A DNA stretch of 64,000 nucleotides from Ceratodon purpureus (taxonomy: Eukaryota > Streptophyta > Bryopsida > Pseudoditrichales > Ditrichaceae), in NCBI GenBank assembly GCA_014871385.1, contig CM026424.1:2545131-2609130 (forward strand), read 5' to 3'. The notes under the pieces were generated by a model. It was not told the origin of the DNA, ran no database searches, and saw nothing but the letters and a program-made list of their open reading frames with translations. Position 1 is the stretch's first letter; each line of letters begins with the position of its first letter. A program made the translations under genes and the position numbers. Shown one piece after another: positions 1 through 64,000 of the stretch.

Positions 1-229
1 ATTCCCGCCACCACCAGAAAACAAGCGCAAAGACACACACAGACAGAGAGAGAAGAGAAGAGAATACTTCGTGGACGCGGTCGCGGTGGAGAACAGTTCC
101 GCCCCCTCGCACGGTCCTGTGACCGCGCCGCCAAAGCGTGTGGCCCTTCACCGCGGGGCTCTTTGTAAATTTAATTTAGAATGCTTCGAAATCGAAATTC
201 GGTAATTGTTGGTGTGTACAGTAGTCAAT

Positions 230-2415
230 AATTTTCATTATGGAATATTAATTTTAGTTATATCAGAATCACCAAATGGTAATGTCAATATTTGTAAGAA
301 TTGCGAGATAAATATTACTGTCCATTTTCTCATTTTACTTGTGTTTACCTGATTTGGGTAGTGAGAAAGTAAAAATAACTTTTGTTTAAGAAGTTACTTT
401 AAAGATAGATAGTGCGGTTCACTCTCCATATTGTTAATCCCATGTGGTTTGGTAAACCTGCTCTTTCTTACCTTAAGAAGAATTCACCACGATGGCTCCA
501 ATAACTCACATGGGATTGGGGAACCATGACCCTTAATGTGTACTGTGAATGGGGCTGAGGTTACCAACCCAGTGTGAGTTTCAATGAAACCTAAACAGGA
601 TAGGGAACTCGTTTTTTCAGGGTTCTGATGAAATGTATTGGTAATATTTTACAATGCTACACAACATGCTTGCATTATGTGAAGTTGGTTTACTGTTTTG
701 ATTGTATTTGCATTTATATACGTTTATGAGTCTACATTAGATTTTGATTTTTGATCTTTTTGAAGTAACTAAATTTTAATCAAATCAATAATGCTTCTTC
801 CAATTTTGTAATAAGAATTTGTAGTTATTTGCCTAAGCATCAAATTCAAATACACTACTTGCAATGATAATGAATTTCATATACGCAAATTGGAAACATA
901 TTTACCTAAATATAATCATCATATTCCTAAAGTACATGTTAGGAACATAATTTAATTATAATATAATAATATAGTATAGTATACTAAGGTATTAATATAT
1001 TCTTTTACAAATTTATTTTTATTTATTGATTATGAAACGAGAATAATAATCTATATTCAAGTATACTCAAATCTAAAAATGATATACAAATATATTCGAA
1101 ATAGTTTTGTAATTATATTACGAATGCATCAAATATAAATACACTATTAGCAATGAAAATTTATTTACTATACTATAATTGGGAACATATTTACGCAAAT
1201 GTTATCATCATATTATTCTTCTACAACTTGTTAGTTTAATTATGAATTAGAATTCTATTCCAAATAATTTCCATGCAATTTTGAAGATTTTGGTAATTCA
1301 AAATTCATATACAAGCATGTACATAGATACTGCAATTTAAAAATATACTTTTCATTATGGAATAATAATTTTAGTTATATCAGAATCACTGATTGGTAAT
1401 ATCAATATTTGTAAGAATTGCGAATTAAATATTACTGTCCCTTTTTGTATTTTATTTGTATTAACCTGATACGGGTAGTGAGGAAGTGAATAACTTTTTA
1501 TAGGAGGTTACTTTAAAGATAGATGCTTGCATTATGTGAAGTTGGTATTGCATTTTGATTATATTTGGATTCATATAAATTTATGAATGTACATTAGATT
1601 TGGATTTCTGAATTTCTATGAATGAAAGATAGAGAAGTATGTTTTTTTATTGTCTTTATTAGCTTTCAGCCTCCCCGTTACTAAATTTACAGTAAAATAT
1701 GGAAATATTATAATACAAAATAAACAAATAGGGTTTATAAATTAAAATTCTATTCAAAAGAAATTGAACGCAATTTTGGAAGTTTTGAAAAATAACACAA
1801 TTTTGAGCTTCGAAGTGGACAAATTATGAACAATTGTAAAGGATGAAATGTACATTTTTATTTTATGTAATAATAATTTGTAATCATTTGACTAAAGCAT
1901 CAAATATGGATACACTATTAGCAATGAAAATGAATTTCATATACTCGAATTGGAAACATATTTACATAAATGTTGTCATCATATTCTTAAGGTACATGTT
2001 AGTATCATAATTTATTTAGAATATAATAATATAGTATAGTATACTAAGATACTAATATATTCATTTATAATTTTATATTTAATTAATGATTATAACACTA
2101 GAATTATAATCTATATTCAAGTATATACAAATCTTAAAATGATATATAAGTATATTCAAGTATATATATGAAGTACATTGTTAAAAATAATAGTATTTAA
2201 TTTTAGAATTCAATTCATTAATTATGGCAAATTCTTTATATTGTTTAGAAGGTTTAGGGTTTTTTATATTTATTCATGAGAAGCGAATATTTAAACCATG
2301 GTATGCCTTGTATGATTGGCATGTATATTACAATAATCTTAATCAATTCATTCACGTTCTACCTTGACTAATATTCTTACAATTTTATTACATTCTAATA
2401 AGAAACTGGAATTCT
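230..2415. repeat. Two diverged tandem copies of an AT-rich unit of about 1.1 kb
   Basis: The stretch at 234-410 reappears at 1348-1520, and the stretch at 839-1105 reappears at 1887-2170, in the same order and orientation. The region is therefore two tandem units offset by 1.05-1.1 kb, with many substitutions and small gaps. It is strongly AT-rich and I see no convincing coding sequence. The 5' edge (1-170) is GC-richer and could be the end of an unrelated exon, but I cannot identify it. Confidence 0.75.
411..667. other. 257-bp segment present in the first AT-rich unit and absent from the second
   Basis: In unit 1 the shared sequence ending AAAGATAGAT is followed by 257 bp of GC-richer DNA before the shared GCTTGCATTATG resumes. 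In unit 2 (about 1519-1525) the two shared parts are directly joined. The extra DNA contains an imperfect inverted motif (CCCATGTG near 440, CACATGGG near 507). It looks like an insertion in unit 1 or a clean loss from unit 2. No target duplication longer than 2-3 bp is visible. Confidence 0.6.
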
Positions 2416-4170
2416 TGTTCATTTGCATAATTTTAAAATACAAAATTCATAATTCATAGATTCAAACGAAATTTACTACTACATTTACTAGTTAGCATGG
2501 ACATATTAGAATACGAGATATACAAATATGAAAGCATCAGATGAAACACTGGTTTTCGTCTAGAAGAACCCTGTTTTGAAGGCATTCCATTCCAGAAATT
2601 GTTTACGGGGAATACCATCAGCAAAAGTTACCAGAAGATGAAAGTCATCTCTTTTCACATCTATGGTTTCTAAATATTGTATAATCTAACGGTCCTGCTA
2701 ACTACTCCTGGAGTCCCCATTCCATATCTGAGTTGAATAGCAGCAAAAAGTAAAATCGTAGAAGTATATCGAAGATGCCTGCAAGTTCTGGAGAAAAGAG
2801 AAAAACAAGATCAGATGGTATGATGTTTAGGGTTCAAAACGGAAAAGTGCATGTCAAAAGCAAGGACTCATCCTCCTAAGAATCAGAACGAACACAGCAT
2901 GAGCCATTAAAATGCTGCGCACCACATACAGCAAACGCAATCTATTATTATGAAAACATCAAACTGAGGGCAACGTTAAGGGTTCTGAGGAGATAACAAT
3001 TCACCTACTCATTCATGTGGTGGGCTCCCCAAATCCACGCTCCCCTCCTCATTAGAATCAGGCATAGAGAAGCCGTCGCCGGAGGTGAGGGGAAACTTGA
3101 TGTTGGAGGCGTTCATAATCTGCAGTTGCTCTAGACCATGTGCAATAGTCCAATCCCACTCCACACCGGGCTGCATTAGGCGTGCAATGAGGTTCCACGG
3201 GGGAATCTCCACGCCGCGACCACGGGCGCGTTCCACAGCCATAAACCAGGGACGAAGCTCCTCCACTCCTTGTGGAAAAACAACCACCTCCCACTCGTCT
3301 GGCGGGTAACTTGACACCCTAAAACGACCGCCCGACCTCCTCATCACAGCAAACGAACTACAAGTAGATGAAACAGAAGGGAAACTAAGAATGAAACAAC
3401 TGTTTCGTCGCCCAAAGGAACTTATGCTTATGAAGCAGCATGGGCGGGAAGCCGAATGTTCCAGAGTAACGAAGGGGACTTTGACCAGACTCGGTAACGG
3501 GACTTTGACCGATCTGGGCTTTCGAAAGTCCGGATCTAATTTAAAGTGTCATTTTAATTTATTATTAAAGAATTGATTAATGGGATTGTATGCTTAGACA
3601 AGCATCTAGAGCCTTTCTCGATATTATATATTAATACCACAACTATAATTATGATAATTGGTTTAAAACGTTTCATATGAATCCATAATTTATGAGTTTT
3701 TTTTAAAAAATGAATGAACCAAACATTCCACTTTCTTATAAGAATGTAATAAAATTGTACAAATAGAACTCAAGGTAGAACATTAATGAATTGATTAAGG
3801 TTTGTGTAATTTCCATGCCTACCATTCAAGGCATACCATGGTTTAAATATTCGCTTCTCATGAATAAATATAATTAACCATAAACCTTTTAAAAAAAATA
3901 AAGAATTTGCCATAATAAATGAATTGATTTCTATAATTTAGTACTTTTATTTTTAACAATGTACTTCGTATATATACTTGAATATATTTGTGTATCATTT
4001 TTAGATTTGTATATACTAAATTATTGTTTTATTATTCTCGTATTATAATCAATAATTAAATATAAAATTGTAAATAAAAATATTAGAGCCTTGGTATACT
4101 ATACTATATTATTATATTATAATTTGATTATGATACTATCATGTACTTTAAGAATATTAGGTTACATTTA
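1970..4170. repeat. Foldback-like structure: inverted arms of about 440 bp around a 1.3-kb centre
   Basis: The left arm (about 1970-2415) and right arm (about 3720-4170) are reverse complements with an estimated 80-90 percent match. Both share the segment containing AAACCATGGTATGCCTTG. A further partial copy, in the orientation of the right arm, lies at about 4190-4440. The centre (2416-3719) is less AT-rich and contains the reading frame at 3009-3344. The arms belong to the same repeat family as the tandem units to the left. Whether this is a mobile foldback element or chance juxtaposition of repeat copies cannot be settled here. Confidence 0.6.
3009..3344 (-). CDS. Hypothetical small protein (111 aa) inside the inverted-repeat structure
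   Basis: This is an uninterrupted frame of 111 codons from the ATG at 3344; an in-frame GTG directly precedes it. The protein starts with a basic stretch (MRRSGGRFRVSSYPPDEW), continues with hydrophobic and Trp-rich text, and ends in an acidic Ser/Gly-rich tail. Its base composition is clearly GC-richer than the AT-rich arms on both sides, which suggests coding or recently coding sequence. I recognise no family. It could be a captured exon, and no splice sites decide the model. The neighbouring bases 2416-3008 hold nothing else I can support. Confidence 0.35.
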   Translation of the reverse strand: MRRSGGRFRVSSYPPDEWEVVVFPQGVEELRPWFMAVERARGRGVEIPPWNLIARLMQPGVEWDWTIAHGLEQLQIMNASNIKFPLTSGDGFSMPDSNEEGSVDLGSPPHE

Positions 4171-4942
4171 GGTCAACGTACTTTCACCCCATGCCTATCA
4201 TACAAGGCATACCATGGTTCAAATATTTGCGTCTCATGATTAAATATTAAAAATTCAATCTTCTAAAAAACGTATAGAATTTGCCATGAGAAATGAATTA
4301 AATTCTATAATCTAATACTATTATTTTTAACAACGTATTTCGTATATACTTGAATATACTTGTATATCATTTTAAGATTTGTATACACTAGATTTTAGTT
4401 AATTATTCTCGTACTATTTTTAACTGGACATTAAATTGTTAATGAATATATTAGTACCTACTTGTAAATGAATATATAATTATATTATACATATTATAAT
4501 CCTAACATGTATATTAAAAATATACATGTTAAGATGTAGAGTTCCAGAAACGAAAGAACAAAGCTACACCATTCACGGCGTAAAGAACACATTATGAAAT
4601 AAATAGAGACATAAATAAAAGTACATGAATATATATACATAATATATACATGACAATTATATCTGACTAAATTTGTAGAATAAATAAATAATTCTAAATT
4701 TAAAAACATATCTACCTAGGTCTATCAAGAACTATTCATGAACTCACATATAATGATTTGATTTCATACATCAATATAATAATGAAATTGAGCAAAAATA
4801 CATACTCTAGTACATGGAGGTATGAATATTTGCAACGATATACTTCCCTGTATGAACCTTACTCACGAAATACAAATAGGTTCAAACAATTTTCGATTTA
4901 ATTTTATTCCATATACGTGATATTTAATGTCCCTAGAAATGC

Positions 4943-5031
4943 CTTAACCCTGTAGACTAAACCCTAAACCCTGGACCTAAGACCCTAAACCCTTAACCCT
5001 GAACCCTATACCCTAAACCCTGAACCCTGAT
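4943..5031. repeat. Degenerate interstitial telomere-like repeat
   Basis: Several CCCTAAA and CCCTGAA units occur in loose tandem, interrupted by short spacers. This matches the C-rich strand of the plant telomere repeat (TTTAGGG)n. The tract is short, imperfect and followed by ordinary sequence, so it is interstitial rather than a chromosome end. Bases 4171-4942 before it are AT-rich with only repeat remnants. Confidence 0.6.
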
Positions 5032-5626
5032 CGAAGATGATAAGTTCGGGGCCAAAAGTCAACATTCTCTCTGGCGCTATGACGTGCCCAACCCATCCCG
5101 TTTGATACAATTAATGCACCAAATATTTCGCATCTGCATCTATCTAAAGGGCCGAGAATTGTGGAAAGTGGTAATTCCCGCGCTTTCTTACACCTCGAAA
5201 TGTGGAGGGTCGAATGGTCATGCATGATTCCCGCCTATTTTCAAAACTGAAGCGGCATGAAAACGGTCACACGTTACAGAATGACCTCTGGAATCGTCCC
5301 CGGTCGAAGTCTTTTCTCTACTCACTTGCTTCTCTCGCTTGTAGGAGCTCTCGGCGCTCACTTGGAGGTTGTTGTTTTCTGGGCGGAAGCTGTATTGCGC
5401 CGTGTCTCTTGTACGTCTTCTCTTTAGTTTTCTCCGATCATCAGTACACTTCATTGATATCTGCTTCTTGTATGCTTTCCATTGATTCAAGTCATGGTGT
5501 ATTTGCAGTGTCTCTCTTTCCTTCTTACAGACGTTTTAGAGCGGACACCGTAAGCGTACTCTGAGTCTGCGACTCAGAATTCCGAAGATGGAAGCACCGA
5601 TTAAAGCGCCGCTTTTTGCGGACGGC

Positions 5627-5981
5627 AGTTTAGCTCGACTCGAGCTAAACTGCTGCATCCAAAGAGCATCATGAGTTTAGCTCGAGTCGAGCTAAACTCA
5701 AGCACCCAAAGGGCAGCATAAGTTTAGCTCGAGTCGAGCTAAACTACCGCAACCAAAGGGGAGCAGAAGTTTAGCTCGACTCGAGCTAAACTCATGTTGC
5801 ACATTGGGTGCATGAATTTAGCTCGAGTCGAGCTAAACATATGTATCCAAAGGGCAACACGAGTTTAGCTCGAGTCGAGCTAAACTTCTGCATCGAAAGG
5901 GCAGCAGCAGTTTAGCTCGACTCGAGCTAAACTCATGCTTCCCATTGTCCAGGATCAGTTTAGCTCGACTCGAGCTAAACT
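5627..5981. repeat. Array of eight 25-bp palindromes at a 47-bp period
   Basis: Palindromes AGTTTAGCTCGA-N-TCGAGCTAAACT start at 5627, 5674, 5721, 5768, 5815, 5862, 5909 and 5957. Seven are perfect or nearly so; the fifth differs at its ends. The central base is C in copies 1, 4, 7 and 8 and G in copies 2, 3, 5 and 6. The 22-23 bp spacers resemble each other (a CATCCAAAGGGCA-like core), and some look inverted (between copies 4 and 5, and between 7 and 8). The period is close to four and a half helical turns. The array ends about 95 bp before the transposase start codon, so it may act as its promoter or operator, as a transposase-binding array, or both. Confidence 0.95.
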
Positions 5982-6074
5982 GCGCCTGGGATAAGTTCTC
6001 AAATTTAGAGATTAATTCTCTTTAAGGAGTATAATATGTTCTAACAGAATTGGGTCTGTTACATTTCAGGTACA

Positions 6075-8912
6075 ATGGACTATGTCTCAGATGACGAGGT
6101 TCCCGTTGAAGTGCCCGTAAACCCAGACCTTCCAGACTTCGTGGTTGTACCCTCAAGACAATGGCAGAACAAGACTGTAACAATATATAGCGACGACAAT
6201 ATCCCGTTAGCAGAGGGTTTGATCCGGAACCCACGGTCCAGCTTGGTATCTGACACGGTTGGTCCCCTTGGTGATTCCGTTGTCGTCGTCCAGGTATCAC
6301 GTTCTTTGGTCGAAGAGGAGTCAGAGGATGATTGGAGGTACTCCTTCAAAACGTGGCCTATCAGCCACGTCTATCTAAATGGAGTTAGCCTAGAGCACCA
6401 TAGTCAACGTGATGTGTATAACCGTTGGGTTGCGGAGCGTAACCGATCCCTGGGAGATCGTACCCGATCGTATGATAACTCCTCTAGGAATACCCCCCCT
6501 CCTATATCACGTCACGCTGAGTTTCTGATGACCCAGCCATCTATCAACTCTGTAGCGGCAAACACGTGCTGCGCTCACCTATGCGTCCAACACTATCCCA
6601 GAGATAAAATCTCTAGTCTACGGTCGCGTATGTACGACAAGACCACAGTGCAGTTCCGTAATCACATAAAACTCGACGTGCATAGACAGATCCACAAGAA
6701 TTCAGCGGGGAAGAGTGTGGTGACTCTGGAGGGCATAGATGTTTGCCCCTTCGCCTGGATGAAGATTATGGGAGTGAGCTCCAGTACATTCTATAGAAAT
6801 GCCCAGTATGCTGCTGCTGGTTTCGAGGCTCAATTTCACGGTAATACTGGTTTACGTAAACCTCGAAATCACACAGTAGTAGCAACTGCCGTCCTAGGGG
6901 CCATCCTGGACAGGCATGCCGACCACATGCCCCACAAGAGTCGTGTTCTGCCTTCAGGGGAGACAGTTGTAGCTAAAGTTCTGCCTTCCAGTTTCAAATG
7001 GAAGGAACAGATTCCCATCCTCGATGAGCATTTAGCGGACTGCGGATTGCCTCCTATGTCCGCTTCTAACTTGAGCAAGATCAGGAGGCTTAGCTATCCA
7101 GAATATTACGCCAAACGGGCAGGAGACAACTTTGCTCGTTGCTCAAAATGTGATGAGTTCCAGTCCCAGAAGAAGTTGACGGTTACAGGATCTCAGGCGT
7201 CCCTGTTGTGGTCTAAGAAAATGAGGCTGCACAATGACTCTGCAATGGCGCATAGGGACTTGTACTACCTAAATCGATTCAGGTCGAAGGCTACTCCGCA
7301 TGAAGTTCTTACTATTATGCATGACAAGATGGACCATTCGAAGACGGCGTCGCCGGCGTTATCCCACAAGGTCAAACACTTAGACGGTCTCATGAAGCTT
7401 CCTCTCGCTGTCACGGGAATGCTTGCTCATGGGCATGTGGACCAACGTTACGCCCATTATGGCCTTGACATTTACTCACACGACGCTAATTACACGGTTG
7501 GATCGTTTGCGAAGCTCCTTCGGGACCTTGAGTCACCCCCTAAATCCACCTCTAGGGAACTCTTTCAAGAGAATCCTTCCCACCCATTGTATGCCGCGCT
7601 TTTGCATGGTTCAGAGATGTGTTTGGATCCTCTTGGCCCTCCTCCTGAGGTTCCTGTTGCTGCTAAACCCTTGCCTCCCATTCTTAACGTCCAAATGGAT
7701 AACGCTGTCAGTGATAACAAGAATAGGTTTGTATTTTCATTCTGGTCCCTATTAGTCGCGAAGCGGGTGTTTCGCGAAGTGTACGTGAATTTCATGCTGG
7801 TCGGCCATACTCATGACGATATTGATGCCCTTTTCGGGCGATGGAGCATGGCTTTGCGGAGGGAGGACTTCCCCACAGTACCTCTCCTCATGAAGTCCTT
7901 CATGAAACATGAAGCAGTACCAACAATTCCGCATCTTATTCAGGAGGTCCCAGATTTCAAGAAATTCATCGCGGAGTGGATGCTTGATGGCGACGATACG
8001 TTAATGGGTCACACTAAAGCTCATCAGTTCAAGTTCTATGTAGATTCTTCAGGATGCCCAGTCATGAAGTATAAAATCTTCTGTCACGACGACGACTGGT
8101 TGCCAAAAGGAGATGGTTGTGGCATCAAGTTGTGGAAGGAGGATTCAGAAGGTCGATCTTTATGGCCCCGTGGTGTTCCTGGTGCCGTGGCGCCTCGCGA
8201 GATGCGGCACCTGCCTGATGTGATTAAGGGCTTGTCGGGTTTTGTAGATCATTGGGAGAGGCTATCTTCGGATTCAGTCGAGTCCAGAAGAATCTATGAG
8301 CCACTCTCATACTATTGGAACGATGTTAAAGAGGCTCTCTCCATTCCCTTTGATGTTGTCCCCGCCTTGGAGCATGGTTTTTGGCCATCCACGCGGCTTG
8401 CTCACTCCGTCGAAGACGAGTTTCAGGAAGATGGAACTTTGCGCGAGGAGTTCGCAGAGGATGATCACTTTGTTGGTCACAAACGAGATCGCCCAGGACC
8501 GTCGTTCCGTGTTGCGCGAGACCTTTTTGCAGGGTACTTCTTGGCGCTTCGACCCTGCGATGAAGACGATCGTCCTTTCTGGCTTGCGCGGGCCTTGACT
8601 GACCCTAATTCGAACCCTGACCTCCCAAACACGCTCCAAGTAGAGTTCTACCGCCCAATTTCCCGAGATGAAAATGTTTTGAAATTCTATACCGGCTGGG
8701 AGGTGGATGGGAGACTTCGTTGGACAGTTGAGAAGGATGTACCCGAGTCGTGGCAGAGTACTGATGCAGTCATAACAGCTTGGAAATCCAAAGTTAAAAA
8801 AAATGTCAACAAGCGGGGCGTTGGCAAGGATCCAACGCTGAAGATCCCACTGAAACAACTGGACATTATAAAGGCCTCCTTGGAGAGATTTGTGTCTCCG
8901 GATTCTGAATAA
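6075..8912 (+). CDS. DUF7869-type DDE transposase-like protein, 945 aa, uninterrupted
   Basis: This is a single open frame of 945 codons. The second half carries the landmarks I associate with DUF7869 proteins: MHDKMDHSK (about 415-425), QMDNAVSDNKN (about 540-550) and GHTHDDIDALFGRWS (about 575-590). Their conserved Asp residues have the spacing of an RNase H-like DDE core. Upstream, a segment around VCPFAWMKIMGVSSSTF (about 223-240) and a Cys pair (ARCSKCDEF) fit the N-terminal DNA-binding part of such proteins. The C-terminal 110 residues (FAGYFLALRP onward) resemble a small chromatin-reader-like beta domain. A splice acceptor-like TTACATTTCAG lies just before the ATG, so a 5' UTR intron is likely. 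Assigning this family to transposases is partly inference; I cannot place it in a named superfamily. Confidence 0.75.
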   Translation: MDYVSDDEVPVEVPVNPDLPDFVVVPSRQWQNKTVTIYSDDNIPLAEGLIRNPRSSLVSDTVGPLGDSVVVVQVSRSLVEEESEDDWRYSFKTWPISHVYLNGVSLEHHSQRDVYNRWVAERNRSLGDRTRSYDNSSRNTPPPISRHAEFLMTQPSINSVAANTCCAHLCVQHYPRDKISSLRSRMYDKTTVQFRNHIKLDVHRQIHKNSAGKSVVTLEGIDVCPFAWMKIMGVSSSTFYRNAQYAAAGFEAQFHGNTGLRKPRNHTVVATAVLGAILDRHADHMPHKSRVLPSGETVVAKVLPSSFKWKEQIPILDEHLADCGLPPMSASNLSKIRRLSYPEYYAKRAGDNFARCSKCDEFQSQKKLTVTGSQASLLWSKKMRLHNDSAMAHRDLYYLNRFRSKATPHEVLTIMHDKMDHSKTASPALSHKVKHLDGLMKLPLAVTGMLAHGHVDQRYAHYGLDIYSHDANYTVGSFAKLLRDLESPPKSTSRELFQENPSHPLYAALLHGSEMCLDPLGPPPEVPVAAKPLPPILNVQMDNAVSDNKNRFVFSFWSLLVAKRVFREVYVNFMLVGHTHDDIDALFGRWSMALRREDFPTVPLLMKSFMKHEAVPTIPHLIQEVPDFKKFIAEWMLDGDDTLMGHTKAHQFKFYVDSSGCPVMKYKIFCHDDDWLPKGDGCGIKLWKEDSEGRSLWPRGVPGAVAPREMRHLPDVIKGLSGFVDHWERLSSDSVESRRIYEPLSYYWNDVKEALSIPFDVVPALEHGFWPSTRLAHSVEDEFQEDGTLREEFAEDDHFVGHKRDRPGPSFRVARDLFAGYFLALRPCDEDDRPFWLARALTDPNSNPDLPNTLQVEFYRPISRDENVLKFYTGWEVDGRLRWTVEKDVPESWQSTDAVITAWKSKVKKNVNKRGVGKDPTLKIPLKQLDIIKASLERFVSPDSE

Positions 8913-9033
8913 ACATGTAGCTTTGAAGTTGGTGGTCTTGAAGTTCTGAATTTAGTCAGATCCCTTATATTCGTTTGAAGACGACTGAACGGAATACAGT
9001 TCGTCCCTTCTGTTTTCAAGACAAAGGTAGATG

Positions 9034-9050
9034 TTTAGCTCGAGTCGACC
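9034..9050. repeat. Half-decayed palindrome of the 5' array type, 3' of the transposase
   Basis: TTTAGCTCGAGTCGA is present here, but its right arm has changed to CCTGATC. It lies about 120 bp after the transposase stop codon and links the 5' array with the 3' variants. Confidence 0.6.
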
Positions 9051-9186
9051 TGATCAGTTATAGCGTATTAGTTCTAGCGTATTTATGTTTTGAATACTAG
9101 ATAATTACATATATTTAATTGGAGGGAACACTACTTAAGTGTTTCTGTCCATTCCTTATTTATCATGTGTACCACATTATAGACCG

Positions 9187-9213
9187 CAGTTTAGGTCGAG
9201 GCGACCTAAACTG
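9187..9213. repeat. 27-bp variant palindrome (3' side, copy 1)
   Basis: Twelve-base arms CAGTTTAGGTCG and CGACCTAAACTG surround AGG. This is the same theme as the 5' array, with GGTCG replacing GCTCG, so it is a perfect palindrome of a second sequence type. Confidence 0.85.
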
Positions 9214-9343
9214 CATTTGGCGTTGAAGTTCGTACTTTACGACTGCGGGATACCAACAGGTCACCTATAGTTCTTAGTGTAGATTTTTACTTAGTACCCT
9301 AAAGCGTTGATTCTATATCATATGTACTGCCACATAACAGCCA

Positions 9344-9364
9344 TTTAGGTCGAGGCGACCTAAA
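9344..9364. repeat. 21-bp variant palindrome (3' side, copy 2)
   Basis: Nine-base arms TTTAGGTCG and CGACCTAAA surround AGG, 154 bp after the previous copy. Single half sites such as GTCGACCTAA follow at about 9567, 9670 and 9820, so the series decays towards the presumed element end. Confidence 0.8.
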
Positions 9365-9838
9365 CGACATCTAGCGTTGAAGTTCCTAGTTTGGATATCT
9401 GAAGTAGAGCCGATAACATACATTTGTTGGCATGGGACTATACTGAAGTCCGTATGTTCTTGGATTGCATATCATACTCTGGAAACTGTAGGCAGCTATG
9501 TTAGTCGAACAACTTGATTGTTTGTACAGGTCTGAAAGAGCCTGTCACGGATTCAACATTTAAGGAGTGTCGACCTAATTTGTATTTCCACACATATATA
9601 TAATATAAGATTTCCCGGCATATCCGTTGTGTCCATTTCTTGTTATTTGTTTGATGTTCATTTAGGGTGGTTCGACCTACCTTGTATTTTTTGAAGTATT
9701 TCTAGTAAACCTCTAGCTTCTTTCATTTCCCATTAGTACTGTGTGATCATGTCCCAAATTAATGGAAATTGCTTATAAGCTTTTCCTTGCCAAGTATGGG
9801 ACCATTGTGCCCATTTTAACTCGACCTGACCTAATGCA

Positions 9839-9871
9839 TTATTTTGGGAGATGATAAATCTCCCAAAATAA
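9839..9871. repeat. Perfect 14-bp hairpin near the presumed 3' end
   Basis: The arms TTATTTTGGGAGAT and ATCTCCCAAAATAA are exact complements around the loop GATAA. It follows the last half site and precedes the 121-bp repeat at 9887. Subterminal hairpins next to the cleavage site occur in some eukaryotic DNA transposons and Helitrons. Its role here is inference. Confidence 0.75.
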
Positions 9872-9886
9872 CGAATATGGTGTTAG

Positions 9887-10007
9887 CTTAACAAGTCTCT
9901 GATGCAGACTCTAATAAAATGTACGGGGGAGCTGCAGACAGAAGATCGAGGAACTTGATGACAGAATATCGAGGAAATTAAAGACAGGACATCGGTGATA
10001 CCCTCCT
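9887..10007 (+). repeat. 121-bp dispersed repeat, copy A
   Basis: This copy matches 19456-19576 over 121 bp in the same orientation with about five substitutions and no gaps. It contains a loose internal repeat of roughly 23 bp (GACAGAAGATCGAGGAA, GACAGAATATCGAGGAA, GACAGGACATCGG). Sequence diverges abruptly at both edges. It could be a small non-autonomous element or part of a larger subterminal region. Confidence 0.85.
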
Positions 10008-10696
10008 GGGAGCTACTACAATGAAGACTGATATAGTTTCCTCGGTACTCAATGATTCCGGAGATTCAATCCGGGAAATGACGATGAAGGCTCAGGAGGA
10101 GGAGTTCCACTTACCTCCGCTACCACTGTGAGGAAATTGTGATTCGAAAAAGGTGAGGATACCATACGTATACATGCAATGGAGAAGGGGAGAGTGCACT
10201 CCAAGTTTTGCTTGAGGCTGATACACAATGACATTGATGGCTAAATCTTTCCTGCGCCCACGACGTGTCACTTCGATTCTCTGCTGCCCTCCCGTCATGT
10301 CCATTCCGAATGCAAATCACCTAAGGACATCACTTTAATGATGAGTTTTCCTGCACTGGGGAGACCCTCAACCTGTCAGTGAGGTGAACGAGACATGAGA
10401 CGTCAACTCCATAGGATTGACATTACCAGTACAACATATGGCTATCATGAAAATTGAAGTTTTTTGTAAAATTGATTACTGAAGGGCTGTAATGTCGTTA
10501 GTTCTTGGCACGTCCCTGTCTTGAATTCATGCTGACAATGCATGTTTATGCAATTGACATCATGTCCCATTCTATATGGAGGAAGAGTATGACGAATGAT
10601 TACCAAAGTACCCAGGATTCCTGGATTTGAACCGTGGCAACAAGAATCCTGATTTCAGAAAACAATATCCAAGGGAAAATAAGTAAAAACATAATA

Positions 10697-11765
10697 TTGC
10701 TGATGGCCCCAGGATCCTCATGGTGCTCACCGATGATCCGCTCTCTCTCCCTCGCATCCTCAATCACATGACTCTCTGTCAACTCCACAGCGTACAACTC
10801 GCTACTCTTGATCCTCTTCTTCGATCCGTTCTTGGGAGGCTTCGAGGTCGCAAGCACCGTCGGCTGTCGCCCACGTTCAAAGTATACAAGTTTCGCCCAT
10901 ACATGAGCACCACCAGCACACACGAGCCCACCATGACGAGGTCCGGCCGCTGCTCCATCTCCTACTCCACTTTCTCCAAGAAATCATTCTCAGTTTCGAT
11001 GAACGCCTGCCGGACCTCTTCCAACACCCCAATTCGAAACTGCGGGAGATCAACGCCCTCATTGTCGGAAATCTCCTCCATGGCCGTGTCCATGTCGCTG
11101 GAATCCGACTCCGCCATGGCATCATCCTCGCCTGAATTCGCACTGTCGTCGGCATCCACGAGTGCTTGCCTCTTCTGCGCTTTGCACTCCAACAGACGGA
11201 GATTGAGGCCGATGTTCTCGTACAGAGTCCCCGCCAGGAAGTCGGCCGCGTCGCGGCCGTTGAAGCCGTCGTGGATCCCGCAAAACAGCCATCCGTTGTC
11301 CTCCGAGCAGACGGCTTGCACTCTGTCCTCCCCAGCTGCCCCGCCCGCCATCTGCACGTCTCGCGCGTTCAGGAAACTGCTTCGGCTGTCTGCGTACGAG
11401 GTTAAGGCGCTGAGCTCGCTTGGAACCGATTGGCTGCCGATGCTCTGGCTTAGTGTTTGAGTGAGAGACGACAAGGAGGAGTTCAAGGATGAGGTTCGGT
11501 AGATGGGGTCCATTTTGCGGAACGTCTTCGGGGAATCCAGACCCGGGAGAATCTGCTCCCCGAGCTTGCCATTGAAGATGCTGGAATTTGCCAACGTTGC
11601 GTTCGCGCCCAACGCAGCGCCCGAGAGGGAGGAGAAGAAGCTGTTGCGGCGAGTAAGTGGGTTGCTGGGCAAGGTGACGGAGATTGCGTCGTCCACGGAG
11701 CTGGTTTAGGAGATGGTGTCGGTGGGGATGGAGCGCATCCGCTGGATTCCATGGCCGGACTGGCA
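10697..11765 (-). pseudogene. POLTERGEIST-like PP2C phosphatase, decayed N-terminal part
   Basis: The reading direction is minus. The text matches the N-terminal half of plant POL/PLL-type PP2C proteins: [14 protein letters not shown], the PP2C motif [17 protein letters not shown] then [14 protein letters not shown], an acidic insert, and LVMVGSCVLVVL with NVGDSR. Functional POL/PLL phosphatases act at the plasma membrane in stem-cell signalling. This copy has an in-frame TAA at 11708-11706 (after SIPTDTIS), a TAG at 10964-10962 (after FLEKVE) and a one-base loss near 10860 inside NVGDSRAVLA. Similarity stops at AISN near 10697, where an intron would normally follow but no donor is seen, so the C-terminal catalytic half is missing. 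A 246-codon plus-strand frame here is only its antisense. Confidence 0.8.
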
Positions 11766-12044
11766 TTGGTAGCGAAAGTGCACGGGAAGAAATCTTACTG
11801 GTATACTCAGAGTCTTCACTTGCTCCTTGTTATGCCTGCCATCAAGGGAAGTGTTCATACTGTTTCATTCATGTGCAGTAAAGTATAACTTCACAAGCGC
11901 AACCCCGTGCTAGAATAAGTTGACAGTGCAAAAATTACACAAATGACGAAAAAAAGATGTAATTGTTGGAGCATAAAATTGGTCGTGTAGTAGATTGGCA
12001 CGTGTAGCATAATTTGCATGACGTGAGTCGAATGCAAAAAATAC

Positions 12045-14800
12045 CTGAATAGAGGGGATTTCTGCTAGATTTCTGCAAAATCAATTTTGAGATGTGATTC
12101 CACTTCTGCACTAGTCGCTTCCAGCATCCACGTTGCTGGGTTTGAGCCTTCCTTGCTCTTGGGCACTCCATTAATCGCCTGCATGACGGCAAGATGGGTT
12201 TAAGATATTGTGAATTTATTAATTCTGCCATAGCCTGTCAGATATTGTCACAATCAATGAAGATATCACCAGGAGTAATCTGTAAGAAGATATCACCACG
12301 AGTAATCTGTAAGAAGATATCACCAGGAGTAATCCGTAAGTGAGTATGGGTATCGATTACAAGGTGAATTAAAATCGCCTTACATCGAAGTACTTGATAA
12401 GGGTCTCTGAGTTCCGCCCCAATGGTCCCATGTATATCACTTGACCTCCACGCTTCATCAGCAACATCTACCACAGAACAAATTAATCCAAAATATATTA
12501 AATCGTTTGAAATTCATGTCAGCAAGATGACTTGGAGTTCAATTAAAACCTTGCCAACTGCAAAGTGTCCAGAATAATCCACAATGCCCGTTATGGAAAA
12601 TAGAGTGGTGTTAAAGTTGTGTTGATTGTCAGCAGTCTTGAGATGCACCCACCTCGTCAAAGGATTCAAAGATGTCAATGCTTGGCTGATGAATGGTGCA
12701 CACAACAGTGCGCCCTGTGTCCACTGTGTTCCTCACAGCGCGCATCACGATGGCAGCAGCACGGGCATCTAACCCACTAGTGGGCTCATCCATGAACACA
12801 ATTGAGGGATTAGCAACAAGTTCCACTGCAATTGTCAGCCTTTTCCTTTGCTCGGTGGATAGACCCGTCACTCCCGGCAATCCCACCAGGGCATCCTCCA
12901 AAGGCTTCAACTCCACCAGTTCCATCACCTCCTCTACAAATTGCTGCAACTCAAGCCGATCAATCCAAAGCAACATCCATTCAGTATAATAAGTACGGGT
13001 ATTAATTCCTGATTAATACAGCTCCCCGGATTAACTTAGAGCATACTTCATTACACCATTTACACCAGGAACTGATTTTCACAAGTTTATACAGGTGTGT
13101 CCAGTGTCACCACAGTCACCAAGTTGAGCCTAAGCTTGAGATAACTACGCAGTTTGGAACTTACCACACGAGTTTTGAGGTCTGTCTCTGGAGGCAACCT
13201 GAGCCAAGCTGAAAAGACAAGCGACTCTCGGACCCTCACTTGAGGAGAGTGAATGTCATTTTGCTCACAGTATCCACATACCCGAGCGAAAGTTTCTTGC
13301 TTCTTTGGAAAACCGGAGATGCGAATCTCACCCTCTACATATCCACCGGTTTTCCTTCCTGCGAGCACATCCATGAGGGTCGTCTTCCCGGCACCACTTA
13401 CTCCCACCAAAGCCGTCAACACTCCAGGACGAAAATTGCCCGTCACTCCACAGAAGAGTTGGAGCCTCTCCTCTGTCACCCCTTGAGCCCTCGTTTCCGC
13501 TGCCATGTCCACAAAGTACTTCATATCGTTGAAAGACATTGCAAGCGGCTTGAAAGGCAGGATCATTCCTCTTTTATGGCCTATTTTTGATGGAAATTCA
13601 ATGCCATTGGTCACTCTCAAAACGTGCTCCTGCACATGTTCTTCGTTTCGGGAGTCACTTCCTGCAATATCATAGAGCGGAACATAATCAGACGAATATA
13701 ACTTCGTAGAGTAAATTATCTAATACATTACAATCAATGCAGGCTCTATTGGTATTTAGAGTATCTGTGTGCGATAACTTACCATGGATGTTGATGGAAT
13801 CCTTTGACCTTGCACGTAGCTTCTTGTTTTTGTGCCTTGCTGAGACTACAATTCCGTCTCCAGTGAGGTTGGCGTTTCTCAGATCAAGAGCTTCTTCTGA
13901 TATCACTGGTTGTGGCTTTCCCAATGCTATTTGCAACCCACAGGAAGGTCTTGAGAAAATAGGAATTAGAAAACTAGTTAGATCTGCTTATCTTACCATT
14001 CTCTAACCATATTGCCTCGTCAGGAACACTTTAAGGATGTGAACTATCAACACAATTCTTTTCCAATAAGGTGATATACACAGAGTGATGGTAGCTTGGA
14101 GTCTGTTACTTGGTCCATGTCGAAGAGAAAATCTAGTTATTTACTTTGGCCAAATGTGAGAATGCTTACGATCAAGATATGTGAGAGTGAGCGTATAGAA
14201 GGCGTTGAAAAGGATCGTGTAAGCAGCCAGCGTTCCGATTCCAATCCAATACCAGTAAGCGTCTCCATGGATTCCGAAGTTATGCATCACTTTGTGCCCA
14301 AGTGTCAATGCACTATTTTGTATGTTCTGTCCAACACAGGAAACAAGTGCAAAGAATCAAATTAGACCACTGTGAAATATAATCACATTGTTCTTATAAG
14401 CACCAAACACATAAAATCTGTAACGGAACACGATGAAGAGCTAGAACTAATGACGATAGGAATAATTCAGGAACTCACTGTAGCCCATCGAGGTGCGAGG
14501 AACTCGTTCACAGTGCGGGCACTCTGCGCATAAGCTATGGGTGATGACCAATAGCCCCAGATCCACCATGGTTTAATTTTCTCCCTTGGTATGATAAATC
14601 CTCCGAGCAAGACAAAGACTACCAATGCGCAGGTTCCCCCTGTGTTGGCAACGACCATCGTTCGGCATATCCCAGCAATCAACCGGAACAACGCACTTGA
14701 CATGAGATGCACCAAAGTCAGCAAGAGAAACGAAAGCAATTTTTTAGGAACCTCCCACATGGGCACACTGAGCAATACTGAACACCGCGGCAACTGAAAT
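12045..14800 (-). pseudogene. PDR-type (ABCG) transporter, internal fragment with NBD2
   Basis: Seven exon-like blocks run in order on the minus strand: about 14790-14479 (end of the first membrane domain, then IKPWWIWGYW), 14326-14170 (NWYWIG-like AYWYWIGIG), 13926-13783 (linker), 13661-13165 (Walker [10 protein letters not shown]), 12943-12653 (signature [12 protein letters not shown], Walker [12 protein letters not shown]), 12467-12384 ([16 protein letters not shown]) and 12178-12045 ([14 protein letters not shown]). Most junctions have GT-AG sites. The first nucleotide-binding domain and the whole second membrane domain are absent. The last block carries TAG (12067-12065) where the family has Tyr in FAEIY. 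Full-length PDR proteins (about 1,400 aa) export terpenoids, hormones or cuticle lipids; this piece cannot. The gap 11771-12044 holds nothing recognisable. Confidence 0.85.
12259..12340. repeat. 27-bp tandem repeat, three copies
   Basis: The unit GAAGATATCACCAGGAGTAA plus seven more bases recurs at 12259, 12286 and 12313 with one or two differences. It lies in the intron between the last two PDR blocks. Confidence 0.9.
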
Positions 14801-15275
14801 ACAATTATTCCACCCAAGTCAGTCCCTTAATCTGATTAAATGATGCAAAATGAGGAGATCTAGACTTCGATGCTCCTGAAAGATTACAAAGCCGTGAGTA
14901 ATCTATTCCTGCTAATGCATGGGAAGGGACTAAATGTAGGTTGAGCCCTTTAATCAAATGAATATTGAATGGAAATTTTGATAGTTGTCTTTAACTTGCA
15001 ACTACGAGATTGCTCGTTGGAGCTACCGTCTGCAGTCAGTGATCATCATTATTCTGCGTCACATCAATCACAACATGCCCCTTCACGTTGTGCACACATG
15101 CACATGAACATTGTACATTGCCAACTGAACGATAGTGCACTTGATAATATAAATTTAGCTGACATGTTCACGATCAACAGCATTTACCAAAAAACAAGAA
15201 TGTCCAACATTGCCGACTCAATAACACTGCACACTTCGAAATTAAGGTTTGCTTTGGATTACCATTTAATCGTTG

Positions 15276-18200
15276 CTAATGGTCATCTATGACATCCTCA
15301 ACTTCGGCTGTTAAATCAGCATCCTCCCGCTGCTCAGCATCGCCTTCGTCCCAGTCAGAATCCATCTCTTCTTCATCGCCGTGTTCGTGTCCGCCTTCGT
15401 CGTCAGCCTCTTCATGTGCGAGAACATGAGCTACATCTGCCTCCAATACAGGGTGTAGTCCTTCGGTTTCCTGTGGATTTCTGTCAGCGGATATGTTCGT
15501 CGTGGCGTCAGATCGACCGGGGGCACTTAATGACTCCTCTATAGACTCCGCTGTCACGCGCCTGGAGCGAGGCTCTACATCACGGACTATCCTCCAATCT
15601 GGATCCAGAGGATCCTGTATGAAGTAGACCTGCCAACAATGCAAACATGTTATTCAGGTTATTCAACGTAATATCGGTTTCACAACTGCATCATTACGTT
15701 AGCATTCGCATAAGTGCTGGCAGGAGAAGAGAAAAGCAACCGGCGATGAGAATTTGGAAGACATGCACCTGTTTTGCATGGAGTGGCATGATGTACGGTT
15801 CTATTGCGGGATACTGTCTGGCATTGAACTTTACAGACCAGAAACCATGGTCATCTACGCGGATGGTTCGATTGCCTCCTACATCGGGCCTAATCCAGGA
15901 GCATTCAAGTACGGTATATTGGAGGTGTCCGTAATCCACTTCAAGTATATCCTTTAATATTCCAACATACTGCAATGGAGCCTCAACAGGGTGTCTGTCT
16001 CGCGTTGAAGACCTACATGTCTGAGTGGCAATGCACGCTACTCCAGAATCAAAGGAAACATTGCTCCGTCCCTCCTCGTCATCCACACGGAAGTGATATC
16101 CATAGGCGTACATTGAAGTGTAACGTTTCACTACTGGGATAGGCATCTTGGAGAGCGTGGTGAGAGACAGATTTCTGGGCAGGCCCTGGTCTGCCATCGA
16201 CTGCACGCGTTCCTCGAGCCAATTAGAGAATCGGCTGAACCGTCTCCGATGTCTGGTATCTTCCGCATTTCGTAGGTCTAAATACTCACTGCAAAAAAGG
16301 ATGTACAATTATACTACAATTTCAACTACTCAGGAACGCAGATTACAAGCTAGAATCTGACAACGGACGAACTGTGCAGCAAGTACAATGTAATGTACTT
16401 GGCTTTATGGATTTCGGGACAGACATCTCAGTTCAGCATGGCCATCAGGGCTCGAACATTGTCGACTGCTGCGGATAAATAACACAATGACCTTTCTCAA
16501 TCGAACATGGCATAATGGAACAAGAACAGGATGGAAACATTATGAGTCCTAACAGAGAAGAGGATATTACCGGTATAAGGCCTCCGTGAAAGTTGAATGC
16601 CGGATAATGTGCTCATGCACCTCTAACAAATCAGCCGCACTCAAACGCACCTCCACTGGCCTCCCCTCGAGAACTTCGCTACAGTCCTTTAAATCTTCGT
16701 CCATGTCCCAGATTACACGTGCAGGAATTGGAAATGACCGAAAATGTTCAGTCACAAATCCCAATGCTTCCTCAATGATATACCCCATTGCAATGGAGCC
16801 CTCAGGCCTTGCCTTGTTTCTGACCAATGTTTTAAGATGTCCCATGTATCTCTCACCAGAATACATCCACCTTGCATGTACGGGACCGCACCAATACAAT
16901 TCACGGGGCACATGGTTGACCAAATGTGGCATGCTGTTCCAAAATGCTGGAGGGAAGTGGAGCTCCATTAGTGACATTGTCTCTGCAACGTATGTTTGCA
17001 GCTGTGTCAGCTCGTCCACATTGATGATCTTTGCACAGAATTGTCGAAAGCAGTGACCCAATCTAATGAGACACACCATTGGACCCTCTGGTAGTAATCC
17101 ACGTATGGCAGCCGGTAGTATTTCTTGGAGCAGAACGTGCCAATCATGCGTTTTCAAGAATTGCAGGCATTCCTTCTGTAAGTTCACAAGCTTCTCAAAA
17201 TTTGCGCAATGTCCTGATGGTGTCTGCACAGAGTGTATGGTACGCAGGAACTTCCGTTTTTGTTCCCGCTGAAGTACATAAGGGGCATGTGGTTTTCTGA
17301 ATGTACCATCAACACCGTCCCTCTGAAGATGAAGATGATGCATCACATTTGCTTGTTGCATGTCCTTTCTGACTGCAATTGTATCAGCGTCACCCATCAC
17401 AAATCCCATTGCTGTGGCAACCACGTTTTTCTCAATATGCATAACATCTAGGGTATGCCGCACGGGGAGTTCCTGTAACAAGATCAAAAATTCGTGAGCC
17501 AAAGATGGAAAGATTTCACAGGAGTATGCAAGGACTATGGATGATTCATAATTCTCCATTACTGTTTCCGATGATTGCTTGCTGTACAACATAGAAAAGG
17601 TATAAGTACATTGACCTGAATAACCCGTTCCTGTATTGCAAAGCAGACATTACACATCGTCGGCCAACAGAGGACATTACAAATGAACGGGTTATAACCT
17701 TCGTTAGTGACGCAGGCGCCAAAAAAAAAAAAACGAGTGGCCACTTCCCCATTCGGAAAATGAATAAACTATATATTGACGCAGCAATTGTCACGTATAC
17801 ACTCCTCGTAACCACTTCCGTGAAAACATGTCCACAATCTAGCAATGCTCGACCACATCACTCTTACACCTCGATCACATCACTCAAAAGCAACCGTTTC
17901 TATTTGTTCACTTACAGAAGCCCACTTCCAGCTCATGTACCACTCTAAAGAATTGCCCTAATTTGGAAATTCAACTTCTTGTCTACAAAGGAAAGTCACT
18001 ACCAGAACTAAAATGTATAATCAGTTATGACTCGCAAGTGAGGCGTACAATTTTGCAAACTTCACGAGACACCTTGGACCAAGTTTACAAATCGATCAAT
18101 TCTGACACACGAACAGCTATACTTCCCTCCGCCGTCGCCAATGTGGGCACCTCAAGCAACTGATCAACCGATACTACATCACTGATGTCCAAAGCATGAA

Positions 18201-21200
18201 TCAAACTGAGCTCTATACAACTTAAAAAAACAATTAAGTTCAGAGGACTTAGGACCTATGTGTACTCCGATAACTTACCCAATCAGATGGGAAATTTGTC
18301 AACGAATTATCTACGGTTTGAAAAACTTCTATGAATTAATGACAACTGCCTACCGGGTTTCATGCACCAATTTAGAAGCTTGCAACTAGCACCGATGGGG
18401 ATTCATATTATCCTATCAATTCGCAAGTATAACGTAATTGTATAGAACAGCCCATTTGCAGCAAAAACGTTATCATTCAGTTAAAAGGCTAAAGGTCATC
18501 AATTAAAAGGCTAAAGGTTGACAGTCCAAAGTGCCTGGTAACGGACACACCGACTCTACTTGAGAGAGGGATAAGCTTGTGTTCACTGTGTAACAAAATC
18601 ATCAATCACAACTCAAAGAAAGGTGGTGATAGGAGAAACAACAGTAATCTGAAGCTCAATATGTCAAATTGATACAGTGAAACCTTTGTACAACTGTGAT
18701 CAAGCCTGCAAGAACGCAACGCTTTGGCAGAGAACATAGAACAACCCTATGCATTTCCACATCACTCTAACACCTCACAAGCTACTAACAACACTCCGAA
18801 TCAGGAGAAACACAATTGAATATCAAAAGCACTCCAACAAGACAATTAAATATGATTCTCGAACTATAAAAGATGTAGCGAGCTCTACAGCAAGAGTAAC
18901 AAAAGTCTAACGAGCTGCTGGAAAAGAATTGTTATTTACTGAATTGGACCTAGGAGTAGTGGATGACATAAAAAATTTGACAATAACTTTCAAAACTGAA
19001 ATGGAGAAACAATATAACCGAATTCTATATCTAATTCAAGTGAGCGAAAATGGCCGATCAGGTACTGCCTACTTACTAACCACATGCCCAAAGCCACCCT
19101 GCTCCAGAAGAAAAGAAACGCTCACTTCAAAACAACCACAAGTCACACGGCCCAGGAAAATATAAACACAATAACATGTGCATTGCTACAACCCTGACAC
19201 TCTGTTCCATAAACGCTTCTATCCCTTCTACCACACCAACGAACACCCATTCCCAATCGCCCAAGCACAGACCCACATATCACCAACAATTGTAGTATAC
19301 CATCAGAAACTGCAAACCACCAACCCAAAATTAAAAGAAATATATGCACTCAAGGTACCAAACATGTCTCAGAGTGACAGTGTACACTCCTCTCTCACAA
19401 CAACGACAATCGCAAGCTCAGGTAACCAGCTAACGGACTGCTGTTTCGAATACTACTTAACAAGTCTCTGATGCAGACTGTAATAAAATGTACGGGGGAG
19501 CTGCAGACAGAAGATCGAGGAACTTGATGATAGAACATCGAGGAAATTAAAGACAAGACATCGATGATACCCTCCTAAAATCTGCAATGTATGGGGGAGC
19601 CAACATGAATTATCCTGTACAGGATTCAGACTGTAATACATTTCCCTACCAGCATGCGCAACAATTTTATGCACCTGTAAGAGAAACACATAACAAAATA
19701 AAACTGATACTTTCTTGAGGGTTAGGACGTTTTACCTGCCAGTACGGGAGCCGGAAAAAACAGGAGACACGTTTTATGCCATGCCCCCTAACAGGATCGT
19801 TGTGAAGTGGTGTCCCTTCCTCTCGAAGCCACCGTTCTCGCTCCCGTCCTAACCTCAAAGCAGTCGCACCTGAAACCGGAAGCGGCGGCTGTCGCACTTC
19901 GACAGTGCCGAAATTTGCAGAGTCATGTCGCATGTGGTGGTCGGGTGGAAGGTACCTCCGTGCAAAGTTCTCAAAAACGTTTTTGTGAAGCAATTTTGCA
20001 CGGCGTGATCTAAAGCCAGCACCGCACACAGAACAGCCATGAAATCCCTTCGTTGTGCACCCGGCCAACATACCGTGCGCAGGAAAGTCCCCGATTGTCC
20101 ATATGACCATTGCACGGAGAATAAAGGCAGAGGAGTTCTTGTAATTCGCAACATCTTTGCAGTATATTCCGTAAGTCCACAACTCCAACAACTCGTCAAT
20201 AAGAGGAGCCATGTACACATCAAAGTGCTCGGACGTCACTGACTTTGGTCCCGGAATTAGCATTGCCAAAATGATAAAATATTTTTTTGTGGTTAACCAA
20301 GGAGCCATGTTATAATTCAAAAGAAGGATTGGCCAAATAGAGTACATACTGCGTTTGTCAGAAGATGGATTGAAACCATCTGCAATGAGGCCCATCCGGA
20401 CACACCTGTCATCGTATGCAAACTCCTCCCGGTAGCGTTCGTTTATCCACAGCCATTGTTTGGAGTGGGAAACATGTGACATCACACCATCAGTCCTCTG
20501 CTGCATTGCATGCCATGTCATGGCTGCTGCTTGCAGAGGACTCCGAAATATTCGTTTCAGCCTGGGAGTAACGGGAAACACTCTCAGCACCTTCTGCGGA
20601 ACAAGCGACTTCCCTGCTCTCTTTTTCCTTGGTGAGCGGCAGTTTGGACATGATGTGGCGTCCTCCAACTCGTTCCTGTATAAGCAGCAATCCTTAGGAC
20701 ACACGTCAAAACTTGTATACGAGTGCCCTAGACGCTTTACATATTCAGCGGCTTCTCTGTAAGAGGAAGGAAGAGAATTCGGTTGAGGTAGAATGGACTT
20801 GCTCATGAGTCGAAATAACTCGTCCATAGACACATCGGTGCTACCATGAAGTTTCCCAGAATTCAACAATAAGTATGTACAACCCAAGCTGGACATGGTG
20901 GAGCCGTAAAATAGTGGGGTGGCCGCGGCTTCTTGAAGTGCTGTTACGGAAGCCTCTGTCTCGCTATCTGAGTCTCCCCACTCAAGGTCAGATTCGTCTC
21001 GAGTCCCTGTGCTGAAATCCTCGGATGAGAGTGGGCTTCGTTGTCCCTCTTCTTCTGCTGTAGCTGGTTGCTGTCGCCCTGCGTTTTCCACAGCCTCTGA
21101 TTGCACGTCATCTGGCATGAATACGTTCTCTGCACCGGTCTCAGTTGCATTCTCCAGGGGCGGACTGCAATGTCGTCTTGGTGACGGAACATGGTGCAAG

Positions 21201-21938
21201 CCATGTCCTGCTGAATCTTCTGAATCCCCACCAACGCCCTCTGCAGGGACTGGATCGTTTCGCAAACCATGTCTTTCCACCTCAGCTTCTCGACGATTCA
21301 AGTCCGCCAGGCCGTACGTGTCCGTGACCATGTCCACGATGTTAATACCACTGTCTAGGGTTATATCTCGGGCTCTTCGAATTTCCTCGTTCGCCCTCTC
21401 CCCGTGGTACCACAGTATATGATCATTCCATTCCACGTCGGAATCATCGTCTTCATACCCCTGGATTTGTAAGAAGACAACGTGAACATCAGATACCCCC
21501 TGTAAATATACATAACAATGCAGCGAACTATGTACAAGTCAATATAAACCAATGGTATCAAAGAGATAGCAGCGACATGAACTGGAATTCATGTGTAGCA
21601 AATTGTAGAAGTGAAGCCAACATCTAGTGCGGAAGTGAACAAATCATCAGGCCCCTAAATTTCAAATATAGTAGGTGATCGGCAAACAATGGTTCATGAT
21701 ACAAACTTACCTCACTGCTTCCGTAGAACCATGGATGTCGACCATTCCGTGTCACACAACGTCGATAGGATGTCAATGACAGGGAAGAGCGCTGACCACG
21801 TGCGTGAAGATTACACGGACATTTCAATTTGATTAAACCCTGTCTCCGAGCATGAGCGATTTCTCTCTCTAAGAGTTTCACGGACCGCGCACGTATGCGC
21901 CTCTGCCCAGGTGACTGCCGTCTAATGCCACCTTCCAT
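15276..21938 (-). CDS. CACTA transposase (TNP2-like), five exons, 1,242 aa
   Basis: Exons: 21938-21711, 21460-19736, 17472-16571, 16288-15769 and 15629-15276. All junctions are GT-AG and stay in phase, giving 1,242 residues with no internal stop. Exon 1 has the transposase-associated Cys motif (KLKCPCNLH) and GRHPWFYGSSE, continuing into exon 2 with DHILWYHGE. Exon 2 holds the Transposase_21 region: CPKDCCLYR with ATSCPNCRSPR, then RMGLIADGFNPSS, WPILLLNYN, MLIPGPKS and GDFPAHGMLAG. Exon 3 starts ELPVRHTLDVMHIEKNV, the usual continuation after LPYW, and includes DUF4218-like text (HLVNHVPRELYWCGPVHARW). Exon 4 matches DUF4216 (GVACIATQT, WSVKFNARQ), followed by VYFIQDPLDPDW in exon 5 and an acidic tail. 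The 2,263-bp second intron contains one copy of the 121-bp repeat. The start at 21938 is the first ATG after an in-frame TAG. Confidence 0.88.
19456..19576 (+). repeat. 121-bp dispersed repeat, copy B (inside a transposase intron)
   Basis: This is the same unit as at 9887-10007, about 96 percent identical and in the same orientation. It sits in the long intron between transposase exons 2 and 3. The rest of that intron (17473-19735) shows no coding sequence I can support. Confidence 0.85.
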
Positions 21939-22116
21939 GTCAACCACTGCCTATGGAGTGGACTTCAGACATCCTGTAAGAGAAAATGATGAAGCCAACG
22001 GGTACTTCCTGGATGTCCTGCACACATACCATCAACGGTTGTAATCGGAAATAATGGTGTAGGAACACGGGGTTCACACGTCTGTAGCGTGCCAACAGTT
22101 CAAATTAGAATCATCA

Positions 22117-22491
22117 TTGCCGATGATTGTAACTAATTACAAAGGCATGGATCTTTATGGAGGACAAGTTCCGTGTGGAGACGAAGCATTGCCAAAAGCA
22201 ATGAGGTTTGTATTTCAAGGACATTGTGCAGTGACCATGGTCGCTGTCAGACACCAAGAACAACAATCACGCAGCGTTTCATGCAATGACGAGGAAATGG
22301 AATTGAAATTCACAAATTGCAGACGACATTCAGACATTCTGCAATGCAGGTATGCAAATCTTGTAACACATGTGCATTACGTGAAGTTGTATGATTTACT
22401 GGAAAAGAAAACAAAGTTTGCAACAATATCAGCTTCCATTATGTATGGAAGACAGGACCTAGCTGGCGTTACGCCAATCGACGTATGGTAG
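22117..22491 (+). CDS. Hypothetical open frame (124 codons) between the transposase and the Cys-rich gene
   Basis: One uninterrupted frame contains several Cys and His residues (CGDEALPKAMRFVF, CRRHSDILQCRY). It lies in the roughly 900-bp gap upstream of the transposase, where a promoter would be expected. I recognise no family and composition does not distinguish it from noncoding DNA. It may be spurious. Confidence 0.2.
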   Translation: MPMIVTNYKGMDLYGGQVPCGDEALPKAMRFVFQGHCAVTMVAVRHQEQQSRSVSCNDEEMELKFTNCRRHSDILQCRYANLVTHVHYVKLYDLLEKKTKFATISASIMYGRQDLAGVTPIDVW

Positions 22492-22853
22492 TCCAAACCA
22501 TGTAAGCATGGCATGGGAATTGTGCGGATCCAGACCTCCTACATTCCTCCACTGAGATCGTACAGGAAACGATGACGATGGCTTAGTGTCCTCCAGAGGA
22601 ATGCTTCTGCGCTGAAGCACTGTAAACTATATACGACGTCCTCAACGGCTAAAACATTGTCATTAGCAATAGGCTTCTAAATTACCGGCGTTGGACATTC
22701 TAGGAGATATGAGGCCATCGTCAACGGTGGCGCTTCACAATCGACCAGGAGCACACTAGCAGTCGCGCTCTGTTGTGGAGTCCCATTAATGGTTCCGGAG
22801 AACATCGACGCGCAACCGTATGCCCTACGCTCGCTGAGAAAACCTGCTTATGA

Positions 22854-23567
22854 TCACGAAATTCTATGTCTTTTGCCCGGATGAGATGCAGATGACGCTG
22901 TGTCGTCGATATCAATTTCTTCACTTTTATTTCTGTTCTCTCCAAGTCGCACTGCGTCCATCGAGTCAGTTGGAAGAGGTTCTGTGGAGCCCACTTTTAT
23001 TAGCAGCTCTGTTCGTCCCCAAGAGTCTTCACCGCTGAGTAGCCGAATCTCTCCTTCGTCTGCGACATTCAGAATACGCCTTATCTCTCCCCTGGACGGT
23101 ATTATAAACTGCCTAGGACTGTCACTGCGATCGGCGTCGGACCCATCAAACTCGGAAGGCAAACTATACGAGCTTACAGGAGTGTCCTCGCATTCTTGCG
23201 TCGTCATCTCGAGAATGCATTTACAACAGTTGTCATTGCTAAAGAATCCGTAGTCTGGAGCACAGTTGCACCTTAACCATTTTAGACGCATTGCTTCCTC
23301 TAAGCCGGTCGTTCTTCCCCACCGCAATGACAACTCACACGCGCAAATTGCTCTCCGAAACCATCTGTACCGTCCGCATGTGATACAGTCACATGTTTCG
23401 CACTCATGTCGGGGCCCTAGAGGCCCCAATTCATACTCTCTGATAACCGTCTGCATCCAGGTGGGATTTCCATCGAATCTATCTCGTCTGTCCAACCTCT
23501 GCCCAAAATCCTTTTGGTAAACGATCACCATGGCATCCTCCCTCTCTCCGGAGTTTAACCTATCCAC
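22854..23567 (-). CDS. Cys-rich protein of unknown function encoded within the CACTA element
   Basis: The frame covers about 237 codons, with the clustered cysteines of a metal-binding fold in its first half: CETCDCITCGRYRW, then CACELSLRW, CNCAPDYGF and NCCKCILEM. The second half is acidic and Ser-rich and ends with a short basic tail (HPGKRHRIS). No ATG lies at the extreme 5' end; the first is near 23532, and the open frame continues upstream past 23567 to a consensus-like CCAAG|GTACGT near 23635. The true start or a 5' exon is therefore uncertain. It is on the same strand as the transposase and directly upstream of it. I do not recognise the family. A DNA-binding or regulatory helper of the element is plausible but only inferred. 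Confidence 0.45.
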   Translation of the reverse strand: MDRLNSGEREDAMVIVYQKDFGQRLDRRDRFDGNPTWMQTVIREYELGPLGPRHECETCDCITCGRYRWFRRAICACELSLRWGRTTGLEEAMRLKWLRCNCAPDYGFFSNDNCCKCILEMTTQECEDTPVSSYSLPSEFDGSDADRSDSPRQFIIPSRGEIRRILNVADEGEIRLLSGEDSWGRTELLIKVGSTEPLPTDSMDAVRLGENRNKSEEIDIDDTASSASHPGKRHRIS

Positions 23568-24655
23568 AGATGGAGCACGAATCGCATCGAATTCATTCAG
23601 ACGGAGTGGGAGGAATGTGAGAAGGCAACGTACCTTGGCATGGTGTTCGATGCACGATGGCCTCCCAGTGAACGCTGAAGGGGCCTCACTGTGGAGCTCA
23701 AGCTGGCGCAGACGCAGGGTCAGCGTGCCCTCTACCCCACCTCCGCATTTCTCTTAGAGATTCCGCCTTGTCTTGGCGTGTGCTACGCAGTGAAGCGCCG
23801 TCCGGTATTATGACAGGACTTCTGGCAGGCAAGATTCCTGTTCTCGTAAGCAGTGCACTAGGATGTGGTCCCCTCCCCCGTATGGGAGAATGGAATACAC
23901 CTGAATCAACCCCAGTAGCAGTGTGACTTTCAGTAAGGTCCAATATTAGAAACAGGCAGACATAGCCAAGGATACGAGAAGGTGATTTCTTTGAGATCAA
24001 GAAATGCTCTCCCTACAAACGACAATCTCCACGTTAGGGTTGGGTATTACCCCGTAGGGTACACAGAGCAATGCGCCCTGCGACATGGCAGGTGTTGATT
24101 AGCAGTATTTTCTGTAGTGGACCACGATGGGGTTGCCAATGTGATTTGCGAGTTTTCCACTTTCACACACCCGACAACATTGTCTCGGTTACATAGTAGG
24201 GCGGCTGGGTTTTGGACGCTACTGCCCTGCAAGAGACGCTGCGAATTTATAACAGCGTACCATTTTTGGGGGCCGTCCTTGAATTCGCAGTATTTTGGCT
24301 ATGGCGGAGCTCCTGCCATAGAATGGATTAGGTTTCGTAGAGTATCGTCTACCTACACCTCTTGCCGAATCGCACTGTGGCTACAACAGCCTACCCGCGA
24401 CCCTCACCATGGGTACATTATGGGATTGCGCCGGGAGTCCTCCACAAAGCATTCCTCCCTCCCCAACGTCGCACCAGGTACTCCACTGCTCCTACACTAA
24501 TTTCTGCTCCCTCTTCCGAAATCTCTTTCAATGCTTTGAATTGGGTTTTCTACCCCAGCCTAGGGCGACCTCTCGTTAGTCTGCCTCGCTTTCGAAATTG
24601 CTGGTAGACAATGTAACATCGACATTAGAGATCGAGGAGGAGAGCACCATTCGTC

Positions 24656-25153
24656 ATGGACGGTATGGAAGATAGTGCACCATTGCTATCAGTCGATTCA
24701 GAGGATCGCAATGACGTCGTCGTTACTCTCTCCGACGACAACAATTACGAGGTAGACCACTTTTACAGGTTCGACCCACTTGGTGATCCTCACGCCGAGC
24801 GGTCCTTCGTCGACGCTCTACCTCCTGAGATTGTCCTGTTCAAACTCTGGCCAATCCTCATGCGGGACGGAGACGCCCTCCAAAAATTCCGAATTTGCAC
24901 GCAAATTCGAATGGTGTGTCGAGGTTGGAAGCAGTTTGTTCAGGACCGCCGAGAGTGGAGGGAAGGAATGACAGCATGGGAGAATCGACCTTTCGGATCA
25001 CCCAGTGATGAAACTAGGACTGCACTTGACTATGACTCAAGCGACATTGAGGACGACGGAATGTTTTATGGTGTGGAGTTTGTTCTTAACCCGGATGGTA
25101 GTCATACTGCCACCCGGATGACGTATAATGCAGACACTGATAAGTGGCAGTGA
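24656..25153 (+). CDS. F-box-like protein, 165 aa, inside the CACTA element
   Basis: This is a complete frame from ATG at 24656 to TGA. Residues about 50-90 read LPPEIVLFKLWPILM then RICTQIRMVCRGWKQFV, which fits an F-box-like motif (Leu-Pro-x-Glu start, conserved Arg-x-Val-Cys-x-x-Trp end). F-box proteins usually recruit targets to SCF ubiquitin ligases through SKP1. No leucine-rich, kelch or other target-binding domain follows, only an acidic stretch (YDSSDIEDDG) and a short tail, so it is smaller than typical family members. It lies between the divergent transposase and TnpA-like genes. It may be an element-encoded accessory gene or a captured host fragment. Confidence 0.5.
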   Translation: MDGMEDSAPLLSVDSEDRNDVVVTLSDDNNYEVDHFYRFDPLGDPHAERSFVDALPPEIVLFKLWPILMRDGDALQKFRICTQIRMVCRGWKQFVQDRREWREGMTAWENRPFGSPSDETRTALDYDSSDIEDDGMFYGVEFVLNPDGSHTATRMTYNADTDKWQ

Positions 25154-25495
25154 TCTTGTTCACCGTGCCAGTGTTAACGAGTACATTCGCACTATGTAGT
25201 TTCTAGCAGCAAAATAGCTATCATCTCGCCTCCTCAGGGACTGTTCGTAGTGTTCTTATTCTAGTATGTGAGAATGACAATTCTCCAATGGCCGTCGACT
25301 GACTATGTACGCGTTTACTTGAATTATAAAAAAATAAAAATTGAAGAATGACATTATTGATTCACAAGAGTCTCCCATCTTCAATGTTGTAATCCGCCAG
25401 TACTAAGCTTGTGTTTATCCTCTATTTGTCCGCTGAACTGAACGGTCCCTGACTACAGGAGGACACGAATCTGTTTTCCAATTCAATACTATTGT

Positions 25496-28400
25496 ATGTT
25501 ATCATGTATTGAAGCAATGTTTCCGATTGTGCAGGGACTTGCAGTGCACCCACTGACGCTTCAGCTACTATCCGGCAGTAACGCAACTCATATAATCCTG
25601 GGAATGGGATCTTCGGGATATTTTCCAGGGAATGTCACCTCCCAGGTAAAAAAAGATAGAGTCTATCGGAGTGAATGCTCCCACCGTAACTACTGTACAA
25701 GTCTTGCGCTTGTGATCGCCTTCTTGCCATATCTGCGTAACGTGATTGCTTATAGTTTGTTTTATATGCTGACATTGTATGAGGTATCGTCACGGGGCAC
25801 AAACATCATGTGAGTGTAAGTTATGCAATCTGCAGTCGCGTGCAGATACCTACGCTTGACAGTTTAATTATAAAGCTGTGAAAATCTTGAAAAGAGCGTG
25901 TTTGCCTCCAGTGTCTCGAAAGCAGTAGTGGTTAAAGACTGGGCTTGTTTGTTTTCAGGGACAAAATACGAACCCAATGGCAATGGCAGGGGCGTATCCT
26001 CAGGGCGCCATGTTCATGCCCCCGTGGGGACTTCCACATGGATTTGCTGATTCTCAAGCGGCACAGTTAGCAGCCAGAAATCAAATGCCGTTTATGTATC
26101 CCTCTTACCTCTCCTCGCAGGGAAATTCCTCTGGGCAGCCGATTATGGCACCTCCTCAGCACATAGTTGACACGGGCAATGCTTCCACTCCGCCTGCGGC
26201 AGCCCCGATGTATCCAACTGCAACAGCTGGCCAGACGTTGTCGTCCGGCTGTTCCACTTCACCAGCGAGTGTTCCATCTATGTCCGCGACCTCTAGCAGT
26301 GCTGTGGCGAGCAACATCCCAGGTGTTGGTTCTCTTGCAAATCAGATTCTCGTACAGAACAGCGCGTTATGGCCTTCGTGGACGCAACCAGCTGATATCA
26401 CCCCTCCGTTCCAGAATGTCCCACCGAATTTCGACTTCCAGGGAGGCATCGTCGGCGGCATGGCTACCCCACGCGGAGTCCCACTTGGTACACTGACAGC
26501 TCCGGCGACAACGGACGGGACACAAATGATCATGGCTTTGGTTGTATCCAAAAAAACAGCGCAGCGTAAGCAACAGCGTCTATCCAAGAAGAACTTTCTA
26601 ATACAATCAGCTAAGTGGCCCATGACTGTGACAGCAACCGCTAAAGGAGAAATCGAACCATCAATACGAATGTTCGTTCACAGAATTATCAGAGCAAGTG
26701 CGGGCCGTTACCTGAAGTTGACAGTCATCCCTTTCACTGACCATTCTAATGAATCATTGCAAGATCTGAAAGAGGACTTGGACAAGAGATTTGTGTTCGA
26801 TGCGAATCTGAAGCCCAACTATGTGCTAAGCTTCATTGAGAAATGCATGAAAAACATAAGGTACGTGTTCCACAGGCACTGGATTGATACTGGACGAGGT
26901 GAAAAGCATGAAGATTGTCCTGATAAAGATTTTCCAGCACTTGTTAAGTACTGGAAGACCAAAGAGGCAGAACATGAGCTTCGAGAACAGAAGGCGGAAC
27001 GGGCAGCAGAGAGAGAGAGACTGAGAGCTGCGATGGAAAAAGTGTGTGCTTCATCAGAGGCATCCGACGATCAATGGAGTGTAAGTCAGCAATATATCCC
27101 TAATTATTTTTTTACTAATCTCAATGTACATAATGGTACTTTATTATATGAGAATTCAAAATTTCATTTCGGTATGAGTGATGTTTACGGATACTACATA
27201 TATTGCGTAACACAGTCATATGAGAGAAAGTTTTGGATACAGCTGATTAATTGTGCGTCAATTTGAAGTCATATTTTTCCAGAGGAAATTAGCCAAGACG
27301 TCAGTGACGATTATGCACATAATCATGATGCTGAGCAACTCGTTAATGTAAATTGTGTTTTAGCCGCTTCTGGAGGAGCAGGATCCGGGATTTCTACAGT
27401 GGGACGACAGTGACTCAGTCATGGATTCAGACTCCTTAACCGATACTGAAAAGAAGTCATCTGAATCAGGGAAGGTCTTACAGGTAACTTTTATGGACAT
27501 AAAAACATTGAGTCAGAGATTTTCTAAGTCAGTGACGTTCCATATTCTTCCGTTACAATAACCATGGTACTGATGTATGTACCGCCAGAGCGGAACTCGG
27601 GCTACTTCGACCACGCCAAGCCAGAATACTTGTAATCAGGTGAGTCTTCTCCCAAACTAATCATGTTTCAAATTTGTAACCGTAACATTGCTTCAAAACT
27701 GGACTTCACTTCTCTATATTGAACGTAATTGCAATGATGGAACTGAATATGAAGATGTTTGCAATGTATACCAAAAATAGTACCCTCAAGAACTCGGTAG
27801 TGCCACAGCGAACACCGATGTGGCTTTGCGGAAAATCCAAGAGGGTGGCAACGTAGACGAGGGAAGCTTGGGTCGACAGCTTCGAACAGAGCGCACAGGT
27901 TTAACTTCGCTATCCGAGTGGAGGGTGTTGATGGATGAACGAATGACAGCGTCCGAGAAGAGTATGGAGATCATGGGCCAAAAACTGGATTTGATCATCA
28001 AGATGAATGAGTCGGGTGCCCGTTCTGACAGAGGAAAAGACACCAGAAATTTCAATCCTGTAACACCGCTTGTTAGTGCTGAAACGCATAACGTCACAAA
28101 AAACATTGGAGACATGGAACTGACGAACTCTACCTGGGCAGCTCCCTCCGCCACAGAAAACAGGACGTCCAGTTGCAGTCCTTCACACTGGGGTGGAGAG
28201 GACGGAATGCCTGCCTCAGGTAACGAAATTGTTGATTAGTCATAAGTATTGTCTGGCCATACTTTGTTTCCCGCATAGTGGTTATTCCGTTCTGAAGATA
28301 CACTGATTTCTTCACGTCGTTTGTACGCAGAGGGAGCAGAGCACTCTGCTGAATTAACGCAGTCTCACCGGACGATTGACATATCAGGGTCCACGAGTGC

Positions 28401-29329
28401 GCCAAATGTCGCTGTGTCGCCGGAGATTGGAAACCCTGTAGTTCGCTCCAACCATGCTACTTCCATGGAGACGGGACACACCGTAAGCGTTGGACCCAGT
28501 GTTATGCAAACTGCATTTGGATCGTTCAATGACCCATCGTTGACTACGTCTAGGCCACGTACGCAGATGCAGGTTAGTCCCGAACTCTCTGTTATACGTA
28601 GTCAATGCGGATTAACCTAAGACAGTTCTGGAATATGCGCTCTGTTGTCGAGTTCTTCGAAGATTGAAATGTATAAACAAACAGCCGGTGATGCTCACAA
28701 TGGCACGTACTTCTCTGCTTTCAGGTGGAACGGAGGCCTCGATGAAGAAGCCACGGATCGGGGTGGATGGAGAAAATTCCTGTAAACAGCCATCAAAGCT
28801 GAAGAAAGGAGAGGATGCTGAAGGGAGCGGCCGTGGAAAAAGGAAAATCAACAAGCCTGCTCGATTCCTACAATATGTACCGCCATGTGAGAATAAGCCA
28901 AGAAGCGACAAGGTACGCGTGCAATCAGTCATAAGTAAAACATCCGCTTTCTGGAAGTAATACGCCTTATATTCACAATGGTACTAACTATGTCTTAACC
29001 TGCAGTGCGATCCACTGCCACCTAAACGTAATGTCTGGGTCTTACACCCCGAGTTCCCTAACGAAACAATCGCAATAGGGAAGAGTGGTTCACATTGGCG
29101 TTCAAATAAGAAGGTCTGGATACCGAATGTGAAAGGAGTGCCATGGGAAACAGGAATGCAGCAAGTGACAATTGACCACGTTTATCCTCAGTATGCTCAC
29201 GTGGAGGTTTTGTATCCCAACCAGCAACGACAAGGAATTGTCAAAGTCAAAGACGCACTGGATGGCGAATTTGCCGAAGATGCCACCATTGTTTGGAAGA
29301 CTCGGTACCTAAAACTCGTCGCGCCGTAG
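25496..29329 (+). CDS. TnpA-like second protein of the CACTA element, about eight exons
   Basis: Proposed exons: 25496-25645, 25959-27080, 27364-27483, 27589-27639, 27781-28219, 28331-28572, about 28736-28912 and 29006-29329, roughly 870 residues. All junctions are GT-AG and in phase except that between exons 6 and 7, where the strongest acceptor (28724) would need a different donor. The N-terminal part is Pro/Ala/Ser-rich. Exon 2 then has a basic start (KKTAQRKQQRLSKKNF) and a conserved-looking block (WKTKEAEHELREQKAER, coiled-coil-like) resembling plant Transposase_24/TnpA regions. The last exon (VWVLHPEFPNETIAIGKSG to the end) resembles the C-terminal domain of grass CACTA second proteins. 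Such proteins bind subterminal repeats and assist transposition. Exon 1 may instead be internal, since an acceptor-like GTGCAG lies within it. Confidence 0.65.
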
Positions 29330-30469
29330 GATTACAACAGCGTTCACGGTACGGTACTGCACAACTCACTTATGTCTTCTGTAGTCCTTAAGGGAAATGC
29401 AAAAGCCCGATTCGCCACACCCGTGAACACCTTCGGGCATCTTACACGATGATTCGATTGCACGTACACAGAGGGCAGGATGCTTTTAGGATTGCAGTAT
29501 ACTTCATTTAGTCATTGTAAGCTGTAGTTTTGGTGTTTTTTGGATATGGTAGTGGATACAAGACATTTTTACTCTTTGCTTCTGCAGAATTGAATTCGCA
29601 TTAAGATAGATTTACGTACAGTGTCTATCTAAGTAACAATGTATGCCGTTGCTTTGATATATAAAGGTTTGCTATGTGTATTCTTGAACGTTAATGACCT
29701 ACGTTTAAGTTACTTCCTCTAGAAATGTAAATGTGGTTTAATTAGTTAGAACCTGGAATTGGCATGATTTGTGATGACAACAATAGTGTATAGTGCGTAT
29801 AGTACAGGCAGTTATTTTTAAAAAATTCTTATACAATCGTAATTAAGATGTTTGAGCTAATTCGATGAGATTGAGTGGAACATGATACTTCGTGTGGCAC
29901 ATGAATGTCTGGTATCTCGGTGCAGATGACCAATGTCTACAGTGTTAAAACCTGACACAACCCCGATTCCGTATACGATTCCGTATATGTATATGGTTAT
30001 AACCATCCAGTTCTTCGTTGAAGCCAATGCTCTTCACCACCACTGGAATGCTGGAACCCGCTTTAGTTATGCCACTATGTTGGATACTTAGGAGAACACA
30101 TGGGTGATTCTCCAGCTTGACTCTCTTGATAAATTATTCAAATAATGGCATCTACAATTTACTTCACTACTAATATTTCATTCCGTGCTCTGGATTCATG
30201 TCATATTCCAGGTGTAATTGGATGGTGCGGAGCATTCTGATCCTTTGTCAACATTCTAGTTTGTAGTGACCCATATATCGGTCATTAATTATTCACTACA
30301 GTTTTAATCTTATATCCGAAACGATTATCCACCATTCGGTGGTGATCCTTCATGGTCCTACTGACGCCTTCTGTACCTCGTGTACACCATTTTGCTCCCT
30401 TTGTCATCTGTTACCCGAGATGTGTATCTTACTTCCATATACATCTAATAAGACTACTGAACTGCGTAA

Positions 30470-31187
30470 CAGGGGATATTGTTATTCAAGTGTTCACGTT
30501 GATGCTGACATTATGCGATACTTTCAATGCCTCTGCATATTGGATCTCTTAGGCATACTCCGCAGGGCAATCCAGGAAGATTCAATGTTATGTACATATA
30601 GAATGTCAAACTCCCGCTACTCTTTATGAAACTGGATGTTAGTCTAACTCAAGTTTGACATTCCGAAGGTTCAACTTACTGCATTGGCGATGTGATTCCT
30701 CAAATGGCAGAAGATTCTTGCTATTATTGAAGGTATTTACAGTATGCGGGGCGAATTATGTCGACTCAAGGACATTGTGCAAGTGGCAAAGAAGTATAAG
30801 GTATGTCTGTCTGTCCTTCTTCGATGTTCTTGAGCGCGAATATAGTTTATCAAATTGCCTTTTGAGTAGAAGAGTATCTGTATTCTCTTGTTGTTACTGT
30901 CAAAAACTCTTTAGTGTGTTGACAGCGAATATTTATGTCCCGTCTTCATAGGAATCTTATTTTCCCCAGACCAATTGACACAATATATATAATGTATTTA
31001 GTTTCACTAGCCAGGACCTCTCTACACACGCACAGGCTTACATTTAGTTAGATGAAGCACACAGGATAGGAAAACGGGAAAGGACAGTTGTGAGCTGCAA
31101 GGTGTAGACCCCGCTGACATTGATGTTATGATGGGTACCTTCACGAAGTATTTTGGCTCATGCGGCGGGTACACTGGAGGGTCTGAG
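30470..31187 (+). pseudogene. Serine palmitoyltransferase subunit LCB2, internal fragment
   Basis: One clean exon at 30711-30800 (AG before, GTATGT after) reads IIEGIYSMRGELCRL, matching LCB2 EGIYSMEGE. A second block at about 31050-31187 reads [21 protein letters not shown], then [16 protein letters not shown]. This is the LCB2 pyridoxal-phosphate lysine region, normally GTFTKSFGSCGGYIAG. The two parts of the second block are in different frames, and the Ser after the catalytic Lys is Tyr. A weaker match (VIQVF, then ILRRAIQED) lies at about 30480-30580. N- and C-terminal thirds are missing. Intact LCB2 pairs with LCB1 in the ER to make long-chain bases for sphingolipids; this copy is a remnant. 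Confidence 0.75.
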
Positions 31188-31901
31188 GTATGTTCGGTAT
31201 CAGTAACCTTTTTGAAATTCTTCGTCATTTGTCGAGAGAATTTAGTAAAAATGCATCTCACAATGTTGAACTGGAATTTCACATGTTTGTGTACACTGTA
31301 TAGCGTTAGGAAAGTTGGAAACCACACTTGAGACATGTCTTCGGTATCTACGTGAACTTAGCTGTGAGTTGATACGTCAAACTAAACAATTTCCCAACGG
31401 TTTGTGCAGAAATTAATACAGTACATGAAGTATGCCAGTCCAGCTCATTTTCAATATGCCTCGATTTCTCAGCTTTCAGTGCACATGCAATGAGCTTGCC
31501 TGTAAAATCTCAATCGTTATTTGATTTTGATAGAATGATCAATATAGGCTTACTGGGGATATCATTGTTACTTGGAGAGTCAGTGACAGCATGAGTTTCC
31601 ATGAGGTCACTACTGCTCTGGCTCCGCTTCCTACCTATTGGGGATCTTGCGATTAGTTTTTTGTAAAGATCATGGCTATTTTGCTTGATCAAATCTGCGC
31701 TTTAGTTTTTTTGTTCTCTGAGTGTAAGAAATTTATGTGGACGCAGGACTGCTTCATCCAAGTTGTATGGGAGTTCAGTTGCTACCAGGGACATCATATC
31801 ACTATATGACTTGGATGGAATCAAGCATCGGGGCTTCATGGTGAGAATTGCTGCTGCAAAGTGATATTGGGAAATGAGGCTTCCAAGGGATACTGACTAC
31901 A

Positions 31902-33371
31902 ATGCAGATTCCTCAGTGGTTGACATCGCTGCAGCGGCAGTTTGAAGTGCGGGTGCAGCAACAGCAGCAGCAGCGAACACGTCATGATAGGGGTGTAGCG
32001 GCTGCTGTGGCTGGTCTGCAGTGGCCAGACTGGCACTGGAACTGGAGATGGCCATGGCAGGACAAGAAAGCATCATCATCAAACCGAGAAGCAGGAGAAG
32101 AGTACAAGAAGAAAGTGACAGCATTGTGCGCTGCCCTAAAGGTAGAAAATGCGACAGACTTGCAAGATCTGTTGGGAGCAATGGTTCTCTCAGAATGCGT
32201 GTACAAACGACCTGAATCTGAGGTGATCAGGGCTGTCAATAAATTTAAGGAAGATTTTGGAGGCCAACTTGTCGGCGTAAATTGTATTCAAACATCATTG
32301 GAGCATGTTCCTCACAGGTATTTGCTTGCCGAAGCTGGCAACACACTCTTTGTTTCCTTCATTGGCACCAAACACTTGCAGGATGTGGTGGCCGATGTCA
32401 ATTTCTTACAACGAACTATGTTTGGAGAGGATATTGAAGACGATGATATTGAAGGCAAGGATCAACAGAAGTTGGCCATGGACAGTGTTTTGGCACATCC
32501 GTCGACCGTTGGTAATGGTGTGCAGAAGGGTTTAGGGTTGAACAACGAGTTGCCGCCTCGCGCAGCTAAGGCAGTCAAGGTAAAACCAGCTGCACATAGG
32601 GGTTTTCTCGCACGAGCGAAGGGGGTGCCAGCCACAGAACTGTACAGATTAGCCCAACGAAAAGACCGCCGGTTGGTCTTGTGTGGACATTCACTTGGAG
32701 GAGCAGTAGCCGTGCTTGCCACAGTGGCAATACTTCGGGCTTTTGCAACTAAGTCTATATCCACAGCAGCAAATAAGGTTCAGGTCAAGTGTATCACCTT
32801 TTCACAGCCTCCCGTTGGCAACCCAGCTCTCCGAGACTACGTTCACAAGAAAGGATGGCAACATCATTTTCGGACGTATTGCATCCCGGAAGATGTCATA
32901 CCTCGCATTTTGTCACCTGCTTATTTTCAGCATTTTCGCTCTCAGATAGCGGAGCCTTCAGTTTCGGTGCAGCAAAACGGTGTCCCGAAGGATGAGGTGG
33001 ACAAGAAGCAGTCCGGCCAGATTGTGCAAGAATCGAAGACTGGAGCAGAGCCATTGGTTGTAGGTGTTGGTCCTACTCCCCCAAATCCTTTCTGGAGGAT
33101 TTCTAGGCTCGCACCCCTTGCAGGTGCAGGCGTGCAAACATCAATGCAATGGTTCAAGGGAAAGCGAAAGGAGGACATCAATGGTCAACTTGATGCCCCA
33201 GCTAGTGGAGAAGGGAATGTGGCTACTAGTTCGGGCTCTACACAAGCGCTCAAGATACACGAAGACAGCGAGGGAGTTGCTTTAATGGAAGGCGAAGCGA
33301 AATTGCCATCTGGTGATGGAAAGCCTGAGGTGATGGCAGCTTCCTACGGATTCTCTATGTACGCGTCGTAA
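31902..33371 (+). CDS. Class 3 lipase (alpha/beta hydrolase), N-terminal region with catalytic Ser
   Basis: This is an open frame of 489 codons. It follows the plant lipase proteins that I recall as resembling Arabidopsis At3g07400: Trp-rich start (WHWNWRWPW), VLSECVYKRP, VNKFKEDFGGQ, HVPHRYLLAEAG, AHRGFLARAKG, the nucleophile elbow VLCGHSLGGAV (about 265-275), VKCITFSQPPVGN and YCIPEDVIPRILSPAYF. These enzymes hydrolyse acylglycerols or galactolipids. The remembered homologues are about 1,000 aa, with a second half containing a P-loop GTPase-like part. I cannot find that half downstream; the frame ends soon after VGVGPTPPNPFWRIS in low-conservation text. Either later exons are missing or this is a shortened copy. 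The CDS itself shows no internal break. Confidence 0.7.
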   Translation: MQIPQWLTSLQRQFEVRVQQQQQQRTRHDRGVAAAVAGLQWPDWHWNWRWPWQDKKASSSNREAGEEYKKKVTALCAALKVENATDLQDLLGAMVLSECVYKRPESEVIRAVNKFKEDFGGQLVGVNCIQTSLEHVPHRYLLAEAGNTLFVSFIGTKHLQDVVADVNFLQRTMFGEDIEDDDIEGKDQQKLAMDSVLAHPSTVGNGVQKGLGLNNELPPRAAKAVKVKPAAHRGFLARAKGVPATELYRLAQRKDRRLVLCGHSLGGAVAVLATVAILRAFATKSISTAANKVQVKCITFSQPPVGNPALRDYVHKKGWQHHFRTYCIPEDVIPRILSPAYFQHFRSQIAEPSVSVQQNGVPKDEVDKKQSGQIVQESKTGAEPLVVGVGPTPPNPFWRISRLAPLAGAGVQTSMQWFKGKRKEDINGQLDAPASGEGNVATSSGSTQALKIHEDSEGVALMEGEAKLPSGDGKPEVMAASYGFSMYAS

Positions 33372-34088
33372 CATTTATTTTCTCTCTTGCAGGGGCCAAA
33401 AAGCTTGCGCGCGAGCGAGAGTCGGGGTCGGAATTGATAACGGTAAGTTCTCTAATTCCCTACTCTATTGCATAATGTTCAATTATTTCTTAGGTTTCAT
33501 CCGATTTGGTGATACTACGTCTCTGCAATTGAATGTTTAGGATATCGACATAGAGTTCTAATTCATGTAAAAGAATTTCACACATTTCTCTTTGAACTAT
33601 GGCAACAAAATCTTTCGACATATACTACTGCATGGAATCTTCGCAGGGAAACGAGGTTGCAGAAAAATACGGTGGTGCTACCAGATGTAAATGAGCTACA
33701 GACGTAACGAAATGAGCACTTTCACAGCGACAAACGGCAGGCAAGTTCCGAAATATGCAATATCAATTTTTACAATAGCAACATTAGTTAACAGACAAAG
33801 TCCAAGTAGGAAGTTCATAAATTTGCACATTCAAGTGCATAGCCAAAGGATTACCTACGAGTCTGCAGAAACTAGATTAACATTTTCCAATCTCCCTAAG
33901 TCGGAATCCTTTAACCGTTCGTACAAAATGAGAGGGGAAATCAAAACAGGGCTACGTAGGTAAATACTCGAGCTTCGTAGAATGCAAAAGATCGGCCATT
34001 GTTAGACTAACATTTAACTTCGGAAACTGTCGTCTTGGTCGGGATGGTTTTTACAGTGTAACTTACTCACCTCACCCGCAGGGAAGAG
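33372..34088. other. No gene recognised; one exon-like stretch
   Basis: A short exon-like segment at about 33391-33443, with an AG acceptor before and GTAAGT after, reads GAKKLARERESGSELI. It could belong to the lipase gene or to something else, and I cannot assign it. Nothing else is visible. Confidence 0.3.
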
Positions 34089-34589
34089 TCAAGGTGGAGA
34101 CTCCGTTGACAAGACCTGCCCAGGGACGGCGCCGGATCCTGCTGGCCCAACTATTTCGCTCGCTATTCCGGATGATGCGGGGCTGGAGACGTGGCTGCTG
34201 CCGCTGCTCTCGCATGTTACGTAGCTCTGCGACCATGGAGCAGAGTCACGGCTGCTTTCGACCGATGTGTAGCTCACAGACCATGGCGCCGAGTCTCCGA
34301 TGTCACTCGCATCATCATCGCCACCATCTCCACTGATGAGAATAGGGTGTTCAGGACATGATCCGCGGAGGTTCGCAGATTGGCCATGACGTCGGTAATA
34401 CTCGCCAAAGTGAATGCCTGACGCTGCGCCAAGCGACAACACCTCCTGTACACACATATCACTCCAACAATGTTCGTTAGAAAACTGGAAGAACATGCCA
34501 AGGGCTGGCACATTGGGGAGCATGAGACTGTGACTTTCTCTCCTCATATGGACCTCCGACAACCAACCCAAAAGGAGAACTTTATCCAT
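34089..34589 (-). CDS. Unrecognised protein family, member A (about 166 aa)
   Basis: The frame starts at the ATG at 34589 (MDKVLLLGWLSEVH). The first 75 residues align with the frame at 37938-38414: LLGWL-(S/A)-(E/A)-VH, LPNVPAL against FPEVPAI, and a shared FSNE/MSNE followed by an aromatic. The rest is Ser/Asp/Gly-rich and lacks obvious structure. No signal peptide or membrane segment is seen. The related pair on the same strand 3.8 kb apart, with the conserved part confined to the N-terminus, argues that the frames are or were coding. I do not recognise the family. Confidence 0.45.
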   Translation of the reverse strand: MDKVLLLGWLSEVHMRRESHSLMLPNVPALGMFFQFSNEHCWSDMCVQEVLSLGAASGIHFGEYYRRHGQSANLRGSCPEHPILISGDGGDDDASDIGDSAPWSVSYTSVESSRDSAPWSQSYVTCESSGSSHVSSPASSGIASEIVGPAGSGAVPGQVLSTESPP

Positions 34590-37472
34590 TTCAGATGGAT
34601 TGGGGTGTTCAAGAACTAGTCGGAATCAAACTACTGCGAGAAAACCAGTGGAGCGACTCTCTCAGCAAACAGAGTCGACAATTGTCAGGGGATATCAAAG
34701 ACAGTGCAACAGAAAGAGAATGCTAAATTGTGATCACCTCCAACGTTAAAACCCGCAGGTATGTAGTTGTCTGAGTTGGCCTTCTGAGATAGAGTCCTTT
34801 CTAGAGAACCTACATCTAGAGTATTAGGATTCCAGAAAGTGAAGCTTGCAGATCTTTCAATTACAACTAAATTTCGAATCCATGCCATGGAAGTGATTGA
34901 AATAGGAGTAGACAGGAGAAATTGACGTCATTGCTATCAATTGAACTGATGAAAACTAGCTTGTACAGGCAACCGGGAGGCCTGTCATCGTACAAATCTA
35001 AGACAGATAACGTCCTTGCAGTGTACCTCCACCTCCTCTCGGAAATAATGTGTACAATCCTTAGATTTTGGATATCCTTGCTTGCACGTGTGAAATTTGC
35101 CCATCTGACTTGTAATGAACCCCCTGTGAAACTCTCAACCTATGGATGTTTGTGTTTGTAGAGTATGTGAAGGATTTATTGTATGTACCGACACTTGTAT
35201 ACCTGTACTTCTGACAACCAGTATGTTATTCGAGAACAGTCGCTGCACAGGATGAACTGAATAGGTGGATGTTGAGGTGCTGGAAAAAACGAGAAGAAGG
35301 CGACGTGGGTTCCAGTGTAGAAACTTCTCATGGAGACTGTCTGGATGAGCAAGAGCTTCGTGCAGTTCAGTTAGCGTGAACACTCTGATGAATAACTAAC
35401 ATATAGGACATGTTAGGATGGGCAATGACAACTATTTTGCCGCGTTAAAATCTTGAGCTAAACTGGTTTATGACTTGAGAGCTCACTGTTGAAAGGTGTA
35501 TCTCTTGGAGAAGGATAGTTCAATTCAATCGACACGGACGGGGATTGCAACGTGAGCAATGAGTAATTTCGGAGGATATCAACTCCCTCAGATCTTCACA
35601 TGCTCATGATTCTAAGCTTGCAGAAGTATACATCATATAGCTCGTACTCCAATCAATTGATTCATGATCACAGTTGCCATGTCTTTCTCAGATACTCTTT
35701 CAGTGTGGAATGTAACTCAAGTGGTTCCATCCTGTTTGAGTTTGGGTTCACAAGTCTTGGACAGTGGTCTTCTAATTTTTTTGGTGAAAAAAAAATGATG
35801 CAGTTTTGAACAACTATTGTGATTCCGGTCGTGATGAGATGATCTCTCACAAGATTTTGCAGATACTATGAGCATTGCATACAGTAAAGACCTGTGTCCT
35901 CCCAATTGAACAAGGTATTTAAAATAACCCATAGCCCCAAGTTCTCACTGGTTGCAACTGTAGTTCCCAGTAATTGTATAATGTCAAATTTTCTTTTACA
36001 ATTGAGTATAGAAACTATGATATTGTGTCTGGGTTTGATGAGCTACTGTGATACAGCTTGTGCATGTGATAATGAAGACGTCTGACATAGATAAGAATGA
36101 TGTTTCGAACTTTAAAGAGTTATGTTGTCCTCTATCACAACTCCGCACAACATGGTAAACATTGCACAATAACTCAACGGCATACTTTGTAATTCCAGAA
36201 GTAGATCAAGCCTCATTCTGGCAACAGTGTAGGTGAGATGCTATCTGACTTGAAATTTTGTAAAGTCTCACCACCTCGTATTTGACCTGACTAGGCCAAG
36301 TTATGCTTTCCAGTCAAGGAGATAAGGGAGAAGGTTCTGTAAATTTGCACCTAATGTTTTGCAAGATAGGGTTAAAATATCACGGGCCCTGCTGCATACC
36401 CGGTCTCCTAGGCCTCTCTTTCTCATGAGAATGCATGACTTCTTCTTTGGGATGCAGGCGTTCTTCAGATAATTTTTACGTAATTCACTGGATTTATGAT
36501 CAACAGACGTGGTGGATGATTAGAAATATAGCCAAGGATAAAATAACAAACATTACGCACCATCGGATGTTGAAGTGCTACGCGTCATGGAATAAACTCT
36601 GTTCGAGGTTTAGTATCGAGAAGAATAACAAGTTGGAGTCGTGGTATGTCTGTGTTGTTTTCACGATTTTCATTTTGGTCTAAAATGCAGGATATTGGTA
36701 TTTCATTGCAGAGGTCTCTTATTCGGTGGACACAAATACAGGAGTTGCGATGGCAGAATCCAAAGACAGTGCTACATAACATCGAATCAGAAGGTGCGTA
36801 TACGTGGAACTCATCAATTCTCATTCACATGTTACGTTTAAAAAAATCTGCAGTCAAACTCAGTGGCATGAATGTTCATCATTGGCCATGGCACCATGTT
36901 CGTTACAGTATCCGCACCAATACCTAAACCTATACCAAGGATAATGTCAAAGATGAGTGAATATGTAACTCATTTCTCATGTGGAATTGTAGATTGTCAC
37001 ATGGTGAACTACTGACAGGCATCCACATATTACTAAATAAACAAAAAGTTGCAATCCCCCGAATGAGAACATGTGTGCAGAGTCCATGTCCTTTCTGACG
37101 TTAACACCACGTATAGATCTTATTTTGTAACATCTACCTCTTGACACAGGACTAGTGATTTTGAAATGGTTATCGTACGTCAACTTCCAGATCCTGTAGA
37201 ACTACTTCCTAAAGCAGGCCCAGAACTGAAGTAAGTATTTTGAACATACTAGAACGGCTCAACGACGTGATATGTTTCCGCTTCCACTTTGACAGTTCAT
37301 ATGTAGGAGCAAAATTAGTATGCCATGCTGAATGCAGAGTATTCGTTCAGCTAAGAAAGTGTACAAAACAAAACGTCAACTGCCTAACACTTTAGCGGTC
37401 CACCGTACTTGGGGTCAAACCCTCCATGTATGACGGTGAATTTTAACATGGCTGTCGTTTCCTTGCTACAGG
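34590..37472. other. Mostly non-coding; isolated exon-like segment near 36699-36795
   Basis: An AG-bounded, GTGCGT-ended segment near 36699-36795 reads SLIRWTQIQELRWQNP and looks like an orphan exon. I find no partner exons or family. The remainder shows no support for genes on either strand. Confidence 0.3.
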
Positions 37473-37781
37473 TGGAGGTTCTATGACAGTGTACACTCTG
37501 TATCAAAACCTCAGATTCCCACGAGATGATAGTTCTTCTTGGAATTCCATCAGGAGTAATACCCTAATAGATATAGTATCATGTTTATGTCCGGACTTAC
37601 AGAGTGCTACCGTGGAAAACGAAGTGGCAGCCAAAAAAGGTCTGTGGACTTTGTCACTCCTTTACGACACCTGCCTCAGAAGTGGAGAACAGGCCGATCC
37701 GTCCACCGAATTTGTCATCTTCAACGAACTGCCCTCCATCTTGGGTGTTCACAAACTGAATGGCTTCCCAGAGTCGCAGGT
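37473..37781 (+). CDS. Orphan exon-like frame of unknown function
   Basis: The segment is bounded by CTACAG on the left and GTGATT on the right and is open throughout (103 codons, GGGSMTVYTLYQNLRF at its start). Its balanced amino-acid composition and plausible splice sites suggest an exon. I recognise no family and see no adjoining exons with certainty. It lies between the two related minus-strand frames. Confidence 0.3.
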
Positions 37782-37937
37782 GATTCCCTCAAACGAAGTA
37801 TCTGCGCCTACATACATTTCCGATAGTGTCCACAATTGAAAATGCATCGCAGATGGAAGACGGTAAAATGAAACAAAAATCAAATTAGGCCATGAACGTA
37901 GCACACACGATTCAAATTCAATAGAGTGTACTTACCT

Positions 37938-38414
37938 TTTATGCGGTCTGTGTTCTCCTGTCGTGCCCGTCATCTCCGGAGTGGCGCTTCTTGCATCTAC
38001 CGTGTCACTACTGTCCGTGCTCTCGACAGAGGACAATAAAACACATGTACGACAATTTTTTTTTTGGTTCCTGGCTTGAGGAGGCCCGTCATCGTCGTCA
38101 GTATCAGCGATTGGAGATGTCGGTGATGCAAACATACTTAGCTCATGCTGATTCTGGGCACAGAGGGTTTCAGCGTACTTCCTGTAAGGCAATTCACTGA
38201 TTTCTCCTAGCATGTCAACTTCGCGGTAAACTGCCAAGCTCCACTCCTCTTCATTTGACATGTTTATGAAATGACCGATCGCTGGAACTTCAGGGAACAC
38301 CAACTGATATCTCTCACGAATTCTGTGGACTGCTGCAAGCCACCCTAACAGAGTACTCTTCCCCATAGTCGGCATTCCCGCAGGCGTGGTACCGCAGTAC
38401 ATGTGGCCCGACAT
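37938..38414 (-). CDS. Unrecognised protein family, member B (first exon, about 159 aa)
   Basis: It starts at the ATG at 38414; the conserved part begins MPTMGKSTLLGWLAAVH. It is the relative of the frame at 34089-34589. The exon probably ends at 37938, because the stop that follows is formed by a consensus GTAAGT donor (AAAG|GTAAGT), so the protein may continue in a further exon. The middle is acidic (TDDDDGPP), followed by a Ser-rich stretch. No known domain is seen; the GKSTLLGWL text is not a Walker A motif because the GxxxxGK context is missing. Confidence 0.45.
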
Positions 38415-39012
38415 GGAAGCACAGACACGTCCGATTGCTCCTCAATATTCTATGCGACTACAATATGATAAACAGATGCTTTCCTCCTGAGGAGCAGACG
38501 ATTTCCCTGGCGTTTCATGTGAATGAAGTGGTGTACCGCTCAGGACTGATACACAAGGGAGAAGGGCTCTCCAATTAGCACGGGTTCATCTCGACGTATT
38601 CTGGAATTAAACAGGATTGCGGCTGAAGTAGCTGGGAAGGGTCCGCCTTTATTATCCAATACCTGAACGTCATGTCATGTGAAGTCACTCCAGCACTTCT
38701 AGTTACTACGACATTGACGTCTTTCCAGGCTTTGCGAATGTCTTCTGTGAAGCAGCGGCATTTATGTGGCTGGGTAAACCCTAAACCGTACGTTTGTAAA
38801 GATGCAGTCCTGTTTACTTGTGTTAGCTACATGAGTGGCTTTGTCAACTTTTCTTCACCGATTTGGTTTATCGCCACATGTGACGAGGAGAATGCAAATC
38901 ACCTAAGATCACATATACAGCGCATGTTGAAATCGGAACACCTGACTGTCGACTGATCACATCGGAACACTGGTAGCTTCAAAGCTGCCCTGGCGCTGTG
39001 CTTCGCACTTTC

Positions 39013-39483
39013 AGCGGGTACTTTACATGTTCATACAAAATATGACAAAATATACAAGTATGGCGTCCAAGTAGTTGGGCTTGAATGGGCGGATGAAGGT
39101 TTGGGCTCATGGTGCTTGAAATCCAAAGATGGGGAGAATCTGGGAAGATTCAATCCCGTTGTTGGGGCCGACAAAGGTGCTGCTAAACTTCTCTTTGGGC
39201 AGACTGCTTACTCGCCTCTTTTAGGTGCGAATTCTCTACCCTATTGATCTCGCAGACATGTCTAAGTTCCTCTTCATGTGTACACTTTAGCTTGGAAGTC
39301 ACAGCACTCAGTTTGTAAGTATTACGGCGGCGTAACTATTAGGGAGGATGAAGACGTTTAATTTCGACGTGTGCTGTATATGCAGAGGGATTTGAACTTT
39401 CTGAGATGCACAAGAAAGTTGTTGCTGTTACAGCAACACATTGCTTTGCAGTCATGATGGCCTTTCCTTCACCCCTTGATTTG
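39013..39483 (+). pseudogene. Renalase-like FAD-dependent oxidoreductase, two-exon fragment
   Basis: Exons 39013-39224 and 39386-39483 are joined in phase by GT-AG sites. The first reads YGVQVVGLEW, then LGRFNPVVGADKGAA. The second reads ELSEMHKKVVAVTATH, then CFAVMMAFPSPLDL. This matches the central part of plant renalase-like FAD/NAD(P)-binding oxidoreductases, where a V-x-x-x-EW strand, a (V/D)-A-D-K turn and PCF-(S/A)-LM-x-AF occur in this order. The N-terminal FAD-binding GxGxxG part and the C-terminal third are not found nearby, so it is an incomplete copy. Bases 38415-39012 and 39484-40156 contain nothing else I can name. Confidence 0.5.
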
Positions 39484-40156
39484 GTGAGTGCCCTACAAGC
39501 AGATGGCTGTGCATTGTATTATCTCCTTGAACACTAAACTATTCCTTTGCCTGATGATGAATAGTCGAACCGTCGACGACTCCACCCTGTTCTCATTTCT
39601 TTTCTTTTTTTGTACACGTGAAATTAGTGTATCCCACTTCAACTGAACAAGTGAAATTGCCAAGTATATCCTTACCGAGCGTTATAATGGGCGAACTAGA
39701 GTTCTCTAGGCATTAGAGCGGAATGCTGTATTCAGAGAATCATACTTGGTGCTCTCTTATTCTTTGAGTGGTTCTTTCGCGGGGGATTTATTTTGTGTGA
39801 TGCTTGTACATACCTCGGGCCATAATTGGATTCGTCTGGCACTTGATTGCTATTTGCAATGGCCTTAGTGACAAAGATGTTGTTGAAGTATCGGCGTGTG
39901 AGCTGGTTGTTGAAAGCACTTTTTCAGGAACAGGGGCCTGAGTTTGATGCTGCGTTTGGGTTGCTCGGATTCTGGTTGGTATTGCTCGGAATTTGGTTAA
40001 CTGTGTCCACTGTCATCAAGTGCATTGCGATTTCGTTGACGAGTTAGAGCTACGCTATTTGTGACCATTGTCACATGTTCATGATGATGTCGAATTACCC
40101 TCTCAAGTTCTTTAGGCGAACTTGAGTAGAGAGGGGAGACAGGGAGAAAAGTAAAC

Positions 40157-41791
40157 ATGGCGAGGGAGGTGGCTAGTCCGCAGAAACAAGCTGAGTCTTT
40201 TGAAGGACCAGGGTAACATGTACTTCAAGAAGGACCGACTAGCAGCAGCAATTAAGGCTTACACTGAGGTCTTCCTCTTCCCATTTTTTTTTTCCCATAT
40301 TGATATACCTTTGTAACCATGGATTATGTGCTCCAGTCTTTGGTTTCCTGCATATGAGTTGGGCATCCGGACTGCTGCCTATATAAGTAATAGCATGCTC
40401 CATTGTCGTCAACAATATATCCAGAGTCGTAGGTACTTGCAGTTCTAAGATCACATGGTAATGTTTTAACAAATAGGGTGTTATGAGCAGGCAATTACTC
40501 TGTGTCCGAATGAGCGGGTATGTACTGGACCAACTGTGCACTCTGCCATCGGAGACGCAAGTAAGCAAGTCAATAAATTTCGGAGTCAAATTACTGCTAT
40601 ATTTTTGTCCGGATTGTATGTCCTTTTCGGTCTTGCACTGCAAATTATGGTTCTGGTTGAGAGTAGGCTCCCGGCTCAAAGCACTGCTTTTCGTGCTCTG
40701 TGCACAGTGTCCTCTTTCAAAACTGAGTTTCGCCTGGTACATGTTCATGTTATGGTACATAATAGAACAACGTGACAACAATTTTTCGACTAGTTGCTTG
40801 AGAATATAGCTCATGTGAGCCATGGAGAATCCAACAACAAACTCGAGCAGTGGATTCCATTACTCACTTCTGTGCCACTGCTTTTGTTCGACAGCGAGTG
40901 AGTAAATGTGGAAGGGGGTTGTAAGAAAGCTCTGGAGCTGGACAATACGTCTGTCAAGGTATAAACGAAATGGCCAGATAATCATTGTGTTTTTTAGAGC
41001 AATTCAATGAAGTCTTTTAGTACAACAGGGCTCTGGCACCCTTGTGCGGTATTTTGGGAATGGGTTCATTTTTTATTAGAGCAGGAAAATCAAGATGCTT
41101 AAACTAGTAATATACATCAACACGTCGAGATCAACTCGTTGAACATAATTGCTACTCTAAGCACTTGGAAAATTAGGTGTGTCTGATCATAATAGGCCAT
41201 TGAATTTGAGAGATGCATGGGGCCTAAATTCAGTGAACTACATTGCAGGCACACTATATGTGGGGATTAGCGCTGCTGCAAAGAAAGGAGCAGGGAGATG
41301 CTGTTCAAAGGAGCTTGAAAAGGTGTGCTTCTTAAGATCGTTTGCAACAACAAAAAGTTTATGAAAAATATATTGCATCATCTGTTGAGGTTTCGCTCTA
41401 CGTACAGAATATATCAGCCTACTATCAGTTCATACTACGTTATAAAAATTTTTGATAATATAAAAAGGTTAAATTGGAATGTGGCAGATCATGTCTATGG
41501 CATTTATTTACTCGGATGAAGACATTGTATTCTATTTGAGTAAAGTTTTGGTGCTCAAGTTTTCCTCGCTCTGTGTCGTCTGTCTAAATGGTTGCAGACG
41601 TGCGGAACCGAGATATGCAAGAAGTTACAGAATATGCGTGTGTCTGCTGCAGGCATTGGATCCTGGAAGAGAAAGAATAACCGGTAACTACATGCATGGC
41701 AGTGGATATATGGCAAGAGCTAGCCACGGCTAGGTATACAGAGCGGGAACAAGGGGCTACAATCCGTCGTCGGCATCAATCTGCATTAAAG
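40157..41791 (+). pseudogene. CHIP (TPR/U-box E3 ligase), TPR half only, decayed
   Basis: Blocks at 40157-40268, 40491-40517, about 40841-40958, 41249-41322 and 41653-41791 follow plant CHIP: start MAREVASPQKQAES, LKDQGNMYFKKDRLAAAI, AITLCPNER, VEGGCKKALELDNTSVK, AHYMWGLALLQRKEQ and DIWQELATARYTERE. CHIP binds Hsp70/Hsp90 tails through its TPRs and ubiquitinates clients through a C-terminal U-box. The U-box is not found here. An extra T in the run near 40198 shifts frame between the start and the TPR. A TGA stands where the family has Trp in block three, and another frame change occurs within the last block. This is a non-functional remnant. Confidence 0.75.
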
Positions 41792-42562
41792 TGCGTTTAT
41801 ATCACTGGATTAAGCAAAGCCGACGCTCTTGATTCCCCAGGAAATGTAAGTACATTGCAGCAGAGAAACAAATGTATACGGAATAGAAACACGCCACCGG
41901 TGGAAAACAAGCGTTAGTGATTATTCACCTAGTTTACTCAGTTTTCAGGGTACCTATGAGCGAAACAGACATTTAGCATTTACAGAGTAAATGCTTGTTT
42001 GAAACGTGCCGCAATGCACGACATTACTGTTTTCTATGAAATCTCAAATATTCCACACCCCAATATGAACCAGTCTTCATCCGTGTGACATACCAACCGA
42101 TTGGACCACGTCATTTTCATTTCCAGAAATTCAAAATACCCAATTTCCGTTTTCACATGCGGTCTAAAATCCGAATGCCGAGAATGAGGTCCTCAACGAG
42201 CGGATATGTCGGGAGACCTCAGCGTTTTTCAACCTGAGATTGTTACATTCACCTGTCCGACCATTGTATTCTTCACCTGAAATAGTTCCATCAGCAGTTA
42301 GAAATTGACGATCCGATATCCTTCCAAAAGCGGCGCGAACTGCATCCACGAGCGATGGCAGAATTTACCAATGAACCACGTCAGCCACACAACGAGCATC
42401 CACAACTCCGAGGTTACAATGAGCTGGACATCGCAGGTACTACAGAAAAACGGTGGCAGGCCCCACGTTTTGTCTGTTGTGACGAACATGACCGAGAGTG
42501 CTCGAGAAACCAGCTTCGAACCCAGCAGTGATCGCGAGTCAAAAACATGTCGCTTTGGTCGC

Positions 42563-43816
42563 TTATTTGCTATTCTGGGGAATCAAGAACGTCGGCTTTG
42601 CTTCCAGTGATTGTTTCGTGGCAGTGCTCAAATGTTTGTAGCTTATGAACCCTGGTAAACCAGCCACCTCCGCCAATCCTTCCTTATCCGAGGCTTTGAC
42701 GTTCTGAGCTCGTCTTCTCCGCTTGAACAAATAAACCCCGAACGCCAGAACAATCAACACCAAGAAACTCCCAAGACTTAATCCCACAATGAGCCCCAAG
42801 TCCTTTGACTTGCCGGTAGCATGATTCACCTCAAATGCTGGACGAGGTGTTGACGTCGGTGATGATGATGGTGATGATTCTGGAGGTGGTGGACGAGGTG
42901 TTGATGTTGGTGATGATGATGGTGATGATTCCGGAGGTGGTGGTATAAATTTGATTGAGGACAGTGGCGGCAGGGTCGATAGCGGGACCAGGACCGTGGT
43001 ATTAACCCCTAGATACACATTCGTTGCCAGCTTATTTGCAGCGCTAAGCGCGGCCACGGTGATGCCGTAGTATCCACTAATGTCATCGAGAGATTCCCCA
43101 GGGTAGACAGTATGGGTGAGCAAGAATTGTACTCCATCTGCTATTTGAGAGGCGGTAGGGCAAGCACAGAAGACGGGCACCTGGATTGTGTCGCCAATCA
43201 TCAGGTTCAAGATATCTATAGTAGGATTGAATGCCGTCATGGCTTGATATTTCGTCATCCCGCCGAATATGGTTATTGATATCAACCATAAGGTGTCAGC
43301 CGTAATGATAGTCATCGGCACCAGCATTTGAGAGGTCATGTTTTGGCACCGGCAGTCCAAGGGGATGTAAACAGCTTGCTGCCTCGCAAGGGTGTACCTC
43401 TGGGATAGATACTGACTATCCAGCTCACTGGCGTTCGCAATAAGGTCGGCACTTACGTTGAAATAGAATGCCACTTTGTCCAACGACTCTCCTGCTTGAA
43501 AAGTTCGGTACAAACCATACGTACTACAGGTTTCCGAAGCACCGTTGCAAATGTATCCCTCTGAGTTGTTGTACTGTTGTTGTGCCATAGCCGCCATGGG
43601 CGTCATTGCTGCTGCCCACATCAACACTGCTGCTAGAATTGAATTAGATCCAACCCATTTCAAACCCCAGAACCTCCCATTGCTGATATTGGCGCTATTC
43701 ACTACTCCGATTTGCACACAAGCATGGGAATTCTGCCCCGTTCCCAACCGCGTGTACGGAGCTTCCTGTTTAGGCCAAATTAAATTGCAGTCCATTCCGA
43801 ATTCGAATTCCTTCAA
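42563..43816 (-). CDS. LysM-domain membrane receptor lacking a kinase domain
   Basis: This frame has 417 codons. After a hydrophobic signal-like segment (about 60-80) comes GYICNGASETC, then three LysM-like repeats (about 100-155, 163-218 and 230-275) separated by the CxC motifs DCRCQN and FCACP typical of plant LysM receptor kinases, closest in style to LYK4/LYK5. A Pro/Ser linker with a 17-residue tandem duplication precedes a membrane helix (LGLIVGLSLGSFLVLIVLAF) and a basic stop-transfer KRRRR. The frame closes about 45 residues later, after ISYKHLSTAT, where a kinase domain would begin. I find no kinase motifs in 42160-42560. Intact relatives sense chitin or related glycans. This copy is either a kinase-less receptor or truncated. 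The long N-terminus suggests the true start may be internal. Confidence 0.75.
   Translation of the reverse strand: MKEFEFGMDCNLIWPKQEAPYTRLGTGQNSHACVQIGVVNSANISNGRFWGLKWVGSNSILAAVLMWAAAMTPMAAMAQQQYNNSEGYICNGASETCSTYGLYRTFQAGESLDKVAFYFNVSADLIANASELDSQYLSQRYTLARQQAVYIPLDCRCQNMTSQMLVPMTIITADTLWLISITIFGGMTKYQAMTAFNPTIDILNLMIGDTIQVPVFCACPTASQIADGVQFLLTHTVYPGESLDDISGYYGITVAALSAANKLATNVYLGVNTTVLVPLSTLPPLSSIKFIPPPPESSPSSSPTSTPRPPPPESSPSSSPTSTPRPAFEVNHATGKSKDLGLIVGLSLGSFLVLIVLAFGVYLFKRRRRAQNVKASDKEGLAEVAGLPGFISYKHLSTATKQSLEAKPTFLIPQNSK
42840..42941. repeat. 51-bp in-frame tandem duplication in the LysM gene
   Basis: Two adjacent 51-bp copies differ by a few bases and encode PPPPESSPSSSPTSTPR twice in the extracellular linker. 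They contain GAT/GGT-rich simple sequence. Confidence 0.9.
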
Positions 43817-45267
43817 TTTCTTGCAATCCCGGCGATTCGTTTTACGCTGAGGTTCCGTATAAACGAAACTTTGTTGGGCAAGGAATGGCCTGAGATTGAT
43901 ATTCTAGTTGTAGTTGAGCATGCTGGCGCTCAATTTGGGCATCCTCTATTCGCGTCTTCGATTGTCTTGGTCGGTAGATTCTACTGTATCGTTTCAAAAA
44001 TTCTTAGCAGTTTAGTGCAGGCATACCTTCCTAGCGTGATCAACACACGCACACAATCAGTGGACGCTCGGAACACAAAGCGTGCGTAATATATCAATTC
44101 AATCAGTCCTTAATGAAAATACCCTCTCTGACCTAAACAGCAATTCAGCTCCTTACATTGGACACTTCAGGTCCGGATCAAATGCAACCCAAGTTATCCG
44201 GCACGTCTAGGGTTGCAAGGTGGCACCCAGCCTTGCAAGGCCTGTAGTTTAATTGAACCGTGATTTTCATTGTGCCACACCGTCTCAGCAAGGAAATTGA
44301 AAGATTTAGATACAAACCAGTGCACTCTATCCAAACGTCCACAGCCGCAAACTCCGAAGCACGATTGGGACAGGCTGGTTCGAACCATGGATGTCTACGT
44401 CGTTCCAACTCGTTCGATCTCCCCACTTGTGAAGAAACAAATGGAAATTGAAGCCAACAAGCCACAAGCTAGATAAAGGCAAGTCAAAAAGGACAAGCAT
44501 ACAAGCGATCAAGCAAGCGTACTTACCAACAAATCGATAGCAAGCAGGCAAACCCAATCGACCTGAAAATCGATGCCACAAGCTGACCCCGGCTGGCGTG
44601 GCTGGCGCGGCCCCAAAATAACAAAAACCTAGAGTTCAATCACCCCGCCGGCACCATTAGTGCAAAACCCCAGTGATGATCGTCGAAACCAATTCAAAGC
44701 AGACAAGTCGATCGCTTGCAGACAAGTCGTCTGCGTTCTGACCACGAACAGTTCAAGCTACTCCGAAAATTAAGTGGGATTGGAGCGAGCTGGTGCTTTC
44801 AACGACATGGTTGGATTCGATTGGGTTCGCTCAAAATTCAACAAGTTGGCTGCCTGATATTCAACGAGTTGATGCCGTACATACCATTTCTTAAGCAATC
44901 TGCCAGGTCCTTTTGTTCGAAGAAATATCGAGCTGTACGTACCGACAGCATGACATTGTGACTCATCCAATATTGGTCCTTGTTCCGGGGGACCGGGACC
45001 TTCCGGCGACCGGTGCTATTTGCATGGAGGACCGGACCGGAGGTGGAGCTCCATTGGTCGAGTCAGGAAGATCGGGTCCATGCCACATCAAGCTTCCGCA
45101 CGTCAACCGGTTCTCCAAATAAAAAATTTTCAAATTTTTCGGATTGAGTGGCTTGTGGCAGGGATACTTCTACAAGGAAGATACTTATAGAGGGAACTTT
45201 GGAACTCTCTGTATATATTTAAAAGGGAGTTTGGCTAATGAACCCCCGTCTCCAATTTCAATTGCTC
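43817..45267. other. No gene recognised
   Basis: Only short frames without family resemblance occur here. The segment 43871-44030 has a mildly coding-like look (EIDILVVVEHAGAQFG) but no support. Confidence 0.4.
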
Positions 45268-45545
45268 TGATCTCTGGCTCCCATCAAATCCCTGGCTCTT
45301 CTTTTTTCCTTGGCTCTTCTTTTTTCCTTGGCTCTTCTTTTTTCCCTGGCTCCCATCAATTCCCTGGCTCCCATCAATTCCTTGGCTCACATCAACTGAA
45401 CTCCTTGGCTATTATTTTTGTCCCCTACCTGCCATCAAACCCCTAGCTCCTCTTCCCTCCTAGATCAACTCCATGGCTCAGCTTTTCTTCCCGGATCAAC
45501 TCCCTGGCTCCTCTTTTCCTCCCAGACCAGTTCCTTGGCTCAAAT
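45268..45545. repeat. Minisatellite with 18-bp units (CTTGGCTCTTCTTTTTTC / CCTGGCTCCCATCAATTC)
   Basis: Between about 45270 and 45395 two related 18-bp units alternate in tandem. The repeat continues in looser form to about 45545, with TGGCTC as the constant core. It carries no gene. Confidence 0.85.
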
Positions 45546-46111
45546 TCAATGGAAGCAAAATATGATAATATACATATTGTTTTGAAGGTTCAATTTATCA
45601 CATTTGTCACCACCACATCTAATGGTAGTGTAAATGGTTTCATTTCTAAGTTTTATTATAGTAAAGCATTGCTAAATTTTATAAACTCTCAAGTAAATAT
45701 TGGGCAACATTAGCTCATGTTGTATGTGTAATTGGTGAGAGACGCACATATGGTGGTTATCACCTGTTAATAATAACTAATGAATACATTTAGATTGGCA
45801 ACAACATTGTAACATTTGATCTTAAATTCCAAAAATAATACAATTACATTGTTGAAGCTTTAAGAATTTTCAATATGTTATGCTTTTGTTTGCTAACATT
45901 AATATTTTTCAGTCAAAAAGTGTTGTTGAGTTGAGAATATTTGCTATTGAAAAGCATAAGGATTTATTTATTTATTTTTGGAATCTCCACATGAGGGTGG
46001 CACTTTAGACTGATACTCTCATGACAGACTTCGCGATGAGGAATCTCTCATTAAAAATGATCATTTAAGTTGTTGCTGCAGGGAGTGAAGTATAGTAGGA
46101 ATAGTGATAGC

Positions 46112-47325
46112 CTAAATCTCGAAGTTCTTAAAGATTTCTTTCATCACTGCTGATGAGGGGTTCAATGGTTTGCTTGGATAGCACTTGGCTAATATTGCCT
46201 TTGCTGATGAGGGGTTCAATGGTTTGCTTGGATAGCACTTGGCTAATATTGCCTCAACTGACTCGTACTTGTCCATGAAGTCCTCCTGAGGCAAATCCGT
46301 AATTGAGGTCAAGACATGCTCGCTTGCTGACGAACCCACTCTCCAACCCCTCTTTGCAAGTAGAATAGGTTGATGCTCAATGTGTCATGACATGGCCCAT
46401 GCGCAGGCTGAGATCGAGTCAAAAGAGCCTCATACCGAACAACAATCATAAAATGTTTGGCATGATACACACGTATTCGGATAGTCACTAACCTCTGATC
46501 TACTCGACCTTGGACTTTGACAATCGCCTCGATCTCCACAAATCCCAACATCCCTTTGTCGGTAATCTTTATACCAATAACCACCGGCGCCCCCGTTCTC
46601 ACCAACAAGTCCACTTCGCGGAGCACTTTATCAAAGTTATGCTCATTTCTATATCTTACCTCACCTACAACAAGTGGAGTGTGAAAAAGTCGACCGCGTC
46701 CAAGAATACACATGTCAGGTTGTTTCACGCCATACCTTGGAATAGTGAAGTTCAGATCCGTTGAACCATACAATTTGTATGAAACCTCCCTTCCAAAACA
46801 CACGACAACCTCTGTGATAATAGCGGAAATAAGCCACCCTGCGGCACATGAGTGCGGCGGGTTGGGATCCCCATAAAGAAAAACTTTTCTTCCCTCCTCA
46901 ATAAATGCAATCTTCTACACCCGAGAAACCGTCTGGATCCAAGCATCAAGAATAATGGGCGAAATGCCTCCGGCGATGAACCAAGGACCACACTCGAATT
47001 CCCCACGTCGGTTGGCTTTCTCTAGCTTTACTTCATAAAAGTCCACCACTGTCTCCAAATAAGCAGTGAGTTCCTCCATTACAGTCCAGAGAAGTGGCGC
47101 TTTCAATGAGATGCAGAACTTTGGAGAGCAACTTGTGCTGTAAGCGGCGATGGCCTTCCCCGCGAGCAACAAATTGGACGAGATCGCTCCAGTGCGCACC
47201 AAACCTGAGCAACCCTGGCGCTTCGGCCAAGCATAAGGATTTTGGTTGCTGAAAAGGGATTTAAAGACATGAATTCTTACGTAATGTCCCCTCAAACCTT
47301 GAATCTTCAATGAACCTTCAATCAA
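46112..47325 (-). pseudogene. Possible PD-(D/E)XK-nuclease-like gene, interrupted
   Basis: Coding-like text runs over about 1.2 kb on the minus strand. It starts near 47325, contains GEFECGPWFIAGG, continues after an in-frame TAG near 46913 (VSRV then KIAFIEEG) without change of frame, and includes KQPDMCILGRG, then PLVVGEVRYRNE, then VVIGIKI. The order Pro-Asp, a hydrophobic strand with Glu-x-Arg, and a later hydrophobic strand resembles Uma2-like PD-(D/E)XK proteins found in some algae, fungi and plants. This is low confidence because the usual Lys is Arg. A change of frame occurs near 46310, followed by a segment with a tandem duplication. I cannot say what it did. Confidence 0.4.
46149..46256. 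repeat. 54-bp tandem duplication
   Basis: Two adjacent 54-bp copies are nearly identical and encode AILAKCYPSKPLNPSSA twice on the minus strand, at the C-terminal end of the interrupted gene. Near-identity suggests a recent event. Confidence 0.9.
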
Positions 47326-50300
47326 CTCATTGATAGTCCATCATCAATAAATCTTTAATCAACTCACTGTTGGTCCATCATATTATGGCTGTAAGGAGTC
47401 AAGGATCACGATTAATATACAAAACAACATGATACGAGATGATACGAGATTAGTACAATAGACCAAAAACCAGAAATTGAACTGATTGTGAGTATGACTT
47501 CTAAACTTTGAAACTTACAATTTACTATTAATTAATTTTCTCACTATAAAAACGTCATATATCCCAAACAAGTGGACTAATAACTCCACATTCTTGCAGA
47601 CGACACAAAATGAACTGAGGCTCTGGATGTAATGTCAAGTCAATCTACAAACAAGGTTTACAATGCTAAAATTAATAATTAGCCTTCAAGTTAAACTAGG
47701 AATAGCAAAGCCATTTAAGCTAGGAATAGCAAAGCCATAAGCAACAACATAGGCTAAGTCCTTATATGGTCACTTTTCACTTAAATTTTCAAGTATTCAA
47801 ATTTCCAATCTTCTTCTTGGGCTTCTTTTAGATAACAAACATGAAGAAATATACTAGAGTTTTACTTCAGTTAAATGATATAACACTTTTTAAAGCTAAG
47901 ATAAAAGGTTATGATTTATGAAATTTTCATTTAGAACAAGCTATCGTCTATAAGTTATATACTTTTAAAATTTCCAATAAAGTTTACAAGGGTTTGTAAA
48001 TATTATTCCACATTTCCATTTAGAACTTAAACTTGCAAATACTATTGATAATTGTGACGATTTTTCAAAAGAGTAACAATAGGGCCTGTAATGTCTGAAA
48101 TTTTACTTTGCTCTAACAAAAATTGACATCTTAGAAGAGGTAAAAAATCTACATTCCTCTCTTTTATTAAGAATAGACCACTCTATACTCAAGTTCATAA
48201 AACTCGTATATAAACTTCGAATCAAGTGAAAATATTCCAAAAAAGAAGCGTAACATTCTCATCTATAATTCTTCTTTTCTTATTTTTTCAATATTTTCTC
48301 TTACAACACAAAGTTCAATCATATTTTTGGTTCTTTAAACTTTGGTATACTACACATCAAAACAACAACTACTAGGTAGACACAATCCCTTTTTATGACT
48401 TATCAAATTACCCATATCAATTCATACGACACCATAAGAGCATTTTTGAAATAAGAGGCTCCTCAAATTTCTATCTTATCAACAATCTAATTTTTTTTTA
48501 TCAACAAACCCTAAAATCAACCACAAGAAGGTAAAACAAGCTACTTGCTTTTATCCTATGCAAACAAATGTAATTGGTGGATTGTAAATTCAATATATAG
48601 GCTAAAAATTAGTTATTTTAATATCGTATATTTTGAAAAATTAATTAATTATTTTAAACGCTTTAAATGTCTAAAGTACGCAAAATTGTTACATATATGA
48701 AAATTGCTCTCTTTTCCTTGGCCAATAAATTAAGTGGTTTTTAAAGCCAAAAGCGATAGTCTACTTCACTATTAAAGTAGATGGTTGATTTTGATAAATG
48801 AGTAATTGTGATATTATCAAATTCCAATTTTCAGGGTCTTGAGAATCCATCCGTCATGGCTTTATGAATCAATCACTACAAATACTAAAATTCAAATCAT
48901 AATTATCTCAAACTAAACTTTGACAAACAAAGCTATTTGTTTCTCTTTATTCTATACTTAATAGCTTCTTTGAGAAGCTTGTTTCCATTTTTAACACTTC
49001 AATGACATTATAGTAGCTATCTTTATGATAAAAACTAATGCTAACAATCAAGTATAATTTTTTTAAAGATAATTTATATGGGAAACAATAGAATTAAAAG
49101 TATTATTGTGTTAGTCAAATCTTTAAGAGTTAATTGTTAAAGGCTTTTGAGACTATATTGTAGTCGTAGAACTTTTAGGCCGATTATTTTAAGCTTCTAC
49201 AAATTTTGTATTTTTCTAATTTTTTTCTATATATAGCTTTCACCGCTAGCTTTTCAATGCCGCAAATTTTATAGCAATTGGAGTTACAATGCAAAAATAA
49301 TGGATTCTACAAGAATCTATTCTAAATTCAAGCAGCTTCTAAGAAATTAGAATCTTCCATTTTCTGCCCAAGTTGCTCGTCATTTACAAGGCCAAAAAGT
49401 GACAAAAGTTAATTTCAAACGGTAGGCACATGCAAAATAATAGGGCCAATGTTATTTTCATGCATGGACATTGATGCCAGTTTTCATTTGAATGACAGTT
49501 TTCATCTAGCTAACAATTTCCATTTGCATGGCTTGTCTTCTTTGCTGTAGTTTCAATCCAACTGACAATTATCATCCATAATTCAATGTTCATGCAAAAT
49601 ATTATTTTCATCCACGAAAAAATATTACATCCAATCTTTATTTTCATCTAGACTTAACAAATTTCATCCACTATATATGATGTGGCAAAGGGTCCATCCA
49701 CAGGACCCCCTATTATCAAAACTGCCCCTCAAAAATTGAAGGAAAATATATAATTTATACTTCAAAAAAATTGTGTTTTACTCCAATTAAGTCAAATTTT
49801 GTTTTGGTACATTCCTCATTGACCTTATTTTATCTACCCATTGGATTTTCAATTGGGCATGTTTAGATAATCCTTTTGGATGTTATTTTGGAGAATGTAA
49901 GGCAATTTCAGTAAACCTCTTTTCACAAAATCAAAGATTTTTTCCCCTTCTCAAGCCCATATGGGACTCAAACTTTGTGTGCTTATACTTGATTTCCATA
50001 CCTACTAGGATTGAAGACCCTCCGTAAATCAAATGTGTTTGCAATGTATACTTTTTGGGCATCAAAACATAGGTATACTCTCAAGGAAGGTTGTGTCAAA
50101 AGAAACTTTTACCGTGACTTTAAACCTTAGAATCTTGAAATATGTAAGGTGGATTGTGCTCAAATTTTGTATCCATGGTTTCGGATAAATTAGGTACGAG
50201 ACCTTATGGTTACATATTCAATTATATGTCTAAATTTAGAAAACAATAGATTGCTATCAATGAAGGAATATTTTTGAAAATTTTGGCTCGAAAAACACCA

Positions 50301-50830
50301 AGAGCCTTTGAGAGTTAATCAACAATAGTATGAAAATTTTGGGACAAGATGCTCTTTATGATAAAAACGTTCATGCCAATTTTTATGGTAAATGAACAAT
50401 TTCTCAACAGCTGGTTTCAATGAAATGGTTTCCCCCATTGTTTCCTACAACGACACATTTTGATAGATTGTTGATATCTTTTTTGGTGTTAGTCTTTTGG
50501 CTATTGACTTTTTATCATATTTTATCGTTATAAAGGGGATTTTGTTTCAACAATTTCATGGCCAAACAAAAAAAATCAATCTTTGGGAGGCTATCAAAGT
50601 TGGCAGCAGTGAAAACATGTCCCCAGTGGTAGATTTTGAATAACTTTTTGTTGGTAAATCTTTCGGCTTAGAAACTTGGTGTACATATAACTAACTCAAG
50701 GATGATTCTTTGGTAAAAGTTTCGTGGTAAAATACCAATATCCAAGCTCTTGGGAGACTTTGAAAGATGGCAGTACTGAAATATTTCTCACTGCAAATTC
50801 AAAAACGAATTATTTCACTGTACAGTACAG
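47326..50830. other. AT-rich stretch of 3.5 kb without genes
   Basis: Both strands are dense in stops, with long A and T runs and no splice-bounded frames. A subregion at about 49440-49680 repeats TTTTCATC-like and ATTTTCAT-like words. No known element type is recognised. Composition resembles the 0-5 kb end of the window. Confidence 0.6.
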
Positions 50831-50919
50831 TACAATGCCTTAGACTTTGCTCAAACTAATTCGGAGAATGATATGGAGCGGGACCACATTATCTGACCAG
50901 AGTCTGCAAGGCCGTTTCT

Positions 50920-51189
50920 CCAAGAAAACTGAATGTCTACTGGCTCCAATTACTGTGACAAGCTTGCACCATACATGCAAGATATTTTCACTATCACCTC
51001 GAAGGCAGTGAAGGAAGACGAAGAGCCAGTTGCCCTTCAAGCAATCGAGTTCTGGAGTTCTATTTCTGAGGAGGAGAATGAGATCCAGGAAGAGTACACT
51101 GGTGATTTCTCGTGTGATTCGGAGGTGCCTTGCTTTCAATTCATGGAGCAGGCTCTACCTGCTCTTGCCCCCCTGTTGTTGGGGACATA
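50920..51189 (+). pseudogene. Importin subunit beta-1, single exon fragment
   Basis: The text CDKLAPYMQDIFTITSKAV, then EDEEPVALQAIEFWSS, then EEYTGDFSCDSEVPC and QALPALAPLLL matches the HEAT-repeat region of plant importin beta-1 closely (family: YYDKLAPYMQDIF, EPVALQAIEFWSSICDEE). At the left edge the expected ECL lies in a different frame from the rest, so there is a small break. About 90 of some 870 residues are present and neither neighbouring exons nor splice donors are seen. Importin beta-1 carries cargo through nuclear pores; this is a dispersed exon copy. Confidence 0.8.
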
Positions 51190-51190
51190 A

Positions 51191-52227
51191 TTGCAAGTGT
51201 ATGCAACCCATGCTAAAGTTATACTTGATTGATAACTCAGTGGGTTCGGAGGTGGCATTTTCTTCTTTATAAATTAGGCTCAGAAGAATCAGTAGATGAG
51301 GTGTGCTTTGATCTTCTTCTCCAATTTGCATGTTCGCTTGCTAATTGATCCCTCTTCCATAAAAGAATACTCCTCTTTCATTTTGAGGTAATACATTCGT
51401 CTCAGAAATCTACTTCTCTTAGAGGCCTTCCCAGAGACAAAGATTCCGACGAAGGCGTATCATAAGCAAAACTCAGACTGGTGAATGTATCCATCGGTTT
51501 GTAACCCTGACAAATGTTCAGAGCACTATCAACATTCAATGATAAGTAACTGGATTGCTGCTCCCCGTCTGGCCTTGGTTAATTGGTAATTCAGGTATTC
51601 CATAATCGTCAGGTACGAGGCCTGTCTCTGGAGTATTAGCTCCTCATTTTATCCGGAAACTTGATATACATTCCGACAAACCTCACCATATTTGCAATGT
51701 ATAACTCTATCAGAGCTTATCACCGAATTACTACTGTTCGTCTAGATGATCAATGCTTTCTTCGCTAAAATCTTGATCCAGTTCAGCTTCTAAACGACTA
51801 CCTTCCTTCATTTCCAACTGTATGAATATTCAGCTCACCTTTCAATTGCAGATGATCGAAGCGCGGTTAAAATAGAAGTGAAAGCAAAATCATCACTAAC
51901 TCTTACACACACCACAATCACGTCAATAGGTGCCGAAGAAACCCCGTACTATTGGGTTCTCAAGCTACAAACATGTTGCAATTCTTAGAAACTTCTCCAG
52001 CGCTTGCAGACATAATCACCAAACCTTGCGGACGGTCTCGCGGGCCAATGAATCCAAGTGACGGTGAGAAGAAACATTGTAGCTGCTTGGAAAAATGCTT
52101 GCTCGATTAAGAACACTCGAAATTTACAAAATAGTCACTGACCAGTCGGCACCGGCCATCATAAAAGAAATCCAACCCCTATCTTACAAACTTAGAGGAC
52201 CGGAAAAGTTCTAAAGTGATCCGAAAT
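51191..52227. other. No gene recognised; 3' flank of the first LHCB gene
   Basis: No supported frames. The right end is the 3' UTR side of the minus-strand LHCB gene. Confidence 0.5.
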
Positions 52228-53268
52228 CTAGTTGCCGGGGGTGAAGTTGGTGGCGTATGCCCATGCGTTGTTCGCGACGGGGTCCGCCAAGTGGTCGTTC
52301 AAGTTCTCCAATGGGCCCTTTCCGGTCACGATCGCCTGCACGAAGAACCCGAACATCGAGAACATCGCCAGACGCCCGTTCTTGATCTCCTTCACCTTCA
52401 ACTCAGCGAATGTGTCGGGGTCGTCGGCCAAACCCAAGGGGTCGAATGATCCTCCGGGGTAGATGGGGTCGGTCACATCACCCAAGGGTCCTCCGGCAAC
52501 ACGGTATCCCTCAACAGCTCCCATCAGGATCACCTGGCAGGCCCAGATGGCCAGAATGCTCTGAGCGTGCACAAGGCTGGGGTTGCCCAGGTAGTCCAAA
52601 CCTCCATCGCTGAAGATCTGAGCTCCGGCCTTGAACCACACAGCCTCGCCGAACTTCACACCGCTCTTGGCCAGCAGCTCGGGGGTGAGGCACCCCAAAG
52701 CTCCGAGCATGGCCCAACGGGCGTGGATGACCTCGAGCTCCCTGTTGCGGGCGAAGGTCTCGGGGTCGGAGGAGAGCCCAGCGGTGTCCCAGCCGTAGTC
52801 TCCAGCGAACTCACCATTGAGGTAAGACGGGGTGTTCTCCGAGAAGGGGCCCAGAAACTTGGGTCGGTCAGCGCCATACCTGACATTATCCGGACCGTCA
52901 GAATCAAAATTCTCTCTTTCAACCAAAACCATTCCAGACATGTTGAGGAGATGGCCTTTAGATACTAAGACACTCCAATCAAATGATGCGAAACAACATC
53001 ACATTGACACAATCAAGCTTAGCCGTATACAGTGCAATTCTCGGCATAGCAAAGAAAACATCTTCTCAACAACAATGCAGTGCTGTTAACCGTATCAATC
53101 TTCTGGAATTGCTCACCAGATGCTGTCGCTGCCAGCGGACTTGCTGACGGTCCTGCGCATGGTGACGCGGGCCTCGACATTGCCCACCTTGCGGGAGAGC
53201 TCGTTGACGGGCTTGAGCAGGGACTGCCCAGCCAAGGCTGTGGAGGCACAAGCGGTAGCGGCTGCCAT
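52228..53268 (-). CDS. LHCB2: Chlorophyll a/b-binding protein of LHCII (LHCB2-like), gene 1
   Basis: Exon 1 (53268-53117) encodes the transit peptide and start of the mature protein; exon 2 (52879-52228) the rest, 267 aa in all. The 237-bp intron splits the Trp codon of SIWYG, the early intron position of type II LHCB genes. Landmarks: RRTV near the mature N-terminus (a state-transition phosphorylation context), WYGADR (the trimerisation motif WYxxxR), [13 protein letters not shown] (LHCB2-like), first chlorophyll-binding helix [16 protein letters not shown] and third helix [14 protein letters not shown]. The product binds chlorophylls a and b in thylakoid LHCII trimers and feeds photosystem II. 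A TATA-like TTTAAATT lies about 95 bp upstream and a GATAAG motif, known from light-regulated promoters, near 53510. GC-rich codon use suggests high expression. Confidence 0.95.
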
Positions 53269-55053
53269 AGCTACAGAGTCTGATTCGGAAGGAGAGTAGA
53301 GTCTAAGGTGGGTGAGGGAGGTGACTCTAAGGTTCGAGTGTGAAAGACTGCGTTGCGAGAGAATTTAAAGCATCACAACTGAATGAGTTGCTTGGCAGGG
53401 AAGGGCCAGGAACATGGAGCCACAAACGCAGAAGTGACTCTGATACGTTGAGGTCAGACCGAGTGGATTTTTAGTGGATTAGCCGATCATTAGCATTTCT
53501 ACCGCAGATCTTATCTCGCAATGGCGACTCTACCAACTTCACTGGCACAGGGAGTTGTGACTCACAACTATCTCTTTCTATATCTATCCTCCAGGACACT
53601 TTGCTACCGTCGGTTATTCGAACTTAGAACGACATCCCACTGAGCATTGATTTGATAGACTTTACATACAACTGTGAATCCATTTTGGAACACCTTTTAT
53701 CGAGCAATGTGGATTCGTGCGGCTTTCTGAGTTTTGCACAAGCATGCACACGCTTGGGCAATGAGTGCCAGGCGCTACCATGTGGACTTCGGTGTAAATG
53801 CGAGGAATCCCTGCAGTGTGGGCACAATTGTTTTGAACCGCTCAATTGTTAAAAGTGAGTTCAGGCATTTATGGCACCTACGGTTGCACATTCAAAAGGA
53901 TCTGAGGAGAAAGGTGAGTACTCAAGAGCTGTAAGTAGAAGCAGGTTTAACCGAGATTTTCACCGTGACGTATGTAGAAATAAACGATCTCAACATTTCT
54001 GCCATGACAATTGTAAGTTGAACTGCTGTTTATCGATGAACTTTTCATATGTAACTTAGCATTTCCAAATCAATGTACTGTTCAATTTGTCTCAGGCAGA
54101 GTTCCGCCCAAGTCAGAAACTCGGTTTTGGAGGAACAGAACGTCAGCATGGACCAGAGTGACTGCGTAAATGGCCATTCCAGCATCTAATGGAGTTTCAT
54201 AATACAACCTGGGCTCTGTTCGTGTGCTTTCTTTAAAGACTGTGTAGAACTGTGCAACAGCATGAGCTCTTATACATGCCTGCTTTGCTGTAACAAACAG
54301 AAATACTGTTAGCAAGCGAGATGTGAGTATTTCTAGAGAAGTATTTATATCTGCCCTCCTTTGAAATTCAACAACCCAATTCTCGGACAGAGTTGACTGT
54401 CGACTTGCATAGTCGTGGGAGAAAACTATACGACAACCTCCAAACAATCGACGTCGACCACTGTTTTCTCACAGCGGCAAGATGAGGGGGCAATTCTACG
54501 TTACGAATGCTGGCAACTAAACCTCGAAATGTTAACTAAACCAGTATGAAAGGTTGTTCGGCGGGTCAAGCCACTATTCCCATGAACTCGACAAATAACT
54601 CGTGAAGTACGAAAACAGCAGAGAAGATCATTCGCAAGATCATCAGAAAGCTCGATATTAGACTCAACCAAAAAAAAAATCAGAATTCGGAGCAATTTTC
54701 CAGCTTTATTAAAGGTAATGGGATGTGGATGTGAACACATCACTGGTCACCTAAAAGTATAAAACTAGATAATACTAACCCTCTGAGACAACAAATCTCC
54801 GAGATCACAACTCCAGGAATCCCATCTTGAAAACCGTAACACTTGATACGATGATGAGCTAACAACAGTCCGAGCCAACATATAAACGACTCAGATATTT
54901 GAAGGTTCCACACACGTACAATGTTCCAAAAAGGCTTTCTTTATTCACATCACCTGCGATACACATAAACCACCGAGATAAAACAACCCTCAACCTATGA
55001 TACAAAGCAGTTCACCTCGAACCAAACAAAAATCATTTCGACAAATCCAGTAT
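53269..55053. other. Intergenic between the LHCB genes; one exon-like stretch on minus
   Basis: On the minus strand at about 54290-54085 a segment after TTGTTACAG reads ACIRAHAVAQFYTVF, then YYETPLDAGMAIYAV. It is open and exon-like, but I cannot name it and see no partner exons. The rest is promoter of gene 1 and 3' flank of gene 2. Confidence 0.35.
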
Positions 55054-56165
55054 CTAGTTGCCGGGGGTGAAGTTGGTGGCGTATGCCCATGCGTTGTTCG
55101 CGACGGGGTCCGCCAAGTGGTCGTTCAAGTTCTCCAATGGGCCCTTTCCGGTCACGATCGCCTGCACGAAGAACCCGAACATCGAGAACATCGCCAGACG
55201 CCCGTTCTTGATCTCCTTCACCTTCAACTCAGCGAATGTGTCGGGGTCGTCGGCCAAACCCAAGGGGTCGAATGATCCTCCGGGGTAGATGGGGTCGGTC
55301 ACATCACCCAAGGGTCCTCCGGCAACACGGTATCCCTCAACAGCTCCCATCAGGATCACCTGGCAGGCCCAGATGGCCAGAATGCTCTGAGCGTGCACAA
55401 GGCTGGGGTTGCCCAGGTAGTCCAAACCTCCATCGCTGAAGATCTGAGCTCCGGCCTTGAACCACACAGCCTCGCCGAACTTCACACCGCTCTTGGCCAG
55501 CAGCTCGGGGGTGAGGCACCCCAAAGCTCCGAGCATGGCCCAACGGGCGTGGATGACCTCGAGCTCCCTGTTGCGGGCGAAGGTCTCGGGGTCGGAGGAG
55601 AGCCCAGCGGTGTCCCAGCCGTAGTCTCCAGCGAACTCACCATTGAGGTAAGACGGGGTGTTCTCCGAGAAGGGGCCCAGAAACTTGGGTCGGTCAGCGC
55701 CATACCTGAACAGGTTCAACCACATTAGCCCCCGGGGTTATCAGGAATTCTCTCAAATGTATCTATATTCGTTGTTTGAATCAGTCCGTTCCAAGACTTC
55801 CATGGCCACCCTTGAATGGACATTCTAGACCACACTTACTTCGGTGCAATGTGTAGAAAATTACAGATAGGAAAGTCCCCGAGTTCTATTACAGTGTACG
55901 AAGTTGTGGATACGAGCTATGACGGGTTCACTTAATAGACACACATCAAAATCGAGAGAAAGAACTAGCTATTCAACTTTCACGGGGTGTCGGTGTCTAC
56001 GAATGAAGCGTACCAGATGCTGTCGCTGCCAGCGGACTTGCTGACGGTCCTGCGCATGGTGACGCGGGCCTCGACATTGCCAACCTTGCGGGAGAGCTCG
56101 TTCACAGGCTTGAGCAGAGACTGCCCAGCCAAAGCCGTGGAGGCGCATGCGGTAGCGGCGGCCAT
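55054..56165 (-). CDS. LHCB2: Chlorophyll a/b-binding protein of LHCII (LHCB2-like), gene 2
   Basis: Same structure as gene 1: exon 1 56165-56014 (152 bp), intron 308 bp, exon 2 55705-55054 (652 bp), 267 aa. Exon 2 is identical to that of gene 1 at every base I compared, from the last base of the acceptor to the stop codon. Exon 1 differs at about nine of 152 positions, mostly silent, and the introns and flanks do not align. Function is as gene 1, with the same WYGADR and helix motifs. On the plus strand at 56317-56327, upstream of the gene, two overlapping GATAAG motifs occur; the region about 85 bp before the ATG is AT-rich and TATA-like. It is a tandem, same-strand duplicate 2.8 kb from gene 1. 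Confidence 0.95.
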
Positions 56166-57866
56166 GGTTGCAGATGACGATTCCGGCGACGGAGGACTTT
56201 CGAGTGCGAGAAGCAGATGTGACAAGTATTGAAGGGTGAAGGGAACTATAAATCAAATGGAAGAAGGGGGTTTGGAGGGGCACTGAAGGTGACAATTGGA
56301 GCAAGAGCGCTCGTTGGATAAGATAAGGTGCTCTAGATTTCGAGTTCCAGAAAAGCAAAGATCAACTTGGTGTCAAGTGGGTTTGTTTGTTGATCACGAA
56401 GAGTGGATGAATGTCCTTCTGCATGGCGATTCGAAGCATTTAGTGTACACGGGAATGACTTTTTTTTAAACCTCCAATCTTAGCATCGATTTGGAATACC
56501 AATCGTATGCGGAGCTCTCTGAACGGTTGGATGACGAGTATGTTCAATTATGGGTTGATTTAGTCGGGATCATGTTCGGATCACCTGCCACCAGGCATTT
56601 GGATACTCGACTTGGGACAGAATAATATTCTTATTCAGTGGTGAAAGACAGGTGCATGCGCATGCATAATTTTGCTGGAAAGCATTGCCAGTATTGGAGC
56701 GCTTCACGATGCCAGCATGGATTCAATGGAGGGTTGGATACGAAGACTCGTGAAAAGTTGCAAATGGACTGCAATGATCCAGCTCTCAGATTACTTCCCC
56801 AGAACCAATGTATCAGTGTTCTTGATTTTTTGACGACGATCATGAAAGTTGCTGCGTTTACTAGTTCTGGCGACATGTGGTGTAGTCGCCGCCAGAAGCA
56901 GAGCATAGTTTCACATTGTTCACAAACGTGCAGCTGACAGCTAAACTGTTACTGATTTCAAACTTAGATTTTTGCAACTGATGATCCACTGTTTAGCACC
57001 CATTACATACGCTGTGATGGACATTGAATACCCCATGTACGTTGATATTGACATGATGTCCACGTCGAGTTGGGAAATTGGTCGAACCCGTGTTGCAATG
57101 CTGCTCCACAAATACGATGTTTCGGCAATCTGACTAACACTGATTTCACACCGACAGAAACACATTGCTCCTCAGCGGAGCTTCCACGTTGAATTAGATT
57201 CCAAAAACCAAAAAATGAGAGAGCTTGCTTGCTGGCCCAACGCCTTCTGTTGCACTGACCAAGCACAATGACCCTCCAAAAGTAGTCTAGGTATACCAAT
57301 GTTATCTTTTCCATTATGAGCTCACCATTCTAATTAAACTATGCTCACTCTGGGCTTCCACTTTCTTTGATGAACTAGTGCAATCTGAGAGCTTTTCTTC
57401 TACAGCATTGACGGCTTTGGTGTTTCCGGTCTTATAAGCCATCGCATGAGTGCCTCCCCATTTGCCGTCCATCTTTCTGTATCATTAGATAATCGAAAAG
57501 GAACCCTAAGCTTGATAATTTCTTTTTCGAGACCTATTTGCATCTGTGACTTACCGTCTTCTTTGCTTAGTTTCCACCATCCACACACTACTGTCACAAA
57601 TTTGGAAAAGGCTTTCTGTGTCTGTGAAGGCAGAAATGGCACTGTTACTTTGACTTTCACAAGTGACACAACTGTCGACAATTGACACAATTGAAACGGA
57701 CATAGCTGCCAATAAGCTCAGATTGTTGCCTCGAATTTGGTAACGATAAGACCAAGGAATCTCGAGAAGGCCGGTGGAACTTGAGTAATAAGGTTCGTAA
57801 CTCAAATTTATATAACAAAAAATTATGTAACCGAAAATGACATTTCATTTCTAGCTGTTACATAAC
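56166..57866. other. No gene recognised
   Basis: The left end is the gene 2 promoter. On the minus strand at 57690-57400 a 96-codon frame overlaps another open frame reading GKWGGTHAMAYKTGNTKAV, which has a faint ankyrin-like look. Neither is supported by splice sites or family. Confidence 0.35.
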
Positions 57867-57956
57867 TAGCTTTTCCTTCAATACATATGAATATATAGCA
57901 TTTGTCAGAATTAGCTTTTCCTTCAATACATATGAATATATAGCATTTGTCAGAAT
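57867..57956. repeat. 45-bp tandem duplication
   Basis: Two adjacent 45-bp copies starting TAGCTTTTCCTTCAATAC are identical as read. This is noncoding and points to a recent slippage or duplication event. Confidence 0.95.
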
Positions 57957-60900
57957 TGCAATGAGAGGAAGAAAATAACAGTCCTAGTCTGAGAGCAAAG
58001 GCTCTTTAGCGTTTGTAAGTGTACCTCAGAATGGTTAGAGATCTCCATAGCCTTGGTATCAGGTTGTGTTATCTTATTTTGCTGCTAGATGTCTTGGCGA
58101 CGCATTTAGAGGAGAGAGAATGTATGGACCTCTTTTTCCTCGTTGTTGTCATATCGAACTCCTCTTTCATCTATTACTGATGACGAAGTGGTCTAGGTAC
58201 TTGTGCAGATTTAGCTTTATTGTGGCTGGCCATTCTTACTCGAGTTTAGTGCGTGTGAATCATTCTTATATGTTTTCACACAAGTATGTAAATAAAGTAA
58301 GCGTGTTCCTTGATCAGCATTTATGTCTGTAACCTTGCATTGCTTCATGGCTTACTATGTCCTAGAATGTTCTTTTACGCCCTTAGCAAGAATCGCAATC
58401 CTGAAGGATCCATGATTTTAGCTCCAACTACCCAAAGGAATAATTTGGTGCTTGATTTTAGGTTGTAGCTTATGTTAAATTATGTAAAGCTTTCAGCCTA
58501 TTTAATTGGTGTTTCTGTAGATGCGGATGTTAGTGTATATTTTACTCCTCTTAAGTAGAGCACAATATCTTACATTGTAGAAATCTAGACGTCTTTATAG
58601 TTGCTTCTGTTCTTATTTGGTGCAGTTTTCATCCCTCTTTGAACAGGTTTATCTAAAAAATTGTATTGAAGAGCTACAAGAATCGTTAAAGAGTTTCCTA
58701 GATGGGAAGAAAACGAGTGCAGCTTTAACGGTACAATTATCGAATGCAACTAAAAGTGTAGGAGGTTTGTTTGAGAGAGGTCAACGATCCGTTTCACCAA
58801 TTGTCGTGAACCGCCTTTTTTTTCTTTTTTTTTTAATTTGTTTTTATTGAAAATCTTAAAGATGACAAAATAAAGTATTTATAGAAATAATCTCAAAGGT
58901 AAAAGATGTATTTAGCTTGGCTATCCAAGTTGTTTACTAAACACAGAATTCTACTTTGGGTACCATATCTATTTTTTTGAATGTCCGATTGAAAGAATAA
59001 AAATATATCTTAAAGTTCTTATAACAGCATACTTTCACAAAAAAATTCAAAAATCTCAACTTAAATTGAAGTCACAGATACATGCCGAAATTCTATAAAA
59101 AAATCAAATTTGGAAAATTGTCCCTTAGGAGTTAAGTTGTTGCTACAAGAGTTAAATGGGCTTGTTATTGTTCACTCCGCGAATGGATAGAAGAGAATTG
59201 CGGATACTTGCGGGCTGGCACTTAGGTTGAAATTTGTACCGACCACGGCAGTAGCTAGGCGAGCTGCAAGAAGAAACAGTTCCGTTTGAACAAAGTTTGA
59301 ACAAAATTCCGTTGATGCTACCTGTTGATTAGGGACTCTTGATTTGGAACATTTTGAACACTAATCTATTGATTAATTTTAACACAAATCTCTTGTATGG
59401 GGCATTGGTTCAATGTCCAAATCAGATTAGTGGTAAAAATGATATCCATTATGGGCGTAAGCCAAGTCTAGGGCAAGGGTCAAGGGGCAAGGGAATTAAT
59501 CCTTGAAGCTCTAGATCTTCAAGTGGAAGCCCATACCACAAAGCCACCACTCCTCTAGTGACATATGGCGAAGATGTAAAAGTAGTTATACACTTATAGT
59601 TAACTCCAATAATTACAATAAATTATAGTAACAACAATGATTAAAGTAATTATTACATTTGTGCATTAGTAAATATAATAATTATAAAAATTTGTATAGT
59701 TATTGATTGTTAAATACATTTTTAGGGAGATTACAATAATTAACTATTGTAAATTGATTATTGTAATAAAAATTACATAAATCATACTAATTAAAACTAA
59801 AATTACAATACTTAAAATTCATGTGTTGAATCAATAGATAAATGTTTACTTTGTTCAAAAAGGTGGCACTATAGAACTATTTTGCACTTCTTTTTCCAAA
59901 TCTAGTCGAACTAACTGAAAATAGTTGATTCTATGTTGATTTGGATTGCAATTTCTTATAGTGGCCCAGAAAGCAAGGACTTGAATATCTCAAAGCGCAT
60001 GTGTTGAACAAGCTTCTACTCGAAGAAGATTTCCTCAAATTTTTGTTGACTAGTACGGATTTTGGAGCTGTCCAATGCACGCCCGTCTTTTTGGAAAGAA
60101 TCATCCTCAAAGAATACTCTAATTGCTTTGTTATACACCACAAACTTTGAGGACTTAAAGCTCATGCTATTGCTGTTATATCAACTAGTGATTTCATGAT
60201 CACAAGCTCTAATATGGTTTAAAGTAGATTGTGTTTGCGCGCCAATTATTGAGGTGGCTAGTTCTCCGGCCGACACCCAAACAACCGTGTTACCTCTCAA
60301 ATTTTGTAGCGAATTCCACATCAAATGAGTGAAGGAACATCAGAGACATGTCTTATATGTTGGAGACCTCCTTCGTTTGCTCTATTTGGTTGAGATTCCA
60401 GCAGATCAGCATATCCGTAACATTTTTCTAGTATCAAAGAAATAAATTTAGTACTAGATGAATTGCATGGTGAGCTGATTGACTATACTCCACCCAAACT
60501 TCTCTTTCTGAGCTGTTGTACATTATAGTTAACTGTGTTCTGGGGCATTGAGCCTGACAGTAAACCTGAATGCATCAATTTGGGTCGAAAGCACTGCAGG
60601 TCGCTGAGCAGGGTTTGACTTGGTTTGGTGCACATCCGGTTGGAACTCAAAAAAGCAACTAAACCTCATGGGTCCAAAACATGAGCAGCAAAGCAGTGAA
60701 TTTGAAGGCTGTTGGAGGAAGTGGTGGTAAGTAGGCCAATCAGGATTTAGGTATTAGCTCGTACTGCAGGATTTACCATCTTCTTTTGAACAATGGTTTT
60801 CCTGAATGTAGGCGCTATGGAAGCAATTGGTTGTGGGATTGTAGGTTGATGTGATTTCGTTCAGTTTGTGATGTGATTCTTTCTAGGAGGAGGAGTTTCT

Positions 60901-61414
60901 GGACTTTTTAAAGTTTCTGGAGTCTTGTCAATTAGGGTTTCCAGTGAGGAGCCACAATGCGCTCTCTGTCTTGATCGGGCTTTCTTGAGGCGTTTGTGCC
61001 GGGTTTGAGCAGCTTTTGAGCATGGGGTGGGCGTTTCTGTACTCGATTTTCGTCGCCCTGTTGCTACTTCCTGCGACGTCTGCGTGGCGAGAGAGGGTTG
61101 TGAATAAGACTAGGAATCATGTAGGACACTCCATTATGAAGATTGTTGTGATGGAGCGTGAGGGAGTAGTTTTTACCTTCGTAAACAGATGCTTATTTTG
61201 TATACTTTTGGAATGTAGAATTTATTGTGCATATTAATTGAATCTCTTGTGTTTGAAACAGGTTATGTAACGTTTTGACATCACGGATCCATCTTTTCAC
61301 CTCCCGTATGGTCTTCTTTGGTGCACGTTTGAGCAATTAGTGAACTAGCTCTGAGCCGGTTTTCAGCTAGTTTTGGTTGAGCTTCGCCAGTTTGAGGAAT
61401 TTACGAAGAGAGCG
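57957..61414. other. Largely non-coding; two weak coding-like frames
   Basis: At 58624-58790 (plus), after a TGGTGCAG acceptor, the frame reads VYLKNCIEELQESLKSFL, which is helical and coding-like but unassigned. At 61022 a short frame begins MGWAFLYSIFVALLLLPATS, like a signal peptide, without a supported continuation. The stretch 59580-59830 is very AT-rich (ATTATTGTAA-type text). Confidence 0.35.
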
Positions 61415-61614
61415 ATGGACTACCCGCTGTTCCAGATTCTGAGCTTCCCTGACGAGCTGGAGAAGTCGCTGAACCTGCAGTCCCAGAAGTATGTGCGGGA
61501 TACGAAGGCGATGGTGAGCACTGCGGTGGACGTGAAGGAGCTTCCGGATGCGTATGTGTTTGTGGCAGACATGCCGGGGCTGAAGTCTGCCGATGTGAAG
61601 CTAATCGATGTGTC
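61415..61614 (+). pseudogene. Class II cytosolic small heat-shock protein, N-terminal half
   Basis: From the ATG at 61415 the frame reads [19 protein letters not shown], then [19 protein letters not shown] and [18 protein letters not shown]. This matches class II sHSPs (family: YMRDAKAMAATPADV, AYAFVVDMPGIK) up to the first strands of the alpha-crystallin domain. After VKLI the similarity ends. Neither the conserved VLVISGERKRE nor the C-terminal GVLTVTVPK region appears in the next 700 bp. A splice acceptor near 61960 leads into unrelated text. A working sHSP is an ATP-independent chaperone of about 155 aa. This copy lacks two thirds of its core domain, unless a distant exon exists. Confidence 0.7.
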
Positions 61615-62645
61615 CCTATGCTCCTTCCTCTCAGTTTTCTTGTACCTTTTATAACAGATGTATTTTGTTTTCATGAAGTGAACCATTTATTTTATTTTAT
61701 TTTATTTACTTATATGATCCTTAACATTTTACGAGCACACATTCTCTAGCTCCTATTAATTTTCTGTCTCAATGGTCTACTCACATAAACGTTTATGTTT
61801 TCGAATTGGGTAGTTGGTGGTAGCATGTGGCTGCAAATTAGATAAAAGAGTGCAATGACGAAAGCTTGAGACCTATCGTTGTATTGATGTATATCAGTTT
61901 ATTTGTGGAGATGAATACTGTAATATGACAATGTTGTACTTGATTGATTATATTTCAGGTGAAGGGTCTTGAGGAACCTCATTTAACCCCTTTTGCAGCT
62001 TGCAGTCCGATTTGGCCTATGGGTGATGAATTGCCTGCGTTTCCGGTTTTGATTGTGAGAATTGGACTTTGCTCGGAACTACATAAATCTGGGCACTGGC
62101 ATGGAGCAAATTACCGAATTTTCAGATTAATTTTTGGACCCTCCGGTGGATTTCTATGAGTCAGAATGGTTGGGTTTCCGGGTATTCCGTTGTATGGTAG
62201 GGCTGAGCGTAGGTTGCGACGTACTGCGGGGGCGGCGTCTGGTACTGACGCTGCGTAACTTGCGGTGGCCGTTGGTCACCGGCTAGTCAGGTCGTTCTCG
62301 TTGGAGGGACAGTCGCGTGTGAGGATGGGGAGCGCGATTGGATTCTTCGCGTTCCACCTTCTCCACTCCTGTTTTGCGGCTTCAAGGAGTTCTTTTTCTA
62401 TTGTTCATGTTGTTCCGGACTGCTTGAGCGGCGGCGATTAGGATGTTTGGGGGCGGCAAAGACGATTGTGACTCCCACGTCTGGAGTACTGGATTTCGGT
62501 TTAGGGGGGAAATGGATTTAGGATTTCAGTGCGGGACGCAACACAGGGGTTCGGGAGGTTACATATTTCAACCGCGTAGCACACTCTGTAGTTCAATTGT
62601 CTTGAGAATTGCAAGTTTAGGGTGCGTGTGGTTTTGCAAGTATAC

Positions 62646-63095
62646 ATGGGATTCAGTTCCGGGTCGAAGAGTGAGGAGCGCCTTGCATTGGAGGCGAATT
62701 TGGAGAAGTGGTTCAGAGGGGAGGGGGTTTCAAAGGAAGCGGCCTTGCGCGCGGTTCAGTTGCTCGACGCGACGACACTAATCGCGCAGCCACGACCCAG
62801 CGGCTGGAATCGCCGAGGCCAATACGGAGTCCAGGAACGGTGTCGATATCTTTGGTACAGACATTCTGCTCGAATCCTTGGGTGGTGCGAACGGAAGAGG
62901 TTTCCGGAGATAGTGACATCAATTCTGCGCGATCATATATTCCCGACGACGCAGCCTCGGAGGGATGAAACGGCTCGCGAGGATGGTGAGGCACTCGGAG
63001 CACCCGCTCCTAATGCAGGTCGAGCAAAACTCGCAACCTGCGATTGGAACCCAGGTGAGCCTTTGAGCACCGAATTCTGCATTGCAGTGTTTTAG
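62646..63095 (+). CDS. Hypothetical open frame overlapping the next gene's first exon
   Basis: This is a 149-codon frame from the ATG at 62646. The first 42 residues (KSEERLALEANLEKWFRG, then EAALRAVQLLDA) look like real helical protein; the rest is Arg/Pro-rich and less convincing. It overlaps the proposed exon 1 of the KEN-motif gene in another frame, so at most one of the two readings is right over 62965-63054. No family is recognised. Confidence 0.3.
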   Translation: MGFSSGSKSEERLALEANLEKWFRGEGVSKEAALRAVQLLDATTLIAQPRPSGWNRRGQYGVQERCRYLWYRHSARILGWCERKRFPEIVTSILRDHIFPTTQPRRDETAREDGEALGAPAPNAGRAKLATCDWNPGEPLSTEFCIAVF

Positions 63096-64000
63096 GGTTT
63101 AAACTACAGAGTAGGGTTTAGGTGCGATGTTCAATCCCGCGTCCTCGTCCATGACGATGTCATATGTAGACTGTATTGTACCTTGCATTTCTGGATTGAA
63201 GCAATCTTCGTCTCCGCAGGTGGTCGTGACATGGTCCTCTGCGCAATTCATGTAGATTGGGTGTCTTATTCAAAATGTTGATTTGTGCATGAAGTGCTTT
63301 GAAATTAGCTCCTCCTTCTTCGAGAATGTGTGAAGTTCCTCCATACTCTCTTGCTTTGTCTGTGTTACCTGCGGAAATGTAACATTGTAATGCTGCCTTC
63401 TTTGAAGTATGGTTTTCGTGGGAATTTTTGTCTCGTGCACTCATTTCGCGTGCGTGTGTAGGAAACCATGGCGGGAGCGGAAGTAACAGTCCCCCTCACA
63501 GCGCCCGAGACCGAAAATCCATCCCCCAAGCAGAGGAGGACACGGCAGAGGAAGGTGCACTGACAAACTTAAGAATTCAGTGTCTCCCAGCAATTCTGCA
63601 TTACTGTGGCGCTTGTTTCTCTCCACTGTGAATTTGACAGATGATGAGGAGATGTAATCAAGGAAGCACAATACTAACGCAGAGAGCGGTCGTTCTCGTG
63701 CTGGCTATGGTGCAGGAAAAGGTTGTGCCAGGGGAAACAGACCCCGTGGGTGGGAAAGAGAATGTAGACCCCGCTCCGAAACCCAAGCGGCAGCGGCAGT
63801 CCAGGGCAAAGAAGGTAATTACAAACCATTGGCCTTTGAATATGGATGTTATGCTGGGAGTTTGCTTCTGTTTGAAGATCCTTCCTTTTCATAGGGATTT
63901 CGGGGACATACTTACGAGGTGCTGCAAACGGTGTGAAGGTGGTTCTTCCTCCCCCAGTGGAGGGCAACGGGGAAACAGACCCCGTGGGTGGGAAAGAGAA
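62965..64000 (+). CDS. Gene with repeated KEN-box-like basic exons (incomplete at window end)
   Basis: Proposed exons, all phase 0 with GT-AG sites: 62965-63054 (30 codons, MKRLARMVRHSEHPLLM start), 63462-63554 (31 codons), 63716-63814 (33 codons) and a fourth running off the window from about 63930. Exons 2 and 3 end in related basic tails, PSPKQRRTRQRK and PKPKRQRQSRAKK. Exons 3 and 4 share an identical 32-bp core encoding GETDPVGGKEN. GGKENVDP contains a KEN box, a degron recognised by the anaphase-promoting complex in many cell-cycle proteins. The protein would be a chain of acidic-plus-basic modules, perhaps nuclear. I do not recognise the family, and the model rests on splice-site and repeat evidence only. 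Confidence 0.5.
63731..63762 (+). repeat. 32-bp exon core repeated 238 bp downstream (63969-64000)
   Basis: GGGGAAACAGACCCCGTGGG and the following 12 bases recur exactly at 63969-64000, the last bases of the window. The two copies lie in consecutive exon-like cassettes, so the array probably continues beyond the window. Confidence 0.95.

Follow-up and report, generated by a model that had tools for sequence, protein, structure and literature searches.

The window analysed here, a stretch of 64,000 nucleotides from Ceratodon purpureus (C4:2545131–2609130 of a 362.5-Mb genome), contains a periodic array of eight palindromes at positions 5627–5981. Each palindrome is composed of the half-sites TTTAGCTC and GAGCTAAA with GA(C/G)TC between them. 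The start-to-start steps are 47, 47, 47, 47, 47, 47 and 48 bp, and seven of the eight copies match the perfect 25-mer AGTTTAGCTCGA(C/G)TCGAGCTAAACT; the exception is the fifth (5815), in which outer bases are changed. The central bases read C, G, G, C, G, G, C and C in order, and the spacers are 22 bp long, with a final one of 23 bp. Direct reading of the array thereby confirms the spacing, the spacer lengths and the C/G switching that a preliminary description had given. With up to three mismatches allowed, the degenerate palindrome yields 23 strand-matches in the window; 100 shuffles averaged 0.06 and never attained this count. When palindromic arrays of at least four copies were sought without specifying the motif, this array was the sole one in the 64 kb, and five block-shuffled windows gave none. 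The preliminary description also took the persistence of such palindromes to be surprising on the grounds of their instability. This was overstated, since palindromes of 25 bp lie outside the size range prone to instability.

The array is followed on the forward strand by a gene (6075–8912) for a 945-aa protein, a putative transposase, in which Pfam detects DUF7869 (PF25273, E=1.5e-42) as the sole domain; the family name itself assigns no function. A GTAAGC-like donor at 5550 and a TTTCAG acceptor 5 bp before the ATG delimit a possible 5′ untranslated intron (5550–6069, forward strand), inside which the array would sit. An AG acceptor-like stretch shortly before the ATG is common to the window family and the four related loci examined, the donor having been examined in the window only. 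Acidic residues of the protein, including D417, D420, D542, D582 and D584, are invariant over nine sequences. Sequence searches against solved structures gave chance-level matches only, and searches of PHROGs and NCBIfam gave no significant match. One scan of viral contigs found 53 stretches fitting a pattern, of which none was confirmed as a relative, and a literature search for DUF7869 by name found no paper. In the C. purpureus genome, the DUF7869 profile gave 1,399 first-look candidates, the best 150 of which were scored and all lay above the curated cut-off. The 945-aa gene itself is present in at least 48 scored copies of 98–100% identity among 1,780 first-look candidates, and 35 of these 48 are free of internal stops.

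The association between the array and this gene is retained across the copies. The array edge, defined by the last palindrome and the bases following it, occurs at 147 places in the genome (78 and 69 by strand). It lies 81–88 bp upstream of the gene, in the correct orientation, in at least 43 of the 48 copies, which is a lower bound as 73 of the 147 places were used. Two more copies (C10:13430137, L054, and C4:16947211, L060) carry the array on direct reading. As at least 45 of the 48 scored gene copies are accompanied by an array, the earlier proposal that the array is part of a transposon family is borne out. The 25-bp palindrome occurs 1,668 times in the genome (backward-read control, 0). 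In the loci read, with the first 100 strand-places of these sites listed, the outcome that would have spoken against the proposal, an array scattered over many unrelated loci, was not seen, though one lone site lies elsewhere. Tandem arrays independent of the gene or of a mobile element, as in a plain satellite, were not found among the loci read and the copies listed.

The array belongs to a large DNA transposon with terminal inverted repeats (TIRs; class II). Comparison with copies elsewhere delimits an element of 18,778 bp (C4:2536237–2555014), whose right half occupies window positions 1–9884 on the forward strand and whose left half lies outside the window. The ends are formed by 27-bp inverted repeats, AACACCATATTCRTTATTTTGGGAGAT, with one mismatch between the two in this copy; the right repeat is at 9858–9884, and its left partner, outside the window, starts at C4:2536237. 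The four bases that follow (AGCT, 9885–9888) also directly precede the left end, forming a target-site duplication. The TIR has 392 genome-wide matches with up to three mismatches (192 and 200 by strand; backward-read control, 0). An exact 4-bp target duplication, such as AGCT, ATGG or AGGT, was present in ten of ten elements checked, comprising the window copy plus nine of the listed TIR pairs, and a further copy (C2:3452000–3471999) has ACAT on both sides by eye. The 98–100% identity of the 48 scored copies and the number of TIR matches point to a multi-copy, recently mobile transposon.

The element contains two divergent genes, each headed by an array of the same palindrome. The second gene and its array are located to the left of the window, the array about 1.3–1.7 kb before the window start. 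This second array comprises ten palindromes in front of the leftward gene, with steps of mostly 52–54 bp and of 62, 66 and 39 bp at the edges. The open frames of the second gene are 491, 490, 310 and 261 aa long. The 261-aa frame matches an NLI-interacting-factor phosphatase (E=1e-13). This CTD-phosphatase-like domain, read in another copy at L021:1678–2463 (C2:3453677–3454462, minus strand), is an unusual passenger or captured domain for a DNA transposon. Exon 1 harbors a conserved IINGQHS motif (L021:5675–7150 and L073:7017–8516, minus strand), presumably resembling that of DGQHR/ParB-like proteins; a search of family libraries with exon 1 did not support this identity. A methyltransferase identity of the gene was rejected because the motif-like stretch that closes exon 2 has not been retained in the relative. 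The second gene is found 8–23 kb upstream, in the expected opposite orientation, at 37 of the 48 DUF7869 copies. Among the matches listed, a scored second-gene exon is missing near 11 of the 48, and 50 of 87 scored second-gene exons lack a scored DUF7869 partner.

In total, the element holds 32 sites of the palindrome, as against a single loose-pattern match in window positions 10001–64000. Besides the arrays, six sites, single or grouped, are distributed over the second-gene region, mostly between coding segments; one of them falls within the open frame of exon 2, past the portion conserved in the relative. Four sites of TTTAGGT type are situated near the left end. Four more lie near the right end, two of which are decayed: a palindrome with mixed half-sites and two mismatches (9034–9054), two of the form TTTAGGTC-n5-GACCTAAA (9190–9210 and 9344–9364), and a decayed site with three mismatches (9815–9835). 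Neither these sites nor the right transposon end figured in the preliminary description. Separately, a lone perfect palindrome at L023:4580–4606 (around C1:15616581) has a partial second copy about 65–70 bp before it; the flanking DNA is dissimilar to the transposon copies compared, and this site apparently lies in a host gene.

The variation among copies differs strongly between the parts of the array. In 27 distinct arrays, 197 of 216 palindromes are perfect 23-mers, and the copy number is eight in 23 arrays and 6, 7, 9 and 10 in one each. For the 21 arrays of standard form, the pairwise difference is 1.2% in the arms, 2.9% and 3.8% in the flanks before and after the array, 11.9% in the spacers and 30% at the centres. 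The polymorphic columns number 14 of 192 in the arms, 34 of 170 in the flanks, 60 of 155 in the spacers and eight of eight at the centres. The arms are thus less variable than the flanks (p=0.0005, by a Fisher test that treats columns of related copies as independent). The centre differences are C/G in 488 of 508 cases and A/C in 20, and a C/G change is what inversion produces. Spacer 2 is reversed in five of 21 arrays. In a comparison of 22 arrays, one place being counted twice, a variant of spacer 4 (7 of 22) is the exact reverse complement of a variant of spacer 3 (7 of 22), and in the second array two adjacent spacers nearly mirror each other. The C/G flips and inverted spacers are most readily explained as side effects of exchange between adjoining palindromes, by recombination or templated repair. 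Since the centres differ by C/G and the spacers occur in both directions, the switching central base is most simply a sign of flipping or exchange between palindromes. The constancy of the arms may stem from selection, from palindrome exchange, or from both.

Palindromic arrays were also found upstream at ten of 15 other DUF7869 loci. The remaining five (L072, L075, L076, L077 and L079) have no array in the 3–4 kb read upstream; their open frames of 471–661 aa are 45–54% identical to the 945-aa protein in the core, and they do not form one supported clade in the tree. The 966-aa protein of L068 (49% identical to the 945-aa protein) has an array with a 26-bp period upstream and a second one with a 54-bp period after the gene, and L069, L070 and L071 (47–48% identical) have arrays with a 25-bp period. 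The families with the TTTAGCTC-type site group at 92/96, just under the strong-fork mark of the tool. The 678 family (L067 and L078, the former 35% identical) carries CGTCGGC-n5-GCCGACG at about 74 bp, while in L064, L065 and L066 (23–25% identical) imperfect palindromes centred on CATATG follow one another with a period of about 65 bp. L066 was counted as having an array on its several CATATG-centred copies; the four-copy scan missed it, and a looser scan gave only three-copy groups. In L080, a distant match with DUF7869 similarity over about 140 aa only and with stops, a GGTACC-centred 20-bp palindrome, GGCTCTCGGTACCGAGAGCC, is repeated seven times at L080:3100–3448 (C11:7660099–7660447), mostly at 33–34-bp steps. 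The preliminary description had suggested that the 47-bp period places successive sites on alternating faces of the helix. This is not supported because the same element and its relatives use differing periods: the second array has mostly 52–54 bp and the relatives 25, 26, 34, 41, 54, about 65 and about 74 bp, which, taken with 47 bp, have no common phase.

The arrangement with two arrays recurs in the 966 family. At L073 (C1:18076500–18086400), exons 29% identical to those of the window element's second gene (E 1e-42 and 2.5e-46) are headed by an array with 41-bp steps of TTTAGCTCACWGTGAGCTAAA. They lie about 10 kb upstream of a 966-aa DUF7869 match (C1:18095504), a position from which both would be assigned to one element. 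With arrays at the L068 gene and at these exons, the 945 and 966 families appear to share a two-gene, two-array plan. The two families have palindromes with common outer half-sites but with different sets of five central bases. Where a half-site has its mirror partner no more than 40 bp away, 5 bp separate the two in 88 of 88 cases for the 945 family, in 51 of 58 at the 966, 942, 980 and 944 loci, which use the same half-site, and in 19 of 21 in the 678 family with its unrelated CGTCGGC half-site. These counts describe motifs that were first picked as palindromes and are not an independent discovery. The CATATG-centred and GGTACC-centred types are of even length and lack the 5-bp gap; the dyad rule is therefore limited to the TTTAGCTC and CGTCGGC half-sites. 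Such a gap is as expected of a dimeric DNA-binding protein that would conserve its build while changing its specificity.

Considering these findings, the array probably serves a recently active DNA transposon with two genes as a cis-regulatory binding platform, on which a dimeric element-encoded protein would find both a multi-site operator and the signals for end recognition. A platform serving expression as well as end recognition fits best because the same palindrome heads the two genes and recurs near both ends. The family-wise alteration of the mirror-image sites suggests that the element makes a protein recognizing its own sites. In the proposed mechanism, a dimer would bind each palindrome with one subunit per half-site across the 5-bp gap, and the binder would be either the DUF7869 putative transposase or the second-gene protein. 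Many dimers on the arrays could act on the two promoters or first introns as a switch or a damper, while those on the subterminal sites could help to join the element ends, as TnpA does for En/Spm. The protein and its site would change together over time, so that distant families come to have different sites. Several observations count against this platform: five of the 15 other DUF7869 loci are array-less over the 3–4 kb upstream, two palindrome types lack the 5-bp gap, the right subterminal sites are partly decayed, some scored DUF7869 copies and second-gene exons have no scored partner, several internal palindromes are also suited to a role in RNA or splicing, and the conservation of the arms could result from gene conversion within the arrays.

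A rival explanation is that the array is a functionless, short satellite-like sequence that spread with the transposon and whose perfection is kept by recombination between units. The copy numbers of 6 to 10, the inverted spacers and the C/G flips are clear traces of unit-to-unit exchange, as such passive amplification would leave. However, exchange by itself does not account well for different palindromes with different periods recurring upstream of ten of 15 relatives, for arms that are kept while the spacers drift, or for sites of the same geometry outside the arrays, and we regard a purely passive origin as unlikely. It is similarly improbable that the palindromes act in RNA, as transcript hairpins of introns or 5′ untranslated introns that control splicing or feed small-RNA silencing. 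Such a role agrees with the AG acceptor-like sites that shortly precede the ATG in the window family and four relatives. It also suits the position of the internal palindromes, most of which fall between coding segments of the second gene in the window element, as does one in L073. Nevertheless, further sites occur near both element ends, a single-base centre makes a poor RNA loop, and the retention of the 5-bp gap where the half-site is unrelated suits a protein dimer. Compensatory double changes were not seen, since all 19 of the 19 listed changed palindromes are broken ones; this list counts two places twice and leaves out L054, where the sequence after the array was unfit for the filter.

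Palindromes are typical of dimeric regulators, and the dimer could also be a host repressor or activator whose sites were captured by the element. The lone copy in an apparent host gene (L023) and the half-site common to the 945 and 966-type families favor this origin. A host factor would, however, be expected to keep its sites alike, whereas the palindromes of distant DUF7869 families in this genome are unrelated, and among the matches listed the sites cluster in elements; capture of host sites is accordingly very unlikely. A broader form of the element-encoded platform, which is possible but doubtful, is a self-addressing lineage. Each DUF7869 family would possess its own palindromic operator, with arrays over two divergent promoters and sites at the ends, and a co-diversifying dimeric binder that might be the DGQHR-like second protein and not the transposase. 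If this is true, many families could coexist in one genome without cross-talk, and the array copy number would set a dosage-sensing feedback on transposition. As for the binding platform itself, if that reading is right, the genome offers natural matched pairs of protein and site, with five palindrome types beside the relatives of one protein family. These would permit a direct test of how transposon families separate their control circuits and how binder and site change together, and would provide a first biological context for DUF7869, a large family here.

The closest functional parallel to such a platform is TnpA of En/Spm. TNPA is reported to recognize subterminal repeats and to be able to regulate its own activity both positively and negatively, with motifs that vary between families (PMC2613891). 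The resemblance extends to the large size of the element, its two functions and the many short repeated sites close to its two ends, and the subterminal palindromes of the window element are candidates for protein-bound subterminal repeats of the kind that CACTA elements have. In contrast, the window element ends in AACACC...GGTGTT and not in CACTA, produces 4-bp duplications (10 of 10) as against the 3 bp of CACTA, and carries its sites as long palindromes arranged periodically in front of a divergent gene pair, with DUF7869 as the only domain that Pfam finds in its protein. The AACACC termini and the 4-bp duplications rule out membership in CACTA. Sola elements are described as having 4-bp target duplications, TIRs of 11 to 1124 bp and in some cases a length above 15 kb, and they are reported in the moss Physcomitrella (PMC10741241). 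A Sola2-type transposase has 888 aa, and the Sola2 duplications are AT-rich (PMC3627910). The 4-bp duplication in ten of ten elements, the element size and the similar protein lengths (888 and 945 aa) agree with Sola, of which the window element may be a member, and the invariant acidic residues are compatible with a Sola DDD transposase. Unlike those of these Sola2 elements, the duplications AGCT, ATGG and AGGT are not all AT-rich, and the Sola descriptions consulted make no mention of palindrome arrays. A literature search that included few subscription papers, partly as excerpts, did not find the palindromic subterminal array arrangement described, which is weak evidence of novelty.

Several further features of the element and its copies were recorded. 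Between the two arrays, the AT-rich segment at window positions 1862–4523 contains several repeats of 300–500 bp in both orientations that are about 79–88% alike. A degenerate run of the telomere-like repeat CCCTAAACCCTG is present at 4940–5030, upstream of the suspected promoter region. In the copy at C1:18418596–18456426 (L018), about 37.8 kb separate the TIRs, and the expected continuation of the right end gives way to the start of foreign coding sequence, so that this copy may be either a longer element or a nested insertion. Another copy (L019/L020, C2:616000–635999) keeps the left half and the 52-bp-type array and then continues into the same foreign sequence; the DUF7869 gene was not seen in the 20 kb read, and the copy is seemingly a deletion derivative. 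Finally, contig C6 (110.5 Mb), which is possibly a sex chromosome, carries 17 of the 48 scored DUF7869 copies and most of the second-gene copies with stops.
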